Assembly (NCBI GenBank): GCA_030526485.1
Contig: JAUNCS010000003.1
Coordinates: 1 to 64,000, forward strand
Length of the DNA stretch: 64,000 nt
From: Erysipelotrichaceae bacterium
GTDB taxonomy: Bacteria; Bacillota_I; Bacilli_A; Erysipelotrichales; Erysipelotrichaceae
Direction: 5' to 3'
Shown: positions 1-64,000 of the stretch, piece by piece
Position numbering within the stretch: the first letter of the stretch is position 1
Layout of the letters: every line of letters starts with the position of its first letter
Translations under genes and position numbers: made by a program
The notes under the pieces: generated by a model
What the model saw: only the letters and a program-made list of their open reading frames with translations
The model's database searches: none
What the model was told of the DNA's origin: nothing

Positions 1-30
1 TTTATGTGAATCAAGCACGTCGCCGGTTTG

Positions 31-58
31 AAAGCTCTCGTATGAGAGCTTTTTTTTG
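31..58 (+). terminator. Intrinsic terminator of the upstream unit
   Basis: An 8-bp stem (AAGCTCTC / GAGAGCTT) with a GTAT loop is followed by a run of T. It ends a transcript entering from the left edge. The first 30 bases hold only the tail of that unit, which cannot be identified. Confidence 0.85.
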
Positions 59-123
59 ATTACGGGATATATTTAAAATATTTCTTGAAAAACGTAATAA
101 AAATATTGAAATTAATTCAATTT

Positions 124-161
124 GTAACAACTTTGTTACGTTAGTCGTTATATTATATAAG
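124..161 (+). promoter_or_regulatory. Promoter of the giant surface-protein gene, with overlapping palindrome
   Basis: TTGTTA (133-138), 17 bp, then TATAAG (156-161) forms a plausible sigma-A promoter. A palindrome GTAACA-N4-TGTTAC (124-139) overlaps the -35 box and could be an operator. A small hairpin GCAAA/TTTGC (163-176) followed by GCTTTTTT lies in the leader and could attenuate transcription. A strong ribosome-binding site, AAGGGGG (201-207), precedes the ATG at 217. Confidence 0.55.
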
Positions 162-216
162 AGCAAAAGTCTTTGCGCTTTTTTCGTAATATCTAAGTAT
201 AAGGGGGAAAATACTT

Positions 217-1983
217 ATGAATAAATTGTTTAATAAGACATTCAGTATCCTGATCAGTATTCTGATTGCGTTTGAATGCATAGGATTTAACTCAAATCCA
301 GTATTTGCGGATACACCAGACATTAGCTGCGCCAATGTAACATATGGCCAGACTTTTAGTCCGCAATTGAACGTTGAAGATGTTGATTCAATCGACGATT
401 GGCTCTATACCCAAAAAGTTGATGCTGATACTATTTGGAAGACTTTAGATAGTCCACTACCTGTTGGTAAATACTATATAGGTGTTTTCTATTTTGATAA
501 AAATGGAGAATTTAAAGAAATAGCTAATGATAAGTATCCTGTTGAGGTTTTACCAGCTACGATAGCTTCCCCAAGTGAAGTAGTTTTTGATAGTTCTTCA
601 CTAACTGTTAATTGGACTTCCCCTACCAAAACAACTGATAATGCTAATCTTGATGAAGATGCGATTGAAAAATTTGTCGTAACCTTGATTAAGCCCGACA
701 ATGTAAAAGAATATTTTGATGCCCTTTCTAATGAAACTTCTTATACATTTGGATTAGATAAATTCAATAAAGAAGGTGAATATAAAGTTTCTGTTCAAGC
801 TATTAATGGTAACGACTCTTACAAGCCATCTGGCGCTACTGAATCGAATGCTATTTATGCTTCAAAGGTAAATATAAGCTCTCTAACCGGTGTTAATAGT
901 TTCTCAATAAATGATCTATCTACTAGTCAAATCGTGCTTATTGCTGGCAATTCAAGCTCTAAAGCTACTGTTAAAGTTAACAAGTCTGTTGGATATCCTG
1001 GAGATGTTATTTGGAGCAATAATACCGATTTAACAGTAAATAAAGTTGATTCTGATGATACAGAAGCAACTTATACAATTAACGTTAATGGTTCATATAC
1101 TGATCCGCTGTTAAATGTAACTATCAGTGGTACAGATAATCAAAAACCAAGCATTACAGATTACGCGGTTGTTGGTACAAACAATCAAACTTTAGAAGCG
1201 ACTGCAACCGATGAAGGTTCTGGTGTTAAAGAATACTTATTTACAACTTCTACAAGTGTAGATGGTACTGAAAGCGGCTGGCAGGTATCAAATGCCTTTA
1301 AACCTACTTCTGAAGGAACATACTATGTCTATGTTAAAGATAACAAGGGCAATATAGCTTCAAGTGCTGATGCTACTTTAACAAACATTTCATATGGTGT
1401 AAAAGCTATTACATATCATAACTATAACGGTACACAAACCACAGTAGATTATCGTATTGGTGAAGGTACATATAATGTTCTAGGTACATCAAGAACAGGT
1501 TATTTATTTGACGGATGGTACACTAACTCAGCACTAACTGGCGAAACTGTATCTTCAACTGAAAGCTTAGATTTGGATGTTGTAGAACTATGGGCTAAAT
1601 GGACTCCACTTAACGCCAATATAACAAACACAAGTGGTTATGGAACTACTGATAGTCCAGAAGTATATGATGGCGAAACTCATGATATTTCTGTTACATT
1701 AAATAATCCAGGTGGTACTTTTGAATATCAGTGGATGAAACTTGAGAGCGGTACATATGTTGATATACCTGGTGCAATCAATTCAACTTATGCAGTAAGA
1801 AATGTCTCTGATAGCGGAAAATATAAGGTAAAGATTACATATAGTATTGAAGGGCTTGATCCAGCATTAATTACTTCTGATGAAATTGAAGTTAATATTA
1901 GTCCTGCACCATTAATAGTAGTTGTTGATAGAAAAGATATTAACTACTTAGATACTGCTCCTTCTTATACATTTTGTTTATGA
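217..1983 (+). CDS. Giant MBG/Ig-like surface protein, N-terminal fragment (frameshifted)
   Basis: First segment of a gene that seems to run to 18003. The 588-residue product starts with a signal peptide (hydrophobic core about residues 8-25, likely cut after VFA at about 31). Then come an Ig/Fn3-like stretch (about 85-190), a bacterial Ig-like section, a Listeria-Bacteroides (Flg_new/InlB B-type) repeat around 405-465 with the GYLFDGWY signature, an Ig domain (about 470-555), and the start of an MBG module. That module breaks off in PSYTFCL-stop. Dropping one T from the TTTT at 1972-1975 restores PSYTFVYDSLVGTD and joins the next ORF. As the sequence stands, translation would release a short exported fragment with no anchor. 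A real mutation and a sequencing error both fit. Likely role: adhesion or surface structure. Confidence 0.85.
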   Translation: MNKLFNKTFSILISILIAFECIGFNSNPVFADTPDISCANVTYGQTFSPQLNVEDVDSIDDWLYTQKVDADTIWKTLDSPLPVGKYYIGVFYFDKNGEFKEIANDKYPVEVLPATIASPSEVVFDSSSLTVNWTSPTKTTDNANLDEDAIEKFVVTLIKPDNVKEYFDALSNETSYTFGLDKFNKEGEYKVSVQAINGNDSYKPSGATESNAIYASKVNISSLTGVNSFSINDLSTSQIVLIAGNSSSKATVKVNKSVGYPGDVIWSNNTDLTVNKVDSDDTEATYTINVNGSYTDPLLNVTISGTDNQKPSITDYAVVGTNNQTLEATATDEGSGVKEYLFTTSTSVDGTESGWQVSNAFKPTSEGTYYVYVKDNKGNIASSADATLTNISYGVKAITYHNYNGTQTTVDYRIGEGTYNVLGTSRTGYLFDGWYTNSALTGETVSSTESLDLDVVELWAKWTPLNANITNTSGYGTTDSPEVYDGETHDISVTLNNPGGTFEYQWMKLESGTYVDIPGAINSTYAVRNVSDSGKYKVKITYSIEGLDPALITSDEIEVNISPAPLIVVVDRKDINYLDTAPSYTFCL

Positions 1984-1987
1984 TAGT

Positions 1988-4900
1988 TTGGTTGGTACAG
2001 ATACTGATTCTGATATAACCGAGGGTGTTTTAGAATGCTCTTATCAGCAAGGTAACGCAAATGGTCAATATGATATCACTGCTTCAGGATTCTCAAGTCC
2101 TAATTACACAATTTCTTATACTCAGAATAAATTATATGTTTCTAAGTTAAACAGTTCTGTTCTAGATATTGAATTTGTAAATACACCAAATTTCACATAT
2201 GACGGAACAGCTAAAACTCCTGAGGTTGTAGTTAAACACAATGGCAACGAGTTAACTTTTGATACAGACTATACTATTGAATACTTATACAATACGGAAG
2301 CTGGTGTGGATACAGCGAAAGTTAAATTCTCTTTTGTAAACTTTGATGGAGAAAGAGAACTAACCTTTAGTATTGCCAAAAAGGAAGAAACACCTGTAAT
2401 TTCAATTGCTGAAGATGGCCAAAAATATAAAGGTGTGCCATTTAATGTTGCGGTAAGCGGAATTGAGAGTGATGGCGAAAAAACTTTCTTCTATCAGAAG
2501 AATGAAGGTGGAACTTGGGCCGACTTAAGCGAAGCTCCTAAGGATGCTGGTACATATCGAGTAAGAGTAGATATTGCTGCTACAGATAATTACGCAGCTT
2601 ATGTTTCGGGAGATAAAGATTTTGTTGAATACACAATTAATCAACGAGTAATCAATATCAGCAGCGGAAGTAAGTCATGGGAATACGATGGTGGTAGGCA
2701 TAGCTTCCAGGAATACACAATCACAGGAGATGATTTTGTAACTGGTGATGGTTTTAAAAATATAATTGTTAACACTACCGTTACAAACGTGGAAGATACC
2801 GCAGACGGTAATAACGCAATTGAATATCATTTCACTAGCGTTACAAATAGCGAAAACTATGATGTTAGATTGAGTCCTGGTACTTTAACCATTACTACAA
2901 AGAGGCTTGCAACACCAAGTTCTCTTTCATGGAGAGCTACTAAGTCTTCTGAAGCTCATTGGGCTGCTGTTCATGTAACAAATCAAACAGTTCTATATGA
3001 TGTTTATTTATATAGAAAAGGCGGTGGCAGTGAAGCAACCCCTATAGCTACAGCTACTGATGTGTCATCTACTAGCGTTGATTTTAGAAACGCTATGATT
3101 AGCGATAGCGAAACAAACGGCCCAGGTGCTTACTATTTCAAAGTTGTTGCGAAAATACCGGGAAATACAAACTTTGAAAATAGCTATTCTGCTAAAGCAG
3201 ACGTATATACATACACTGCCAAGATCACTGTAACAAAAGGCGATGATGGTATTGGAACAGTTAGCCCTGGCGACCCTTTCTATTTGATGAAAGGTGAATC
3301 ACAAGAAGTAAATGCGACAAAATTTGATAATTACGACTGGGATAATAATAGCCCAGTATGGACAACAAACGATAATTCAATAAGAATTGGTGAACCATAC
3401 AGTACAACGGGTACAACCATTTATCTAGATGAATTAAATTCTGCAAAAGAAATAACTGTAACAGCGCATACTTTAGATACAGATCCGGAGATTGAATACT
3501 TTAAACCTGTCTTCTCAAGTGATAGACAGAGCTTTAAAATGTCTTTCAAGGCTACTGATGCTGTTGGCATCAAGGAATACGCAATCACAAAGGGTGTAAC
3601 CGATCAGAACAATGTAAACAATTGGGTAGCGGTTACTCCAGTTACAATATTAGAAATTTCTGATATCGGCGATTATACAGGTGCAGATCAAAAAGGTACT
3701 TACACTTTATGGGTAAAGGACACTAAGAACAATGTGGTGTCTGCTAATGCTGATGTATATAAGATTACATTTGATGGCAATGGCGCAAACGATTCTACGC
3801 TAATGGAAAATGACTGGTTCTACAAAACTAGTGATGAAACTGTAATTGTGACTCTTCCAGCTAACAAGTATGAAAAAACCGGTTATGATTTTGCAATGTG
3901 GTCTGGTAATACAGGTTCATATTCAGATAGAGGAGTCTTTACTGCTAATTCAGATGATACTTTAAAAGCTCAATGGGAAATTGTAAAAGTAACATATTGG
4001 GTTAAAGGATATATCGCGGATCCAAATGACCCTACTAAGTATGCAGAATACAAATCAACCAAATATCAAATTCAAAAAGGTTCTAGAGTAAGTGCTCAAA
4101 ATCATAAAAATTACCTTGAATTGGAAGGTGTTGTTTTTGATGCGGAAAAATCAGGTAATACTGTTTACACAATAAATAACAATAATGAAGTAACCATTGA
4201 AGTTTACTATAAAAGAAATGGTTTAACTGTAACTTATAAATATCAGGATGTTGATGAAACAACATGGACCGATTACGGAACACAAACTTATAGTTATGGC
4301 CAAAAATTTAATATGAAAGAACCACCAGTAAGAAGTGGTTATACGTTTGTTGGCTGGTCATATGGTGAAGCTGGTAAATTACCAGAAACTATGCCTAATA
4401 AGGATATTACTGTAACTGGTTACTATGTTGAAAGCAGTAGCATTTATACTAAACGTTATTTCTTTGAAAATATCGATGATGGTAAGTTTACTGAAAATGA
4501 AAATTATAAGGTGATGGAAGACACCTCTTATGGTAAGAAATATACTTTTGAACGTATTGATCAGTCTAAATTTGATGGTTTCTATCTAAGTGGTATGACA
4601 ACAGGTGTTCCAAATGATACAGCTGAGGGTGCTACTAGCCCAGTTACTTTAGAAATTGGAACTGATAACAACTATGTGAATTTCTATTATAGAAGAACAG
4701 CTCCATATATTACTCAATATGTGTACAAGGATAACAAGCTTGTATCTAATAAGACTTTGAGTGATAACAGTATAAAATATGGCACCGTCATCACAAGCGC
4801 TGAAATGAAAGAATACCTTGAAAAGGCTAAAGAAGGTGTAATAATCCCTGATGGTTACGTATTATCTGTAGAGATTATTGGTGTTGATTGGGAAGAAACA

Positions 4901-6688
4901 GATGATTTCGACATCACAATGCCGGATGTTTCGATTCGTTTTGAAGTGCATTTAAACCCTAAGAGTTCTTCTGTTTTTAAGATTGAAACTTATTTCCAAA
5001 ATGCAAATTTATCATATCCTAGCGATCCAAATCAAACTTTGGAATATTTTGGATACACAAATGAAAATGTAAGTGTTATTGAATCAGCTGGCATATCAAG
5101 CAAGACTGAAGTTGCATCAGGCGACTTGATCAAAACATTTAATAGCAGTACACACGACTTGTATGAAATAGATACTGAAAATTCAAACAATAAATTAAGT
5201 GATACCGTGTTAAGCAATGGTAATACTGTATTAAAGGTTTATTTTAGACGTAAGATTAAAACTACTAAGATTTCTTTCTATGAAATAGATAGTACAGGCA
5301 AACAAACAGAACTAAAAGAACTGGAAATGAATCCTAGTGCTGTTTGGGGTAGTGCTTATACTCAAGACATTTATGATGAAATTCTAAGCAAATTTGGTTT
5401 CAATGGAACAGACAACCCTGAGGGTTATTGCGCACAGGGCTATTTAATTTCATATTCTGGATACTACTATTCAGGTGATAGTGGACACTGGCCAAATTCT
5501 AAGTTTACAACCGTTAAGCAACTTACAGATTTGAAAGACAGCGCTAAATTACCTAGCGGAACTATGCAATTTGGTGAAGTTAATAACGGTTTGAATGCAG
5601 GTAATAGACTATACATTTACTTTACTAAGCCTGTAAGAGATGAAAACATACGTTATGTAACTGTTAAAGAAAATAAGGTTGATGTAATTGAAAAAGATGG
5701 TAAAAATGCTTTAAGTTCAGTTGAGAACATTATTCCGGTAGTTCATAAGGAAACTATTGATGGTGTTGAAAGAGAATTTGGCATTCGAATAACTAATGAA
5801 AAGGATATCTTTAATTCAACTTATAAATCAGGTACAACAAATGATCTGTATCCTGTTTTAAATGTAATCAATGGCACATATACCAAAGGAAACCTTAAAA
5901 CTGAAGATGGTTGGAAAGAGATAACAATCAGTGGTGTTAAATGCTATTACAATGACTCCGATAATGATTTAAAGGACTACTTATATATAGCAAATCCTAG
6001 CAATCCATATTACCCTGGAAATTACTATGGCGCTTCTTTTGAAACAAATTATCCAGGTTATGACCAGATTAACAAAACTATTGCTGAATATGCAGCGAAG
6101 TTAAATCCTGAAAATTACCCACGTGTCAATAATAGAAGTACAGCTGGTGTTTGGAAAGATTCTGATTCACATAACGTGATTGTTACATACACAGATGATA
6201 TCGACTGGACAAAGTATGCGCGTGTTAATTATCGTATTGGTACTACAATACCTTATTCTGTAATTGTTTCTAAGCAAGACGGTGACATGTATACTGCTAA
6301 AGATCCTGCAGGAAAGTACCCTGAGGAAGAAGGCAGAGTTGTTGTTTGGTATGAAGATAATAAGTTCACTAAACCAATGAACACTTCAGAAAATCACTAC
6401 ACCGCTAAGACTCAAACCAATTTCTATGGCCGTTATGAAAAGAAGGCTATTTACTATAATGAATATCAATATTATGAATTAAGTAAACCTATTACATATG
6501 GTGAGGACACTTATAATTCATATCTTGATGAAATTGATTTGGAACTTCTTGTAGCAAATGGAACTCTAGAAAAGACCGAAAGCACCGGAAGCATTCGACT
6601 TTTAGACGAATTTAAGAGGAATAAAGATTTCGCAACAAGTTCTGTTACATACACTACAAACGATATATATATATATATAAAGAAGTAG
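1988..6688 (+). CDS. Giant MBG/Ig-like surface protein, central fragment
   Basis: Central segment (1,566 residues in its ORF) of the split giant gene. It begins in the middle of the MBG module broken at 1972-1975, and its nominal ATG has no ribosome-binding site, so it is not an independent gene. It holds the rest of that MBG module, more MBG-type modules (FTYDGTAKTPEV, WEYDGGRHSF), an Fn3-like section (about 310-410), and Listeria-Bacteroides/InlB B-type repeats with GYxFxxW signatures (about 595-660 and 740-810). After these come MucBP-like stretches ending in YFRRK/YYRR. No signal peptide or membrane anchor is present. It stops at 6686-6688, just after the (AT)8 tract at 6663-6678. Losing one AT unit opens the frame straight into the third fragment (DIYIYKEVVAKKFSRPQY). 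Confidence 0.8.
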   Translation: MVGTDTDSDITEGVLECSYQQGNANGQYDITASGFSSPNYTISYTQNKLYVSKLNSSVLDIEFVNTPNFTYDGTAKTPEVVVKHNGNELTFDTDYTIEYLYNTEAGVDTAKVKFSFVNFDGERELTFSIAKKEETPVISIAEDGQKYKGVPFNVAVSGIESDGEKTFFYQKNEGGTWADLSEAPKDAGTYRVRVDIAATDNYAAYVSGDKDFVEYTINQRVINISSGSKSWEYDGGRHSFQEYTITGDDFVTGDGFKNIIVNTTVTNVEDTADGNNAIEYHFTSVTNSENYDVRLSPGTLTITTKRLATPSSLSWRATKSSEAHWAAVHVTNQTVLYDVYLYRKGGGSEATPIATATDVSSTSVDFRNAMISDSETNGPGAYYFKVVAKIPGNTNFENSYSAKADVYTYTAKITVTKGDDGIGTVSPGDPFYLMKGESQEVNATKFDNYDWDNNSPVWTTNDNSIRIGEPYSTTGTTIYLDELNSAKEITVTAHTLDTDPEIEYFKPVFSSDRQSFKMSFKATDAVGIKEYAITKGVTDQNNVNNWVAVTPVTILEISDIGDYTGADQKGTYTLWVKDTKNNVVSANADVYKITFDGNGANDSTLMENDWFYKTSDETVIVTLPANKYEKTGYDFAMWSGNTGSYSDRGVFTANSDDTLKAQWEIVKVTYWVKGYIADPNDPTKYAEYKSTKYQIQKGSRVSAQNHKNYLELEGVVFDAEKSGNTVYTINNNNEVTIEVYYKRNGLTVTYKYQDVDETTWTDYGTQTYSYGQKFNMKEPPVRSGYTFVGWSYGEAGKLPETMPNKDITVTGYYVESSSIYTKRYFFENIDDGKFTENENYKVMEDTSYGKKYTFERIDQSKFDGFYLSGMTTGVPNDTAEGATSPVTLEIGTDNNYVNFYYRRTAPYITQYVYKDNKLVSNKTLSDNSIKYGTVITSAEMKEYLEKAKEGVIIPDGYVLSVEIIGVDWEETDDFDITMPDVSIRFEVHLNPKSSSVFKIETYFQNANLSYPSDPNQTLEYFGYTNENVSVIESAGISSKTEVASGDLIKTFNSSTHDLYEIDTENSNNKLSDTVLSNGNTVLKVYFRRKIKTTKISFYEIDSTGKQTELKELEMNPSAVWGSAYTQDIYDEILSKFGFNGTDNPEGYCAQGYLISYSGYYYSGDSGHWPNSKFTTVKQLTDLKDSAKLPSGTMQFGEVNNGLNAGNRLYIYFTKPVRDENIRYVTVKENKVDVIEKDGKNALSSVENIIPVVHKETIDGVEREFGIRITNEKDIFNSTYKSGTTNDLYPVLNVINGTYTKGNLKTEDGWKEITISGVKCYYNDSDNDLKDYLYIANPSNPYYPGNYYGASFETNYPGYDQINKTIAEYAAKLNPENYPRVNNRSTAGVWKDSDSHNVIVTYTDDIDWTKYARVNYRIGTTIPYSVIVSKQDGDMYTAKDPAGKYPEEEGRVVVWYEDNKFTKPMNTSENHYTAKTQTNFYGRYEKKAIYYNEYQYYELSKPITYGEDTYNSYLDEIDLELLVANGTLEKTESTGSIRLLDEFKRNKDFATSSVTYTTNDIYIYIKK
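6663..6678 (+). repeat. (AT)8 dinucleotide tract inside the giant gene
   Basis: Eight AT units sit in the coding sequence exactly where the frame breaks. With eight units translation ends at the TAG at 6686. With seven (or ten) it continues into the large downstream ORF, which is open in the alternative frame from within the tract. This is the layout of a slipped-strand phase-variation tract. Whether it actually varies is inference. Confidence 0.75.
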
Positions 6689-6828
6689 TAGCTAAAAAAT
6701 TTAGTAGACCTCAATACGTAGAATACTCAGTAAGTACATACTGGTATACTGCTCCTGAAGGTTTTGCTTACGATAGAAATGCTAACAATAACTTCTCGGA
6801 ATATCTATTTGATCAGAATGATTATGAA

Positions 6829-9800
6829 GTGAATCTATCAACTCATTACAAGCGTTTAGATCATGAAGTAACTTTCTATAAGGATAAAGTTGATTTAAGA
6901 CCAATTAATATTGATAAGTTTGCTTATGGTAAATGGTTTAGTACTGTTGAGCCGAAGAGAGATGGTTATATATTTGCTGGTTGGGAATTCCACAAGGCTT
7001 CAGATAATTCGTTAGTTAACCTTGACCAGGAAGGTACTTTGTTCAAGTACAAAATGGCAAATTGTGATCTTAAGGCTTACGCTACTTGGACTCCTAAGAC
7101 ATTAAATGTAACTGTTACTTCTTATTATCAGAATTCCAAGGGTACTTACGATAAGATTAAGGTTGATAATATTCAAACATTTATTAATGGCACAAACCCT
7201 AAACCCGCAGATGGTATTTACAAGAGTGGCGAAAGGGTAATAGCTAAAGATTTAGGTAATGTTATTGAATTCTTTGATGAAGATGGCTTGCTGATAGCAA
7301 GACGTTTTGATGTTGCGTACGAAACAGATACAGCTATTGAATTAGACGAGTTTACGGATACAACAGATTATCTGGACTATGCATTTGAATATCAGATTAT
7401 CACAACAAGCCTGGAATTAAAGACTATCAAGGCTACTGATAGCGAAACATCATACAAATGGGCTCCTAACATTGAAAATATTGAGTGTTTCTATACTGTT
7501 CCTTATTACAAGATCAGTGTTGATTCATATGCAAGTGATGGATTAGACTCTCCAGCGGCTTTATCTGGTGGAGACATGGAATACTGCTATGGCGTCAAAG
7601 CAAAACTAAATGTATCTGTTCCAACTGGCTATGAATTTGTTGGCTGGTATAAGGAAGAAAGCTTCGGTGCTGATAAGAAACTTAAGGATAAAACAGAAGC
7701 TCCTTTATCAACTAGCAAGAGTTTCAACCCTGATGTAACAAAAGATCAGAAGTATATTGCTTATGTACAACCTGAAAAAGTTGAACTAAATGCGGATGTA
7801 AAAATCGAAGGTGCTACAAACCTGGAATTTGGTTATGCAAGCAATCAAACAGCTGTGCTAAAAGTTAAAGCTGAACCAAATGAAGGAAGCTATATTTCTG
7901 CATATCAGTGGTATCTAAAAGAAAATGGTGTACTAACACCTATTACTGATAATGGTGCTACTACAGCTCAGTATCGTTTCCCTGTTCAGATGAATGTTGG
8001 TACATACGAATATGTATGTAAAGTAACTGCAACCAGAACCGATAATGGCAGATCTATTGAAAAAGAATCAGAGCCATTTACAGTTACCGTTACTCCAATC
8101 GATATTGAATTTAATGCAATTCCTTACGATGGTGTTTACGATAAGAATGAACATTCAATCGTTGTAAATATCAATTCAAGCAATCTGACTCCAGATGATT
8201 ATGATATTTACTATTCATATACAGAATTTGATCAAACTAAGTTAAATGATAAGGAATATATTGCGGGCAGCAAGGAACTTATTAAGGAATCTAATGTTAA
8301 TGTTGATAACTTAACTGATAATAACGTAGTTCCATATACTGTATATTTCTATATCAAATCAAAAACAAATAATTACAACTCAATGGCTGGAAGCACCACT
8401 ATTACAATCAGGCCAAAGGTATTAAGCTTTGAATTAGAAAATAAGGCAACTATTTCAAAGACTTATGATGGTAAAACTGATGTTAATGATACAGATTTAA
8501 AAACAATTGAACAAAAGAATAATTATAAGATTGGCGGTTTGATTGGATCTGATGACATCAATAATTTCGATTTAAAGATTAATAGTGCAAGTTTTGATAG
8601 TGCCGAAGTCTTAAAAGCTAGTTCGGTAACATTAAAAGGTATCATTCTAACAGAATCAGATGGTACAAGAAATAACAACTACCGTTTTGGTGAAAGTAAT
8701 TATGTTGAAGTTACTATTTCAGCATCGATTAATCCATATCCATTAAATGTGACATGGGTACCAGATGATGGAATTCTATACTATGATGGCACAAAGAAAA
8801 TGCCTATTGGTTCTTTAAATATCGAAGATGGCAGTGTAGCTAAAACGGAAGGTGTACAGTTAGAATTGACTGGTGCACAAACCAATGCTGGTGATAATTA
8901 TTTAGCTGTAGCTACTCTAAAATCAGATAATACTGCATTTAAAGACAGTAACTACCAGTTAAATAATGGTACTAAGAACTTCGAAATTAAAGAACAAAAA
9001 GTTACTATCAGCTGCGTAGCAAATACTGTAACTTATGATGGTAATCCACACACACTAAACATTACAAAGACAGGATTAGATGGTTATGATGTAACAGTTA
9101 AAACTGATAAGTCAGAAACAAATGCTGGAACTTATACAATTACTCCAGATGCTTCTTCTGTTGTAATCAAAAAGAACGGTGTAGATTTAACAGAAAACTT
9201 TGATGTTGAAGTTGTATCTGCAACATTAACAATTAACAAAAAACCAATTTCATTCTCTGGTGTTGAAGTTAATGATAAGACTTATGATGGTACTGCAAAT
9301 GCTTTAACATACGACTTTAGTAATCTGACATATGGCGCTGGCGATATTGTTGGTGATGATGAGGTTTATGTTAATAAGATTGAGGCTAAGTTTGTAGACA
9401 AAGATAATAAAGAAACAGCAGATGCTGGTAAATGGAGAGTTGATTTCACTAATGTTGAATTAGGCGGTAAAGATAAGGATAACTATGTTCTTGATTTAGC
9501 GCAAAAGTCATATCAGACAAGTGATCCGGAAGCTAATATTCTAAAGAAACAGCTTCGTGTTTCAACAAACAATATGATTACTGATGATAAAGCTGCAACT
9601 TATGGTGATGCAGCAAATAGTGTACAGTTTGGTGTAACATATGCGTCTGAAGATTTTGTTGCTGGTGATGATGAAACTATTTCATTAAGTGGCATTACAA
9701 TCAGCTATCAGCTGTTAAGAAATGGCGAAACATCTACATTTGGTCCAACTACCGCAAAGGGTGATTACACAATTGTTCCAAAAATTAGTGGTGAATGCAC

Positions 9801-12800
9801 CAACTACGAACTTGTTGAATCAACTAGAGGTACTTTAAGAGTTAAGCCTAAGACTATTACAGTAGGAAAGGCTGATACTGCAACAGTTATTTCGAAGGTA
9901 TACGATGGCAATACAAGTGCTACTAAGTTAGTTAGCGATCAACACTACACTTTCACAGGTATGGTGAATGGTGATAAGGTTGAAGATTTAGGATTCACAT
10001 TCTCTGCAGCGTATGACACTAAGGATTGCGGAACAGGTAAGGTTGTTACTGTTACTGTTTTAGGTATCACAGATACAAACTACGTAATCGGCAATAAAAC
10101 TTTTGATTTAGACGGTGAAATCACCGCAAGAACTGTGGCTGTAAAAGTTCTAGAATCAAGTATTACTTATGGCGACGCTATACCTTCATACGAAGTTGAA
10201 TTCTATGATGGTTCTACTAAGTTAAGTACAACAATTGCATCAGGAAACGAAAAGAATAAGAATTACAAGATCATTTCTTATGGTGACACATTAGAAGTGA
10301 ATTTTGATTGTGCTTACGATCCTGCTGATGAAACAAATAGAAATGTAACTGCAGACGGTTACGCAATCACTGCAAGTGTTGTTGAAAAAGACGAATATAA
10401 AGACAACTATGTATTTGAATTTACTGGAAACAAATTAACAGTTAATAAAAAAGAGTTAGAAGTAAAAGCTGACCATAAGGAAACAATTTATGGCACAGAT
10501 ATTAATGATACAACTCGCACATTGACTTATACTTATTCTGGCTTTGTATTGGGCGATACTTCTACAGTTATAAGTGGAACGCCTGGTTTATCTACAGCTG
10601 GCAATGATGATCAGTTTAAGATTCCAGACACGTATCCAATTCATGTTTCTGTAGGCGGATTATCTGCTACAAATTACAGCTTTAAACCTGTTAATGAAAA
10701 CATGGTAATCAACAAGAAACCTTTAACAATCTCAGGTGTAAGTGTTGATAGTAAAACATACGATGGAACAACCGATGTAGCTGATGAAGCAATTCAAAAA
10801 GGTGGCATGACTTATGATGCACTTGCTAGAGAAAGCGACAAATCTAATAAAGATGTAATCATTGAAGCTGTATACGATAATGCAAATTGTGGAACTGGTA
10901 AGGTGGTTACACTAAATATTAGTCTGAATAAAGATAGTAATTTAGATAAATGCTATACATTAACTTCTAATACGGATACTGTTGAATCCGCTATTGTAGC
11001 TAAGACATTAACAATAAAAGCGGAAAATATCACAATCAATTACGGTGATGCAGCGCCTACAGAATTTACCCCTGTTTATGGCGAATTTGTCAAAGATGAG
11101 AATTCATCTGTATTAGGTGGTGTTCCAGCATTCACTACAGTCTACACAGAATATAAAGATGTAGGTGAATATGCAATAAATGGTACAAAGGGTTCAATTA
11201 CTAACCAAAATTACCAGTATGATTTTGTTACTGAAAAAGGTAAGGTTATAGTTGCTCAAAGCAAACTAGGAACTCCGGCAATCAAATGGGAAGCTGGTGT
11301 TGTAAAGTGGGCTCCAGTAAACGGCATTGGTAATGTAGCTGTTAGTGGCTATGATTATGTATTACGCGATAGTGGTGGTAATGTGGTTGCTTCAGGTACA
11401 GTTGATACCGAAATAGGAAAAACAACAGACTATGAAATTGATTTGTTGAACGTTATTAGAACTAAAGGCGTTGGCGAATACGAGATCAAGGTGAAAGCAG
11501 TTGCTAGCCTGACAAATAATGAAGACAATAAAAATGTTGTTGATAGCACTGAAGCTGTTTCAAAAACATATGCTGTAAATTTAACTATTGCTTACTCAAG
11601 TGATTCTATAACTACAAGTGGTGGAATTGGCGTATTCGTAAAGAACGCAACTGATGATGAATATAGCTCATCTCGTGTTGTTGTTGCTGGTGAATCTTTA
11701 ATTCCGGTTAAGGCAACAGTTAAGAATGATACTGGTTATGGAATTGCTACATGGAATAAAGGTGCAAACACAAATGTAACAGTTGGAAGCACCACACATA
11801 CTGAAGGTTCTTCTGAATACGGTTCTACAATTAGTGTTAAACAAAATTTAACTAATGTTAGTCCTATTAATTTAGAGGTTTCTTTAAATGCGAACCCTGC
11901 TAAATTACAGTTTGAAATTAGAAGAGATGATAAAGAAATTCCGAAGTATGGATATACCGAAGATCAGGCTCCAGTATATACTGCTTACCCTTCTGTTGTA
12001 GAAGGTGATACAGTAAGTACTGCTGGTTATGAATATTCATATAAATGGGAATATAAGAAAAATGCTAGAGATAGTTGGAATTTTGTAAAAGAAGGTGTTG
12101 GTGAATCTTCTTTTGACTTCCCTACAGGTAACATTGCTGCTAATACATATGTAATTAAATGCACTGTGACAGCTACACGTTTAGATAATAATCAAACTAT
12201 TACTCTATCTAAAACAGTGACATCGGAAGTTCAAAGAGGTGATTTAAATCCTGTAGCTGAAATGGTTGGCTGGACTTATGGTAATCCAAGAAACACAGCA
12301 ACTTATACAGGACTAAATTCAGAGATTTCTGCAAGTGAAGTAAGCTTCCGTTATAAACCTATTTCTAGCTATACATGGTCTGAGGAAATTCCTACGGATG
12401 TAGGCAGTTATCATGTAGGCATGGTTGTTGAGCAAACACCTAACTTTAACAGATTTGAGACTCCACTTACGCCTGAACCAAAAATATTTGAAATTGCTCA
12501 AGCTAAGCTAAATACTCCGGAATTTACAAAAACAAATGTAACTCCAACTAATGACCCAAGAGCTCCATTTGGTTTATTTGAATGGAAAAAGGTCGATGAA
12601 GTAAAAGAAAACAATGGTCTTGCAGGAAGTGCAGGAACAGTAAATGTTACTTATAGGGTTACTCTGTCATACAAGAAAGCATCTGGAGATGAATGGACTG
12701 AAAAGGAAAACAAAATAATTAGTGGAACATCATTTGATGTGTCTAGTTATTGCCAAGATAGTGGCTACTATGAGTTTGTGGTTAAGGCTATAAGTAGCGA

Positions 12801-15800
12801 TGAAAAGAATTGCGATCATAGCAATGAAACTAAATATCCTTTTGATTTAATACATGCAATAAAAATTGAATCAAGCGACAACACCGCTTCAAAGCTATAT
12901 GATGGTCAACCAATAAAGCTTTCTGTAACTGGCATTAAGTCAGATAGCACTGTTGAATGGTACAAAAATGGTGATCTTCTTTCAGGAGCTAATACTAGTG
13001 AAATAAATCTAACAAACGTTTCTCAGTCTGGATATTATGTATGTAAAGAAAAAACTGCTGGTGGAAAAGAATATATTTCTAATATTGTAAAAGTAACAAT
13101 CAACAAGCGTGTATTAACTCTTACATCTGCAACAGATTCTAAGACATACGATGGTACAGCATTAACAAATGATGAAGTTACCGTTGCAGGTACTAATTGC
13201 GATGGATTTGTTGATGGTGAAGGAGTTATCTATAGTTTTGATTCAAATTCAACAATTACTAATGAGGGTAGTGTAACTAATGCGTTCTCATATACCGAAA
13301 ATAGTGTGACCAACTTAGATAACTACTCAATAAAAAAGGTTGAAGGTAAGTTAACTATTGTGGCTAAGAAGTTAAGTGATACCACTACAATTTCGGTAAA
13401 ACCGATTGGCAATTTCATTTACGATGGAAAAGTTCAAACTCCATTACCAGAAGTTACATACGAGCCGAAACCTGGAACTGTTATTACATTGAATAACAAT
13501 ACAGATTACACACTTTCTTATAAGAAGATTGATGGCACTGCTAACAGTAAGAATGTAGGCACATATGTAGTCACTATCACAGGTAAGGGTAACTATTCTG
13601 AAAGTACATCGGTACAGTTTGATATTGTTCAAAAGAATGTGGCGGTAGAAACTAACGATGTCACAATGACTTATGGCAATACAGGTTCGAAGACTGAAAA
13701 TGGCTTTAAAACGGATCCGAAACTATTTAGTGGTGATGCGTTCACAGGGGCTACATATACCGTTTACGACAGTATTGGCAATGTAGTAACTGATTTAGCT
13801 ACTGCTGGAGCTGGTAACTACACAGTTAAGGTTTCTGGTTTGACTAACGATAACTACAACATTACTTCTGTAAAAGAAGGTGCATTTATAATCAACAAGG
13901 CAGCTAACCCTATAGAGGTAACAGCTAGTCAGAATTATGAACCTACATACAAGGTGAGTGATCAGACTCATACATTTATTGCAGCTACATTAAATCAGGG
14001 CGCTGTAACTTATACTGTTGAATCACAGAAAAAAGGAACTGAGGACGTTGATTACTTCTCAATACCTACAGGCACTGATAACAAGCTGAAGATGAACGGT
14101 ACTACTCCAGTTGGTACATACACTGTTACTATCAAGGCTCATGCGGCTGGTAACAGTAACTACAACCCTGGTGATAAGTACATTACTCTAACAGTTATTG
14201 TGGCTAAGCAGAAATTAAATGTTCCTACTCTAAGTGGTTCTCCAAAGACTTACTCAGGTAGTGAACAGACTATTGATGTGAATGGCTATGATTCTAATAC
14301 AATGACTCAAACAGGTAACGCTGCTGGTACTAACGCCACTACTTACACTGTTAGCTGGGCATTAAAGGATACAAACAACTATTCATGGAATGATGGCACA
14401 ATTGAGACTAAGTCAGAAGATTGGGTTATCAACAAGGCAGCTAACCCTATAGAGGTAACAGCTAGTCAGAATTATGAACCTACATACAAGGTGAGTGATC
14501 AGACTCATACATTTATTGCAGCTACATTAAATCAGGGCGCTGTAACTTATACTGTTGAATCACAGAAAAAAGGAACTGAGGACGTTGATTACTTCTCAAT
14601 ACCTACAGGCACTGATAACAAGCTGAAGATGAACGGTACTACTCCAGTTGGTACATACACTGTTACTATCAAGGCTCATGCGGCTGGTAACAGTAACTAC
14701 AACCCTGGTGATAAGTACATTACTCTAACAGTTATTGTGGCTAAGCAGAAATTAAATGTTCCTACTCTAAGTGGTTCTCCAAAGACTTACTCAGGTAGTG
14801 AACAGACTATTGATGTGAATGGCTATGATTCTAATACAATGACTCAAACAGGTAACGCTGCTGGTACTAACGCCACTACTTACACTGTTAGCTGGGCATT
14901 AAAGGATACAAACAACTATTCATGGAATGATGGCACAATTGAGACTAAGTCAGAAGATTGGGTTATCAACAAGCGTGTATTAACTCTTACATCTGCAACA
15001 GATTCTAAGACATACGATGGTACAACATTAACAAACAATGATGTAGCAATCGGTGGCGCAGGATTTGCAGGTACAGAAGGCGTTAACTACAACTTCGCTT
15101 CAACAGCTACTATTACTGATAAGGGAACTGTAACAAATGCGTTCACTTATACAGCTAAGACAGGTACTGACTTAAATAACTACACAATCTCTAAGTATGA
15201 AGGCACATTAACAATTACTGCCAAGAAACTAACAGATAGTGATATTACAGTAGATCCTATTACTGACATTACTTACGATGGACAGGTTCATACTCCATTA
15301 CCAGTGGTTAAGTATGGTGCTACACCAGGTACATTAACTCTAGCTAAGGATACAGATTACACACTTTCTTATAAGAAGATTGATAATACTGCCAACAGCA
15401 AGAATGTAGGCACATATGTAATCACTATCACAGGTAAGGGTAACTATTCTGAAAGTACATCGGTACAGTTTGATATTGTTCCTAGAGTTGTAAATACTGT
15501 TTGGGCAACTGATAATACTTGGAAGTATGATGGTACTGAACATAGTACTTCAGTTACTTTCGATAATCTTGTGAGTGGTGAAACATGTACCGCTACATTA
15601 AGTGGTAATTCAATTACCAATGCTGGTACAACAACAGTTACTGTAACAGCTCTAAGCAATCCTAACTATGCACTTCCAACTGTTAAGCCTACTAAGGTAT
15701 TAACTGTCAACAAGCGTGATATTACATTTACTTCTAAAACTGATTCTCATGTATATGATGGAAATGTCTTCAAGGCAGATGTAGTTACTGTTGGTGGCGA

Positions 15801-18003
15801 TGGATTTGTGAGTGGTGAAGGTGCTACGTATAGTAATTTCGCTACTATTACAGAAAAGGGTTCTAAACCTAATACATTTGACTATACATTGAATGCTGGT
15901 ACATTGGCTTCTAACTACAATGTTGTTAGCGTAAACTACGGAACAATCTCTGTTTCAACTTACTCTAACGCTTGGAAGGTTGAACCAAGTATCACAGGTC
16001 ACATCTATGGTCAGCCAGATACAACATCACTAGGTTCTGCTAACTTTGGTACAGTGAAGGTTGTCTACGTCGATAAGGAAACAGGTGGTCTGGTATATAA
16101 CAGCACTACTCCTCCAAAGGATGCGGGTAACTACACAGCTAAGTTCAGCGTTGACGCGACAGTAAACTACACTGGTCTAAGCAAGGATATTGATTTCACA
16201 ATTTCTAAGAAGACATTACAGGTAGTTGGTGGTGTAAGTGTTGCGGATAAGTATTATGATGGTACTACTGCTGTAAGTAGTTCACAGATTACATATGACT
16301 TCGGTGCTTCAACATTTGTTGGTGTAGAATTTAGTGATACTATCACATTCGATATCGTTAGCGCATATGATGATGCTAATGTAAATATTGATGCTTCTGG
16401 AAATGTAATTGATAGAACAGTTAATATTACAGACATCGTTCTTGATGCAGCTAGCGCTAAGAACTATGTGGTTGATCTTGCTAATTCAATCAACAGTGCT
16501 GATTCGAAGATTCTAAAGGCTTTAGTTACTGTAACTGCTGATGATCAGACTAAGGCGTTTGGTGACAGTGATCCAACTCTTACTTACTCATATACAAAGA
16601 TTAATGGTGAAACTCTAACTCTTAATATTGATAGAGATGCGGGTGAAACCGTTGGCACATATGTGATTAACTTGAGTCAGGATGACGGTACATATCCTAA
16701 CTATCAGCTAACACTTTTAAATGGCACAATGACTATCGTTAAGGGTCCTTATAAGGGTGAAACTGATTTATATGTAAGCTTGAAGCTTGGTAATGATTCT
16801 ATCTATGACTTAGATAAGATCTCTAAGACTCTGGCTGATGATTCAATTGTTAAATTGCCTGATGGCTATAAGGCGGAAATTGTCGGTGTAGTTGATACTG
16901 ATAATATGTTCAAGGAAACTCCAACACTAAGTGGAAACAAGGTGTCATTTGGTTTCAAGAACTCAGCTACAATCACACCAAATGAAGTTGCTCAGATTAT
17001 GATCAAGATTACTTCTCCTGATGTATCTGACTTCACATTAACAATCAATGTCATTGTTTTATTAGGTAATAGTGAGATTGATGATGCAATCCCAAGTGGA
17101 TGGAAACTTGTTGGTTCTCCAGTCTTGATCCCTGGTGGTATTACAACTATCACTATTGTGGATATAGCTACTAACAGTATCTATAAGACTCTTGAAGTAT
17201 ATGTGCTTCCAGAAATCATCTACGATGAAAGAATGGTGGGTGGTGAATCGATAATCACTGATGAAGTATATACAAAGACTGTCGATAGCCGTGCAATAAT
17301 CCACTGTACGGGTGATATTACTAAGTTCCAGGATGTCTACATCACTTACGACACTGATGAATATGTCAAGGTTGATAAGAAAGATAAGGCAACTGGTGCC
17401 GATAACTATATCGTTAAACCGGGTTCAACAATTATTACTTTCTCTAAGGAATTCATGGATTCACTAAGTGTTGGTTTACATTATGTTGAATTGGTATACG
17501 AATCAGGTAGTGCATTCTCTACTATCCTGGTTAAGGAACCACCAGTAATCCCAAGCGGTGGCAGCAGTTCTTCAAGCTCTGCTAAGCCAGTAAGACCTTG
17601 GTATGGTTCAACTGTAGAAACTGATGCAGGTGTTGAAGTTCCGGGAGAAATCGGTGGTGGCGAAGATGTGATTGTTCATAATCCTACAACTTCAAATCCT
17701 ACTGGTGATCCAATTGAGATCGAAGTAATTAAAACTTGGTCATTAATTAACCTGGTAGTTTCTGTAGCCGCTGTAGTATTAGGTGTAATTGCCTTATTCA
17801 GAAAGCGCAGAAGACTATTAAGTATTACTGGTCTAATCAACCCAATCATCTTCTTATTAACTCAGAATATGAGATATAAGATGGTATGGTTTGATAAGTA
17901 CACAATCTGGATGTGCTTAATCTTAATCGTTGAACTTGTCTTAATCTTCTGGAAGAGAAAAGATGAGGAAGAAGAGGAAGAAGAAAGTACTGAAGGGTGC
18001 TAA
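6829..18003 (+). CDS. Giant MBG/YDG-repeat surface protein, C-terminal fragment with membrane anchor
   Basis: Third segment (3,724 residues from the first ATG). The frame is open from the AT tract at about 6664, so coding sequence begins well before this ATG, which lacks a ribosome-binding site. An InlB B-like repeat (GYIFAGWEF) comes first. It is followed by a long series of MBG/YDG-type modules recognised by recurring [ST]KTYDGT, VTYDGN and ITYGDA motifs, with some Ig-like domains between. Two 179-residue modules are exact copies (13891-14964). A Ser-rich linker (GGSSSSSS) leads to a C-terminus with about three hydrophobic segments (WSLINLVVSVAAVVLGVIALF and two more), basic loops (RKRRR) and an acidic tail. 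There is no LPXTG motif, so retention would be by membrane segments, not sortase. Full length would be about 5,927 residues from 217. Function: probable adhesin or surface filament. Confidence 0.85.
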   Translation: MNLSTHYKRLDHEVTFYKDKVDLRPINIDKFAYGKWFSTVEPKRDGYIFAGWEFHKASDNSLVNLDQEGTLFKYKMANCDLKAYATWTPKTLNVTVTSYYQNSKGTYDKIKVDNIQTFINGTNPKPADGIYKSGERVIAKDLGNVIEFFDEDGLLIARRFDVAYETDTAIELDEFTDTTDYLDYAFEYQIITTSLELKTIKATDSETSYKWAPNIENIECFYTVPYYKISVDSYASDGLDSPAALSGGDMEYCYGVKAKLNVSVPTGYEFVGWYKEESFGADKKLKDKTEAPLSTSKSFNPDVTKDQKYIAYVQPEKVELNADVKIEGATNLEFGYASNQTAVLKVKAEPNEGSYISAYQWYLKENGVLTPITDNGATTAQYRFPVQMNVGTYEYVCKVTATRTDNGRSIEKESEPFTVTVTPIDIEFNAIPYDGVYDKNEHSIVVNINSSNLTPDDYDIYYSYTEFDQTKLNDKEYIAGSKELIKESNVNVDNLTDNNVVPYTVYFYIKSKTNNYNSMAGSTTITIRPKVLSFELENKATISKTYDGKTDVNDTDLKTIEQKNNYKIGGLIGSDDINNFDLKINSASFDSAEVLKASSVTLKGIILTESDGTRNNNYRFGESNYVEVTISASINPYPLNVTWVPDDGILYYDGTKKMPIGSLNIEDGSVAKTEGVQLELTGAQTNAGDNYLAVATLKSDNTAFKDSNYQLNNGTKNFEIKEQKVTISCVANTVTYDGNPHTLNITKTGLDGYDVTVKTDKSETNAGTYTITPDASSVVIKKNGVDLTENFDVEVVSATLTINKKPISFSGVEVNDKTYDGTANALTYDFSNLTYGAGDIVGDDEVYVNKIEAKFVDKDNKETADAGKWRVDFTNVELGGKDKDNYVLDLAQKSYQTSDPEANILKKQLRVSTNNMITDDKAATYGDAANSVQFGVTYASEDFVAGDDETISLSGITISYQLLRNGETSTFGPTTAKGDYTIVPKISGECTNYELVESTRGTLRVKPKTITVGKADTATVISKVYDGNTSATKLVSDQHYTFTGMVNGDKVEDLGFTFSAAYDTKDCGTGKVVTVTVLGITDTNYVIGNKTFDLDGEITARTVAVKVLESSITYGDAIPSYEVEFYDGSTKLSTTIASGNEKNKNYKIISYGDTLEVNFDCAYDPADETNRNVTADGYAITASVVEKDEYKDNYVFEFTGNKLTVNKKELEVKADHKETIYGTDINDTTRTLTYTYSGFVLGDTSTVISGTPGLSTAGNDDQFKIPDTYPIHVSVGGLSATNYSFKPVNENMVINKKPLTISGVSVDSKTYDGTTDVADEAIQKGGMTYDALARESDKSNKDVIIEAVYDNANCGTGKVVTLNISLNKDSNLDKCYTLTSNTDTVESAIVAKTLTIKAENITINYGDAAPTEFTPVYGEFVKDENSSVLGGVPAFTTVYTEYKDVGEYAINGTKGSITNQNYQYDFVTEKGKVIVAQSKLGTPAIKWEAGVVKWAPVNGIGNVAVSGYDYVLRDSGGNVVASGTVDTEIGKTTDYEIDLLNVIRTKGVGEYEIKVKAVASLTNNEDNKNVVDSTEAVSKTYAVNLTIAYSSDSITTSGGIGVFVKNATDDEYSSSRVVVAGESLIPVKATVKNDTGYGIATWNKGANTNVTVGSTTHTEGSSEYGSTISVKQNLTNVSPINLEVSLNANPAKLQFEIRRDDKEIPKYGYTEDQAPVYTAYPSVVEGDTVSTAGYEYSYKWEYKKNARDSWNFVKEGVGESSFDFPTGNIAANTYVIKCTVTATRLDNNQTITLSKTVTSEVQRGDLNPVAEMVGWTYGNPRNTATYTGLNSEISASEVSFRYKPISSYTWSEEIPTDVGSYHVGMVVEQTPNFNRFETPLTPEPKIFEIAQAKLNTPEFTKTNVTPTNDPRAPFGLFEWKKVDEVKENNGLAGSAGTVNVTYRVTLSYKKASGDEWTEKENKIISGTSFDVSSYCQDSGYYEFVVKAISSDEKNCDHSNETKYPFDLIHAIKIESSDNTASKLYDGQPIKLSVTGIKSDSTVEWYKNGDLLSGANTSEINLTNVSQSGYYVCKEKTAGGKEYISNIVKVTINKRVLTLTSATDSKTYDGTALTNDEVTVAGTNCDGFVDGEGVIYSFDSNSTITNEGSVTNAFSYTENSVTNLDNYSIKKVEGKLTIVAKKLSDTTTISVKPIGNFIYDGKVQTPLPEVTYEPKPGTVITLNNNTDYTLSYKKIDGTANSKNVGTYVVTITGKGNYSESTSVQFDIVQKNVAVETNDVTMTYGNTGSKTENGFKTDPKLFSGDAFTGATYTVYDSIGNVVTDLATAGAGNYTVKVSGLTNDNYNITSVKEGAFIINKAANPIEVTASQNYEPTYKVSDQTHTFIAATLNQGAVTYTVESQKKGTEDVDYFSIPTGTDNKLKMNGTTPVGTYTVTIKAHAAGNSNYNPGDKYITLTVIVAKQKLNVPTLSGSPKTYSGSEQTIDVNGYDSNTMTQTGNAAGTNATTYTVSWALKDTNNYSWNDGTIETKSEDWVINKAANPIEVTASQNYEPTYKVSDQTHTFIAATLNQGAVTYTVESQKKGTEDVDYFSIPTGTDNKLKMNGTTPVGTYTVTIKAHAAGNSNYNPGDKYITLTVIVAKQKLNVPTLSGSPKTYSGSEQTIDVNGYDSNTMTQTGNAAGTNATTYTVSWALKDTNNYSWNDGTIETKSEDWVINKRVLTLTSATDSKTYDGTTLTNNDVAIGGAGFAGTEGVNYNFASTATITDKGTVTNAFTYTAKTGTDLNNYTISKYEGTLTITAKKLTDSDITVDPITDITYDGQVHTPLPVVKYGATPGTLTLAKDTDYTLSYKKIDNTANSKNVGTYVITITGKGNYSESTSVQFDIVPRVVNTVWATDNTWKYDGTEHSTSVTFDNLVSGETCTATLSGNSITNAGTTTVTVTALSNPNYALPTVKPTKVLTVNKRDITFTSKTDSHVYDGNVFKADVVTVGGDGFVSGEGATYSNFATITEKGSKPNTFDYTLNAGTLASNYNVVSVNYGTISVSTYSNAWKVEPSITGHIYGQPDTTSLGSANFGTVKVVYVDKETGGLVYNSTTPPKDAGNYTAKFSVDATVNYTGLSKDIDFTISKKTLQVVGGVSVADKYYDGTTAVSSSQITYDFGASTFVGVEFSDTITFDIVSAYDDANVNIDASGNVIDRTVNITDIVLDAASAKNYVVDLANSINSADSKILKALVTVTADDQTKAFGDSDPTLTYSYTKINGETLTLNIDRDAGETVGTYVINLSQDDGTYPNYQLTLLNGTMTIVKGPYKGETDLYVSLKLGNDSIYDLDKISKTLADDSIVKLPDGYKAEIVGVVDTDNMFKETPTLSGNKVSFGFKNSATITPNEVAQIMIKITSPDVSDFTLTINVIVLLGNSEIDDAIPSGWKLVGSPVLIPGGITTITIVDIATNSIYKTLEVYVLPEIIYDERMVGGESIITDEVYTKTVDSRAIIHCTGDITKFQDVYITYDTDEYVKVDKKDKATGADNYIVKPGSTIITFSKEFMDSLSVGLHYVELVYESGSAFSTILVKEPPVIPSGGSSSSSSAKPVRPWYGSTVETDAGVEVPGEIGGGEDVIVHNPTTSNPTGDPIEIEVIKTWSLINLVVSVAAVVLGVIALFRKRRRLLSITGLINPIIFLLTQNMRYKMVWFDKYTIWMCLILIVELVLIFWKRKDEEEEEEESTEGC
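13891..14964 (+). repeat. Exact tandem duplication, 2 x 537 bp
   Basis: Copy 1 is 13891-14427 and copy 2 is 14428-14964; the period of 537 bp equals 179 codons, so the frame is kept. Read line by line, the copies are identical in nucleotides. Both begin with ATCAACAAG, and the same nine bases recur at 14965, so copying could have used this short homology. The roughly 60-bp sequence starting at 14965 nearly repeats 13099-13158, showing wider module shuffling. Confidence 0.95.
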
Positions 18004-18015
18004 ATAATCTAAGTT

Positions 18016-18050
18016 AAGGTGTTTGATTGATTCAAACACCTTTTCTTTTT
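18016..18050 (+). terminator. Terminator after the giant gene
   Basis: Stem AAGGTGTTTGA / TCAAACACCTT with a short TTGAT loop is followed by TTTTCTTTTT. It closes the giant gene and lies directly upstream of the EamA promoter. Confidence 0.9.
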
Positions 18051-18057
18051 CTATAAT
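18027..18057 (+). promoter_or_regulatory. Promoter of the EamA gene; leaderless architecture
   Basis: A perfect TATAAT (18052-18057) lies six bases before the ATG at 18064, which puts the transcription start on or next to the start codon. The best -35 is TTGATT (18027-18032) with a 19-bp spacer, inside the preceding terminator. There is no convincing Shine-Dalgarno. Confidence 0.6.
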
Positions 18058-18063
18058 GGAATT

Positions 18064-18948
18064 ATGTCTAAAAACGAAAAACTGTATATGTTAATGGCTT
18101 TTACGGGCAATGCGATATTTGGCTTTAGCTTTTTATTTTCCAAGCTTGCCTTAGATATAGCTGAACCATTAGTCTTACTGGCAGTAAGATTTAGCGTAGC
18201 CTTTATCTTGATGAATATACTATATCTATTTAAACTGGTAGATTTAAAACTTAAGGGCAAGGACTTAAAGCCCCTTATTGTCTTAGGCTTAATGCAACCC
18301 GTTCTCTATTTCATCTGTGAGAGCTATGGTATTAAACTGTCATCTTCTTCTTTTGCGGGCATTATTATTTCTTTGGCTCCAATTGCTGGTTTAATACTGG
18401 CCTATATCTTCTTAAAAGAAAGAATGAGTCTAAAACAGATTATCTATTCAATTGTTTCGGTACTTGGTGTCATTATCATTTCCTATAATGGAGAACTTGG
18501 TGGTACTAAAATGTTGGGATTGTTATTTCTATTGGGAGCAGTATTCTTCGGCTCAATGTTTTCGGTGCAGAGCAGAAAGATAGCCAATGACTATACGGCG
18601 TTTGAAAGAACCTATGTCATGTTCATGATTGGGATGATAGTCTTTGTGCCTATGGCCTTAATTAAGACGGGTTTTAACAGTTCTTTATGGCTTGTTCCTT
18701 TAAGCAATCTTCAGTTTTGGATAAGTATTATCTACCTCTCTTGTATTTCTTCAGTTGGCGCCTTTATGTTGCTGAATAAGGCACTAGATGTCTTGCCAGC
18801 CAGTCGAAGTCTTGTCTTTGCCAATGTGACATCAGTTATCTCAGTACTGGCAGGAGTTATCATTTTAAAAGAAGCAATTAATCTAATACAGGTAATAGGA
18901 ATTGTCCTGGTATTAATTGGTGTATATAAGGTAAATCAGCTAAATTAG
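18064..18948 (+). CDS. EamA/DMT-family inner-membrane transporter
   Basis: 294 residues with about ten hydrophobic segments arranged as two EamA repeats (about 8-140 and 150-290), the usual size and topology of drug/metabolite transporters. Repeat 2 ends in the typical pattern FANVTSVISVLAGVIILKEAI. The substrate cannot be told from sequence; relatives export amino acids, nucleosides or metabolites. The gene stands alone between two terminators. Its ATG sits six bases after a TATAAT box, so the mRNA is probably leaderless. It has no evident functional link to the giant surface protein upstream or to the competence genes downstream. Confidence 0.85.
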   Translation: MSKNEKLYMLMAFTGNAIFGFSFLFSKLALDIAEPLVLLAVRFSVAFILMNILYLFKLVDLKLKGKDLKPLIVLGLMQPVLYFICESYGIKLSSSSFAGIIISLAPIAGLILAYIFLKERMSLKQIIYSIVSVLGVIIISYNGELGGTKMLGLLFLLGAVFFGSMFSVQSRKIANDYTAFERTYVMFMIGMIVFVPMALIKTGFNSSLWLVPLSNLQFWISIIYLSCISSVGAFMLLNKALDVLPASRSLVFANVTSVISVLAGVIILKEAINLIQVIGIVLVLIGVYKVNQLN

Positions 18949-18970
18949 TGAGAAATCACTAATTTTTTTT
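18942..18970 (+). terminator. Terminator after the EamA gene
   Basis: A 9-bp stem AAATTAGTG / CACTAATTT with AGAAAT loop and T-run; it overlaps the EamA stop codon. Confidence 0.9.
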
Positions 18971-19028
18971 AATTTGGTGTAGGAATTTTTCTTCATTTTT
19001 CACAATAAAGATATAGAGGGTGAAAAAA

Positions 19029-20192
19029 GTGGAATGTAAAAGATGTGGAAATAAAGATCCTGCCTACTTCTATGAAGGGCATAAGGGTATCTATTGTCGA
19101 AAGTGTATAGGTTTTAAAAGAATACTCTTAGATGAAGATACTAAAAGTTATGAATACAGTGTCAGTGAAAATGTTGAAAAGTTTTATTTTGACTATCCCT
19201 TAACCAGGTACCAGCAGGAAGTATCTGATAAGTGTCGGAACTTGATTAAAGAAAAAGATGTCTTGCTGCACTGTGTATGTGGGGCGGGTAAGACCGAACT
19301 GGTAGTAGAGACTATCAGTGATTTCTTAAAAGAAGGTAAGAAGGTATGCTATGCCATCAGTAGAAAAGAAGTGGTCATTGAACTGGAAAAGAGGTTTAGA
19401 GCTATCTTCAGGGATGCTTCAGTGATTGGGGTCTATGGTGGCCACCACGATGTACTAAGTGGTGACTTAATAGTCTGTACGACTCATCAGCTCTTCAGAT
19501 ATCAAAAGACCTTTGATCTATTAATTATTGATGAAGTCGATGCCTTTCCTTTAAAGGGCAACTATGAATTAATGCATATTGCGATAAACAGTGCCAAGGG
19601 AAATATCATCTATTCAACGGCTACCGTTAATGACTTTCTTTTGAAGTCAATTAAGAAGCGTAACTATGAGGAACTTACCTTATTTATCCGTCCTTCTTTA
19701 AAACCACTTATTGAGCCTTTAATACTATATAGTAATAAGTTCTTTCTCTTGCTTTATATGTTTAGATTAATGCAAACTATGACTAACCAGTGCATAATCT
19801 TTGTATCCAGCAAGAAGGAATGCCGAAGACTATACAGTGTCTTAAAACATCTTTTCTCTATCACTTATGTCTATGCCGAGAGTTCAAAAAGAAAGGAAAA
19901 TATTGAAGACTTTCGAAATAAGAAATATCAGTTTATTCTGGCTACTACTGTTCTTGAAAGAGGCATCACCATTAAAGATGTCAATGTGATAATACTTTGT
20001 TTTCACAAAGGGGTCTTTGATGAAGGAAGTTTAGTGCAGATGCTTGGAAGAGTGGGTCGTAACTTCTTAAACCCTTATGGGGAGGCTTATATCCTTTCCT
20101 GTTTCAGGGATGAAGAAATAAATAAGGCTGATGAGCTTATTAAGAGAGCTAATAAGGAATATGAAATGTCTATACTGCGACAGGGAAATTAA
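19029..20192 (+). CDS. comFA: ComFA-like DNA uptake helicase
   Basis: About 387 residues. An N-terminal four-cysteine zinc finger (CKRCG ... CRKC) is followed by a superfamily 2 helicase core: Walker A CGAGKTE at about 90, the DEVD box near 170, motif III STATV, and a C-terminal helicase domain with TTVLERGITIKDVNV and the motif VI region QMLGRVGR. This is the ComFA architecture, an ATPase that helps pull transforming DNA through the membrane. It is a little shorter than the Bacillus protein. Two GTG starts compete (19020 and 19029). GTG 19029 is preferred because GAGGGTGA (19017-19024) lies at a suitable distance. Its end overlaps comFC, so the pair is translationally coupled. Confidence 0.88.
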   Translation: MECKRCGNKDPAYFYEGHKGIYCRKCIGFKRILLDEDTKSYEYSVSENVEKFYFDYPLTRYQQEVSDKCRNLIKEKDVLLHCVCGAGKTELVVETISDFLKEGKKVCYAISRKEVVIELEKRFRAIFRDASVIGVYGGHHDVLSGDLIVCTTHQLFRYQKTFDLLIIDEVDAFPLKGNYELMHIAINSAKGNIIYSTATVNDFLLKSIKKRNYEELTLFIRPSLKPLIEPLILYSNKFFLLLYMFRLMQTMTNQCIIFVSSKKECRRLYSVLKHLFSITYVYAESSKRKENIEDFRNKKYQFILATTVLERGITIKDVNVIILCFHKGVFDEGSLVQMLGRVGRNFLNPYGEAYILSCFRDEEINKADELIKRANKEYEMSILRQGN

Positions 20193-20745
20193 GATCTACA
20201 GCCTTTATTCTTTGTTTATAGAAGAAGATTTGTTGTGTAGTGATTGTCGTCATAAATTAAAGATGAAGAAGCGTAAATTTATTCTGGAGGGTTATAAAGT
20301 AACTTATTTCTTTGATTACAATTCTTTATTTAAAGATATCTTGTTACAATACAAAGAAAGCTATGACGAAGCTCTTAAAGAGATCTTCTTATACAAAATC
20401 GATATTTATCTGAAATTGAAGTATATGGGCTATCAGATACTATATGTTCCAAGTAGCGAAAAGAAACTGATAGAAAGGGGCTTCAATCATTTAGAGGGTA
20501 TCTTTAAGAAGCTTGGTTTAAAAGAAGTAAAAGGTCTACATAAGAAAGAAGAACTTACACAAGTCGGTAAGACATTAGTAGAAAGAGAAAAGATGATAGA
20601 TAACTATTATTATGATGGTCCGCCTATCAAAAAGCTCTTGATTGTGGATGATGTCTGTACAACGGGTTCCTCCTTAAAAGGCGTAATAAAGGCTTTACGG
20701 GACAGTTGTACCACGATATGTATCGTTATCCTTGCGAAAGTTTGA
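20161..20745 (+). CDS. comFC: ComFC-like phosphoribosyltransferase-fold competence protein
   Basis: 194 residues. It begins with a CxxC...CxxC zinc-finger-like segment (MKCLYCDR ... LCSDCRHK), as in ComFC/GntX proteins. It ends with a PRTase-like active loop, LLIVDDVCTTGSSLKG. ComFC acts with ComFA in natural transformation. The ATG at 20161 is chosen over one at 20131 because it gives the conserved start MKCLYC and has AAGGAA just upstream. It overlaps the comFA end by 32 bases. Confidence 0.85.
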   Translation: MKCLYCDREIKIYSLYSLFIEEDLLCSDCRHKLKMKKRKFILEGYKVTYFFDYNSLFKDILLQYKESYDEALKEIFLYKIDIYLKLKYMGYQILYVPSSEKKLIERGFNHLEGIFKKLGLKEVKGLHKKEELTQVGKTLVEREKMIDNYYYDGPPIKKLLIVDDVCTTGSSLKGVIKALRDSCTTICIVILAKV

Positions 20746-20770
20746 AAGGGGTTTCGGATAGTCATAAAAT
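20742..20770 (+). promoter_or_regulatory. Sigma-A-type promoter of the cold-shock gene
   Basis: TTGAAA (20742-20747), exactly 17 bp, then TAAAAT (20765-20770). The -35 box overlaps the comFC stop codon, so the cold-shock gene can be expressed apart from the competence genes. Confidence 0.7.
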
Positions 20771-20794
20771 GATTATACGAGAGGAGAAATTACG

Positions 20795-21016
20795 ATGAAA
20801 GGGATCGTAAAACGCTTCAATAAGACTCATGGTTATGGTTTTATTGAAACCGAAGATGGTAGAGATGCATTCTTCCATTACTCACAGATTGTAATGGAAG
20901 GTTACAAATATGTTGATGAAGGTTCAGAAGTTGAATTTACAGTATATGATAGTGAAAGAGGACTTCAGGCACAGAACGTAGTTCAACTTACTCCCAGAAT
21001 TGGTAAGAATGGTTAG
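20795..21016 (+). CDS. Cold-shock domain (CspA-family) protein
   Basis: 73-residue OB-fold protein with the RNP-type motifs KGIVKRFNKTHGYGFIE (RNP1 region) and DAFFHYSQI (RNP2 region), as in bacterial cold-shock RNA chaperones. It has a strong ribosome-binding site (GAGAGGAG), its own promoter in the end of comFC, and a terminator overlapping its stop codon, so it is monocistronic. It occupies the spot between comFC and secA where many Bacillota carry the ribosome hibernation factor gene hpf. No hpf is seen here. Confidence 0.92.
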   Translation: MKGIVKRFNKTHGYGFIETEDGRDAFFHYSQIVMEGYKYVDEGSEVEFTVYDSERGLQAQNVVQLTPRIGKNG

Positions 21017-21038
21017 TCGCTAGGCTAACCATTTTTTT
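21009..21038 (+). terminator. Terminator after the cold-shock gene
   Basis: An 8-bp stem ATGGTTAG / CTAACCAT followed by a T-run; the upstream arm contains the stop codon. Confidence 0.9.
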
Positions 21039-21053
21039 GACCTTTTTGAGATG

Positions 21054-21062
21054 TGATAGAAT
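21054..21062 (+). promoter_or_regulatory. Extended -10 promoter of secA-prfB
   Basis: TGATAGAAT is an extended -10 (TGn plus TAGAAT). The -35 is weak because the upstream sequence is the terminator T-run. The secA ATG at 21090 has AGGAGG just upstream. Confidence 0.45.
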
Positions 21063-21089
21063 ATAGGATGGGACAAAAGGAGGCAAATA

Positions 21090-23426
21090 ATGGGATTATT
21101 TGATAACTTATTTAACACAGATAAAAAAGAATTAAAAAAGATTGAAAATGAAGTAACACCAGTACTTTCATATGCTGATACAATGGCCAGCCTAAGTGAT
21201 GAACAGCTTAAGGCTAAAACTAATGAATTCAGAGAAAGACTAAAAAATGGTGAAACACTAGATGATATTCTGGCTGAAGCCTTTGCGGTAGCCAGAGAAG
21301 CAGCTAAAAGAGTAATTGGCGAGTATCCATATTTCTGCCAGCTGGAAGGTGCTTGCGTCTTACACCATGGCGATATCGCGGAAATGAAAACCGGTGAAGG
21401 TAAGACTCTGACATCAGTTATGGCTGTATACCTTAATGCCTTAGAAGGTAAGGGTGTACACGTTATCACTGTTAACGAATACCTGGCTGAAAGAGACTCT
21501 AAGTGGATGGGTGAAATCCACCGATTCTTAGGCTTAACAGTAGGCTTAAACAAGAGAGAACTTACTCCTGCTGAAAAAAGAAAAGCCTATCTATGTGATG
21601 TAACATATACAACAAATGCAGAAGTTGGCTTTGACTATCTAAGAGACAACATGGTAACCCGTGTTGAAGACAGAGTTCTTAGAGAATTAAATTTCGCTCT
21701 AGTCGATGAAGTAGACTCTATCTTAATCGATGAATCTAGAACACCATTAATCATCTCAGGTGGTGAAAGAAAAACAGCTAATTTATATATCAACGCTGAT
21801 AAGTTTGTTAAGAAGCTTCATGAAGATGAAGATTATGAAATTGATATCAAGGGTAAAAATATTCAGTTAACTGAAGAAGGTGTTCATAAGGCTGAAAAAT
21901 ACTTCAAGGTCGACAATATGTATGATCTTGATAATACTTCTTTAGTACACTATATTTCCCAGGCTTTAAAAGCTAACTACATCATGCACAACGACATTGA
22001 ATACGTCGTTGAAGATAATGAAATCGTCATCGTTGACCAGAACACTGGTCGTAAGATGCCAGGCAGAGAATGGTCAGATGGCTTACACCAGGCAATTCAG
22101 GCTAAGGAAGGAGTTCCTATCAAACAGGAAACTACTACTTTAGCTACTATCACTTACCAGAACTTCTTTAGACTATACAATAAGCTGGCTGGTATGACTG
22201 GTACTGCCAAGACTGAAGAAGAAGAATTCTTAGACATCTACAACATGCGTGTTGTGGAAGTTCCAACTAATAGACCGGTTGCCAGAAAAGATGAACCAGA
22301 TCTGATCTTTGGTACTAAGAGAGCTAAGTATCGTGCACTAATCGATGAAGTAATGGCTATCCACGAAAAGGGTCAGCCAGTACTTGTTGGTACAATTTCT
22401 GTTGAAACATCTGAACTTATTTCTAAGATACTTAAGGAAAGAAAAGTAAGACACGAAGTATTAAATGCCAAGAACCATGCCCGTGAAGCCGAAATCATTG
22501 CTCGTGCAGGGCACGAAGGTGCAGTTACTATCGCTACCAATATGGCAGGTAGAGGTACCGATATCAAGCTTACTGATAAGAGTAAGGAACTGGGTGGTTT
22601 AGCTGTTATTGGTTCTGAAAGACATGAATCTAGACGTATTGATAACCAGTTAAGAGGTAGATCAGGAAGACAGGGTGACCCAGGTTATTCTAGATTCTAT
22701 GTATCTTTAGAAGATGAACTGATGGTAAGATTCGGCTCTGATTCTATTCAGGCCTTATTTAACCAGATGGGTGATGTACCAATTGAAAACAAGACTGTTT
22801 CTAAGGCTATCTCAACTGCTCAAAGAAGAGTAGAAGGTATGAACTTTGATGTTCGTAAGTCATTACTTGATTATGATGATGTATTACGTATGCAAAGAGA
22901 AACAATGTACGAACAAAGAAACTTCATCCTGGAAAATGAAGATATCCATGGTGTTATCGAAAACATGTATGAAAGAGTTTCTAGCCGTATCGTTGGTGAA
23001 AATATGCTTAATGAAGGCAAGAAAGAAGTCGTTGACTACAATGGTGTAGTTGATGCGATGAAGACTTTAGGCTCTGAAGTAGATATCAATACTATCAATA
23101 ATCTTGATAGAGAAGAATGTGCACTTCGCCTAAAGGAGATTGCGTTTGCAGCCTACAATAAGAAGATTGAAGCTGTTAAGCAGCAGGTATTACCAATTGA
23201 AAAGACCATGGTTCTAAGAATGATGGATAGAGCCTGGGTTGGACATATTGATGTTATGTCAAAACTAAGAGAAGGTATTCACTTAAGAAGCTATGCCCAG
23301 AATAATCCTTTGCAGGCATATGTGGAAGAAGGATATGATCTGTTTGAATCAATGATGAATACTATCTCAAATGACGTTGTGATTTTCTGCAACAACGTTA
23401 AAGTAGTTGCCAAGGGAGAACAGTAA
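21090..23426 (+). CDS. secA: Preprotein translocase ATPase SecA
   Basis: 778 residues. The SecA motor is clear: Walker A region MKTGEGKTLT (about 100), DEVDSILIDESRTPLIISG (DEAD-type Walker B about 207), MTGTAKTEEEEF, the second nucleotide-binding fold with TNMAGRGTDIKL, and the IGSERHESRRIDNQLRGRSGRQGD motif. The helical scaffold follows. It lacks the Cys-rich C-terminal zinc tail, as many shorter SecAs do. It drives Sec-dependent export, needed here for the many signal-peptide proteins. AGGAGG precedes the ATG, and the stop overlaps the prfB start (taATG). Confidence 0.97.
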   Translation: MGLFDNLFNTDKKELKKIENEVTPVLSYADTMASLSDEQLKAKTNEFRERLKNGETLDDILAEAFAVAREAAKRVIGEYPYFCQLEGACVLHHGDIAEMKTGEGKTLTSVMAVYLNALEGKGVHVITVNEYLAERDSKWMGEIHRFLGLTVGLNKRELTPAEKRKAYLCDVTYTTNAEVGFDYLRDNMVTRVEDRVLRELNFALVDEVDSILIDESRTPLIISGGERKTANLYINADKFVKKLHEDEDYEIDIKGKNIQLTEEGVHKAEKYFKVDNMYDLDNTSLVHYISQALKANYIMHNDIEYVVEDNEIVIVDQNTGRKMPGREWSDGLHQAIQAKEGVPIKQETTTLATITYQNFFRLYNKLAGMTGTAKTEEEEFLDIYNMRVVEVPTNRPVARKDEPDLIFGTKRAKYRALIDEVMAIHEKGQPVLVGTISVETSELISKILKERKVRHEVLNAKNHAREAEIIARAGHEGAVTIATNMAGRGTDIKLTDKSKELGGLAVIGSERHESRRIDNQLRGRSGRQGDPGYSRFYVSLEDELMVRFGSDSIQALFNQMGDVPIENKTVSKAISTAQRRVEGMNFDVRKSLLDYDDVLRMQRETMYEQRNFILENEDIHGVIENMYERVSSRIVGENMLNEGKKEVVDYNGVVDAMKTLGSEVDINTINNLDREECALRLKEIAFAAYNKKIEAVKQQVLPIEKTMVLRMMDRAWVGHIDVMSKLREGIHLRSYAQNNPLQAYVEEGYDLFESMMNTISNDVVIFCNNVKVVAKGEQ

Positions 23427-24524
23427 TGGAACTATATGAAATCAAACAAGGCCTGAGCACTTCCCTAAAGAAGTTAAAAGACTTAGGCGACTCTCTTTGA
23501 CCTGGCTGGTTTAAAGAAGAAAATAGAAGAACTGGAAAAGAAACAGGAAGATGAAAATTTCTGGAATGATGCCAAGAAAGCTCAAAGCGTCATTAAGGAA
23601 ACAAACATCACCAGGGAACTGGTCAGCTCTTATGAAAGAAATGCCAGCGCTTTAGAAAGCCTTGGTGAATCAGTAGAAGAGTTATCCAAGAATCCTGATC
23701 CTGAATTATTTGAACTGGTTGAAGAAGAATATAACGAAGCCATTAATAACTTTGATGACTTTGAAATGAAAGTCTTACTGTCTAATGACTATGACCACGC
23801 CAACGCCATCCTGGAAATCCATCCAGGTGCTGGTGGTACTGAGTCGCAAGACTGGGCGGAAATGCTGTTTAGAATGTATCAGCGCTTTGCCCAAAAGAAT
23901 GGCTATGGTTTTGAAGTAATTGACTATGAAGATGGTGATGAAGCTGGATTAAAGTCTTGTTCAGTCTTAATTAAAGGTGACCTTGCTTATGGATATCTAA
24001 AAGGTGAAAGTGGTGTTCATCGTCTGGTTAGAATCTCACCATTTGATTCTAATGCCAGAAGACATACCTCATTTGCCTCTGTTGAAGTAACACCAGAATT
24101 CAATGATGAAATTGAAATCACCATTGAAGAAAAAGACCTGGAAGTAGATACTATGCGTTCTTCTGGTGCTGGTGGCCAACATATCAACAAGACTGACTCC
24201 GCGGTTAGAATGAAACATATTCCTACCGGCATTGTAGTTTTCTCGCAAACGGAAAGAAGTCAGCTGTTAAATAGAGAAAGATGTCTATCAGTCTTAAAGT
24301 CTAAGCTGTATCAGAAAGCTATTGAAGAAAGAGAAGCTGAAAAGCGCGCTCTAAAGGGTGATCAGAAGAAGATTGAATGGGGATCACAAATCAGATCCTA
24401 TGTCTTCTGTCCTTATACACTGGTTAAGGATCATCGTACAAATGAGGAAGAAGGAAATATCAACAAGGTTATGGATGGTGATATTTCGAAATTCCTGTTT
24501 GCTTATCTTAAATCGTTAATTTAA
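23426..24524 (+). CDS. prfB: Peptide chain release factor RF2 (programmed +1 frameshift)
   Basis: The gene starts at ATG 23426, overlapping the secA stop. After 24 codons the frame meets CTT-TGA-C (TGA at 23498-23500). A +1 shift there gives ...LGDSLDLAGLKKK and runs to 24524: 365 residues, the same as E. coli RF2. The body contains the SPF tripeptide (RLVRISPFDSNARRHTS) that reads UGA/UAA, and the GGQ catalytic motif (SSGAGGQHINKTDSAVR). The shift site matches the known RF2 autoregulation: low RF2 lets the ribosome slip past the UGA. It is probably co-transcribed with secA. Confidence 0.97.
23483..23501 (+). other. RF2 programmed +1 frameshift site
   Basis: CTT TGA C at 23495-23501 is the conserved slip site. 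The usual internal Shine-Dalgarno (AGGGGG three bases before CTT) is degenerate here: TTAGGCGAC, then TCT, then CTT. Confidence 0.9.
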
Positions 24525-24537
24525 AGATGTAATCTGG

Positions 24538-24560
24538 GACTGATTTTTCAGTCTTTTTTT
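24538..24560 (+). terminator. Terminator after secA-prfB
   Basis: Stem GACTG / CAGTC around an AT-rich loop, followed by seven T. Confidence 0.85.
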
Positions 24561-24845
24561 ATATAAAAATATCTTATTACCACAGATAATCTTTTCTTTG
24601 GTCAATATAAAAGTTTTGCCTAAATAACTGCTTTTTATGTTTATGTAGTTTTCTTATATCTGTTAAAGTATAAAAGTTCGTAAAAAAATAACTATACTTT
24701 ACAAAACTCTAGATATAAGTAAATTATAATGAATTATTTAATATCTCATCTTAAAGCAGTGTATTAAGAAAAAATTGATTATTTATCATATAAAATTTAC
24801 AAACATAAAATAGAAGGTTAAAATAATTAATTAGTATATAAGTAT
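24561..24845 (+). promoter_or_regulatory. Upstream region of the XrtG operon: inverted repeat and promoter
   Basis: This 285-bp AT-rich gap holds no ORF. Near its centre is an inverted repeat, TAAAGTATA (24664-24672) and TATACTTTA (24693-24701), 20 bp apart: a possible operator or stem-loop. The best promoter is TTTACA (24796-24801), 17 bp, TAAAAT (24819-24824). This predicts a leader of about 15 nt before ATG 24846, without a clear ribosome-binding site. Confidence 0.5.
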
Positions 24846-25451
24846 ATGAAGATTATGTTTATTTTGCTGTTTATCGCAGTATGGCAATACAGTTTACATG
24901 TTTTCAAAAGGTCAGAACTATACTTTTGGCGCTTTTTGTTTGGTGCCATGGGCATGTTTGGACTTATTGTAGTAGTCTTATTTCCGGTTCTAACCGAACC
25001 GCTATCAAGAAGTGTAGCAGCTCTGGCAGGCATTTTTGGAAGAATGACTGACTGGTGCACTACTTATTTTAGATACGGCATTATCTTTATCGAGGCCAAG
25101 AGAGATACCCTTTCTTTGATGATTGATATGGAATGTTCGGGTATTATTGAAATCTCGGTCTTTGTTAGTCTGATTACTTTCTTTGATGTCTATCGTACCT
25201 ATGAAAAAGTAATAGTGGCTATTATTGGTTTTTTAACCATCGAGTTAGCCAATGCCTTCCGCATTATTCTTATCGCTTCAATAACTCATTTCTTTGGCAT
25301 GTCTTCATATTATGTAGCTCATACCTTTATTGGCAGAATCTTTTTCTATTTCTGTTCAATTGTCTTATATTTTTATATCTTTACGAAACCGCAAATAATA
25401 CGTATGAAAGTAGGAAATATTGTCTATGGTAATCATAAACCGAATGCTTAA
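24846..25451 (+). CDS. xrtG: Exosortase family protein XrtG
   Basis: 201 residues, almost entirely membrane segments. The exosortase catalytic triad is visible: Cys97 in MIDMECSGIIE, Arg139 in LANAFRI, and His159 in YVAHTFIGRIFFY. The size and these motifs fit the Gram-positive form XrtG. Exosortases are membrane transpeptidase-like enzymes that recognise a C-terminal sorting signal and are tied to exopolysaccharide loci. XrtG itself has, to my knowledge, little experimental work. First gene of a tightly overlapping operon whose last gene encodes a protein with a fitting C-terminal signal. No clear Shine-Dalgarno precedes ATG 24846; ATG 24855 is an alternative start. Confidence 0.88.
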   Translation: MKIMFILLFIAVWQYSLHVFKRSELYFWRFLFGAMGMFGLIVVVLFPVLTEPLSRSVAALAGIFGRMTDWCTTYFRYGIIFIEAKRDTLSLMIDMECSGIIEISVFVSLITFFDVYRTYEKVIVAIIGFLTIELANAFRIILIASITHFFGMSSYYVAHTFIGRIFFYFCSIVLYFYIFTKPQIIRMKVGNIVYGNHKPNA

Positions 25452-28263
25452 TTCAATATTATTCTGGGCTGCCTGGATAATAATTCCTGTCTTAATGGAA
25501 ATCCTACCATCTGTTGGCAGTATTTTCACATTACACAAACATCGTGTAAGAACAAATAAAGAAAGAATAAAGAATGACTACTTACCGGAGATCACTATCA
25601 TTATTCCGGTTTACAATTCTGAAAGCACTTTGGAAAACTGTATCCGTTCAATCAATGACAGTACTTATCCAAGTGATCGTATCCGTGTTTTCCTGGTAAA
25701 TAACGGCAGTAAGGATAATTCATTTAATGTCTTTGTGAAGTGTCAGAAAGAGTTTCCAAACTTAATGATGCAATGGCTGAATGCCAAGCAGGGTAAGAGC
25801 AAGTCTTTAAACCTGGCCGCTTATTCTTCAAAGGGCAAATACATCATCAATATCGACTCTGATGGTATGTTGGATTATCGCGCTCTGGAAAACATGATTA
25901 ACAAGTTTGAAAGTAATCCTAACGTTTCTTGCCTTACTGGTGCAATTTTAACGCAGCCTGAAAAGATTAAGAAGTATCGTCTGGTATTCCCTCGTCTTTT
26001 AAGAATTATGGAATATATGGAATATATGCAGGCCTTCCTTGCGGGCAGAAGTTATGCATCAGAAAACAATCGTCTATATACCATTTCTGGAGCTTTCTCA
26101 GCTTTTAGAAAGTCTGCTATCCTGCAATCCAGACTTTATAATACAGAAACCGTATCTGAAGATACCCATCTGACTTTTCAGATGCGTATGCTTAGAAATG
26201 AGAGAATTGAAATCTGCGAAGATGCTCTGTTTTATGTTGACCCAATTGAATCATTTAATAAGCTGTATGTACAAAGACAAAGATGGCAAAGAGGTTCTTT
26301 AGAAGTAGCTAAGATGTTTGAAGGTGAAAATCTGAGTATTAAAACAGTCCTTACCAACTTAAATGTCAGTACCCTGCTGTTTGACCACACCTTTGCCTTC
26401 CCAAGAATGATTTGGTATATCGCCATCTTGATGTTGGTAACCATGAACTATTCAGGCGTTACTCTGTTGTATTCATTTGGCGTAATCTTCTTTTTATACA
26501 TCATTATTAATTACTTCTATTTCTTTTCAATTGCTCATTTCCTGAAATTTGATAAGGAATTACATTCATATTATTTAAAACACTTCTGGGCAGTGATCTT
26601 CTTGCCAGTCTATAACCTGATTACTTTCTTCATGCGTATGGCTGGTATCATCAATAGTATTACTACTGACAGTAAGTGGCGTACTAATGACTTTACTGAT
26701 GAAAGAAAAGCTGTTGGCAAGATTCTAAGACAGGACCTATCTTTCTTCGATAAGAGCTGGGCTAAACTTAACAAGTTAATTAACAGCACTGATAAAGAAG
26801 AAGCGAAGGAAGAAAATACTTCTTTCTTCTGGTATGTGGGTATGTCGTTTATTTATGCCTTGCCTCTAATTCTGGCCTGGGCAGCCTACTTTGTCCATAA
26901 GAGTTTTGGTGTTGGCATTGAAGAAACCATCAATACCATGACTGGACCATTACAGGGAACTTCCAAGGCCATGATTATGAAAAATGTCCTGGGCATCGGT
27001 ATCCCTTCACTGCTGTTAATACTTTTGATTGTTTGTCTATGTTTAATTGATAAGTTCTTTATTAAAGATAAAGAAAGTTTACATAAGCTTATTAGTAATT
27101 TCTGTATGGTGCCAACAATTATCTTCCTGCTGGTACTAAACAGCAGTTTTGGTGTTTTAGATTATCTAAAGGTACAAAACGATAAGACATCAATCTTTAA
27201 TGACTATTATTATGATCCTTTAAAGGCGAGTATTACCGCACCAGAAACAAAGAAGAATCTAATTTATATTTATGTGGAATCTCTGGAAACAAGCTATACC
27301 GATAAGAATAGTGGCGGCTTCCAGTATGAGAACTACCTTCCTTATTTAAGCGAAACAGCTAAAAACAGTTTCTCTATTAAGAGTGAAGATGGCAAGCTTT
27401 CAGGCTTAAATAATCTGGTTGGTGCCAACTGGACTTCAGCAGCCTTGTTTGCTAGCGCAACTGGCCTTCCACTAAAGGTTACGGCGGTGGGCGAAAACGA
27501 TAATATGTCTTTCCCAGGCATCTATTCTTTAGGCGATTTCCTAAAGGACAGCGACTATAATCAGACATTTATCTGTGGTTCAGATAGCGTGTTTGGTGGT
27601 AAAAAAACTTTTTATGAAGAACATGGTGACTTTGAAGTAATTGACTTATACAAGGCTAGAGAAAAAGGCTATCTTCCTGCTGATTATTACGATGACTGGT
27701 GGGGCTTTGAAGATTATCACTTATTTGAAATTGCCAAGGCTGAACTGGAAAAAGCTGCTTCTCAAGATAAACCTTTTAATATGACAATGCTGACGGTTGA
27801 CTTACATGCACCTGGTGGCAATATGTGTGAAAAGTGCGAGAACAAGTATGACAATATTACTGCTAATGTCGCCTTATGTAATGACCATTTAATCGAAGAC
27901 TTTGTTAAGTGGTGTCAAAAACAGTACTTCTATGAAGAAACTGTCATTGTTATCTGTGGTGACCATTTAAGAATGGATAGTTCTTTAGTGAAAGATATTG
28001 AACGTAATGATCGTAAGGTTTATTTATCAATCATAAATAGTGGTAAAGAAGTCTTAAATGATAAACGTATAGCTACCCAAATGGATATGTATCCAACTGT
28101 TCTTTCAGCCTTAGGCTTTGAAATCGAAGGTGAAAAACTGGGTATGGGTGTTAACCTACTCTCTTTAGAAAAAACAATTGCTGAACAGAGAGGATTTGAG
28201 TGGCTGTATGACGAAGTTCAGAAAAATTCTGATAAATACGATGAAATAATTGGGGTTAAATAA
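25426..28263 (+). CDS. XrtG-associated GT2 glycosyltransferase fused to OpgB-like phosphoglycerol transferase
   Basis: About 945 residues in two halves. Residues about 1-440 form a membrane GT2: TIIIPVYNSESTLENCI, the DxD-type NIDSDG, SEDTHLTFQM, the processive-type QRQRW, and flanking membrane helices, as in glycosyltransferases next to XrtG. After more membrane segments (about 465-560), residues about 600-945 match the alkaline-phosphatase-fold phosphoglycerol transferases of the OpgB/MdoB kind: IYVESLETSYTD (metal-binding Glu region), GANWTSAALFASATGLPL, CGSDSVFGGKKTFY, LTVDLHAPGG and CGDHLRMDSS. It may make a glycan inside and add glycerol phosphate outside. ATG 25426 is chosen; TTG 25420 is also possible. 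It overlaps xrtG and ends in taATGa with the next gene. Confidence 0.85.
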   Translation: MVIINRMLNSILFWAAWIIIPVLMEILPSVGSIFTLHKHRVRTNKERIKNDYLPEITIIIPVYNSESTLENCIRSINDSTYPSDRIRVFLVNNGSKDNSFNVFVKCQKEFPNLMMQWLNAKQGKSKSLNLAAYSSKGKYIINIDSDGMLDYRALENMINKFESNPNVSCLTGAILTQPEKIKKYRLVFPRLLRIMEYMEYMQAFLAGRSYASENNRLYTISGAFSAFRKSAILQSRLYNTETVSEDTHLTFQMRMLRNERIEICEDALFYVDPIESFNKLYVQRQRWQRGSLEVAKMFEGENLSIKTVLTNLNVSTLLFDHTFAFPRMIWYIAILMLVTMNYSGVTLLYSFGVIFFLYIIINYFYFFSIAHFLKFDKELHSYYLKHFWAVIFLPVYNLITFFMRMAGIINSITTDSKWRTNDFTDERKAVGKILRQDLSFFDKSWAKLNKLINSTDKEEAKEENTSFFWYVGMSFIYALPLILAWAAYFVHKSFGVGIEETINTMTGPLQGTSKAMIMKNVLGIGIPSLLLILLIVCLCLIDKFFIKDKESLHKLISNFCMVPTIIFLLVLNSSFGVLDYLKVQNDKTSIFNDYYYDPLKASITAPETKKNLIYIYVESLETSYTDKNSGGFQYENYLPYLSETAKNSFSIKSEDGKLSGLNNLVGANWTSAALFASATGLPLKVTAVGENDNMSFPGIYSLGDFLKDSDYNQTFICGSDSVFGGKKTFYEEHGDFEVIDLYKAREKGYLPADYYDDWWGFEDYHLFEIAKAELEKAASQDKPFNMTMLTVDLHAPGGNMCEKCENKYDNITANVALCNDHLIEDFVKWCQKQYFYEETVIVICGDHLRMDSSLVKDIERNDRKVYLSIINSGKEVLNDKRIATQMDMYPTVLSALGFEIEGEKLGMGVNLLSLEKTIAEQRGFEWLYDEVQKNSDKYDEIIGVK

Positions 28264-29270
28264 TGAAAAATAAGAAATCATTTCCAAAAGTTGTAATAAT
28301 CTGCTGCACATTGGCTGTATTGTCTTTTGTGCTGTTTTTCTTTGCCCTGAGACAGTATGAAAAGAGTTTATCAAGTGTTGTAGCTGCCTCACAGGATGGT
28401 TACGTGCAACTGGTAGTAGATCAGATTAACTTAAAAGATAATCGTGATGATGAAGAAATCATCTCTTCAATTCTTTCTTCACTTGATGCATCTAACAGCA
28501 AGTACTGGGCATTTACCAAGGGCGATACTATTCTTTATATTAAGGACGTTCAGGAAACTAACCGCTATAAGCTGTTTACCTCTTCTTCTTTCTATGATTC
28601 AAAGGAAGCTCAGGATTATTATCAGAATCTAAAGCGTAATAGTGTCACTCATAAATTAATCAGATTAAAAGATAAGGACTATATAGCTTCGGGTACTGTC
28701 TTTAACTATAATGGTTCAGATTATCGTCTGGTACTTCTTTCTAATAAGGACATGGTCTTTGAAAACAATGTCTATCTAAGAGGGAAGATTGAATTATGTT
28801 TATTATTTTATGGCGCCAGTCTGATATTCCTAGTTATGGCAGCTGTATTAAGCTGGAAGCTTGATCAAAGCAGAAGCTTTGGCAGTGATGAAGGTGAAAT
28901 GATCAGGGAATTAAACGAAAGAGTTTATAAGCTTAATGAAATCATCCAAACCAAGGAAACTGTCAAGCATCGCCACTTTGATCTGGAAGTTCTTGATGAA
29001 TTTATGCAGTCATATCTTGATAGAGATATTCCAAATGGAATCCTGGTAGATTTAACCTTTACTTCGGTAGGCAAGATGCGTGCCTTCTTTGAAGAACTGC
29101 CAGAAGATATCATCTGCTTTATGACCGGTAGAGAAAGCATGTTATTGCTTTCGGTTTACCAGGATGAAGAAGAACTTAAGATGATGTGTGAGCTTGACTG
29201 CATTGCAAAGATGCAAATGAGAAGTGTTGTATTTAGTGAGGTATTAAACAATGGAACTGCCATTATATAG
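28263..29270 (+). CDS. Unknown membrane protein with extracytoplasmic domain, XrtG operon
   Basis: 335 residues, not recognised. One membrane segment lies at about 9-30 and another at about 175-200. The outside part between them (about 31-174) has a sensor-like alternation of helices and strands, reminiscent of Cache-type input domains. The inside part (about 205-335) starts with a short coiled-coil stretch (MIRELNERVYKLNEIIQTKE). It ends in a small alpha/beta domain that could be a degenerate GGDEF-like or nucleotide-binding domain, but no GGDEF or other catalytic motif is present. Overlaps on both sides place it firmly in the XrtG operon, so a regulatory or scaffolding role in glycan export is a guess. 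Confidence 0.75.
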   Translation: MKNKKSFPKVVIICCTLAVLSFVLFFFALRQYEKSLSSVVAASQDGYVQLVVDQINLKDNRDDEEIISSILSSLDASNSKYWAFTKGDTILYIKDVQETNRYKLFTSSSFYDSKEAQDYYQNLKRNSVTHKLIRLKDKDYIASGTVFNYNGSDYRLVLLSNKDMVFENNVYLRGKIELCLLFYGASLIFLVMAAVLSWKLDQSRSFGSDEGEMIRELNERVYKLNEIIQTKETVKHRHFDLEVLDEFMQSYLDRDIPNGILVDLTFTSVGKMRAFFEELPEDIICFMTGRESMLLLSVYQDEEELKMMCELDCIAKMQMRSVVFSEVLNNGTAII

Positions 29271-29685
29271 AGAATATAAATATAAATTTTATTTAAATGC
29301 CAAGCATTATATTGTAATCAACGACAAGAAGGGTGAAACCCACCCTCATACCTGGGAAATTCAGATTCATTTTGGAATTCCGCGCACCGTTTTTATTCAG
29401 TTTACCAAGATTGAAAAAGCTATCAATGACTGTATTGACAAGTACCAGGACAAGGTTCTAAATGACCATGAACCCTTTGATGGCTTAGTTCCGACTGTTG
29501 AAAATATGACCGATGTCTTTGCCAAAAGCATTGGCGAAGTTGTTGAAAGCTTTGGTGGCGCCTTCTATTCAATCGAAGTAGCAGAAACACCTACCAGAAT
29601 TACCCGTTTATCTTTTGGAAACAGAAATACCAATGAGTCTTCAATTGACTCAATCATTGATGAAATAGTTAGAAAACATGGCTAA
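29251..29685 (+). CDS. 6-pyruvoyl-tetrahydropterin synthase-like protein of the XrtG locus
   Basis: 144 residues with a PTPS-like fold: an early KYKFYLNAKHYI strand and the paired-histidine metal site HPHTWEIQI, where true PTPS has HGHNY. It matches the PTPS-related small proteins known to travel with XrtG. Full PTPS catalysis is uncertain, and no other pterin genes lie nearby, so a structural or unknown enzymatic role in the glycan pathway is more likely. It overlaps the preceding gene by 20 bases and the next by 8, implying coupled translation. Confidence 0.82.
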   Translation: MELPLYREYKYKFYLNAKHYIVINDKKGETHPHTWEIQIHFGIPRTVFIQFTKIEKAINDCIDKYQDKVLNDHEPFDGLVPTVENMTDVFAKSIGEVVESFGGAFYSIEVAETPTRITRLSFGNRNTNESSIDSIIDEIVRKHG

Positions 29686-32128
29686 GAAAAAGTCTCTTTG
29701 GAATATACTTTCTTCATTTGCCTATGTGCTATTATCTTTGGCACTGATTGCGGTACTAATGAACAGTGGCACTTATCCGGATGGGGAAAACACAATGTAT
29801 CATCTATACAGGGCAGAGCTGCTTCTTAATAATCTTAAGAATGGCCAATTCTTTGTATACTATGATCCAACACTATATAACGGCACAGAAATTCTGCGCT
29901 ATTTTGGTGTGCTTCCAAGTTACTTTATGGCTCTTGTAAGATACTTTGCAGGTGGTGTGGGTAATACCTATCTTATCTATACGGCTTTGATTTATTTTGT
30001 CTCAGCTACCATTATTTATCATCTTTCTATAAAACTTAGACCAAATAGCTACTTAAGCAGTTTTATTCTGGGTGCTATCTGGTTTTATCTGCCAACAAAC
30101 CTGTTTATCTGGTTTAGAAATGGTGATTTATCAGGTGCTACTGGCCTATTGATCTTTGTGCCATTAATTTATTATTACGTTAAAAAATATATTGAAAAAG
30201 CTGATCACAAGAGTCTTATGTCTATCGCCTTATATATGGCCATACTTACACTATGTGAAGAATCATATGCGATGATGACACTCTTTGTGAAAGCTCTATA
30301 TTTATTGCTGTTAGCTATTACTGGTGAGGGAAAGAAACATTGTATGTACGCTTTCTTATCTTCGCTATTAGGCATAGGTTTGGTAGCTTTCTACTTTATC
30401 CCTGCCTTTACTGGCAATATCAATTATTTTGAACAGAGTGAGGGCTTAAAAATTAATTACCAAAGTATCTTTGTAAGTCTTAATCCACTAAAAAGAATCT
30501 TTGAAGATGGAAGACATATGTACTTTGGTTTATCGCTGGTCTTTATTGCCTTATTACAGTTTCTGTTTGGCAGAAAAGAAAACAGAGCCAACTCCTTATG
30601 TTTCTTAATCTGTTTATTCTTATCTTCATATATCTTCTATGAGGTTATGAGTTATTTATCACTGAGTGGAATTTTGAAAATGATTTATGTCTTCGCGATA
30701 AGCGCAGCTCTTCTGTATGTTGATTTGTTATCGTGGTTCAGTTTAAGAAAAAGTGTTCTAGCATTAATCATCGCCTTATTAATCATGGATATCGTTCCAT
30801 CATTCTCAATGGTAAGCGGCAATTATTCTGGTATTTCCGAAACCAAACGCTTTAGAGAGATTGAAGAATATGTTTATATCGATAAGGCCAAAGAATTGGG
30901 GCAAAACAGGATTGCTTTATTGGACAACGGTATGCTTTCGTCTTTAGGCACTTATCTGGTAAGTGAAGATGGTAATGAAGCAATTATGGGTACCGGCTGG
31001 AATGCGTCTATGACCAAACGAAATACCCGCATGCTTTATGAAAGTCTGGAAAATGGCAATTATCTTTATCTGTTTGACCGTCTATTAAGTTATGGTGCTG
31101 ATATGGTGATTGTTAAAGCCGATCAGATTGGTGGTGGCGATATCGAAGAAAGACAAAAACTAAAGGAAGCTGCTGAAAGACTTGGCTATATTCGTATCGC
31201 TAGAAGTGATGACTATCATTTATACCGATATCCTGTTGATGGCAAGTATGGTGTTGTTTCTACTTATAGATATCTGGCTATTGGCCGTGATGCAGAAAAC
31301 ATTTGTGAGACCTTCCCGGCATTTGAATTAGCTGATAGCGATAATCTATCGTATTATACCTATGAAGACCTGATCAAATATGAAGTTATCTATCTGGCGG
31401 GCTTTGACTACGATGACCGCAGTGAGGCTGAAGAACTGGTAAAGAGGCTATCAGAAAATGGTGTAAACATCATTATTGAAGCTGACGGTATTCCTGAAGA
31501 CAAGATCACCAGAAATCAGGCTTTTCTAAATCTTGAATGCCAGCCAATTAAGTTCCGCTTTGGCTATCCGGATATGGAAACGGTTCTGGGTTCAATCAAT
31601 CCACAGCTTTTCCCGGAAGAATATGAGGAATGGGAAACTGTCTATGTCAACGGATTGGATGAAGTTTACGGTATCGTCAAGGCCGATGAGACTGAACTGC
31701 CTTTTATAGGTAAAACCCTTAATGACAACATCTATGTCGTAGGCTTTAGACTTACTCAGTTCTATGGTTTGACTGGTGATGAGGGTGTTGGTGAATTATT
31801 ATCATTGGTTACAAAGGTAAGTGGCGATGAACTGCCAGAAAGAGAAATTGTTAAGATTGACGTTCAAAAAAGATTTAATGGCTTAACTATAAATACTGAT
31901 AAAGAGGGTGTAAAGATTCCTTATGCTTATGCGCCATCTTTAAAAATAAAAGAAAACTATACAACGCATAATAGTTTATTATTAATGAAAGAGAAGACAA
32001 TGACTATTACTTATCATCTGACTGCTGTTCAATATTTATCCTGGGCAGTAAGTTTAATGAGTTTAGTGTTATTGCTGTATATGCGAAAAATTGTCAAAAC
32101 AGGCATCAAAAAGGAGGAAGATGAATGA
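29678..32128 (+). CDS. PTPS-related large integral membrane protein (GT-C-like)
   Basis: 816 residues. About 12 membrane segments span residues 10-385, one more lies near the C-terminus (about 780-805), and an extracytoplasmic region (about 395-770) lies between. The N-terminus carries the pattern PDGENTMYHLYRAELLLNNLKNG, then a YxGTEILRYFGVLPSY segment. This is typical of the PTPS-related membrane family (Pfam PTPS_related), which resembles lipid-sugar-using GT-C transferases with an Asp in the first outer loop. Probable role: transfer or polymerisation of lipid-linked sugar outside the membrane for the XrtG pathway. The start overlaps the PTPS-like gene; the stop overlaps the next gene (ATGA). 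Confidence 0.8.
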   Translation: MAKKKSLWNILSSFAYVLLSLALIAVLMNSGTYPDGENTMYHLYRAELLLNNLKNGQFFVYYDPTLYNGTEILRYFGVLPSYFMALVRYFAGGVGNTYLIYTALIYFVSATIIYHLSIKLRPNSYLSSFILGAIWFYLPTNLFIWFRNGDLSGATGLLIFVPLIYYYVKKYIEKADHKSLMSIALYMAILTLCEESYAMMTLFVKALYLLLLAITGEGKKHCMYAFLSSLLGIGLVAFYFIPAFTGNINYFEQSEGLKINYQSIFVSLNPLKRIFEDGRHMYFGLSLVFIALLQFLFGRKENRANSLCFLICLFLSSYIFYEVMSYLSLSGILKMIYVFAISAALLYVDLLSWFSLRKSVLALIIALLIMDIVPSFSMVSGNYSGISETKRFREIEEYVYIDKAKELGQNRIALLDNGMLSSLGTYLVSEDGNEAIMGTGWNASMTKRNTRMLYESLENGNYLYLFDRLLSYGADMVIVKADQIGGGDIEERQKLKEAAERLGYIRIARSDDYHLYRYPVDGKYGVVSTYRYLAIGRDAENICETFPAFELADSDNLSYYTYEDLIKYEVIYLAGFDYDDRSEAEELVKRLSENGVNIIIEADGIPEDKITRNQAFLNLECQPIKFRFGYPDMETVLGSINPQLFPEEYEEWETVYVNGLDEVYGIVKADETELPFIGKTLNDNIYVVGFRLTQFYGLTGDEGVGELLSLVTKVSGDELPEREIVKIDVQKRFNGLTINTDKEGVKIPYAYAPSLKIKENYTTHNSLLLMKEKTMTITYHLTAVQYLSWAVSLMSLVLLLYMRKIVKTGIKKEEDE

Positions 32129-34146
32129 AGAAGATGATATATAAGATTTCCACTGTCCTATTAAGTGTTTTATTACTTGTTGGTGTTGTGGCGTATAAAG
32201 AATCTGCTCCTTTATATGCAGACATCAATCTGAATGTAGCAGTACAAAACAATAGTGATGACTTAACCTTTAATGTGAAGGGCAATATCGATAATTCAGG
32301 CTGGTACTACTATTTTAAAGAAATTACTTTAAACTATGCCGATAATTCTACCAAGACTTTACAGCTTACTATTAATGCCGCCCAAAACACAGTTAACACA
32401 GGCATTAACTGGGCTGCTATCAACAGTGAAACAAGCTTTATCAGTGCTGATATGAACAGTGGCAGTGTTGAATTTAACTGTAAGATCAGTAAGGGTGATT
32501 TAGGAAATGTTACTTCAATTACTGTTGATGGCAAGACTATCGAATTAAACAGTACTGGTGATAGTGGGGACAATAATCCAGTTACGCCACAAGCTCCAGA
32601 AAAGACACCGGACACAGAAGGTAAGATTACCATTGATGGAACTGTTAAAGACTGGATTAATGTGCCAGCTATTAATGTAGAAAATGATACTGATATTTCT
32701 TCAATGAAGATGGCTATGGATACAGATGGTAATCTATACGTTGAATTTGAAGGTACAGCTCCAAGTGAGTGGTATGGCAACTACCAGTGGAAGCAGTTTG
32801 TGATTAAAAGTGGTGACCAGACCAAGACTATGCAGATTGCCAATATTGAAAACAAGGCTTTCTTTAATAAGGCTCAGGGTAATTCGGCAGCACCATATTA
32901 TGTAGAATTTATGATTCCTGCTTCACAGTTAAGCGAACCATTCTCAGTAGAACTTGGTGGACTAACTGTTAATTCTATTGATTTACCAATTCTTAATGGT
33001 GTAGATGCAACGCCGGCTGAAGATAATACCTATAAGGGAATCACCATTGATGGAACCTTCGAAGACTGGAATGGTGTTAAGAAAACACCTTCTATCTGTC
33101 CGAGTGAGGCCCACCCAGACTGTTTAAGTGAAACAGCTATGGTCTTTGATGGCGATATGGTTTATATCTATATCAAAGAAGGTGCATGGCGTGGTGCTTA
33201 TCAGGCTGGTATGAAAAGTAATGGCCGTTGGGAAATTACTACGGACTTAGGTAGACATATTGTTTTCCAGTTTAATGAAACAAATACGGAAGTATCGGGT
33301 TTACCTGGAATCAGCGCAAAACATGTTGGTGCTGAATGGGAAATTGCTATTCCAGCTGATCAGCTTCCTTTATATAAGAACACTATTAACTTAGGCTTGT
33401 ATGGTGTAGACGCTGATTCACCAGCTCCATTTATTACAGGTGTAGCTAATCTGAATGGTTCTAAGGGTCCAGCAGGTGAAGAGTCACCAATTGTTATTGA
33501 TGGTTCATATGGCGACTGGACTAACTATCCAAGTGGCTACTATGAATATGCAGGTGATGGTACTCAGGTTGATATCATTGACTCATTAACTTCAATCACT
33601 ACCGATGGCAAGACTATGTATCAGTATGTTGAAACAGAATATGTAAGACATTTGGGTGGTATCAGTGGTATTGAATTAACCAAGGCTATTCATATCAGAT
33701 TAAATAATAACGATAACTATATAATTGAACCTAGAATTATTGATATTGATGATCAGGGCAATATCGGCTGGAATCCAACTTTAGAAGGACTGTCTCCTGG
33801 AACATATCGCTTTGGCATTACCGATACAAGTTCCTGGACTGATAATATTACTAATATTCCCGAACTAGAAGCAGTAGGTGGCAAGTTCTATGGCTATATG
33901 TATCTTACTATCGGTGCTGATGGCAAGAACAAATGCGAATTCAGCTTTGACTTAGAAAAAGCTGCTGAACATGTTGGTATCAAGGCTGATGATATTACAA
34001 TGGTTGAATCTAACTTTGGCCGTCTAGGTAACCAGTGGGTGGCAACTACCGGCGCTTCATCAGGCCCGGTACTGGGAATTGTTCTGTGTCTATTAACAGT
34101 TGCGGCTGTTTATTACTTCAATAACAAAAAGAAGAAGACTATATAA
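32125..34146 (+). CDS. Secreted CBM9/DOMON-like repeat protein with C-terminal sorting signal; likely XrtG substrate
   Basis: 673 residues. A signal peptide (hydrophobic 8-24, cut near LYA at about 32) is followed by an Ig-like domain (about 35-140). Three beta domains follow, each opening with DG-x-x-x-DW (TIDGTVKDW, TIDGTFEDW, VIDGSYGDW), as in CBM9/DOMON-like carbohydrate-binding domains. The C-terminus reads TTGASSGPVLGIVLCLLTVAAVYYFNNKKKK: a short Gly/Ser motif, one membrane helix, and a basic tail. This is the layout of an exosortase signal and looks like the Firmicu-CTERM type. Last gene of the XrtG operon, with a strong AAGGAGG ribosome-binding site suggesting high expression. Confidence 0.82.
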   Translation: MKKMIYKISTVLLSVLLLVGVVAYKESAPLYADINLNVAVQNNSDDLTFNVKGNIDNSGWYYYFKEITLNYADNSTKTLQLTINAAQNTVNTGINWAAINSETSFISADMNSGSVEFNCKISKGDLGNVTSITVDGKTIELNSTGDSGDNNPVTPQAPEKTPDTEGKITIDGTVKDWINVPAINVENDTDISSMKMAMDTDGNLYVEFEGTAPSEWYGNYQWKQFVIKSGDQTKTMQIANIENKAFFNKAQGNSAAPYYVEFMIPASQLSEPFSVELGGLTVNSIDLPILNGVDATPAEDNTYKGITIDGTFEDWNGVKKTPSICPSEAHPDCLSETAMVFDGDMVYIYIKEGAWRGAYQAGMKSNGRWEITTDLGRHIVFQFNETNTEVSGLPGISAKHVGAEWEIAIPADQLPLYKNTINLGLYGVDADSPAPFITGVANLNGSKGPAGEESPIVIDGSYGDWTNYPSGYYEYAGDGTQVDIIDSLTSITTDGKTMYQYVETEYVRHLGGISGIELTKAIHIRLNNNDNYIIEPRIIDIDDQGNIGWNPTLEGLSPGTYRFGITDTSSWTDNITNIPELEAVGGKFYGYMYLTIGADGKNKCEFSFDLEKAAEHVGIKADDITMVESNFGRLGNQWVATTGASSGPVLGIVLCLLTVAAVYYFNNKKKKTI

Positions 34147-34180
34147 AAATGAGCGTATATCGATTTGATATACGCTTTTA
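34145..34180. terminator. Bidirectional terminator between converging operons
   Basis: A 9-bp perfect stem GCGTATATC / GATATACGC with GATTT loop. T-runs on the plus strand and A-runs on the other side let it serve both the XrtG operon and the converging minus-strand operon. Confidence 0.8.
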
Positions 34181-35575
34181 CTTTGTGAACTTCTTTCTTT
34201 GAATTTTACCCCACTTGGTATTGTTGATATTAGAGAATAAGGCTCTCATTCTAACAAATGATAAGACTGGTCTTAAGAAGATGATTTCTAAGATTGAAAT
34301 AAAGAAGGCTCTTACATGATCAAATAAGTTGGCTTCCAAGTCCGTAGTCTGGGTTCTTGAGAAGAAGGCAGTATTAGATATTACAACACCATAGAGTGTA
34401 TAGAAGAGGGTGAAGAATATCATATATCTCACATTTAATAATTCGAAACAGTATGCCAGTATGACGGTAAATAAACCAAACATTTCAATGACTGGTGTAT
34501 ATAGCTCATAAAGTAAGAAGTAGGTATAGGATATTACTGATAATAAGCCAAATTCCTGAGAGGCAAATAGACGGCGATGACTGGCCATACTCTGTCTTAG
34601 GCCTAAGTGCCAGCGTCTACGCTGTTTGCATAAATCTGAGAGCTTTTCTGGGGCCTGCGTCCAACATATGGCGTCAGTTGCATACTTTATACGATATGAT
34701 GTCTGATTTACTGCACAATATTCATGAAGTCTTAATACCAGCTCCATATCTTCACCAACCGTACCAGCATTATAACCGCCAGCCTGTATTACTATATCTT
34801 TCTTAAATAAACCAAAGGCACCCGAGATAATCATGGAACCATTAAATTTATCAAATAAAATTCTGGTAGCCAGGAAGGTTCTATCATATTCAATTACCTG
34901 CATGGCTGCAATTAAGTTTTTTGGAATCTTAATCTTTTTAACGACACCTTTTTCAATAATTGAGTCATTACATGGTCTGACAGAGCCACCAACCGCGACA
35001 ACATTAGAGTCGGTTAAAATAGGCTGAACGATACGATAGATAGAATCTTTCTGTAATAAGCTGTCCGCATCCATGCAGACAAAGTACGGAAATCTTGAAG
35101 CGTTAATGCCCATATTAAGCGCATCAGCCTTACCGCCATTTACTTTATTAATAAGCGTTAAATTAATTCTTCCCACCTTGGTCTCATATACCGAAACAAC
35201 ATCCTTACAAGGTAACTGTATACGGATAGGACGTCTGGTTTCGATTAAATTAAATTCCTTAATTAGACTCTCAGCTGTATCATCAGTACTGCCATCGTTT
35301 ACTACTACTATTTCAAATAAGGAGTAATCAAGATTAAGTAAAGAATATACCGTATCACATACCGTCATACCCTCGTTATGAGCGGGCACCAGGATTGATA
35401 CTGGTATATAGGCATTTTCTGATAAGACACCTCTTAAGTACTGCAGACGCTTGGAAGAATTTAATTCATAAGCACCAACAATAACTGAGATTATCTGAAA
35501 GCTGGCATAGCCTATCAGGTAGGCAATAAAGAAATACATTACATAGTCTAAAAAGGTTGAAACATAAGTGATCAT
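34178..35575 (-). CDS. Processive GT2 glycosyltransferase, membrane
   Basis: 465 residues. One or two membrane segments at the N-terminus (about 8-35) are followed by a GT2 domain: VSILVPAHNEG, VVVNDGSTDDT, MDADS (DxD), GTVGEDMEL, and the QRRRW motif of processive synthases. Several C-terminal membrane helices (about 335-430) and a basic tail come next. The layout resembles PNAG, cellulose and hyaluronan synthases; the sugar cannot be told. It is the last gene of the minus-strand operon starting at 41624 and overlaps the HEAT-repeat gene by four bases (ATGA). Confidence 0.88.
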   Translation of the reverse strand: MITYVSTFLDYVMYFFIAYLIGYASFQIISVIVGAYELNSSKRLQYLRGVLSENAYIPVSILVPAHNEGMTVCDTVYSLLNLDYSLFEIVVVNDGSTDDTAESLIKEFNLIETRRPIRIQLPCKDVVSVYETKVGRINLTLINKVNGGKADALNMGINASRFPYFVCMDADSLLQKDSIYRIVQPILTDSNVVAVGGSVRPCNDSIIEKGVVKKIKIPKNLIAAMQVIEYDRTFLATRILFDKFNGSMIISGAFGLFKKDIVIQAGGYNAGTVGEDMELVLRLHEYCAVNQTSYRIKYATDAICWTQAPEKLSDLCKQRRRWHLGLRQSMASHRRLFASQEFGLLSVISYTYFLLYELYTPVIEMFGLFTVILAYCFELLNVRYMIFFTLFYTLYGVVISNTAFFSRTQTTDLEANLFDHVRAFFISILEIIFLRPVLSFVRMRALFSNINNTKWGKIQRKKFTK

Positions 35576-36651
35576 AGATTTTCTTTCTTCCTTTCCAGCT
35601 GATATAAAAGGGCATCTCTGGCATATTTGTCATCGCCATTAATGATTTCTGTATATACTTCTTCATTTAATTCAAAGTCTGATAAGACCTTGGCAGCATT
35701 GGTTCTAACATACCAGTATCTTGAAGACAGGTCTTTCTTTAAGACTTCAATAACTTCTTCATCCTTATAGGCGCTTAAGGCCTCGATCGCAATAGACTGG
35801 AATTCCCAACGGTACTCATCTTCACCTCTGGCCAGTTTAATAAATAAATCTCGATGAGACTCATCCTTATACTTTGAAAGATAACGGATAGCTGAAAGAC
35901 GAATCTCATCATCATATTTCTTACTCTTATAGATTTCTAAGAATTCCTTTGTATATGAACCATTATTGAAACGGATATAGTTAGAACAGCTTAACTGTAT
36001 TTCGTCATTAAAACTATCAAAGTTTTCTATTAAAGCAGAACACAGTTCATCCTTGTTTTTATAGACCGTTAATAACTCAGTAAGAGCTCTTTGCTGGAAA
36101 GAGAGATTCTGCTTGGAAGAAATATACTTTAGCGCATGAATCAGAAAATCAATCTTACCGGTATTGGAAATAGCCTCTAATGCCTGATATCGACAATAAA
36201 TAGAAGGGTGTTCCAGCATTCTGAATATCAGTCTTTTTAAAGCCTTGTTCTTTAGATTTAATAGTTCAAACTGCTTCACAAAAGAAATCAGATAAGAAGT
36301 TTTTACGACATCATCTTTAGTCTTGTTAAAAAGAATAAAGATGACTTCTAATGAATCATTAAGATATTTTTTTATTTCTATTGGATGTCTCTCATTAAGG
36401 GAAACTACCGCTTCCTTATAAGCACGCATACTGACAATAGAATTTAAGTTTTTTGAGAGATATTTAATATGCTTCTTGGAAACCTCTTCTTTTTCCGTTT
36501 CCTCTTTTATCAGGATTGAATATCTTCTGAATAAGACATCAAAGCGCCTGTTTGAATAGCTGGTATAAAGCACAGTAAAAATATCAAAGAGAATCATTGA
36601 TAGGGCAACTATACTATAGATAATTAATAATAACTGTGCTTTTGACTGCAT
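35572..36651 (-). CDS. HEAT-repeat membrane-anchored protein
   Basis: 359 residues. One N-terminal membrane helix (about 5-28) is followed by a helical solenoid of HEAT-like repeats (about 100-350), with phrases such as IRLSAIRYLSKYKD, FQSIAIEALSAYKDEEVIEVL and WYVRTNAAKVLSDFE. HEAT solenoids are protein-binding scaffolds. Its position between a GT2 synthase (4-base overlap) and a glycosidase gene suggests a scaffold for the polymer-making machine. No enzyme motif is seen. Confidence 0.82.
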   Translation of the reverse strand: MQSKAQLLLIIYSIVALSMILFDIFTVLYTSYSNRRFDVLFRRYSILIKEETEKEEVSKKHIKYLSKNLNSIVSMRAYKEAVVSLNERHPIEIKKYLNDSLEVIFILFNKTKDDVVKTSYLISFVKQFELLNLKNKALKRLIFRMLEHPSIYCRYQALEAISNTGKIDFLIHALKYISSKQNLSFQQRALTELLTVYKNKDELCSALIENFDSFNDEIQLSCSNYIRFNNGSYTKEFLEIYKSKKYDDEIRLSAIRYLSKYKDESHRDLFIKLARGEDEYRWEFQSIAIEALSAYKDEEVIEVLKKDLSSRYWYVRTNAAKVLSDFELNEEVYTEIINGDDKYARDALLYQLERKKENL

Positions 36652-38789
36652 TACTTAGTCCATTCTTCTTTCAATATGTAATAAGACGCTTTAAGTCTTT
36701 CATGATATGTTGGCTTATTGCCCCAAGACTTTAGAGTATAAGGAGCCATAGCGATGGTTTCACCATCCTTGGCTAAACCGACATAAATATCCTTAATTTT
36801 AATTGATTCTACCCCGTAATGTTTGAAGTAGTCATCATGAATCATTCTCTTGCTTGGATCAGAGAAATTTAATAACTGATAAGGTATCTTTAATTCAATT
36901 CCACTTCCATTTACATAGAAGTCAGCCAGCGAATCAAATTCCTCATAATCAGGATTACAGATGCCATATCTGAATAAACCAGTATTAAATAATGTGGCAT
37001 CATTTTCTTCAATTCTTGAATACTGCAGCAACATCTCAACCTTATAAAAGACATCACTGTCGATTGCCGGCATATTTTCCTTAAAGTAAATACTTGTATG
37101 ATAAATAGCTTCTGAATAAGTAGCCCTTAAGACATCGTATCTTTGCTGTACATAAAGCTGGGTATTGTCCTTGCCATCAATTTCTAAGACAAAGTCGATT
37201 GGTCTATCACTGTAGATATTTTGATAATTATTAGAACCACTGTTTGGCGTGATATCCAATAATAGATCTAACTTATCATTTTCAAAATCAAAGTCTTTAT
37301 CTTCGATATAGAAGTAAAGATATCTTTCATCCTGTTTCATATAAAGGGAACGATTGTTTTCACTGTAGACCAGATCACTTTCATCCCACTCTGAGAAATC
37401 ACCATCAACATAACTGATACATTTATCCTTACCTGGATCAAAAGATAATAAACCGAAGTACTGTTCGTTGGTCTGATAATCTGACCAGTAAGGGGTTCTA
37501 GTTAAATCGATGGCGTGCATAGTATTCCAGGTTCTTTTAAACCACTCATCCTGCCAGGTAAAGACCATACCGCCTGCACAACCGCTGTCCATAATATCTT
37601 CATAACAGCTTAATAAAGCCTGCCCCTGTTCAGACTCTGACATATGACCCTGATTACGATTGGTATTGGCATCAAGCTGGGCAATACCACGACCGGTACT
37701 GACACCAAATTCAGCAATTAATACCGGATAAGTATGATGCTTTGTCAAAGCAGTCAAATAAGCCTTGTAGGAATTATAAACGCCTTCTTCATTGATGAAG
37801 TCTTCCTTATTTAAACCATAAACTGAAATATCATCAATCAGATTAAAATAATCCGGGAAGTAAGGGTATGCGTGATATGAGGCAAAGATACCAGTCTTAA
37901 ATGTATCCTTAGCTCTTATATGTTCCACATCGACCTTGGCAGACTTCTTAAAGAATCTTGTGACATCTTCGGGATAATCCAAAGGGTCGGTAGTAGGCCA
38001 GTTGGAGAAGCTCATTAATTTCTGCTCCCCATATCTGTCAAATTCATAGGCAATCATGCTGTCAGCAACCTGCGTAAGCATGCATTCAAAGGCTGAAGCA
38101 TTCTCGGTATAAAGGAATCGGCCATCATAGTTTTGCTTACTAAAATCATCTTTATATAAGTTGTCAGTATAGGCAACAGTCTTATCTTCCCATTCAATAC
38201 CAATGATGTAACCCAGTACCCACTTGGAAATATCTTTTTTAAAGGTGCCGGAAGCACCAGCTGCCAAACCATTGGCTACCAGCTTCTTATTGCCATGTAC
38301 CACATCAACGATAGACTGACAGTCTTCTTTAAACTGCTTAAAGAATAAGTCGTCATAGGCATCAACTCTACTGTTTTGAATATAGTCGCTGATCCAGACA
38401 CCATGCAGGATGTAGATAGGTTTTTCATGACTCATATTGTAGTCATATAAGGCTTCATAGAAACTTGGATTCTGGGCAGTATAGACACGGATGGTGTTGG
38501 CACCCATTTCCCCAATCTGTTCTAGCCATCTGTCGTACTATTCTCTTTTAACGGCATATTGGGTAGAAAATTCACCTGGAATACCACTACCCAGGTTTAC
38601 ACCCTTAATTGTCATCGTTTCAAAAGAGTTTCCTTCTTTAATTAGAATCTGATCATTGAAAGTCTTGGCGAAATATTCTGCTTCGCTGTTTTTATTGATA
38701 TCGATATAAATGCCCTTTTGATAGTAGGCATAGTCTATTAATAATATGGTCAAAATAAGTAAGATGACTGTATAAATATATTTCTTCAT
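36651..38789 (-). pseudogene. Secreted glycoside hydrolase (clan GH-A-like) interrupted by an in-frame TAG
   Basis: Read through a single TAG (38538-38540), the frame gives 712 residues; as it stands it yields an 83-residue piece (38538-38789) and a 618-codon ORF (36651-38507). The same frame continues on both sides (AVKRE-stop-YDRWLEQIGEMGANTIRV), so only one codon is affected. The N-terminus has a membrane anchor or signal (5-25). Next is a TIM-barrel glycosidase resembling GH5/GH2-type enzymes, with VKGVNLGSG-like and MGANTIRVY phrases and the likely catalytic segments IIGIEWE and LIAEFGVSTG. From about residue 460 a CBM9-like domain opens with YVDGDFSEW. The downstream ORF alone would lack a signal peptide. 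Possible causes: recent mutation, sequencing error, or readthrough. Confidence 0.75.
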
Positions 38790-40225
38790 TATTCACTCAC
38801 CTCGTTATATTTCTTATTTGAACTATCAGCACTATATTGAAGAAGGGTATCAATATTCTCATCCATCCATCTTCCTCTTCTGATTAGGTAGTCCTTATAC
38901 TGATCAATGGCATCTTCATAGGAATTGATTTCCCAGACTGGCGTCTTAGGCACATTGATTTCTGGCCACCTTTCTCTGTTTCTATCGATTGCCTCACCCA
39001 AGAAGCTGCTGGTTTCATCGACATATTTTAAAAGATTTTCTTCACTTAATAAGTCTTCTCTTAAAGCTTTATATCTATTGATGATTCTTTTATTAAATTC
39101 CTCATCTTTCATCAGATATAAGAAAAGATAATCATTAACCAGATCAAAACCGGAAACTTCATCAGATGAGATATCCGCATTATTGGCACAGATATTAAAG
39201 TCCCAGACCGCCATCTTGTATTTACCACTTTTGTCCTTATATACATAAGTTGAGAACTGACCAGAGTCATTGTTTCCCGATAATTCATTAATGATAAAGT
39301 AGTCCACAAAAGAAGCTACATCAATATATTTTTCATAGCCAAAATCTTCACTCTTATAATCATAGGAATGAAGAGTCTTTTCAAAACGGTTATAGTCGTC
39401 AGTAATCTTCTTTTCGATTTCCGGCGTTAACTTGGCTCTAGGATAAATAATGCCAATCTGGTTGGCATAGATATAGGTATAGTGTGTAAAGTTATCGATA
39501 GTATATTCCTTTTCTGGTCTATCAAGTCTTAGGATATAGCCAGAATATGAACTGCGCTTTTTCTTGACTGAAATATCGATTCTTTCTTCAGATACGCTGA
39601 TTGGTGTAAGTAATAGATATAAACCATCATATTCACCATTGTTGAATAACTCTACATACTTACATGTTGGGGCATAGTCCATAATCTGACCAGCCAGGTT
39701 ATACCACATATAGTTACGCATATAGGTTTCATCGACATAGGGACCATAGAGCACATACTGGTGACCAGCTGGTAATCCTAAAACCGATATATCAATTTCA
39801 TTTCCTTCTTCATCAAGGCAATTAAATTCATAACTCTTTTTTAAGAAGGCTCTACTTGAATTGCCACGAATCTTGATATTGAGATTGCCGCTTTCTGTTG
39901 GTGTATCTAAAAGACTGTTATAGTGAATATCTGATGAATAAATATTATAAGTACCGGTAGTGATGTCTAAACCACTTTCGGTAGTAACATAGCCATCCTT
40001 ATAGTTTTCGCCATTGATATAGGCACCAGGAATACTTTCATCAGTAGTAATAGAAATAATTGGTAAATGCGAAGAAAAAGAAGTAGTCTCAACAGGACTT
40101 AACTCAGGACTTTCTAAGTGTTGAGTGTAATGGCTATTGGGACGCTTGTATAAAGTGGCCTGTAATAATACAGTACTTGTTATTCCCAATAGACACACAA
40201 CAGTTCCCAAGTTCTTCTTGTTCAT
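38789..40225 (-). CDS. CotH-type extracytoplasmic kinase
   Basis: 478 residues. An N-terminal signal anchor (about 7-24) is followed by a Ser/Thr-rich stretch, then a CotH kinase domain (about 110-430). Visible motifs are IKIRGNSSRAFLKKSYEF (the nucleotide-binding Arg/Lys region), a YMRNYMWYNLA segment, and the metal-binding MAVWDFNICANN where relatives usually have WDFD. CotH proteins are atypical kinases that phosphorylate surface proteins. The predicted topology puts the kinase outside the membrane. The stop overlaps the glycosidase start (taATG). It is third in the operon after the VTC and DUF4956 genes, a common trio. Confidence 0.88.
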   Translation of the reverse strand: MNKKNLGTVVCLLGITSTVLLQATLYKRPNSHYTQHLESPELSPVETTSFSSHLPIISITTDESIPGAYINGENYKDGYVTTESGLDITTGTYNIYSSDIHYNSLLDTPTESGNLNIKIRGNSSRAFLKKSYEFNCLDEEGNEIDISVLGLPAGHQYVLYGPYVDETYMRNYMWYNLAGQIMDYAPTCKYVELFNNGEYDGLYLLLTPISVSEERIDISVKKKRSSYSGYILRLDRPEKEYTIDNFTHYTYIYANQIGIIYPRAKLTPEIEKKITDDYNRFEKTLHSYDYKSEDFGYEKYIDVASFVDYFIINELSGNNDSGQFSTYVYKDKSGKYKMAVWDFNICANNADISSDEVSGFDLVNDYLFLYLMKDEEFNKRIINRYKALREDLLSEENLLKYVDETSSFLGEAIDRNRERWPEINVPKTPVWEINSYEDAIDQYKDYLIRRGRWMDENIDTLLQYSADSSNKKYNEVSE

Positions 40226-40251
40226 GACTGCTTCTCCTAAATAGTTAATAG

Positions 40252-40935
40252 TTAATTAGATACTTCATCGTTTTGTAAAACAATATTTACATAATCAATA
40301 TCGCCAATGGCATATATTGTATCGTTGATACCTGAACCTCTGGTTTCAGCCTTCAACATAATTCGCTGATTTATTTCATAGATAAATTCAATATCATCTC
40401 TACTTGAATTCTTGACTCTTAAGACCGCCTGACGATTAAACAGCTTAAAGACAACAGATTGAATCTCGGCTTCCTTACTTTTTCTGGCCTTGATTACCAG
40501 CAATACTCTTTGTTCATTTTTCACAAAACCGGCAATCGAAATAACTAAGAAGACAATAGCTGAGCCAAGTGAAGCTACGATATAGTCCTGAGCGCCACAA
40601 CAGATACCAGCGATAATAGCCCAGAAGATAAAGACAGTGTCTCTTGAATCTTTAATAGCTGTTCTAAATCTGACAATAGATAAAGCACCAACCATACCTA
40701 AGGACATTGCCATATTATTGCCGATAACTGTTAATGCCATAGCGGTTAAAACGGTTAAGACAATAAGTGAGACATTAAACTTTCTTGAATAAATAGTTCC
40801 CATATGTGAGATACCATAGGTCACATAAATAACCAGTCCCACAATTAAGGCTGCCAAGAGGTTAGCCAAAATAGTCTGCCAACCCAAATCAGTCTGATTT
40901 AAAAGGATAGTAAATAATTCTTCTTTAAAACTCAT
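40252..40935 (-). CDS. DUF4956 membrane protein
   Basis: 227 residues: about four membrane helices between residues 25 and 150 with the family's conserved stretch MAMSLGMVGALSIVRFRTAIKDSRDTVFIFWAI, then a soluble C-terminal domain (about 155-225). The function is not established. DUF4956 proteins nearly always accompany VTC-domain and CotH genes and could be the membrane partner or channel of the VTC polymerase. It lies two bases after the VTC gene. Confidence 0.88.
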   Translation of the reverse strand: MSFKEELFTILLNQTDLGWQTILANLLAALIVGLVIYVTYGISHMGTIYSRKFNVSLIVLTVLTAMALTVIGNNMAMSLGMVGALSIVRFRTAIKDSRDTVFIFWAIIAGICCGAQDYIVASLGSAIVFLVISIAGFVKNEQRVLLVIKARKSKEAEIQSVVFKLFNRQAVLRVKNSSRDDIEFIYEINQRIMLKAETRGSGINDTIYAIGDIDYVNIVLQNDEVSN

Positions 40936-40937
40936 AA

Positions 40938-41624
40938 TTAGCCCCCATAATTTATACGTGCCATAACATACTTGCTGTTAGATGTTTCACTCTTATCAAC
41001 AATACTTAATATATCTTTTATATAGGATAAAAGAAAACGATTATATTTAACTTCCAGGATAATCTTTGAGGGATCATTAACAGGAACTGTTAAGAGATCT
41101 TTATCAAAGATATTGAAGTTGGATTCACTGGCCCTGATATTGGAATCGATGGTGATACGAATATCATTCTCATCGGCATAGTAAGCTCTTCGATCATAAT
41201 CAACTACACAGACCGGCCTATACATTTCTAAGCTCATAATGGTATAGATTTCCGCTGCGAAGGGATCATCATACTTTAAAAGGCAGGAATATTCTCTATT
41301 GATTAGTTTTATGGCGTCTTCTCTGCTGATCCTTAAACTTCGCTTTAACTGGTACTGACCAGTCTTCTGTTTAAGCTCCAGCTTGATGAAGTCATCGGAA
41401 CAGTTATAGATTCTTATTCTGATCTTTCTTCGATTTTCTACGCCATCCATTTTTTCAAAATAGTCCTTGTCATTAATGGAATCAAAGTAAAGTGATCGTA
41501 TCAGATAAGTATTGTCACTATTAAAAGAATCCCTCTTAATGGTCTGATCAAGGATTCTCTTAAGTTTATATTCCTCTACCATATTCACGAGGTATTTTTT
41601 CTCCAGTCGACTTACCTGTAACAT
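40938..41624 (-). CDS. VTC-domain (polyphosphate polymerase-like) protein
   Basis: 228 residues. It begins with the VTC pattern RLEKKYLV and continues with YLIRSLYFDS, RRKIRIRIYN, IKLELKQKTG, VDYDRRAYY, ITIDSNI and IILEVKYN: the alternating Arg/Lys/Glu residues that line the tunnel of the Vtc4 catalytic domain. Yeast Vtc4 makes polyphosphate from ATP. In bacteria the product and partner are less clear. First gene of the minus-strand operon. The ATG follows a -10 box by eight bases with no Shine-Dalgarno, so it is probably leaderless. Confidence 0.87.
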   Translation of the reverse strand: MLQVSRLEKKYLVNMVEEYKLKRILDQTIKRDSFNSDNTYLIRSLYFDSINDKDYFEKMDGVENRRKIRIRIYNCSDDFIKLELKQKTGQYQLKRSLRISREDAIKLINREYSCLLKYDDPFAAEIYTIMSLEMYRPVCVVDYDRRAYYADENDIRITIDSNIRASESNFNIFDKDLLTVPVNDPSKIILEVKYNRFLLSYIKDILSIVDKSETSNSKYVMARINYGG

Positions 41625-41632
41625 TTTTGAAT

Positions 41633-41641
41633 ATTATAACA
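41633..41641 (-). promoter_or_regulatory. Extended -10 promoter of the VTC-to-GT2 operon (near-leaderless)
   Basis: On the minus strand TGTTATAAT (an extended -10) lies eight bases before ATG 41624. No ribosome-binding site fits between, so the transcript would start within one or two bases of the AUG. Confidence 0.6.
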
Positions 41642-41765
41642 TTTTGGTCCCTTGAAATATGCTTATTATCACTGTCCTGGCAGTCTTTTTAAAAGCCTTT
41701 TGTGTAGCCTTATTTTTTTGATTTTTATCGTTAAAAAATTATTTAAAAAAATAGCGGAAAAAGTA

Positions 41766-41836
41766 TTGAAAAGTGGGTTCTTTTAATATAATATTTGATT
41801 GTTGTTAATAAAACATTAAGTTTAGTATTACTAAAC
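41766..41836 (+). promoter_or_regulatory. Promoter and palindromic operator of the XRE-pot operon
   Basis: TTGAAA (41766-41771) and TATAAT (41787-41792) form a promoter with a short 15-bp spacer; TAATAT (41789-41794) gives 17 bp. Downstream is a perfect palindrome GTTTAGT-ATT-ACTAAAC (41820-41836), then the ribosome-binding site AGGAAGGAGG. The palindrome in the leader is a natural site for self-repression by the XRE-cupin protein. The rest of the 226-bp divergent gap holds no ORF. Confidence 0.55.
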
Positions 41837-41850
41837 AGGAAGGAGGCTAG

Positions 41851-42390
41851 ATGGACATCGGACAAAGAATAAAAGCCTTAAGAACCAAAAATGGTTTGAC
41901 GCTTGAAGAATTAGCCTCACGTTCCGAATTAACAAAGGGTTTCCTTTCCCAGCTGGAAAGAAATCTGACTTCGCCAAGTATTACTACTTTAGAAAATATT
42001 ACGGAAGTATTTGGGGTGAGTCTGGAAGACTTCTTTAAGGAAGATAAGGCTGAACAGATAAAGTTTTCAGAAGATGATTACTTTGTCGACGAAAAGGAAA
42101 AATCAACAATTACCTGGCTGGTTCCAAACGCTCAAAAAAATGAGATGGAACCAATTCTTCTTACTTTAGAAGAAAAGGGTGAGTCAAATATCATTGATCC
42201 TCATGAAGGAGAGGAATTTGGCTATATCTTACAGGGTAAGGTTGAACTGATTGACTTGGACAGTAAGAAGAAAACTGTTCTAAAAAAGGATGAAACATTT
42301 TATTTAAAAGGTGATTTCAGACATAAACTGGTGAACAATTCAAAGCAGGTGGCTGAACTTATTTGGATTACAACGCCGCCATTATTTTAA
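41851..42390 (+). CDS. XRE-family regulator with cupin sensor domain
   Basis: 179 residues: an N-terminal helix-turn-helix (about 5-60, [36 protein letters not shown]) and a C-terminal cupin_2 domain (about 105-178, [16 protein letters not shown]). This matches the PuuR-like regulators that often sit in front of potABCD in Bacillota and sense polyamines or related ligands. A strong ribosome-binding site precedes the ATG. potA starts 11 bases after the stop, so it is in the transport operon it probably controls. Confidence 0.88.
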
Positions 42391-42401
42391 GGGGAATAAA
42401 C

Positions 42402-43970
42402 ATGAAGAAATTGATTGAATTTAAAAACATCGTTAAATCATTTGATGGCTCTATCGTTTTAAGAGGTATTAATCTTGATATCTATGAAAACGAATTTGTG
42501 ACACTGCTTGGTCCTTCAGGTTGTGGTAAGACTACTTTATTAAGAATCTTAGGTGGTTTCCTAGATACTGATGAGGGTGAAGTAATCTTTGATGGTGAAG
42601 AAATTTCCAAGGTACCTGCCTACAAGAGAGAAATCAATACTGTTTTCCAGAAGTATGCACTATTCCCACATTTAAATGTTTATGACAATATCGCCTTTGG
42701 TTTAAAACTAAAGAAACAGTCAAAAGACGTTATTGACCAGAAAGTAAATCGTATGCTTTCACTTATTGGTCTTGAAGGCTATGGTGACCGTAATGTCAAC
42801 CAGCTATCAGGTGGTCAGCAGCAGCGTGTAGCTATTGCCAGAGCCCTGGTTAATGAACCATATGTTCTTTTACTTGATGAACCTCTAAGTGCCTTAGATA
42901 AGTCTTTAAGAAAAGAAATGCAGTACGAATTAAAGAGGATCCAACAGGAAGTTGGTATTACTTTCATCTTCGTAACTCACGACCAGGAAGAAGCACTGAC
43001 AATGTCAGATAAGATCGTTGTTATGAAAGACGGTATTATCCAACAGATTGGTTCTCCTACTGAAATCTACAATGAACCAGCAAATGAATATGTTGCAACT
43101 TTCATTGGTGAATCAAATATCTTAGATGGTGTTATGAAAGATGACTATCTTGTTAATTTTGATGACACTGATTATAAATGCGTAGACTACGGCTTTAAGC
43201 GAAATGAAGAAGTAGACATCGTAATCAGACCAGAAGATCTGGAAATCGTAAAAAGAGGTAGAGGCCTGATTCCAGGTGAAGTTAAGTCAGTTTTATTTAA
43301 GGGTATGCACAACGAAATCATGGTACAGACTGTATCTGGTGCTTCAAAGACTGTAACAATGCATGTTATTGGTAACCATGACTTAACAAATGAAGATGCC
43401 AAGGAAAAGATTTCTGCCAACGACTTCTACATGGACTTGGAAGACGTTGATTTACTATCTGATACAGAAGTTATCATGCGTGCCAATGCGCAAGCCTGGG
43501 ATGAAGATGAAGAACTTATCTCTTTATCAAGAGTTGAATATGATATCAAGAAGGAACCTGGTACTTATGAAGTAACTTTCGCTACTCATAAGGGTTCAGA
43601 AATCACTATCAAGGCTTATGTACTGGAACCTAAGTTCATTGAAGATGATAAGCAGGGTGTTGCGGTTTCAGCATTCGACTTCTTTATCACTGCTGATGAA
43701 TTAAGAGAATCTATCGCTCTTGATACTGACTTATGTATCTGGGCTAAGGCTGAGGCTTGGGACTTAGAAACAGAACAGCCTATTGAAATCTATGATGTAA
43801 TTTATGACTTTGATGAAGAAAACATCAAAGAAGGTGAATATAAGATTACTTATGCGGTAGAAGGAAGAGTATTCAAGGTTCATACAACCAAGAATGCCGA
43901 AGTTGGTGCTAAGGTTGACTTAACTTTCGACCCAGAAGCAATTCACGTTATGTCTAAAATGAGGTACTAA
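42402..43970 (+). CDS. potA: Spermidine/putrescine ABC transporter ATPase PotA, with duplicated insertion
   Basis: 522 residues from ATG 42402 (chosen over 42363 because AAGGGGA lies just upstream and [14 protein letters not shown] is a normal start). The ABC core is complete: Walker [11 protein letters not shown]-loop, signature LSGGQQQR, Walker B VLLLDEP, H-loop THD. The C-terminal TOBE domain starts normally ([24 protein letters not shown]) and ends normally ([17 protein letters not shown]). Between them lies an extra segment of about 155 residues (about 330-490) made of two similar units, each with an [AV]-N/K-A-x-AWD and a GxYxxT(F/Y)A pattern. Typical PotA has about 350-380 residues. 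It energises polyamine uptake with PotBCD. Confidence 0.93.
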
Positions 43971-43972
43971 AA

Positions 43973-44755
43973 ATGAAATCATTTTCTAAAATGGCGTGGC
44001 CTTATATGTTATGGTTGGGTGCATTTGTTGTCATTCCGATGTTTTTGATTCTGATGTACTCAATCACCAGACAGGGCAACAGTGTTATCACATTAAACTT
44101 CACAATTGAGAACTTCGCAAAGTTTTTCTCTGACAGTATATTTCCGATTGTTCTATGGAGATCATTAAAGATTGCCCTGATCACTACAGTACTATGCATT
44201 CTTATTGGTTATCCATGTGCTTATATCATTGCGAACATGTCTGAAAGAGCTCAGGCCTTCGCAATTCTGTTAATCACTCTTCCAATGTGGATTAACATGC
44301 TGATTAGAACCTATGCCTGGAAGGGTATCCTGTCTTACTTTGATATGGACGCTTCTATTAAGGTCATCATTGGTATGGTATATAACTTCTTGCCATTCAT
44401 GATCTTACAGATTCATACATCTTTAAGTAAGCTTGATCGAAATCTTATTACAGCTGCTGAAGATTTAGGAGCTGATAAGTTTGAAACTTTCAAGCGCGTA
44501 ATTCTGCCATTATCAATTCCAGGTGTTATCTCAGGCATTACCCTGGTATTCTTACCAGCTGTATCAAGCTTCTTTATTCCTAAGCTTTTAGGTGGTGGTG
44601 AATATGTACTTATCGGTAACCTGATTGAAAACTACTTTATCTCAGTAGGTAACTGGAACTATGGTAGTGCTATTTCCCTGATTATGGCTTTAGTAATCAT
44701 TCTTTCAATGTTTGTTACTAAGAAGCTTGATAAGAAAGTGGGTAGTGAAGACTAA
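43973..44755 (+). CDS. potB: Spermidine/putrescine ABC permease PotB
   Basis: 260 residues with about six membrane helices and the permease EAA-type loop AAEDLGADKFETFKRVILPLSIPGV, which docks on PotA. It starts two bases after potA and overlaps the potC start (taATG). It forms the membrane channel with PotC. Confidence 0.94.
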   Translation: MKSFSKMAWPYMLWLGAFVVIPMFLILMYSITRQGNSVITLNFTIENFAKFFSDSIFPIVLWRSLKIALITTVLCILIGYPCAYIIANMSERAQAFAILLITLPMWINMLIRTYAWKGILSYFDMDASIKVIIGMVYNFLPFMILQIHTSLSKLDRNLITAAEDLGADKFETFKRVILPLSIPGVISGITLVFLPAVSSFFIPKLLGGGEYVLIGNLIENYFISVGNWNYGSAISLIMALVIILSMFVTKKLDKKVGSED

Positions 44756-45549
44756 TGGAAAAGTTAAAAAATTTCTTAGGCAAGTCATATGTCTGGCTTG
44801 TAATGTTATTCTTCTATGTGCCAATTATCTATGTATGTGTCTTCTCATTTAATGAATCAAAGTCACTTACAAGATTTACCGGCTTCTCATTACAGTGGTA
44901 TCAGAAAATGTTTGAATCTCGTACCATCATGGAAGCTATTTACTATACTGTAGCTATTGCCGTAATTGCTACTATTGTTTCAACTGTTGTTGGTACAATT
45001 ACTGCTATTGGCTTATCTAAGTCAAGAAAGATTGTAAGAGATGTAGTCTTACAGATTAATGACTTGCCAATGATGAATCCGGATATCGTTACGGCGATCG
45101 GCTTCATGTTACTGTTTACTTCTTTACATATTGAAAAAGGCTTTATGACAATCCTATTGGCTCATATCGCTTTCTGTATTCCGTATGTAATCCTGAGTGT
45201 TATGCCACGTCTTCGTCAGCTTGATGACAATCTGGCAGAAGCAGCACTGGACTTAGGCTGTACACCAGTTCAGGCTTTAACCAAGGTAATCATTCCGCAG
45301 TTAAAGACTGGTATTGTTTCAGGGGCATTAATCGCCTTCACTATGAGTTTTGATGACTTCGTAATCAGTTTCTTTACTTCAGGTTCAGGCATCAATACAA
45401 TTGCGATTTATGTCTACTCTTCAATAAAGCGTATCAATCCAACAATTAACGCTTTATCAACAATCATTGTTTTAATCGTCACTGTAGTACTTATTGTTGT
45501 CAATGTAGTACCGATGATTAAAGATAAAAAATTAAAGGAAGGAAAATAA
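44755..45549 (+). CDS. potC: Spermidine/putrescine ABC permease PotC
   Basis: 264 residues with six membrane helices and the loop AALDLGCTPVQALTKVIIPQLKTGI. Its first ATG overlaps the potB stop, and potD follows one base after its own stop. Partner of PotB in the polyamine channel. Confidence 0.94.
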   Translation: MEKLKNFLGKSYVWLVMLFFYVPIIYVCVFSFNESKSLTRFTGFSLQWYQKMFESRTIMEAIYYTVAIAVIATIVSTVVGTITAIGLSKSRKIVRDVVLQINDLPMMNPDIVTAIGFMLLFTSLHIEKGFMTILLAHIAFCIPYVILSVMPRLRQLDDNLAEAALDLGCTPVQALTKVIIPQLKTGIVSGALIAFTMSFDDFVISFFTSGSGINTIAIYVYSSIKRINPTINALSTIIVLIVTVVLIVVNVVPMIKDKKLKEGK

Positions 45550-45550
45550 A

Positions 45551-46645
45551 ATGAAAAAATTAGCTCTATGCTTATTAAGCGTATTAATGATTCTTTCATT
45601 AGGCGCTTGTTCAAAGAAGGAAAATAAATCTGACTTTGACCCTATCGCTGAATTTGGTTCAGACACACTAAACGTATTCAACTGGGGTGAATATATCGGT
45701 GAAGAAACTCAAAAGGCTTTCGAAGAAAAGTACAATGTTAAGGTTAACTACAAGATGTTCGACTCAAACGAAGAAATGTACACTTCAATGATCATGGGTG
45801 ACTCATATGATGTTATCTATCCATCTGATTACATGGTTGAACGTTTAATCAAGGAAGGCAGAATCCAGAAACTTGATACTAGCCTAATCACAAATATCGA
45901 TAAGATTGCTGATGGTCTTGCTTCTCCAGACTATGACCCAGCTCATGAATATTCAATTCCTTACTTCCAGGGTTCAGTAGGTATTGCCTACAACAAGAAT
46001 ATGGTTACAATCGAAGAATTAGAAGCTGAAGGCTGGAACATTCTTGTTAATCCTAAGTACAAGGGTCAGATCTTCGTTTACGATGCTGATAGAGACAACT
46101 TCATGCCTGCATTCAAGGCTTTAGGTTATTCAATGAACACTACTGATGAAGCTGAAATCGAAGCAGCTTACCAGTGGTTACTAAACCAGGCTAAGACTAT
46201 GGAACCTGCATATGGTACCGATGAAATCAATGATGATATGATCAACGGTAACTATGCATTAGCTATCTGCTACTCAGGTGCTGCTAGCTACATCATTTCT
46301 GAAAATGATGAAATCGGCTACTATGAACCTAAACAGGGTACTAACGTTTGGTCTGATGCAATGTGCATTCCTACAGATGCTAAGAACGTTAAACTAGCTC
46401 ATGCTTGGATCAACTTCAACCTTGAAAAAGAAGTTGCTATGGATAACTCAATCTACGTTGGTTACACTTCAGGTCAGAAAGAAGCTTTAGCTGAACTATC
46501 TGCTGAAGGTGGTGAATTCGATGGTATCGAAGCTTACACTCCAAGAGTTGGCTACGAACTAGATGAAGAATACCATGATGATAACGTTCTAAAAGAAAAG
46601 TTAGCTGAACTTTGGGTAAAAGTTAAGGCTACTAAGGGCGAATAA
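45551..46645 (+). CDS. potD: Polyamine-binding lipoprotein PotD
   Basis: 364 residues. A lipoprotein signal ends in LSLGAC, with Cys20 as the lipidation site. The binding-protein fold shows the PotD patterns LNVFNWGEYIGEET, DVIYPSDYMVERLI, FQGSVGIAYNKNMV and YALAICYSGAASYI. It catches spermidine or putrescine outside the membrane and delivers it to PotBC. GGAAGG precedes the ATG. A terminator follows. Confidence 0.94.
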   Translation: MKKLALCLLSVLMILSLGACSKKENKSDFDPIAEFGSDTLNVFNWGEYIGEETQKAFEEKYNVKVNYKMFDSNEEMYTSMIMGDSYDVIYPSDYMVERLIKEGRIQKLDTSLITNIDKIADGLASPDYDPAHEYSIPYFQGSVGIAYNKNMVTIEELEAEGWNILVNPKYKGQIFVYDADRDNFMPAFKALGYSMNTTDEAEIEAAYQWLLNQAKTMEPAYGTDEINDDMINGNYALAICYSGAASYIISENDEIGYYEPKQGTNVWSDAMCIPTDAKNVKLAHAWINFNLEKEVAMDNSIYVGYTSGQKEALAELSAEGGEFDGIEAYTPRVGYELDEEYHDDNVLKEKLAELWVKVKATKGE

Positions 46646-46656
46646 TTAAATAAGAG

Positions 46657-46683
46657 ATATGGCGCTAAATAGCGCCATATTTT
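46657..46683 (+). terminator. Terminator of the pot operon
   Basis: Perfect 10-bp stem ATATGGCGCT / AGCGCCATAT with AAAT loop, then TTT. The next gene's possible -10 (TAAAAT 46683-46688) starts at its edge. Confidence 0.9.
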
Positions 46684-46695
46684 AAAATAGGTATT

Positions 46696-47574
46696 ATGAG
46701 AAATGTAAAAGTAGCAGCTATCCAGATGAAGTGTGAAAAGTCACAGGAAAACAATCTGAACAAAGCTGAAAAAATGATTAGAGAAGCAGCGTCAAATGGT
46801 GCCAATATTATTCTTTTACCAGAACTGTTTGATAGAGAATACTTCTGTCAGGAAAGAAGATATGACTATTACGACTTTGCATTAAGTGTTGAAGAACACC
46901 CATCTGTTTTAATGGGTAAAAGATTATCAAAAGAACTGGGCGTAGTCTTACCTATCTCTTTCTATGAAAAAGATGGCAATGTTCTATATAACTCCGTGGC
47001 TGTCTTTGATGCGACTGGTGAATATCTGGGTATTTATCGTAAGACGCATATTCCTGATGATCACTTCTATCAGGAAAAATTCTATTTCACACCTGGCAAT
47101 ACGGGTTTTAAGACATTTAAGACTCAATACGGAACAATTGGTGTTGGTATCTGTTGGGATCAGTGGTTCCCAGAAACAGCCCGCTGTCTGGCTTTAAATG
47201 GAGCAGAAATCTTATTCTATCCGACAGCCATTGGCTCTGAACCAATTCTGACTGTTGACAGTATGAAACACTGGCGAAGATCAATGGTGGGCCATTCAGC
47301 ATGTAACTTAATGCCAGTAGTTGCAGCTAATCGTATTGGTCTAGAAGAAGTAAAGCCATGCAAGGAAAATAACAATCAGACTTCTTCATTAAACTTCTAT
47401 GGTTCATCATTTATGAGTGATCATACTGGTGAAATACTATGTGAAGCAAATAGAAATGAAGAAACTATTCTATATCAGGAATATGACCTGGACGCTATTG
47501 CAAGTGATCGTCTAAGCTGGGGCTTATTCAGAGATAGAAGAGAAGAAACATATTCAAAAATCTGTGGTAAGTAA
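46696..47574 (+). CDS. aguB: N-carbamoylputrescine amidase-like carbon-nitrogen hydrolase
   Basis: 292 residues. The nitrilase-superfamily Glu-Lys-Cys triad is visible: LLPELFDREYFCQ (Glu), YRKTHIPDD (Lys) and GVGICWDQWFPETAR (Cys). The residues around each site and the length match AguB, which turns N-carbamoylputrescine into putrescine. No agmatine deiminase gene lies in the window, so the source of its substrate is unknown; a related amidase role is possible. Its place after potABCD supports a polyamine role. TAAAAT (46683-46688) ends seven bases before the ATG; a weak TAGG is the only Shine-Dalgarno candidate. Confidence 0.85.
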   Translation: MRNVKVAAIQMKCEKSQENNLNKAEKMIREAASNGANIILLPELFDREYFCQERRYDYYDFALSVEEHPSVLMGKRLSKELGVVLPISFYEKDGNVLYNSVAVFDATGEYLGIYRKTHIPDDHFYQEKFYFTPGNTGFKTFKTQYGTIGVGICWDQWFPETARCLALNGAEILFYPTAIGSEPILTVDSMKHWRRSMVGHSACNLMPVVAANRIGLEEVKPCKENNNQTSSLNFYGSSFMSDHTGEILCEANRNEETILYQEYDLDAIASDRLSWGLFRDRREETYSKICGK

Positions 47575-47597
47575 GTGCTCATAACGGGCACTTTTTT
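47573..47597 (+). terminator. Terminator after aguB
   Basis: Stem AAGTGC / GCACTT with a 9-base loop and T-run; it overlaps the ends of aguB and of the converging WYL gene, so it may act in both directions. Confidence 0.75.
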
Positions 47598-48588
47598 ACT
47601 GCTCACAATATGCGTTGCAGGCATCTTTATAGTAATTAAACATTTCATTTCTGATATTTTCAGGAGATAGTATTATTGCGTTTCTTCCAAAACGTTGAAA
47701 ATACTGAGTTACCTGATTGGTTGAACAGTCAAATGTATAAATATTGTCATCAATTTCTGAATAGGGTGGACGATGGATATAGATTCTTTCATACATTAAT
47801 TTTCCACGTTCGGTTAGCTTAATTTTTATAGGCTCATTTTCATCTAGTGAATATGTGAACTGAGGACCATATTTAACCATCTTTTCAAATACTGTCGAAC
47901 AGTTTTTAGAAACATTACATTGTTCGTTTAGCACTGTAATGTTACTAATCCTAGATACTCTAAAAGAAAACGGTTTGCCGTGTTCCTGGGCTATCAAATA
48001 ATTAAATAGTTCTTCTTTACTTGATGAAAGAGCGAAAGGAGAAACGCGATGCTTCTTTCCATTCTTGTTTTTGACAACGAAGTACAGCATTTTGTTCTTT
48101 TCTAAAGCTTCATTAATCGCATCAAAATTTTCCTTAAAAATGATTTTCTCTCTTTTATCTTGAGGTAGTCTAACATAGGATGCCAGTAAGTTCCTTAGCC
48201 AGCCTGACATTGATGAACCATTCAATAAAAAACTTTCAACATAATCAAATGTACGTGACGAAAACTTTGTGGGCTTCATTGAAATAACCACATCCAGTTT
48301 CTTGTTATCTAAATCTAGTGCCTGCTTTGTGGTGAATTCAGTAATACTTGAAGCATTTGAACTGGCAATTGTATCACTCATGCCCAAAACCTTTAGATTA
48401 TTTTTTATATGTTCGTATATCTTCGAATTACTTTCGGCATAAGAAGAATGGTAATTGACAATCAGTTTGTTCAAGAATTCATTTTTGTTTAAAGAGTGAT
48501 CATTTTTATAGAATTCAAACAATTCCATATCTTTAAGTAATGTCTGATATACATCGTTAGGAATATATATTTTGATTTTTTCTTCCAT
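47596..48588 (-). CDS. WYL-domain regulator with RHH-like N-terminus, divergent to the RNA-repair genes
   Basis: 330 residues. Residues about 1-50 (IKIYIPNDVYQTLL...LNKNEFLNKLIVNY) look like a ribbon-helix-helix DNA-binding domain; a second similar segment lies around 100-140 (VVISMKPTKFSSRTFDYVESFL). The middle (about 165-235) is a WYL domain: MLYFVVKNKNGKKHRVSPFALSSSKEELFNYLIAQ ... FSFRVSRISNITVL. WYL domains bind nucleic acids or other ligands and regulate many defence and repair loci. A WYL-extension-like C-terminus follows (about 245-330). ATG 48588 is used because TTG 48600 lies inside the ribosome-binding site GGAGGT. Likely controls the DIP1984-rtcB operon transcribed the other way. 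Confidence 0.8.
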   Translation of the reverse strand: MEEKIKIYIPNDVYQTLLKDMELFEFYKNDHSLNKNEFLNKLIVNYHSSYAESNSKIYEHIKNNLKVLGMSDTIASSNASSITEFTTKQALDLDNKKLDVVISMKPTKFSSRTFDYVESFLLNGSSMSGWLRNLLASYVRLPQDKREKIIFKENFDAINEALEKNKMLYFVVKNKNGKKHRVSPFALSSSKEELFNYLIAQEHGKPFSFRVSRISNITVLNEQCNVSKNCSTVFEKMVKYGPQFTYSLDENEPIKIKLTERGKLMYERIYIHRPPYSEIDDNIYTFDCSTNQVTQYFQRFGRNAIILSPENIRNEMFNYYKDACNAYCEQ

Positions 48589-48600
48589 AATTACCTCCAA

Positions 48601-48777
48601 GAACCCTAAAGGTGGTCTTAATCTAACTAAAATATAAGCCTAAATAACGAATATAACAAGGAATATTTCAATAATTTGGTGGTCGTAAAAAGTATTATTT
48701 AGACAATTTTAAAGCATAATTTTTAAAGATATGATTAGGGTGTAAACAAAAAGGCGTATCGCCAGGAGGTAAAAAAT
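48601..48777. promoter_or_regulatory. Divergent control region of the RNA-repair island
   Basis: On the minus strand TTGTTA (48654-48659), 17 bp, TATATT (48631-48636) makes a good promoter for the WYL gene. GGTGGTC occurs twice in direct orientation (48611-48617 and 48678-48684), 67 bp apart, as candidate regulator sites. For the plus-strand gene no canonical -35/-10 pair is clear (best -10 TATGAT, 48730-48735), which fits an activated promoter. A GGCG-TAT-CGCC hairpin (48753-48763) touches the ribosome-binding site AGGAGGT. Confidence 0.5.
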
Positions 48778-49227
48778 ATGAAATTAGCAGAAGCATTACA
48801 GCAAAGAGCTGACTTAAATATCAAAATATCAGAATTACGTCATAGATTATCTTTTAATTTAGTAGTTCAGGAAGGTGAAAAGCCTGCTGAAGATCCAAAA
48901 GATTTAATCAATGAATTAAATTCTTCTTTCGAACAGTTAGAACAGTTAATCAAAAAGATTAATTTAACTAACTGCAATACATTGGTTGATGGTAAGTCTT
49001 TAACAGAATGGATAGCTGAAAAGGACTGTTTGAGGACAAGAATTGATGCTTATAGGGACATTGTTTCCAAAGCTTCAAATTTATGTGGTCGAATGACTAG
49101 AACAGAAATTAAGTATTTACCAACAGTAGATGCTCGTGATATCCAGAAAACAGTGGATACTTTATCAGCTAAGTTAAGAAAAGTTGATAATTTAATTCAG
49201 CAGACTAACTGGTCAACTGATATTTAA
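48778..49227 (+). CDS. DIP1984-family protein
   Basis: 149 residues, largely helical and charged. It opens with the family pattern KLAEALQQRADLNIKISELRHRLSFNLVVQEGEKPAEDP and continues with LNSSFEQLEQLIKKINLTNC and LTEWIAEKDCLRTRIDAYRDIVSKAS; the helices likely form a coiled-coil bundle. DIP1984 (once called septicolysin-like) has no settled activity. Its place at the head of an operon with RtcB and an RlaP-like protein suggests a role in RNA repair, perhaps RNA binding. Strong AGGAGGT ribosome-binding site. Confidence 0.85.
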   Translation: MKLAEALQQRADLNIKISELRHRLSFNLVVQEGEKPAEDPKDLINELNSSFEQLEQLIKKINLTNCNTLVDGKSLTEWIAEKDCLRTRIDAYRDIVSKASNLCGRMTRTEIKYLPTVDARDIQKTVDTLSAKLRKVDNLIQQTNWSTDI

Positions 49228-49237
49228 ACTAATTTGG

Positions 49238-49377
49238 TGTTTGTGGCTGGGATGTGATCTCTAGAAACGGAGAATGCGTTTCAATATCTTTCAAGATGTA
49301 AAGGATTGGTAAGGTAACAGGGCGACCCGGTGGGTTCGAATCCCTCTTATAATTTAGGCCCTTACAGCTTACAAGTG
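49238..49377 (+). ncRNA. Candidate tRNA-like structured RNA in the rtcB operon
   Basis: The 268-base gap before rtcB has no ORF but reads like a folded RNA. A perfect T-loop TTCGAAT (49335-49341) is closed by GTGGG / CCCTC (49330-49346, one T-T mismatch), like the T-arm of a tRNA. A long-range helix pairs 49241-49249 (TTGTGGCTG) with 49365-49374 (CAGCTTACAA, one bulge). Inside are hairpins GAAACG/CGTTTC (49264-49282) and ATCTT/AAGAT (about 49286-49297), and a possible GTAAGG/CCTTAC helix (49309-49314 with 49360-49365). There is no anticodon arm and no CCA end, so it is not a normal tRNA. Y-RNA-like tRNA mimics in other RtcB loci are the closest known analogy. Ends are approximate. Confidence 0.55.
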
Positions 49378-49444
49378 TATTGTTACTTTAATAAATAATT
49401 ACCTAACATCAGCTACAAAAGGGTGGGAAAAGGGGAAAATGGTT

Positions 49445-49472
49445 ATTGTGTCATTCATGTAAGCGACACAAT
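49445..49472 (+). promoter_or_regulatory. Stem-loop upstream of the rtcB ribosome-binding site
   Basis: Perfect 8-bp inverted repeat ATTGTGTC / GACACAAT with a 12-base loop, 13 bases before TGGAGA, the ribosome-binding site of rtcB. It could be a processing site that separates the upstream RNA from rtcB, or a translational control element. A G-rich tract (49421-49435) lies just before it. Confidence 0.5.
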
Positions 49473-49495
49473 TTCACTATTAAATGGAGAATAAC

Positions 49496-50701
49496 ATGAT
49501 TGAGATAATTGGAAAACATAATACAGCTAAGGTTTATATACAAGATTTAGAAGAAACCGCTAGAAAACAGATAGAAGCGATGTGTAATTCAGAGGTTTTT
49601 GCTGAATCTAATATCGCGATTATGCCTGATGTTCACGCAGGTGCTGGATGTACTATCGGAACAACAATGACTCTTATTGATAAGGTTGTTCCAAATATGG
49701 TTGGCGTTGATATAGGATGTGGAATGGAAGTGGTGAGAATCGCCGAGAAAGATCTTGATTTCAATATGTTAGATAAAATAATTCGTAATGAGATTCCATC
49801 GGGTCGAGAAGTTCGACGTTATGAACATCCAAACGCAAGAAAAGTCAATTTGATCGATTTAAGATGTTACAGTCATATAAAGAAGATCAAAGAAGAATAT
49901 AAAGCAATTGGTTCGTTAGGCGGCGGAAACCATTTTATTGAAGTGGATAAAGATGAAAATGGAAATTTGTATGTAGTAATACATTCTGGTTCAAGGCATC
50001 TTGGCAAATCGATTGCGGAATATTATCAGGAGCAGGCTTTTAAACAAACAAATGCCTATATGGATTATGATGTTGCTAATATGATTTCCACATTAAAAGA
50101 GCATGGAAGGGAGCGGGAAATCCAAGCAGAACTTAATAAAATAAAAATCCAGTTAAATAGTCAAACTTCAAAAGAATTGTCATATTGTTCAGGAAAACTA
50201 TTTGAAGATTACATCCATGATATGAAGATTATGCAAAATTTTGCTGATATTAATCGTAAAACAATGATGGAAATAATTTTAGAAAAATTGAATTTAACTC
50301 CAATTGAATGTTTTACTACTATTCATAACTATATAGATACAGAGAATATGATTTTAAGAAAAGGTGCAGTATCTGCTCAAAAAGGAGAAAAGTTATTGAT
50401 TCCAATTAACATGAGAGATGGTTCTTTGATCTGCATTGGAAAAGGCAATTCTGAATGGAATCATTCGGCTCCTCATGGCGCAGGAAGAGTATGCGGAAGA
50501 AAAGAAGCAAAGCGTAGATTTGATATTGAAGAATTTAAAAAAGAGATGAATGGTGTTTATTCGACTACAATTAGCGAGAACACACTAGATGAGTGTCCTA
50601 TGGCATATAAAAATATGGACGACATCATAAATAATATTAGTCCTACAGCGGATATACTTTCCATTATTAAGCCAGTGTTTAACTTTAAAGCAGAAGAGTG
50701 A
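49496..50701 (+). CDS. rtcB: RNA-splicing ligase RtcB
   Basis: 401 residues from ATG 49496; the upstream ATG at 49484 lies in the ribosome-binding site GGAGA. Active-site motifs of RtcB are present: MPDVHAGAGCTIG (Asp45/His47 region), GVDIGCGMEV (Asp72, Cys75, Mn ligands), SLGGGNHFIEV, HSGSRHLGK, and near the end APHGAGR, whose His accepts GMP. RtcB joins 2',3'-cyclic phosphate (or 3'-phosphate) and 5'-OH RNA ends using GTP and Mn, repairing cleaved tRNA or rRNA. It overlaps the frame leading into the nucleotidyltransferase gene. Confidence 0.95.
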   Translation: MIEIIGKHNTAKVYIQDLEETARKQIEAMCNSEVFAESNIAIMPDVHAGAGCTIGTTMTLIDKVVPNMVGVDIGCGMEVVRIAEKDLDFNMLDKIIRNEIPSGREVRRYEHPNARKVNLIDLRCYSHIKKIKEEYKAIGSLGGGNHFIEVDKDENGNLYVVIHSGSRHLGKSIAEYYQEQAFKQTNAYMDYDVANMISTLKEHGREREIQAELNKIKIQLNSQTSKELSYCSGKLFEDYIHDMKIMQNFADINRKTMMEIILEKLNLTPIECFTTIHNYIDTENMILRKGAVSAQKGEKLLIPINMRDGSLICIGKGNSEWNHSAPHGAGRVCGRKEAKRRFDIEEFKKEMNGVYSTTISENTLDECPMAYKNMDDIINNISPTADILSIIKPVFNFKAEE

Positions 50702-50742
50702 TATTTATGAATAAAACTCAAAGAAAGGAGGAAAACAAGAAG

Positions 50743-51501
50743 ATGAATGAAAGAATAATAAATAAGCTTAAAGAAATCGAGCTAAAAGAAAATGTAAGAA
50801 TTCTCTTCGCTGTTGAATCGGGTTCAAGGGCCTGGGGCTTTGAATCTCCTGATTCAGACTATGATGTCAGGTTTGTTTATGTTAGAAAAGAAAACGACTA
50901 TTTAAAACTTAATACATATCGTGACGTTATCGAATGGGAGCTTGATGATGTATACGACATTAATGGTTGGGATTTGCAAAAGGCACTAAAACTATTGCGC
51001 GCTTCAAATCCTGCTCTATTCGAATGGTTAAACTCGCCAATTGTTTATATAACCTCTCCGGAACACGAAGAACTAAGAAAGATAGCTGAGCATTATGTGG
51101 ATACCAAGAAAATCGCTTTTCATTATATTCATACAGCAAGCAATAATTATAGAAACTACTTACGGAAAGAGGAAGTGAAACTTAAGAAGTATTTCTATGC
51201 CATCAGACCAATACTTGCAGAAAGGTATGTACTAGCTACACAAGAGATTCCTCCTGTTTTATTTGAAAAATTAATGGATTCACAACTAAAAGAAGAAGAC
51301 ATTAAAAAAGTGGTGATGGAATTACTTGCTAGAAAGAAGGTTACATCTGAATTAGGTTTTGAAAAACCGAATGAATGTCTGGATTTATTTATAAAAAATG
51401 AAATTGAAAAACTAAAAAAACAAGCAAATAATCTTGATAGTTCTAATTTCACGTGGGATGAGTTAAACGCATTTTTCATAAAAGTCTTAGAAAAACAATA
51501 A
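50743..51501 (+). CDS. RlaP-like nucleotidyltransferase (RNA repair)
   Basis: 252 residues. The polymerase-beta-type nucleotidyltransferase core is clear: ESGSRAWGFESPDSDYDVRF, with the GS motif at 27-28 and catalytic Asp39 and Asp41, followed by EWELDDVYDINGWDLQKALKLLRASNPALFEWLNSPIVY, the signature of the RlaP family predicted to act with RNA ligases. It may add nucleotides to damaged RNA ends before or after ligation by RtcB. ATG 50743 is chosen because AAGGAGG (50725-50731) lies upstream; GTG 50698 would overlap rtcB. Confidence 0.88.
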   Translation: MNERIINKLKEIELKENVRILFAVESGSRAWGFESPDSDYDVRFVYVRKENDYLKLNTYRDVIEWELDDVYDINGWDLQKALKLLRASNPALFEWLNSPIVYITSPEHEELRKIAEHYVDTKKIAFHYIHTASNNYRNYLRKEEVKLKKYFYAIRPILAERYVLATQEIPPVLFEKLMDSQLKEEDIKKVVMELLARKKVTSELGFEKPNECLDLFIKNEIEKLKKQANNLDSSNFTWDELNAFFIKVLEKQ

Positions 51502-51510
51502 TAACAACAA

Positions 51511-51549
51511 GATATCTGTGACAATTTAAAAACAGATGTCTTTGTTATT
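51511..51549 (+). terminator. Possible terminator after the RNA-repair operon
   Basis: Stem GATATCTGT / ACAGATGTC (one G-U pair) followed by TTTGTTATT. The T-run is imperfect, so termination may be partial. Confidence 0.5.
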
Positions 51550-51601
51550 AGTGCCAAAATTGACACTAATAATGTCAAAAATGGCACTAATAGATTATAA
51601 T
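51547..51601 (+). promoter_or_regulatory. Double-palindrome operator and -10 box of the AlbA_2 gene
   Basis: ATTAGTGCCA-AAAT-TGACACTAAT (51547-51570) is a palindrome with one mismatch. A second, weaker copy is centred 21 bp downstream (ATGTCA-AAAA-TGGCACTAA, to 51590). Together the sites run up to TATAAT (51596-51601). The second site covers the likely -35 (TGTCAA, 17-bp spacer). This is a strong candidate for self-repression by the AlbA_2/HTH protein. The ATG at 51608 is six bases after TATAAT. Confidence 0.7.
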
Positions 51602-51607
51602 GTAGAT

Positions 51608-52942
51608 ATGATTATTTATATTGAAAGTGAGAATACTGAATTAAAAGAAAAATACAATGAAAACTTTGTTCGCGAAGTAGTGGCTTTTCTTAATAGTTCA
51701 GGAGGCCATATCTATTTGGGTATTGATGATAAGGGAAATATCAAAGGTGTTAGCAAAGTAGATGAAACACTAAAACTGATATCGGATTGTATAAGCGACC
51801 AAATAGAGCCTAGTCCTCATAATGAAGTTAAAAATGAAATTATCTATGAAGATGGTTTGCCGATTATTGTGACTAGTGTCAGCAAGGGTATACGTCCAAT
51901 ATATTGTGTAAAGAAGTATGGCTTTTCTTCTAAAGGATGTTTGGAAAGACTGGGTACTACCTGCAAGGAAATGACCAGCGAAGAAATCAAATATCGCTAC
52001 CGTCAGCAGTTTGTTGATTCTGATTACATGTTGCAGGCTCCAGCCAAGTATGCACCGCTTTCCTTTGATATGATGAAAATCCTGTTAACAAGCCAGGGTA
52101 TGCATATCAATGAAAACTCTTTTGAAGCATCTTTTAATCTGAAAAGAATGGATGGGAACTATAATCTGATGGCCGAGATACTGGCTGATAGGAATATGGT
52201 TCCGTTGATTTTTGTGAAATTCTCAGGATATGACAAGGCTTCTATTTCCCAAAGAAGTGACTACGGTTCACAAAGTATATTGCTGGGATATCAGAAATTA
52301 AAGGATCGATTAATAGCGGAAAACATCTGTAAAACTGATACTAAGGTTAGACCAAGAATTGACCGTTATTTATACGACATGGATAGTGTGAATGAAGTTT
52401 TAGTCAATATGCTGGTACATAATGACTGGACCATCAGTGAGCCATTGGTGTCTTTTTATGCAGATAGAATAGTTTTTACTTCCCATGGTGGTTTACCGCA
52501 TGGTGTAAGCATTGAAGACTTCTTTAATGGTGTCAGTCATCCAAGAAATACAGTATTAATGCGTGTATTTTTAAATATGGGTATTGTAGAACACACGGGA
52601 CATGGGGTACCTACTATTGTTAAGAAATATGGACAAAAGGCCTTTGATATCAGGGATAACTATATCAATGTGACTATTCCTTTTGATAAGGAAGTAATGG
52701 CACTGATGCCAAGAGTTGGCACTGTTGAAGAATTACCATTTATTTATAATCCACTTACTTTAAACGAACAGATGGTAATGGAAGAATTAATAAATAATCC
52801 TGAACTGACATATGACGAATTAACAGGTTTAACCGGCCTTTCGCGCAGAACTGTATCAAGGGTTATCTGTTCACTGATTGATAAAGGTAATATCGAAAGA
52901 ATTGGTAACAATAAGAAGGGTTACTGGAAAATATTGAAATAA
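51608..52942 (+). CDS. AlbA_2/Schlafen-type ATP-binding HTH regulator
   Basis: 444 residues from ATG 51608. Earlier ATGs in frame (51536, 51572) fall inside the operator and promoter. The N-terminus (about 5-125) is an AlbA_2 domain: ESENTELKEKYNENFVREVVAFLNSSGGHIYLGIDDKGNIKGV. A middle region (about 140-370) holds a GHKL-like ATPase-type part with LVNMLVHNDW, GGLPHGVS and GIVEHTGHGVP motifs. The C-terminus (about 385-444) is a winged helix (TYDELTGLTGLSRRTVSRVICSL). Such proteins regulate transcription or defence-related genes, and the paired palindromes just upstream suggest autoregulation. The mRNA is predicted to be leaderless. Confidence 0.85.
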   Translation: MIIYIESENTELKEKYNENFVREVVAFLNSSGGHIYLGIDDKGNIKGVSKVDETLKLISDCISDQIEPSPHNEVKNEIIYEDGLPIIVTSVSKGIRPIYCVKKYGFSSKGCLERLGTTCKEMTSEEIKYRYRQQFVDSDYMLQAPAKYAPLSFDMMKILLTSQGMHINENSFEASFNLKRMDGNYNLMAEILADRNMVPLIFVKFSGYDKASISQRSDYGSQSILLGYQKLKDRLIAENICKTDTKVRPRIDRYLYDMDSVNEVLVNMLVHNDWTISEPLVSFYADRIVFTSHGGLPHGVSIEDFFNGVSHPRNTVLMRVFLNMGIVEHTGHGVPTIVKKYGQKAFDIRDNYINVTIPFDKEVMALMPRVGTVEELPFIYNPLTLNEQMVMEELINNPELTYDELTGLTGLSRRTVSRVICSLIDKGNIERIGNNKKGYWKILK

Positions 52943-52968
52943 AAAAATCACTGAATATTCAGTGATTA
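52941..52968 (-). terminator. Terminator of the tRNA-Leu pair
   Basis: Perfect palindrome AATCACTGAATATTCAGTGATT (as two 11-base arms, 52947-52968) followed, on the minus strand, by a seven-T run. No T-run exists in the plus direction, so it serves the tRNAs. Confidence 0.8.
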
Positions 52969-52985
52969 GATTAGCGGTTATTATT

Positions 52986-53070
52986 TGGTGCACCAAACAA
53001 GATTTGAACTTGCACGAATTGCTTCACACGCCCCTCAAGCGTGCGCGTCTACCAGTTCCGCCATTGATGC
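52986..53070 (-). tRNA. tRNA-Leu (GAG anticodon)
   Basis: Minus strand, 85 bases with encoded CCA. Acceptor GCATCAA / TTGGTGC, class II long variable arm, anticodon loop CTTGAGG (GAG), T-loop TTCAAAT. Reads CUC/CUU leucine codons. Confidence 0.92.
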
Positions 53071-53073
53071 AGA

Positions 53074-53159
53074 TGGTGCGCAAGACGGGACTTGAACCCA
53101 CATGGTGTTAACCATACGATTCTGAGTCGTACGCGTATACCAATTCCGCCACTTGCGCA
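53074..53159 (-). tRNA. tRNA-Leu (CAG anticodon)
   Basis: Minus strand, 86 bases with encoded CCA. Acceptor TGCGCAA / TTGCGCA, class II variable arm, anticodon loop CTCAGAA (CAG), T-loop TTCAAGT. Three bases upstream of the second tRNA-Leu, so they are co-transcribed. A likely -10, TACAAT, lies at 53167-53172 on the minus strand. Confidence 0.93.
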
Positions 53160-53175
53160 TACATTTATTGTAATC

Positions 53176-53206
53176 AAAAAGGTACTTCATTTGAAGTACC
53201 TTTTTT
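53176..53206 (-). terminator. Terminator of the Rnf-like operon
   Basis: Stem AAGGTACTTC / GAAGTACCTT with a 4-base loop and T-runs on both strands. Confidence 0.85.
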
Positions 53207-53213
53207 AAGTTTT

Positions 53214-53975
53214 TTATAGGAAAGCTACAATCATATAGATGAAACCAAGTAAAGCCATCTCACTTGCAAGACCCTTAATGTGAGAAAGTGTTTCAGAGAA
53301 CACCAGTCTCTTTCTTAAAGAAACAAATAAGATACTTACTACAGTAGCACCAATGAATGTACCTACCATTGTAGATACATTATCTAAGACGAAAGGAATT
53401 TCCACACAGATTACAGGCAGACATACCCATAAAGCGGTATTTTCATCACTTTCCATCTTGAATAACTTATTTAATAAAGCGATTGCTAAACCAGCAAAGA
53501 TTAAAGCAAATGCTGGTTTACCATAAGCTGTTGAATTAATTGCGAAGCTGTTTAGAGCAAATCCGAAGATTTTACCCTTAGCTAAATATTCTCTAATGAT
53601 TGCAAGTACAACCATTACAAGGTAGGCGATTGAATCCTTAAACAGGATATCGCCATAGACATGTTCATCTATTTCCGCATTGTCCATTGCATGCTTGAAC
53701 ATTGCAAACCAGATAACACCAAGAGCTAAGACTTCCTTAACGGCAAGTTTATCAACTCCAAGCATTAAAAGGCTTGAACCAAACATTACTAGACAGGCTA
53801 TTTGCGAAATAATAGCCTTATTGTACTTATCACCTAATAAGTCTGATAAGAAACAGTTTAAGACATCTCCAAAGATCAGTGTGATACCAAGAAGCATAGC
53901 TGTTTTCATATCAGCAGCGAAAAGTACCATGGCAAGGGCAAAGGCTTCAATAGGATATTTAATTTTCTTATCCAT
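53214..53975 (-). CDS. RnfA/RnfE-like membrane electron-transfer subunit
   Basis: 253 residues with about seven membrane segments. The first two thirds look like the RnfE/NqrD half, with IREYLAKGKIFGF resembling the family motif before the last helix. The last third (about 180-253) resembles the second half of RnfA/NqrE: LPVICVEIPFV, where RnfA has its TNC cysteine that binds the buried 2Fe-2S cluster, then FVSLRKRL and IKGLASEMALLGFIYMIVAF. A second candidate cysteine lies near residue 41 (DVLNCFLSD). It may be one fused or shortened protein doing the job of RnfA plus RnfE. Last gene of the operon, 18 bases after the flavoprotein. Confidence 0.75.
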   Translation of the reverse strand: MDKKIKYPIEAFALAMVLFAADMKTAMLLGITLIFGDVLNCFLSDLLGDKYNKAIISQIACLVMFGSSLLMLGVDKLAVKEVLALGVIWFAMFKHAMDNAEIDEHVYGDILFKDSIAYLVMVVLAIIREYLAKGKIFGFALNSFAINSTAYGKPAFALIFAGLAIALLNKLFKMESDENTALWVCLPVICVEIPFVLDNVSTMVGTFIGATVVSILFVSLRKRLVFSETLSHIKGLASEMALLGFIYMIVAFL

Positions 53976-53993
53976 CTTTAATACCTTTAAAAA

Positions 53994-55826
53994 TTATTTA
54001 GCGTTAATATAATCTGTTGCGCTCTGACCAGCGATACGGCCAAATACGACGATATCAGCTACAGCATTACCACCGATTCTGTTACCACCGTGTACACCAC
54101 CAGTAACTTCACCAGCAGCATATAGACCAGGGATTGCCATACCATCAGCATTTAATACCTGAGCATTAGTATTGATCTTTAGACCACCCATTGTATGGTG
54201 AACACCCGGAGCGATCTTAATAGCGTAGTAAGGAGCCTGATCCATAGAGATTAGACCATTGTTTCTGCCGAAGTCATCTTCTTTTTCACCAGCACAAACT
54301 GAATTCCAGTCATTTACTGTATTAACGAAGTTAGTAACAGCAGCACCTTCAAGACCAATTAGAGCAGCTAATTCTTCTAAAGTATCAGCCTGAACAGTTA
54401 AACCACCCTTGATATATTTCTGGTATAGTTTTTCTTCAGTGTACTTAGAGTCGAAACAGATATTAGCGTAAGCACCTGGCTGCTTTAATTCAGCCTGTGA
54501 TACTGCATCTCTTGTAGAAAGGTCGTTAGTGAAACGATTACCTTCAGCATTCACAAGAATTGCACCATTTGAACGTAGACGTTCAGAAACAAGTGTACCA
54601 TCAGCCTGGAATACTGTTGGATGTAACTGGATATATTCCATATCAACATCAGCAGCACCAACTTCTCTTGCCATAACGATACCATCACCAGTAGCGCTTG
54701 GAGAGTTAGTAGTAACTGCATTAGCTAATGAAGGATCATAGCTAGCCATCATTTCAAAGTTAGCACCGAAACCACCAGTAGCGATGATTACAGCCTTAGC
54801 GTTAATAGTGTAATTAACTTTATCTGATTCTGCCTTAACACCAACTACAGCACCATCTTTTTCAATTAATGAAGTAGCCTTTGTTTCAAGAAGAAGCTCG
54901 ATATTCATTTCATTTAATACTCTTGAGTACTGTTCAACAAGGTAGCCACCAACAGCACTGCCATCTTCTGGTTCATGTAAGTAGTAGTGAACTGTACCAC
55001 CAGTAGCAGCCAGCTTAGGAAGAGGAGCACCAATTGATTCCAACCATTCAACTGCATCAGAAGAGTTAGTAGCCATTGTAGTAACTAGATCGATATCATT
55101 GATATCATGACCACCCTTCATAGTATCAGCGATGAAGTTTTCAACTGTTGAATCGATTAAAGCATTCTTAACTTTTTCATCAGTTTCTTTTTCAGCAGCT
55201 GCAGCCTGATTCTTAGTGCTAGCAGCATTCATACCACCAGAAGCTCTGTTTGTGTTACCACCAACGTAAGCCATTTTTTCCAGTAATACAACATTTAAAC
55301 CATTCTGTTTAGCAACAATAGCAGCAGTCATACCAGCACCACCAGCACCGATAACAACTACATCAACATCCTTGGTTTCATCTGTCTTAACAACATTTTC
55401 ACCAGCATGCTGATTCTTTAAGCCACTGGCATCAACACCAGCTGTAGCTAAAGCTGCATACATTGCGTTAATAACGCCTTCACTTGTAAATGATGCACCA
55501 GCAACAAGTTCAACATCAAGTGATTGCGCATCTACGATTTTTTCAGGAAGCTTAGTAAGAGCTACACCACCGATAGTAGGTGTTTCATCATTACCTTCCG
55601 CAACGATATTAGTAATCTTGCCACCAGCAATTGTTACATCAACGCTTACTGGGCCATGGTAACCCTTGGCTTCACCATGATATGTACCATCTTTTGCGCT
55701 AGACAGTGATACGCCACCTGTACTAACAACAGGAGCACTAACACTTCTTACGCCAAAGGCAACAGTGATCATCATTAACACAACAAGCACTAATGAGATT
55801 GCGCCTTGAGATAAATTTTTCTTCAT
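53994..55826 (-). CDS. Exported FMN-binding / fumarate reductase-like flavoprotein
   Basis: 610 residues. An N-terminal membrane signal (about 9-30) leads to an FMN_bind domain (about 40-135; KDGTYHGEAKGYHGPVSVDVTIAGGKI, and GASFTSEGV, the likely threonine site for covalent FMN added by ApbE). The rest is a FAD_binding_2 reductase of the fumarate/urocanate/methacrylate reductase type: VVVIGAGGAGMTAAI near 155, GGNTNRASGGMNAA, VHHTMGGLKI, and the C-terminal GGVHGGNRIGGNAVADIVVFGR. It probably receives electrons from RnfD through the FMN domain and reduces an unsaturated substrate outside the membrane. No apbE gene is in the window. It starts four bases after the rnfD stop. Confidence 0.9.
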   Translation of the reverse strand: MKKNLSQGAISLVLVVLMMITVAFGVRSVSAPVVSTGGVSLSSAKDGTYHGEAKGYHGPVSVDVTIAGGKITNIVAEGNDETPTIGGVALTKLPEKIVDAQSLDVELVAGASFTSEGVINAMYAALATAGVDASGLKNQHAGENVVKTDETKDVDVVVIGAGGAGMTAAIVAKQNGLNVVLLEKMAYVGGNTNRASGGMNAASTKNQAAAAEKETDEKVKNALIDSTVENFIADTMKGGHDINDIDLVTTMATNSSDAVEWLESIGAPLPKLAATGGTVHYYLHEPEDGSAVGGYLVEQYSRVLNEMNIELLLETKATSLIEKDGAVVGVKAESDKVNYTINAKAVIIATGGFGANFEMMASYDPSLANAVTTNSPSATGDGIVMAREVGAADVDMEYIQLHPTVFQADGTLVSERLRSNGAILVNAEGNRFTNDLSTRDAVSQAELKQPGAYANICFDSKYTEEKLYQKYIKGGLTVQADTLEELAALIGLEGAAVTNFVNTVNDWNSVCAGEKEDDFGRNNGLISMDQAPYYAIKIAPGVHHTMGGLKINTNAQVLNADGMAIPGLYAAGEVTGGVHGGNRIGGNAVADIVVFGRIAGQSATDYINAK

Positions 55827-55829
55827 TTA

Positions 55830-56735
55830 TTAGTCCTTTCCGTAAATATGTTTAGTTTTAATACCCTTAATTAATTCTGACATGCAGTTAACAAACAGAA
55901 TTGAGTAGCAGACACCTTCTGGGAACATGCCCCATACTCTGATGAAAGCTACGATAATACCAGCACAAACACCCATTAGGATGTTGCCTGTTCTATTAGT
56001 TAAGTTATAGTCAGTAAGCATAAAGCAGCCACCAAGCATTAGACCACCAGCACATAAGTGAGCCAGAGGATTTTGACCAGCCAAAGTAACGATAACTGCT
56101 ACTGTGCCCATGAAAGCTAAGCTGACCTTCCAGTTAACTTCCTTCTTATAAATAAGGTAAGCAAAACCGATTAAGATTAATAAAGCACTTGTTTCACCCA
56201 GTGCACCAGGAACCTTACCTAAGAAAGCATCCATTACTGTATAAGATACTTCCCTACCTGACTTCATAGCTGAAAGCATAGTTGCACCAGCTACTAAATC
56301 AGTCTGCATTGGTTCAACATAATTCATAGTGTATGTTGGATAAACAGTAGACATGAATAACTTGCCCATTAAAGCTGGGTTCATGACATTTGAACCAATA
56401 CCACCAAAAAACTGCTTAACAATAATGATTGAGAAAGCAGAAGCGATAATTACTACCCAATAAGGAGTAGTACTTGAAACATTGAAGGCAATAAGCATAC
56501 CAGTAACGACTGCTGAGAAATCCTTAACAGTTACTGGAAGCTTATGTAATTTCTGCCATAACGCTTCAAAGATTACACAAGATAAAACACTGACAAGTGT
56601 TAATAATAATGATCTGATTCCAAAGAAAATTACTGAACCAATTAATGCAGGACATAAGGCAATGCAGACATCGCGCATAATTGAAGCTGTTGTCTTTGGT
56701 GTACGGATATGAGGAGCGTATAAATTACTTGGCAT
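55830..56735 (-). CDS. rnfD: Rnf complex subunit RnfD
   Basis: 301 residues, about eight to nine membrane helices. It has the NQR2/RnfD pattern GGIGSNVMNPALMGKLF and the flavinylation site AGATMLSAMKSG, where the Thr carries FMN through a phosphoester. GGLMLGGCFMLTDYNLTNRT near 235 is also typical. It moves electrons through the membrane coupled to Na+ or H+ flow. It overlaps rnfC by 11 bases. Confidence 0.92.
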   Translation of the reverse strand: MPSNLYAPHIRTPKTTASIMRDVCIALCPALIGSVIFFGIRSLLLTLVSVLSCVIFEALWQKLHKLPVTVKDFSAVVTGMLIAFNVSSTTPYWVVIIASAFSIIIVKQFFGGIGSNVMNPALMGKLFMSTVYPTYTMNYVEPMQTDLVAGATMLSAMKSGREVSYTVMDAFLGKVPGALGETSALLILIGFAYLIYKKEVNWKVSLAFMGTVAVIVTLAGQNPLAHLCAGGLMLGGCFMLTDYNLTNRTGNILMGVCAGIIVAFIRVWGMFPEGVCYSILFVNCMSELIKGIKTKHIYGKD

Positions 56736-58068
56736 TCTTCTGCGCCTCCTCTCTTAATTTAGCTCTAACAGCATCTCTGGCCTGTACTGTATGGAATGTA
56801 AGTTCTCTCTTGGCTGGACATACATATGAACAGCAGCCACAAGCGATACATTCAACAGCTGATAAAGACTTGCATAAGTCAATCTTGCCATTTCTGATAG
56901 CTGAATCAATTTTAAATGGTGATAAACCAATTGGGCAGGCATTTGCACAACCGCCACATTTGATACATGAAGATTCTTCTTCAAAGTATCCATCTAAAGT
57001 GATTAGACCACCACTGGTCTTAGTAACACAGACATCCATTTCCTTTAGGGCAGTCGCATTTAAATTAGTACCCAGAACGCGACCTGTCATAACACCACCT
57101 AAGATGATTCTATTGTTCTCACTTAAGACGTCGCCGCTTTCCTCAAGCAGTTCACCAACATTAGTACCAATAGGTACCAGATAGTTTGTTGGATTGTTTA
57201 CATCACCAGTAACAGTGATAACTCTTGAAGTGCTGGCAATCTTACCAAAGATCGCATCAGCAGCAGCCTTTGTTGAATGAATATTTGATACGATAGCACC
57301 TACATTAGCAGGAAGCTTACCACTAGGGATTTCCACTTTCATAACAGCCTTGATCAGCTGTTTTTCACCACCCTGTGGGTATCTAGTTGGTAAAAGCATT
57401 AAATCAACTTCGCTTTCATGGCCTACCAGCAGACTACTTAAGTAGTCATAGCAGTCCTTCTTGTTGTCTTCAATACAGATGACAACCTTATCAGCAGCTG
57501 CTGCAATCTTAAGAGCTCTGGCGCCATTTAAGATAGCCATAGCCTGTTCCTTGATCAGATGTTCATCACAAGTTAAGAACAGTTCGCATTCAGCCGCATT
57601 GATAAGAACGTGCGTAATTACTTCACTTGTTTCATACTTAGCACCAGCAGGGAAACCTGCACCACCCATGCCGACAATGCCATATTTCTTTAAGGCACTT
57701 ACCAGCTTCTTTCTTTCAAGACCATCTGTCTCTACGAATTCGTGATAGTAGTCCTTTTTAGTGTAATCAAGAGTACACTTGCTGACCTTGATTTCCACAA
57801 TTCCGTTCTCAATAGAAACTACTTCACCACTAACAGATGAATGGACATCGGCGCTAAGGAAGTGATTTGCTTCACCAATTTTCTGTCCTTGTTTTACGAC
57901 ATCACCAACCTGAACTGTGCAGTTACATGCCGGGCCTAAACCCTGTTTCATGGAAATGCGCACTTTCGAAGGAATGTAAGGGACAATTGGCTTTCCACGG
58001 CTTAGCGCTTTATCAGATCCATCACCTGGATGAACGCCGCCTTGGAACATTCTTTTTTCCTTTAGCAT
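56725..58068 (-). CDS. rnfC: Rnf complex subunit RnfC
   Basis: 447 residues. The N-terminal RnfC barrel-sandwich (about 10-90) is followed by the Nqo1-like NADH/FMN-binding domain (about 110-270; GIVGMGGAGFPAGAKYE), an SLBB-type region (VPIGTNVGELLEESG), and two 4Fe-4S motifs, CIKCGGCANACP and CIACGCCSYVCP. This is the cytoplasmic entry subunit that takes electrons from NADH or a protein partner. ATG 58068 has AAGGAG upstream; ATG 58050 is an alternative. First gene of the operon. Confidence 0.93.
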   Translation of the reverse strand: MLKEKRMFQGGVHPGDGSDKALSRGKPIVPYIPSKVRISMKQGLGPACNCTVQVGDVVKQGQKIGEANHFLSADVHSSVSGEVVSIENGIVEIKVSKCTLDYTKKDYYHEFVETDGLERKKLVSALKKYGIVGMGGAGFPAGAKYETSEVITHVLINAAECELFLTCDEHLIKEQAMAILNGARALKIAAAADKVVICIEDNKKDCYDYLSSLLVGHESEVDLMLLPTRYPQGGEKQLIKAVMKVEIPSGKLPANVGAIVSNIHSTKAAADAIFGKIASTSRVITVTGDVNNPTNYLVPIGTNVGELLEESGDVLSENNRIILGGVMTGRVLGTNLNATALKEMDVCVTKTSGGLITLDGYFEEESSCIKCGGCANACPIGLSPFKIDSAIRNGKIDLCKSLSAVECIACGCCSYVCPAKRELTFHTVQARDAVRAKLREEAQKNAK

Positions 58069-58123
58069 TTCTTTCTCCTTTGTCTTCTAACTAAAAAAAC
58101 GATTATTTCTATCGCTTAACTTC

Positions 58124-58129
58124 ATTATA
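58124..58129 (-). promoter_or_regulatory. Candidate -10 of the Rnf-like operon
   Basis: TATAAT on the minus strand, about 55 bases before ATG 58068; the -35 is weak. Leader length and Shine-Dalgarno are normal here, unlike the divergent typA gene. Confidence 0.45.
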
Positions 58130-58182
58130 AAATATGACGACCGCTTTCACTAGAAAAATAACCTTTATTTATCGCACTTTTC

Positions 58183-58211
58183 TTGAATAAGAAGGGGTAT
58201 GTGTTTAAAAT
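58183..58211 (+). promoter_or_regulatory. Promoter of typA; near-leaderless
   Basis: TTGAAT (58183-58188), exactly 17 bp, TAAAAT (58206-58211). The ATG at 58220 is eight bases later, so the leader would be zero to two bases. A GAAGGGG further up lies before the predicted start of transcription and cannot act as a ribosome-binding site. Confidence 0.7.
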
Positions 58212-58219
58212 AATTGAGT

Positions 58220-60058
58220 ATGGATTTTAGAAAAATTATTAACGTGGCGGTAATCGCCCATGTCGACGCTGGTAAGTCTACTCTTGTAGATGCATTCCTT
58301 GCCCAATCACATGTCTTCTCTGACCATGATGAAATCGTTGAACAGGTAATGGATTCCAATGATCTAGAAAGAGAAAGGGGAATTACAATTTATTCCAAGA
58401 ACTGTTCTGTAAACTATAAAGACTACAAAATTAATATTGTAGATACCCCAGGACACGCCGATTTCTCTAGTGAAGTAGAAAGAATTATCAAAACAGTAGA
58501 TACAGTAATCCTGCTTGTTGACTCAAGTGAAGGACCAATGCCTCAGACTCGTTTCGTATTAAAGAAATCTTTAGAAGCTAATCTTCGTCCTATCCTATTA
58601 ATCAATAAGATTGATAAGAAAGACCAGAGAGCTCTACAGGTTATCGATGAAGTATATGATCTGTTCTTAGACTTAGATGCTAATGATGATCAGCTGGACT
58701 TCCCAATCCTTTATGGTATTGCCAAGGAAGGTATTGTCAGATATGAAATGGAAGATACAAATACTGATATCGCTCCATTATTTGAAACTATCGTTAAACA
58801 CGTAGAACCATATCCAAATCTAATGGACAAGCCTCTAAAGATGCAGGTAAGTGCCTTGGCTTACGATGACTATATCGGTCGTATTGGTATCGGTCGAGTA
58901 TATGAAGGTACTATCAAGGCTAATGAAGCTGTAACAGTTTGTGACAGTGATATCAAGAAACAGAATCGTAAGATCGCTAACTTATATAACTACCAGGGCT
59001 TAAAGAGAACTGCCATCACTGAAGCACAGTGTGGTGATATCGTTCTTGTCAGTGGTATTGAAAACATTGAAATTGGTGACACAATCTGTGCTAACGGTGT
59101 AGTTGATCCAATGCCAATGATTGATATTGAAGAACCAACTCTATCAATGAACTTCATGGTAAACACATCACCATTCCAGGGTAAGTCTGGTAAGTATGTA
59201 ACTTCTAGAAATATCCGTGAAAGACTTGATAAGGAACTTGAAGTAAATGTTGGTTTAAAAGTTGAAGATACTGATTCAACTGATACTTTCAAGGTTTCAG
59301 GTAGAGGTGAACTTCATCTTTCTATCCTTCTTGAAAATATGAGAAGAGAAAGCTATGAAATCGCTGTATCTAGACCAGAAGTTATCTTTAGAACTATTAA
59401 TCATGAATTATGTGAACCAATTGAAGAAGTTGTCTGCTCAGTACCAAACGACTACTCTGGTTCAGTAATCAATTCATTAAACTTAAGAAAAGGTGAAATG
59501 ATCAATATCGAAGATGAAGGATCATACACTAAGGTTATCTACCATGTGCCAACAAGAGGTCTAATGGGCTTTAGAACTGAATTCATCAATATGACTAAGG
59601 GTGAAGGTGTTCTGGTAAGAAAGTTCATCGAATACCGTCCATTCAAGGGTGAAATTCCTGAAAGAACAAACGGTGCCATGATCAGCTGTGCTACTGGTAA
59701 GACTATGACTTATTCTCTATGGAATCTTCAGGACAGAGGTCAGTTATTTGTTGGTCCTGCTGAAGATGTCTATGAAGGTCAGATTGTTGGTGTATCTGCC
59801 AAGACTCAGGAAATGGAAGTTAACCCAACTATCAATAAGAAGATGACAGCTGTAAGATCTACTGGTAACGATGAAGCTATGAAGCTTGTACCACACAAGG
59901 TCTTCTCACTTGAAGAAGCTCTTGAATTCATCAATGATGATGAACTTGTAGAAATTACACCTGATGCGATTAGAATCAGAAAGAAATACTTAACTAACTT
60001 GGATAGAAGAAGACATCTAAGAGAAGTTAAGGCTAACGAAAAAGAAGCTGCACAATAA
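58220..60058 (+). CDS. typA: Translational GTPase TypA/BipA
   Basis: 612 residues from ATG 58220 (a TTG at 58214 is less likely). G1 AHVDAGKST, the TypA switch I MDSNDLERERGITIYSKN, G3 DTPGHADF, G4 NKIDKKD, then domain II, the GRGELHLSILLENMRRE segment and the TypA-specific C-terminal domain (RTNGAMISCATGKTMTYSLWNLQDRGQLFVGP). It binds ribosomes and helps 50S assembly and stress adaptation. Stand-alone gene ending in a terminator; predicted leaderless. Confidence 0.95.
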   Translation: MDFRKIINVAVIAHVDAGKSTLVDAFLAQSHVFSDHDEIVEQVMDSNDLERERGITIYSKNCSVNYKDYKINIVDTPGHADFSSEVERIIKTVDTVILLVDSSEGPMPQTRFVLKKSLEANLRPILLINKIDKKDQRALQVIDEVYDLFLDLDANDDQLDFPILYGIAKEGIVRYEMEDTNTDIAPLFETIVKHVEPYPNLMDKPLKMQVSALAYDDYIGRIGIGRVYEGTIKANEAVTVCDSDIKKQNRKIANLYNYQGLKRTAITEAQCGDIVLVSGIENIEIGDTICANGVVDPMPMIDIEEPTLSMNFMVNTSPFQGKSGKYVTSRNIRERLDKELEVNVGLKVEDTDSTDTFKVSGRGELHLSILLENMRRESYEIAVSRPEVIFRTINHELCEPIEEVVCSVPNDYSGSVINSLNLRKGEMINIEDEGSYTKVIYHVPTRGLMGFRTEFINMTKGEGVLVRKFIEYRPFKGEIPERTNGAMISCATGKTMTYSLWNLQDRGQLFVGPAEDVYEGQIVGVSAKTQEMEVNPTINKKMTAVRSTGNDEAMKLVPHKVFSLEEALEFINDDELVEITPDAIRIRKKYLTNLDRRRHLREVKANEKEAAQ

Positions 60059-60082
60059 AGAACGCGTTATGCGTTCTTTTTT
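60057..60082 (+). terminator. Terminator after typA
   Basis: Stem AAAGAACGC / GCGTTCTTT with GTTAT loop and T-run. Confidence 0.9.
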
Positions 60083-60088
60083 GATTAT

Positions 60089-60097
60089 TGTTATAAT
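60089..60097 (+). promoter_or_regulatory. Extended -10 promoter of the U32 gene pair; leaderless
   Basis: TGTTATAAT, an extended -10, ends seven bases before ATG 60105, which makes the AUG the probable first codon of the transcript. The -35 is weak. Confidence 0.6.
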
Positions 60098-60104
60098 AAC
60101 TTGT

Positions 60105-60989
60105 ATGGAATTGCTTGTAACATTAAGTAAAATAGAGAATTTATATAAATTATGCCAAAGTGGAACTGACGGTATCATTTTCGGTTCCATTCTTTCACCA
60201 CGATTTAACTATAATTATCATGAATTTATGAAAATCAATGAGATGTGTCTTAAACACAATGTGAAAAGATATATCTCGATAGATGCCTTAATTTCTGAAG
60301 GAGATAAACCAGTTTTATATGACTATCTGGAATTCTTGAAAAAGATTAATCCTGATGGCATTTACTTTGCTGATCTATCGGTTATTAATGTAGCCAAAAA
60401 CGTTGGCTTGGAAACTAAACTGATTTATGATTCAGGCACAATGATTTGTAACTCATTAGACGCCAACTTCTTTATTAAACAGGGTATTGGCGTTGTGCTT
60501 TCAAGAGAATTAAGTATTGATGAAGTTGTTGATATCATCAAGAACAATCTAAGAGAAGTGGATATGCAGGTCTTTGGTCATTTGCGCATGTCTTATTCAA
60601 AGCGCAAGTTCTTAGGCAACTACTTTAAGCATATCGGTAAAGATGTCGATTATCTGGGTGCTGATGATATCAGACTGCAAGAAGAAGGCAGAGACTATGT
60701 CCTTCCAATTATTGAAGATGAATATGGTACCAGAATTTATACCGACTACATCTTAATGATGTATAAGGAACTGGCACATATTAAATATGTATTAAAGCGA
60801 ATGATTGTTGATGATAACTTTATTGAAGATGAAAATCTTGTTTTATCAGTTATCAGAGATATCAAACGTTTAACAGTAGATAATTCTAATTTCCTGATTG
60901 AAGGAATTAATTCCAAGTATCCAAATATGAACTTTTCAAGTGGCTACTTATATAAGAAGACAACAAAGGTAAAAGAAGCAAATGAGTAA
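60105..60989 (+). CDS. U32-family protein, TrhP1/YrrN-like (tRNA 5-hydroxyuridine synthesis)
   Basis: 294 residues of the peptidase-U32-like family, beginning MELLVTLSKIENLYKLCQSGTDGIIFG. It is shorter than its partner and lacks the cysteine cluster seen there, as expected for the small subunit YrrN (TrhP1). In Bacillus the pair makes 5-hydroxyuridine at wobble position 34 of tRNAs. ATG 60069 lies in the previous terminator, so ATG 60105 is the real start. It overlaps the next gene by eight bases. Confidence 0.8.
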   Translation: MELLVTLSKIENLYKLCQSGTDGIIFGSILSPRFNYNYHEFMKINEMCLKHNVKRYISIDALISEGDKPVLYDYLEFLKKINPDGIYFADLSVINVAKNVGLETKLIYDSGTMICNSLDANFFIKQGIGVVLSRELSIDEVVDIIKNNLREVDMQVFGHLRMSYSKRKFLGNYFKHIGKDVDYLGADDIRLQEEGRDYVLPIIEDEYGTRIYTDYILMMYKELAHIKYVLKRMIVDDNFIEDENLVLSVIRDIKRLTVDNSNFLIEGINSKYPNMNFSSGYLYKKTTKVKEANE

Positions 60990-62184
60990 GATTGAACTAT
61001 TAGCGCCAGCTAAAGATTTATTCAAAGCGAAAATTGCGATTGATTATGGAGCAGATGCAATCTATATCGGTGGCAAGTCTTTTTCATTGCGCTCTAGAGC
61101 CAGCAACTTTGACTACAGCGATATCAAAGAAATCGTTGAATATGCCCATGGTAAGGGTGCCAAGGTCTATGTAACTGCCAATATCGTTTTCCATGATGAA
61201 GACTTTAAGGGTATCAGAGAATACTTAAAGACTTTGGAAAACTTTGGCGTTGATGGTATGATTGTTTCTTCATTATTTGTAGCTTCAATGATTAAGAAGG
61301 CTTTCCCAAAACTGGAAGCTCATATCTCAACTCAACAGTCAGTAATTAATTCTGAAGCTGTAGCTACTTTAAAGAGCTATGGTGTTGATAGAGTGGTACT
61401 GGGTAGAGAGTGCTCAATGGAAGAAATACGTAATATTGCCACTACCACTACTATGCCACTGGAAGTATTTATCCATGGTGGTATGTGCTCTAACTATTCA
61501 GGAAGATGTGTACTTTCTAACCGCATGACTAATAGAGACGCCAACCGCGGAGGTTGCGCTCATTCATGTCGCTGGAAATATGATGTCTATAAAAATGGTG
61601 AACTGGTTTCTGATAAGGAAGAACCATTCTCAATGTCTTCTAAAGACCTGAACGCTATCAGCTATGTGGTGGAAATGATTCAGTGTGGTGTCACTTCATT
61701 AAAGATTGAAGGACGCATGAAGTCTGAATACTATATTGCCCAGGTTGTTAAGACATATCGTAAATTAATTGATGAATACTATGAGCTTGGTATGGTTACC
61801 CCAAGAAGAATCAGATACTATGCCAATGAATTACTGAAGGCGGAAAACCGTCCATCAGATACAGGTTTCTTAAGTGGCAAGTGTGATGACTCTAAACATC
61901 TTTATGATGTCAATGGTGCCGGTGTTACTCATGACTATGTAGGTCTAGTTAAGGCCTATGACGAAAAGAAGGGTATCGCCACCGTTGAAGTTAAAAATAT
62001 GTTTGATCTAAATGATACTTTAGAAGTATTTGGACCAACTATTGATAATGAAAAAGTTGTTAATAAGCTGATGTTTGATAAAGACTGGAACCTGTTAAAA
62101 GAAGCTCATAAGCCAACTGAACTGGTATATATCCGTTTACCATTTGCTGTATCGGTTAACGATATGATTAGAAAGGCTAAATAA
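60982..62184 (+). CDS. U32-family protein, TrhP2/YrrO-like
   Basis: 400 residues. U32 signature: ELLAPAKDLFKAKIAIDYGADAIYIGG at the start and HGGMCSNYSGRCVLSNRMTNRDANRGGCAHSCRWKY in the centre, whose cysteines bind an iron-sulfur cluster in this family; KIEGRMKSEYYIA follows. Probable larger subunit of the tRNA U34 hydroxylation enzyme with the preceding protein. It overlaps both neighbours. Confidence 0.87.
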   Translation: MSKIELLAPAKDLFKAKIAIDYGADAIYIGGKSFSLRSRASNFDYSDIKEIVEYAHGKGAKVYVTANIVFHDEDFKGIREYLKTLENFGVDGMIVSSLFVASMIKKAFPKLEAHISTQQSVINSEAVATLKSYGVDRVVLGRECSMEEIRNIATTTTMPLEVFIHGGMCSNYSGRCVLSNRMTNRDANRGGCAHSCRWKYDVYKNGELVSDKEEPFSMSSKDLNAISYVVEMIQCGVTSLKIEGRMKSEYYIAQVVKTYRKLIDEYYELGMVTPRRIRYYANELLKAENRPSDTGFLSGKCDDSKHLYDVNGAGVTHDYVGLVKAYDEKKGIATVEVKNMFDLNDTLEVFGPTIDNEKVVNKLMFDKDWNLLKEAHKPTELVYIRLPFAVSVNDMIRKAK

Positions 62185-62909
62185 TGATATTAGTAGAAGG
62201 TGCTATTTCCTTAAAAGCCTGCATTCAAAGTAATAAAAGAAGAATTGATAAGGTATATATCGATTCCAGTAAGAAAACCAAAGACTTTAATTATCTAAGA
62301 AGAATAATTAAAGAAAACAATATTGAACTAAATGAGATTAGTCGTGAAGAATTTTCTTCCTTTCCAATAGGTAAGACCCATGGTGGTATTATTGGTTACG
62401 CAGAAGAAAGAAAGTCTGATGACTTTGATGAAGGGGATATCTTCTTTATTGATGGTATAGAAGATCCTTTTAATCTTGGCTATATTATCCGTACCGTCTA
62501 TGCCTTTGGCATTAATAATATCCTGCTTCCTAAAAGAGATTATTCCTATATGGAAGCTCAGATAATTAAGTCATCAGCTGGGGCCTTTGAAATGGCTAAT
62601 ATCAGATACTGTGAAGACAGTGAAGCTGATATCAAAAAGCTGATGGAAGAAGGCTATACAACTTATGCCTTAAAAAGAGGGGAAGATGCAACTGATATCT
62701 TTGATGAAGTATTCAAGGATAAGGCTCTGTTTATGTTGGGTGGCGAAAAGCGTGGCATTTCCAAGGGCTTAATGGAAATCTGTGACCGCTTCATCTACAT
62801 CCCTTATGGCAATGAATTTAGAAACTCTTTAAGTGGGGCAGCAGCTGCTGATGTCTGCGCAACCCTGTTATTTAGACAAAGAAGACATGATAGAATCACT
62901 GGAAAATAA
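62184..62909 (+). CDS. TrmH-family (SPOUT) RNA methyltransferase
   Basis: 241 residues. An N-terminal substrate-binding part (about 1-75) is followed by a SpoU/TrmH domain: IEDPFNLGYIIRTVYAFGINNILLP (motif 1), MLGGEKRGISKGLMEICD (motif 2) and IPYGNEFRNSLSGAAAADVC (motif 3, knot). It uses SAM to methylate ribose in rRNA or tRNA; the target cannot be told, but RlmB-like 23S methylation is likely. One-base overlap with the U32 gene and 23-base overlap with the next gene. Confidence 0.88.
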   Translation: MILVEGAISLKACIQSNKRRIDKVYIDSSKKTKDFNYLRRIIKENNIELNEISREEFSSFPIGKTHGGIIGYAEERKSDDFDEGDIFFIDGIEDPFNLGYIIRTVYAFGINNILLPKRDYSYMEAQIIKSSAGAFEMANIRYCEDSEADIKKLMEEGYTTYALKRGEDATDIFDEVFKDKALFMLGGEKRGISKGLMEICDRFIYIPYGNEFRNSLSGAAAADVCATLLFRQRRHDRITGK

Positions 62910-63603
62910 AAAAGTAAAAAACTGGACCAAACTTCACCAAAAGAAATATCGTGAAAACGAATATCTTTTATTAAATGAAGATATTGTCAAAATAGCTAAG
63001 GAAAAGGGCTATTTAAAGACTTTAATCTATGTGGGAGAAGCTCCTTTTGAATTTAATGAAAGCTATGAAGTAAGTGCTGAAGTTTTAAATAAGATAGCTA
63101 AAAAAGATGGTTTAAACTTTATTGGTATAGGAAAAAGAGTTGAGGAAAAGGCTTCTTATAATGATCGAATCATTATCCTGGAAGATTTAAGTGATCCGTT
63201 AAATATTGGTCGTATCATGGAATCAGCCTACCTCTTTGGCTTTGATACCGTACTTTTATCAAATAATGCGGCTGACATCTATCATCCTAAATGTATTGAA
63301 GCGTCTAAGGGTGCTATCTATTGTTTGAATATTGTAAGAAAAGACTTAAGTGTTGAGATACCTAAACTGAAAGATCTGGGCTTTAGAGTCTACGCAACAG
63401 GTCTAAGAGACAATACTTTATCTTTAACTGATGTAAAGCCTCATGACAAGATGGCAGTCATCCTGGGTAATGAGGGTAGTGGCGTCAAGGAAGAGACCTT
63501 TGATATCTCTGATGACATAATAAAAATCGATATGCATAATATCGATTCTCTAAATGTGGCAATGGCTGGTGCCATTATCATGTATGAATTTTCTAATATC
63601 TAG
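62887..63603 (+). CDS. Second TrmH-family RNA methyltransferase
   Basis: 238 residues from ATG 62887 (an upstream ATG at 62833 lies inside the previous gene). N-terminal domain LHQKKYRENEYLLLNEDIVKIAKEKG, then SPOUT motifs LEDLSDPLNIGRIMESAYLFGFDTVLLS, VILGNEGSGVKEETFDI and IKIDMHNIDSLNVAMAGAIIMYEF. It is related to but diverged from the gene before it. Its 3' end overlaps the converging acylphosphatase gene. Confidence 0.87.
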   Translation: MIESLENKKVKNWTKLHQKKYRENEYLLLNEDIVKIAKEKGYLKTLIYVGEAPFEFNESYEVSAEVLNKIAKKDGLNFIGIGKRVEEKASYNDRIIILEDLSDPLNIGRIMESAYLFGFDTVLLSNNAADIYHPKCIEASKGAIYCLNIVRKDLSVEIPKLKDLGFRVYATGLRDNTLSLTDVKPHDKMAVILGNEGSGVKEETFDISDDIIKIDMHNIDSLNVAMAGAIIMYEFSNI

Positions 63604-63868
63604 CTTTAAAGGAAGTTTCTGTCGGATCGATAGAAACTTTTTTTAAATGATAATCTTCAACCCTTAATAAACCTCTTTTACAGTTATACATATCAAAGAC
63701 GAAGGCCTTGATTTCTTCTTCATCACCCTGAACCTCTACTTCAACATCGCCTGTATAAAGATTCTTGGCATAGCCGGTTAAACCTCTTTTGGTGGCAAAC
63801 TGCTGGGCAAACATTCTAAAGCCTACACCTTGCACCGTTCCTTTAAAAATAATGCGATATCTTTCCAT
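63593..63868 (-). CDS. Acylphosphatase
   Basis: 91 residues from ATG 63868 (a TTG at 63877 abuts the ribosome-binding site AAGGAGG and is less likely). Active-site motif FKGTVQGVGFRMFAQQFA (phosphate-binding loop with catalytic Arg) and GYAKNLYTGDVEVEVQG (catalytic Asn). It hydrolyses acyl phosphates. Its first base overlaps the stop of the truncated gene upstream, so they form one operon. Its 3' end overlaps the methyltransferase gene and contains that gene's terminator. Confidence 0.93.
   Translation of the reverse strand: MERYRIIFKGTVQGVGFRMFAQQFATKRGLTGYAKNLYTGDVEVEVQGDEEEIKAFVFDMYNCKRGLLRVEDYHLKKVSIDPTETSFKARY
63613..63643 (+). terminator. Terminator of the U32-TrmH operon, inside the acylphosphatase gene
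   Basis: A 12-bp stem (63613-63624 with 63628-63639, one G-T pair) with a 3-base loop and T-run. It lies within the coding sequence of the converging gene. Confidence 0.8.
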
Positions 63869-64000
63869 TACTCGCAAGCCTCCTTGGCATCTCTGTAGAC
63901 CTGGAATGTTGAGTATTCACTTGGTATATAAGCAGAAATGAGTTCACTGTTTAAGTTTTCACCAATGACAATGATAACGGTTTGTGACTCAGCACATTCC
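63868..64000 (-). CDS. Partial hypothetical protein (C-terminal end)
   Basis: Only the last 43 residues are in the window, ending SEYSTFQVYRDAKEACE-stop. The readable part (QTVIIVIGENLNSELISAYIPS) suggests a strand and a helix but is too short to assign. The stop overlaps the acylphosphatase ATG (taATG). Confidence 0.7.
   Translation of the reverse strand, partial: ECAESQTVIIVIGENLNSELISAYIPSEYSTFQVYRDAKEACE

Follow-up and report, generated by a model that had tools for sequence, protein, structure and literature searches.

Bacterial RNAs that are both complex and highly conserved are rarely found outside Rfam. RNAs such as tmRNA, 6S, OLE, raiA, ROOL and the CRISPR guides are generally tied to unusual chemistry or regulation, and in the TnpB/omegaRNA systems the partner of a protein is a structured RNA encoded at the 3′ end of its gene. 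The raiA RNA (RF03072) is a highly conserved, pseudoknotted bacterial noncoding RNA of ~200 nt with unknown function (PMC11751092).

The RNA considered here lies on the forward strand of a 64,000-nt stretch of DNA, called the window in the following, from an Erysipelotrichaceae bacterium (assembly GCA_030526485.1, contig JAUNCS010000003.1, positions 1–64,000). It occupies the gap between two plus-strand genes, that of a DIP1984 family protein (DUF6847, 48778–49227) and rtcB (PF01139, 49484–50701; judged by the ribosome-binding site, the start would be 49497). The covariance-model match extends over 49230–49435 (+), scores 96.3 bits with model R1 and 99.0 bits with model R2, and begins 3 nt past the DIP1984 stop codon. 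An earlier note on this DNA had described the gap as free of reading frames, which agrees with the present analysis, as no ORF of ≥60 aa begins between the two genes. No Rfam match is found in the gap at E up to 10, and no Rfam 15 family matches the window, its relatives or the best copies at relaxed thresholds. A search of the open literature, a scope that leaves aside subscription papers such as the RNA-repair paper of Burroughs and Aravind (2016), found no description of the RNA, no DIP1984–RNA link and no DIP1984–RtcB link. The family is new in the sense that it is absent from Rfam 15 and from the open-literature descriptions found.

In size, conservation and the presence of pseudoknots the RNA is similar to the raiA RNA, which, however, has no link to DIP1984; identity with RF03072 was rejected, there being no Rfam match in the window or the homologues at relaxed E. 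A raiA search of 100 genomes of the window's phylum was also negative and, having no positive control, says little alone. The bacterial Y RNA/YrlA has in common with the present RNA a partial tRNA mimicry and, in the window, the proximity to rtcB. Y RNA/YrlA is associated with Ro60 and RtcB, whereas the window RNA is linked to DIP1984 and is built around a P1/P2 and pseudoknot core. The Y-RNA analogy drawn in the earlier note is thus abandoned, in view of this different architecture and of an Rfam Y-RNA search that was negative in the gap at E up to 10; no TROVE (Ro60/Rsr) match is found in the six proteins around the RNA. With tmRNA the combination of a T-arm and pseudoknots in one molecule is shared, but the window RNA has neither an acceptor stem nor a tag reading frame, and both ARAGORN and Rfam are negative. 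The gene-then-RNA layout is the same as for TnpB/omegaRNA, from which the locus differs in that DIP1984 is a helical protein of 149 aa and contains no nuclease; a guide-like variable segment was not noticed in the RNA.

Distribution of the RNA and its association with DIP1984

When GTDB genomes were scanned with an alignment of DIP1984, 80 loci were obtained. The R1 covariance model, which comprises 52 aligned copies and 192 positions and contains the nested structure only, matches 77/80 of them downstream of DIP1984 with E ≤ 3.4e-6. At two of the remaining loci (L086 and L093) the contig ends no more than ~100 nt past the stop codon; the third (L041) is apparently without the RNA. The window sequence is part of the training set of the model; 30 of the 80 scan loci lie outside training, and 27 of these match as well. 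The untrained matches include Mycobacterium, Streptomyces and Streptantibioticus plasmids (50–87 bits), Picosynechococcus (52 bits), Paracoccus plasmids (45 bits) and, weakly, Acinetobacter plasmids (18–21 bits). Loci of metagenome-assembled genomes (MAGs) labelled as Bacteroidales, Spirochaetaceae/Treponema and Chloroflexi also match; because such labels can be wrong, the complete plasmids, of Actinomycetota, a cyanobacterium and proteobacteria, are the firmest evidence for occurrence across phyla. As judged from these model matches, the RNA is a pseudoknotted family of ~200 nt found 3′ of DIP1984 in at least seven phyla. The window belongs to it, with a model match that includes P1, P2, P3, P5 and both pseudoknots, and DIP1984 genes elsewhere have a similar stretch directly downstream irrespective of the next gene. 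Six Bacteroidales-labelled copies (L018, L019, L022, L048, L055 and L068) are partial matches in which the 5′ GGTAG is missing along with the GAGGGTGGG box on the 3′ side; in several of them, the closing helix is continued by a terminator-like run of T.

The genome-wide searches give the same picture of pairing. The window's phylum was covered by 295 genomes; 4 of them have the RNA, every one a DIP1984 carrier, and it is located at the DIP1984 gene; the window RNA is the sole copy that the R1 search finds in its genome. One clostridial family was represented by 119 genomes, of which 16 have the RNA, each time beside DIP1984, and 19 have DIP1984 above the cut-off; the RNA without DIP1984 occurs in 0/119. 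As for the apparent DIP1984-only genomes, G539 does have the RNA (30 bits), which there comes after a GNAT gene located between it and DIP1984, in G510 the locus runs off the contig edge, and G533 carries a divergent relative without the RNA. In a spirochaete family (145 genomes), both partners are found in three genomes and just a 3′ remnant of the RNA, with no DIP1984, in two, one of the remnants being near a transposase-like ORF. A single RNA copy is found in 16/16 genomes tested. In G460, two tandem RNA copies follow one DIP1984 gene (L139:4586-4995), and a GNAT gene sits between DIP1984 and the RNA not only in G539 but also at L034.

The spacing is constant, with a median of 28 nt (interquartile range 27–32) from the stop codon to the first P2 base at the family loci. 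RNA distances correlate with protein distances (r = 0.55, a value reached in 0/2000 permutations), a correlation that shared descent alone could produce. Terminators are present within 90 nt after the RNA at 22/78 loci, compared to 0.4 expected. In the window, an 8-bp hairpin followed by TTTC (49445–49472, +) is weak and terminator-like and was not called by the terminator scan; the promoter scan gave a number of sites not above that of shuffles. No other neighboring gene family reaches beyond six loci, the six in question being close relatives; one larger neighbor cluster probably consists of antisense shadow ORFs of DIP1984. Since the RNA recurs 3′ of DIP1984 in at least seven phyla, the RNA and the protein probably constitute a working pair. 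At L002 the RNA copy precedes the gene of the hpf/raiA protein, a ribosome hibernation factor, probably by chance, and unrelated genes follow elsewhere. An empty insertion site was sought via the neighbors of L070 and via the hpf neighbors in relatives, and was not found.

DIP1984 is found on 369 plasmid records, mostly of Acinetobacter (340 Acinetobacter plasmid records). The Acinetobacter plasmid gene named 'septicolysin' is DIP1984 and is accompanied by a divergent RNA copy (L013:4489-4676); 'septicolysin' on Acinetobacter plasmids has been located in shuffled dif modules (PMC13141974). In viral contigs DIP1984 is rare: two patterns were searched there and nothing was found, and there are two full-length matches. 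One (L101:4001-4600) is a relative with 30% identity that has another ORF right behind it and is matched by neither R1 nor R2; the other (L100) is of the Acinetobacter type.

Secondary structure and likeness to tRNA

The RNA is closed by two stacked helices. P1 pairs 49241–49246 with 49413–49418 and covaries, and P2 pairs 49251–49255 with 49406–49410, with 99.5% of the cells paired and both-side changes in 5/5 pairs. The earlier note had proposed a closing helix between 49241–49249 and 49365–49374, and the corresponding columns pair in 35.4% of the cases in 78 homologues, compared to 34.8% after shuffling. The 5′ strand of that proposal is kept in the conserved helix; its conserved partner is 49413–49418, and the helix continues into P2.

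Inside the closing stack, the P3 hairpin (GAAACG/CGTTTC, 49264–49282) is a helix of the family, and pseudoknot 1 is formed across it by TCTC 49258–49261 and GAGA 49270–49273; this pairing covaries and is absent from the aligning model. The P5 hairpin (GGT/ACC, 49313–49327) covaries in the family, its pairing in the window being read from the sequence and weaker than in most homologues. The GGGC in its loop (49320–49323) pairs with GCCC 49358–49361 to give pseudoknot 2, with both-side changes in 5/5 family pairs. The P6 T-arm (49330–49346) is 96.6% paired where present.

Altogether, 36 pairs are proposed (P1, P2, P3, P5, P6 and the two pseudoknots), of which 89.1% are standard in 78 copies, compared to 68.7% for shuffled and 37–44% for slid alignments. 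The pairs contain 564 double-change cells vs 153 after shuffling, with both-side changes in 35/36, and the strongest covarying pairs in an unsupervised column-pair scan are these same helices. For the pseudoknots, which are outside the aligning model, there are 53 double-change cells vs 19 (0/500 shuffles). Folded alone, the window sequence is as stable as its shuffles (z = −0.09), and the case for the structure is therefore comparative. The conserved structured RNA that had been proposed for the gap is in this way borne out by covariation across homologues; of the two helices for which compensatory changes had been called for, the T-stem has them (P6 covaries in the family), whereas the proposed closing helix remains at the shuffle level. 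New relative to the earlier note are both pseudoknots, the AGGGTGGGAAAAGGGG box at the 3′ end and the association of the RNA with DIP1984 genes.

Between P6 and the 3′ strand of P2 (49347–49405) the RNA is conserved, the 3′ strand of pseudoknot 2 being the sole part of a covarying helix. This region includes the conserved segment ACAGCTTACAAGTGTATTGTTAC (49364–49386; alignments A2 and A4), which has no covarying helix. The G-rich box AGGGTGGGAAAAGGGG at the 3′ end (49420–49435) is near-invariant except in some Bacteroidales. The region 49347–49405 and the 3′ box GAGGGnGGGnnnGGGGA are candidates for tertiary or protein contacts.

The likeness to tRNA is partial. A 7-nt loop of the tRNA T-loop type is present in 46/78 copies, the commonest being the TTCGAAT that is also found in the window (49335–49341). 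The perfect T-loop reported in the earlier note is therefore there, and the accompanying five-pair stem has a U-U mismatch (49331/49345). A D-loop-like UGG just 5′ of P5 (49307–49309 in the window) co-occurs with the T-loop, being present in 40/46 copies that have the loop vs 9/32 of the others (p = 2e-7; p = 5e-4 over 41 sequence clusters). This co-occurrence suggests a tRNA-elbow-like module, in which UGG and T-loop would resemble the contact of the D-loop GG with the T-loop. The order of UGG, 5-bp hairpin and T-arm would match that of D-loop, anticodon arm and T-arm in tRNA, but the hairpin loop is engaged in pseudoknot 2. The T-arm is missing in 40% of the copies, so that the elbow is not essential. 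The description as a tRNA-like RNA accordingly holds for the elbow-like part, and for nothing else: acceptor stem, D-stem, anticodon and CCA are lacking, the absence of the last two having been noted already, and ARAGORN finds no tRNA in the gap. Identity with tRNA was rejected, as of acceptor stem, D-arm, anticodon arm, T-arm and CCA only the T-arm is present.

Possible roles of the RNA and the DIP1984 protein

The window protein (149 aa, four helices) is a clear member of DUF6847 (PF20935, E = 2e-48; 164.4 bits with a cut-off of 27) and the putative partner of the RNA. Its AlphaFold model (pLDDT 93.8) consists of four helices and has the same fold as 3KDQ (Z 16.1, 148 residues, rmsd 1.9), the Corynebacterium DIP1984 member, available as a structure since 2009 and deposited as functionally unknown; no description of an RNA partner was found for 3KDQ. 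Beyond 3KDQ, the fold search returned generic helical matches, with no confident RNA-binding relative and no nuclease or toxin fold. The median pI of DIP1984 is 6.3, and RNA binding is not obvious from the charge because the protein is not basic.

On balance, we lean toward the reading that DIP1984 and the RNA stem from one shared transcript and form an RNA–protein particle, in which the RNA acts in trans. The RNA would be transcribed together with the DIP1984 mRNA, from its 3′ part, and would fold into a compact core made of the P1/P2 closing stack, the two pseudoknots and often the elbow-like T-arm. It would remain bound to the DIP1984 protein in a two-component particle, whose elbow-like module may touch a tRNA-handling partner, such as the ribosome or a tRNA-modifying or tRNA-processing enzyme. 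Transcription, processing, binding and elbow mimicry are inferred. In favor of the particle are the strict pairing of the RNA with DIP1984, the complexity of the RNA, the terminators that follow it and the separated or duplicated copies; the GNAT-separated copies (L034, G539) and the tandem ones (G460) are counted in its favor as signs that the RNA may be a unit of its own. Against it are the non-basic character of DIP1984, the lack of a confident RNA-binding fold relative and the missing T-arm in 40% of the copies. A wider proposal, which we put forward tentatively and with somewhat less than even confidence, is that DIP1984 and its elbow-mimicking, doubly pseudoknotted RNA represent a new class of RNA–protein particles, horizontally spread through at least seven phyla and acting on the translation or tRNA machinery.

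The constant position of the RNA would also be explained by a cis-acting 3′UTR, which is the main rival. Here, the RNA would determine how stable the DIP1984 mRNA is or how it is processed or translated (DIP1984 might, for instance, bind its own 3′UTR), and would have no trans function. In favor of such an element, the RNA invariably lies a short distance past the DIP1984 stop codon and has terminators after it. However, in elaboration and conservation the RNA goes far beyond what 3′UTR controls usually show; two loci have a GNAT gene between DIP1984 and the RNA, another has the RNA in duplicate, and we consider the 3′UTR reading rather unlikely.

A toxin–antitoxin-like or defence module, in which one of the two components holds the other in check and the pair persists by protecting or stabilizing its carrier, is improbable: DIP1984 has no nuclease or other toxin fold, PADLOC gives one weak match only, and there is no repeat-type RNA antitoxin. 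The patchy distribution, the degraded remnants and the occurrence on the 369 plasmid records and in dif modules would nevertheless fit such a module. Even less probable is a self-acting catalytic RNA with DIP1984 as a helper, since no Rfam ribozyme matches, although the ~70 conserved unpaired positions and the two pseudoknots are ribozyme-like.

The interest of the RNA lies in its span of several phyla, in its association with just one dedicated protein, itself functionally unknown, and in its carriage on plasmids, many of Acinetobacter among them. DUF6847 gains its first concrete hypothesis, an RNA partner.

The rtcB neighborhood

For the RNA, which rtcB adjoins in the window, the earlier note had proposed a role as a substrate, decoy or sensor for the RtcB/RlaP/DIP1984 proteins. 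By tblastn, no RtcB, RlaP, Schlafen or WYL homologue is found at the 80 other DIP1984 loci, most of which include 3 kb of flanking DNA to either side. Within the genus of the window, there are genomes that carry RtcB and no DIP1984, and the only other genome with DIP1984 (G016) lacks RtcB. Moreover, R1 finds nothing at E below 0.01 in 13 rtcB loci taken from relatives. By this comparison of loci, rtcB is an occasional neighbor of the RNA, lying outside the conserved unit, and the RNA belongs with DIP1984; assignment as an RtcB-operon RNA was rejected, conserved linkage to rtcB being seen at 0/80 loci. A role with the RtcB/RlaP repair enzymes, whether as decoy, sensor or substrate, for which the adjoining rtcB and the T-arm would speak, is hence contradicted as the family function by the 0/80 loci, the independent occurrence of RtcB and DIP1984 and the RNA-free rtcB loci of relatives, and is most improbable.

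An RNA beside rtcB need not be part of RNA repair. In a genome of the same genus (G014), a ROOL RNA (RF03087, 192 bits; L152:653-1172) lies directly upstream of rtcB, in the place taken by DIP1984 and the RNA in the window. In another (G008), an 880-nt GC-rich stretch with no long ORF and no Rfam match lies between rtcB and a diverged homologue of the WYL gene found in the window (L145:2812-3688); its order and size are as in the window, and it is possibly another large RNA. In most relatives of the genus, the neighbor of rtcB is not DIP1984 but a DUF2828 protein (L144:2752-4197, with DUF7788; L145:5-985). In the window itself, a Schlafen/AlbA_2 protein with a RecG-type C-terminal domain (51536–52942) is encoded immediately downstream of the rtcB–rlaP pair, and two tRNA-Leu genes (GAG and CAG; 52986–53158, minus strand) are found just past the rtcB region.
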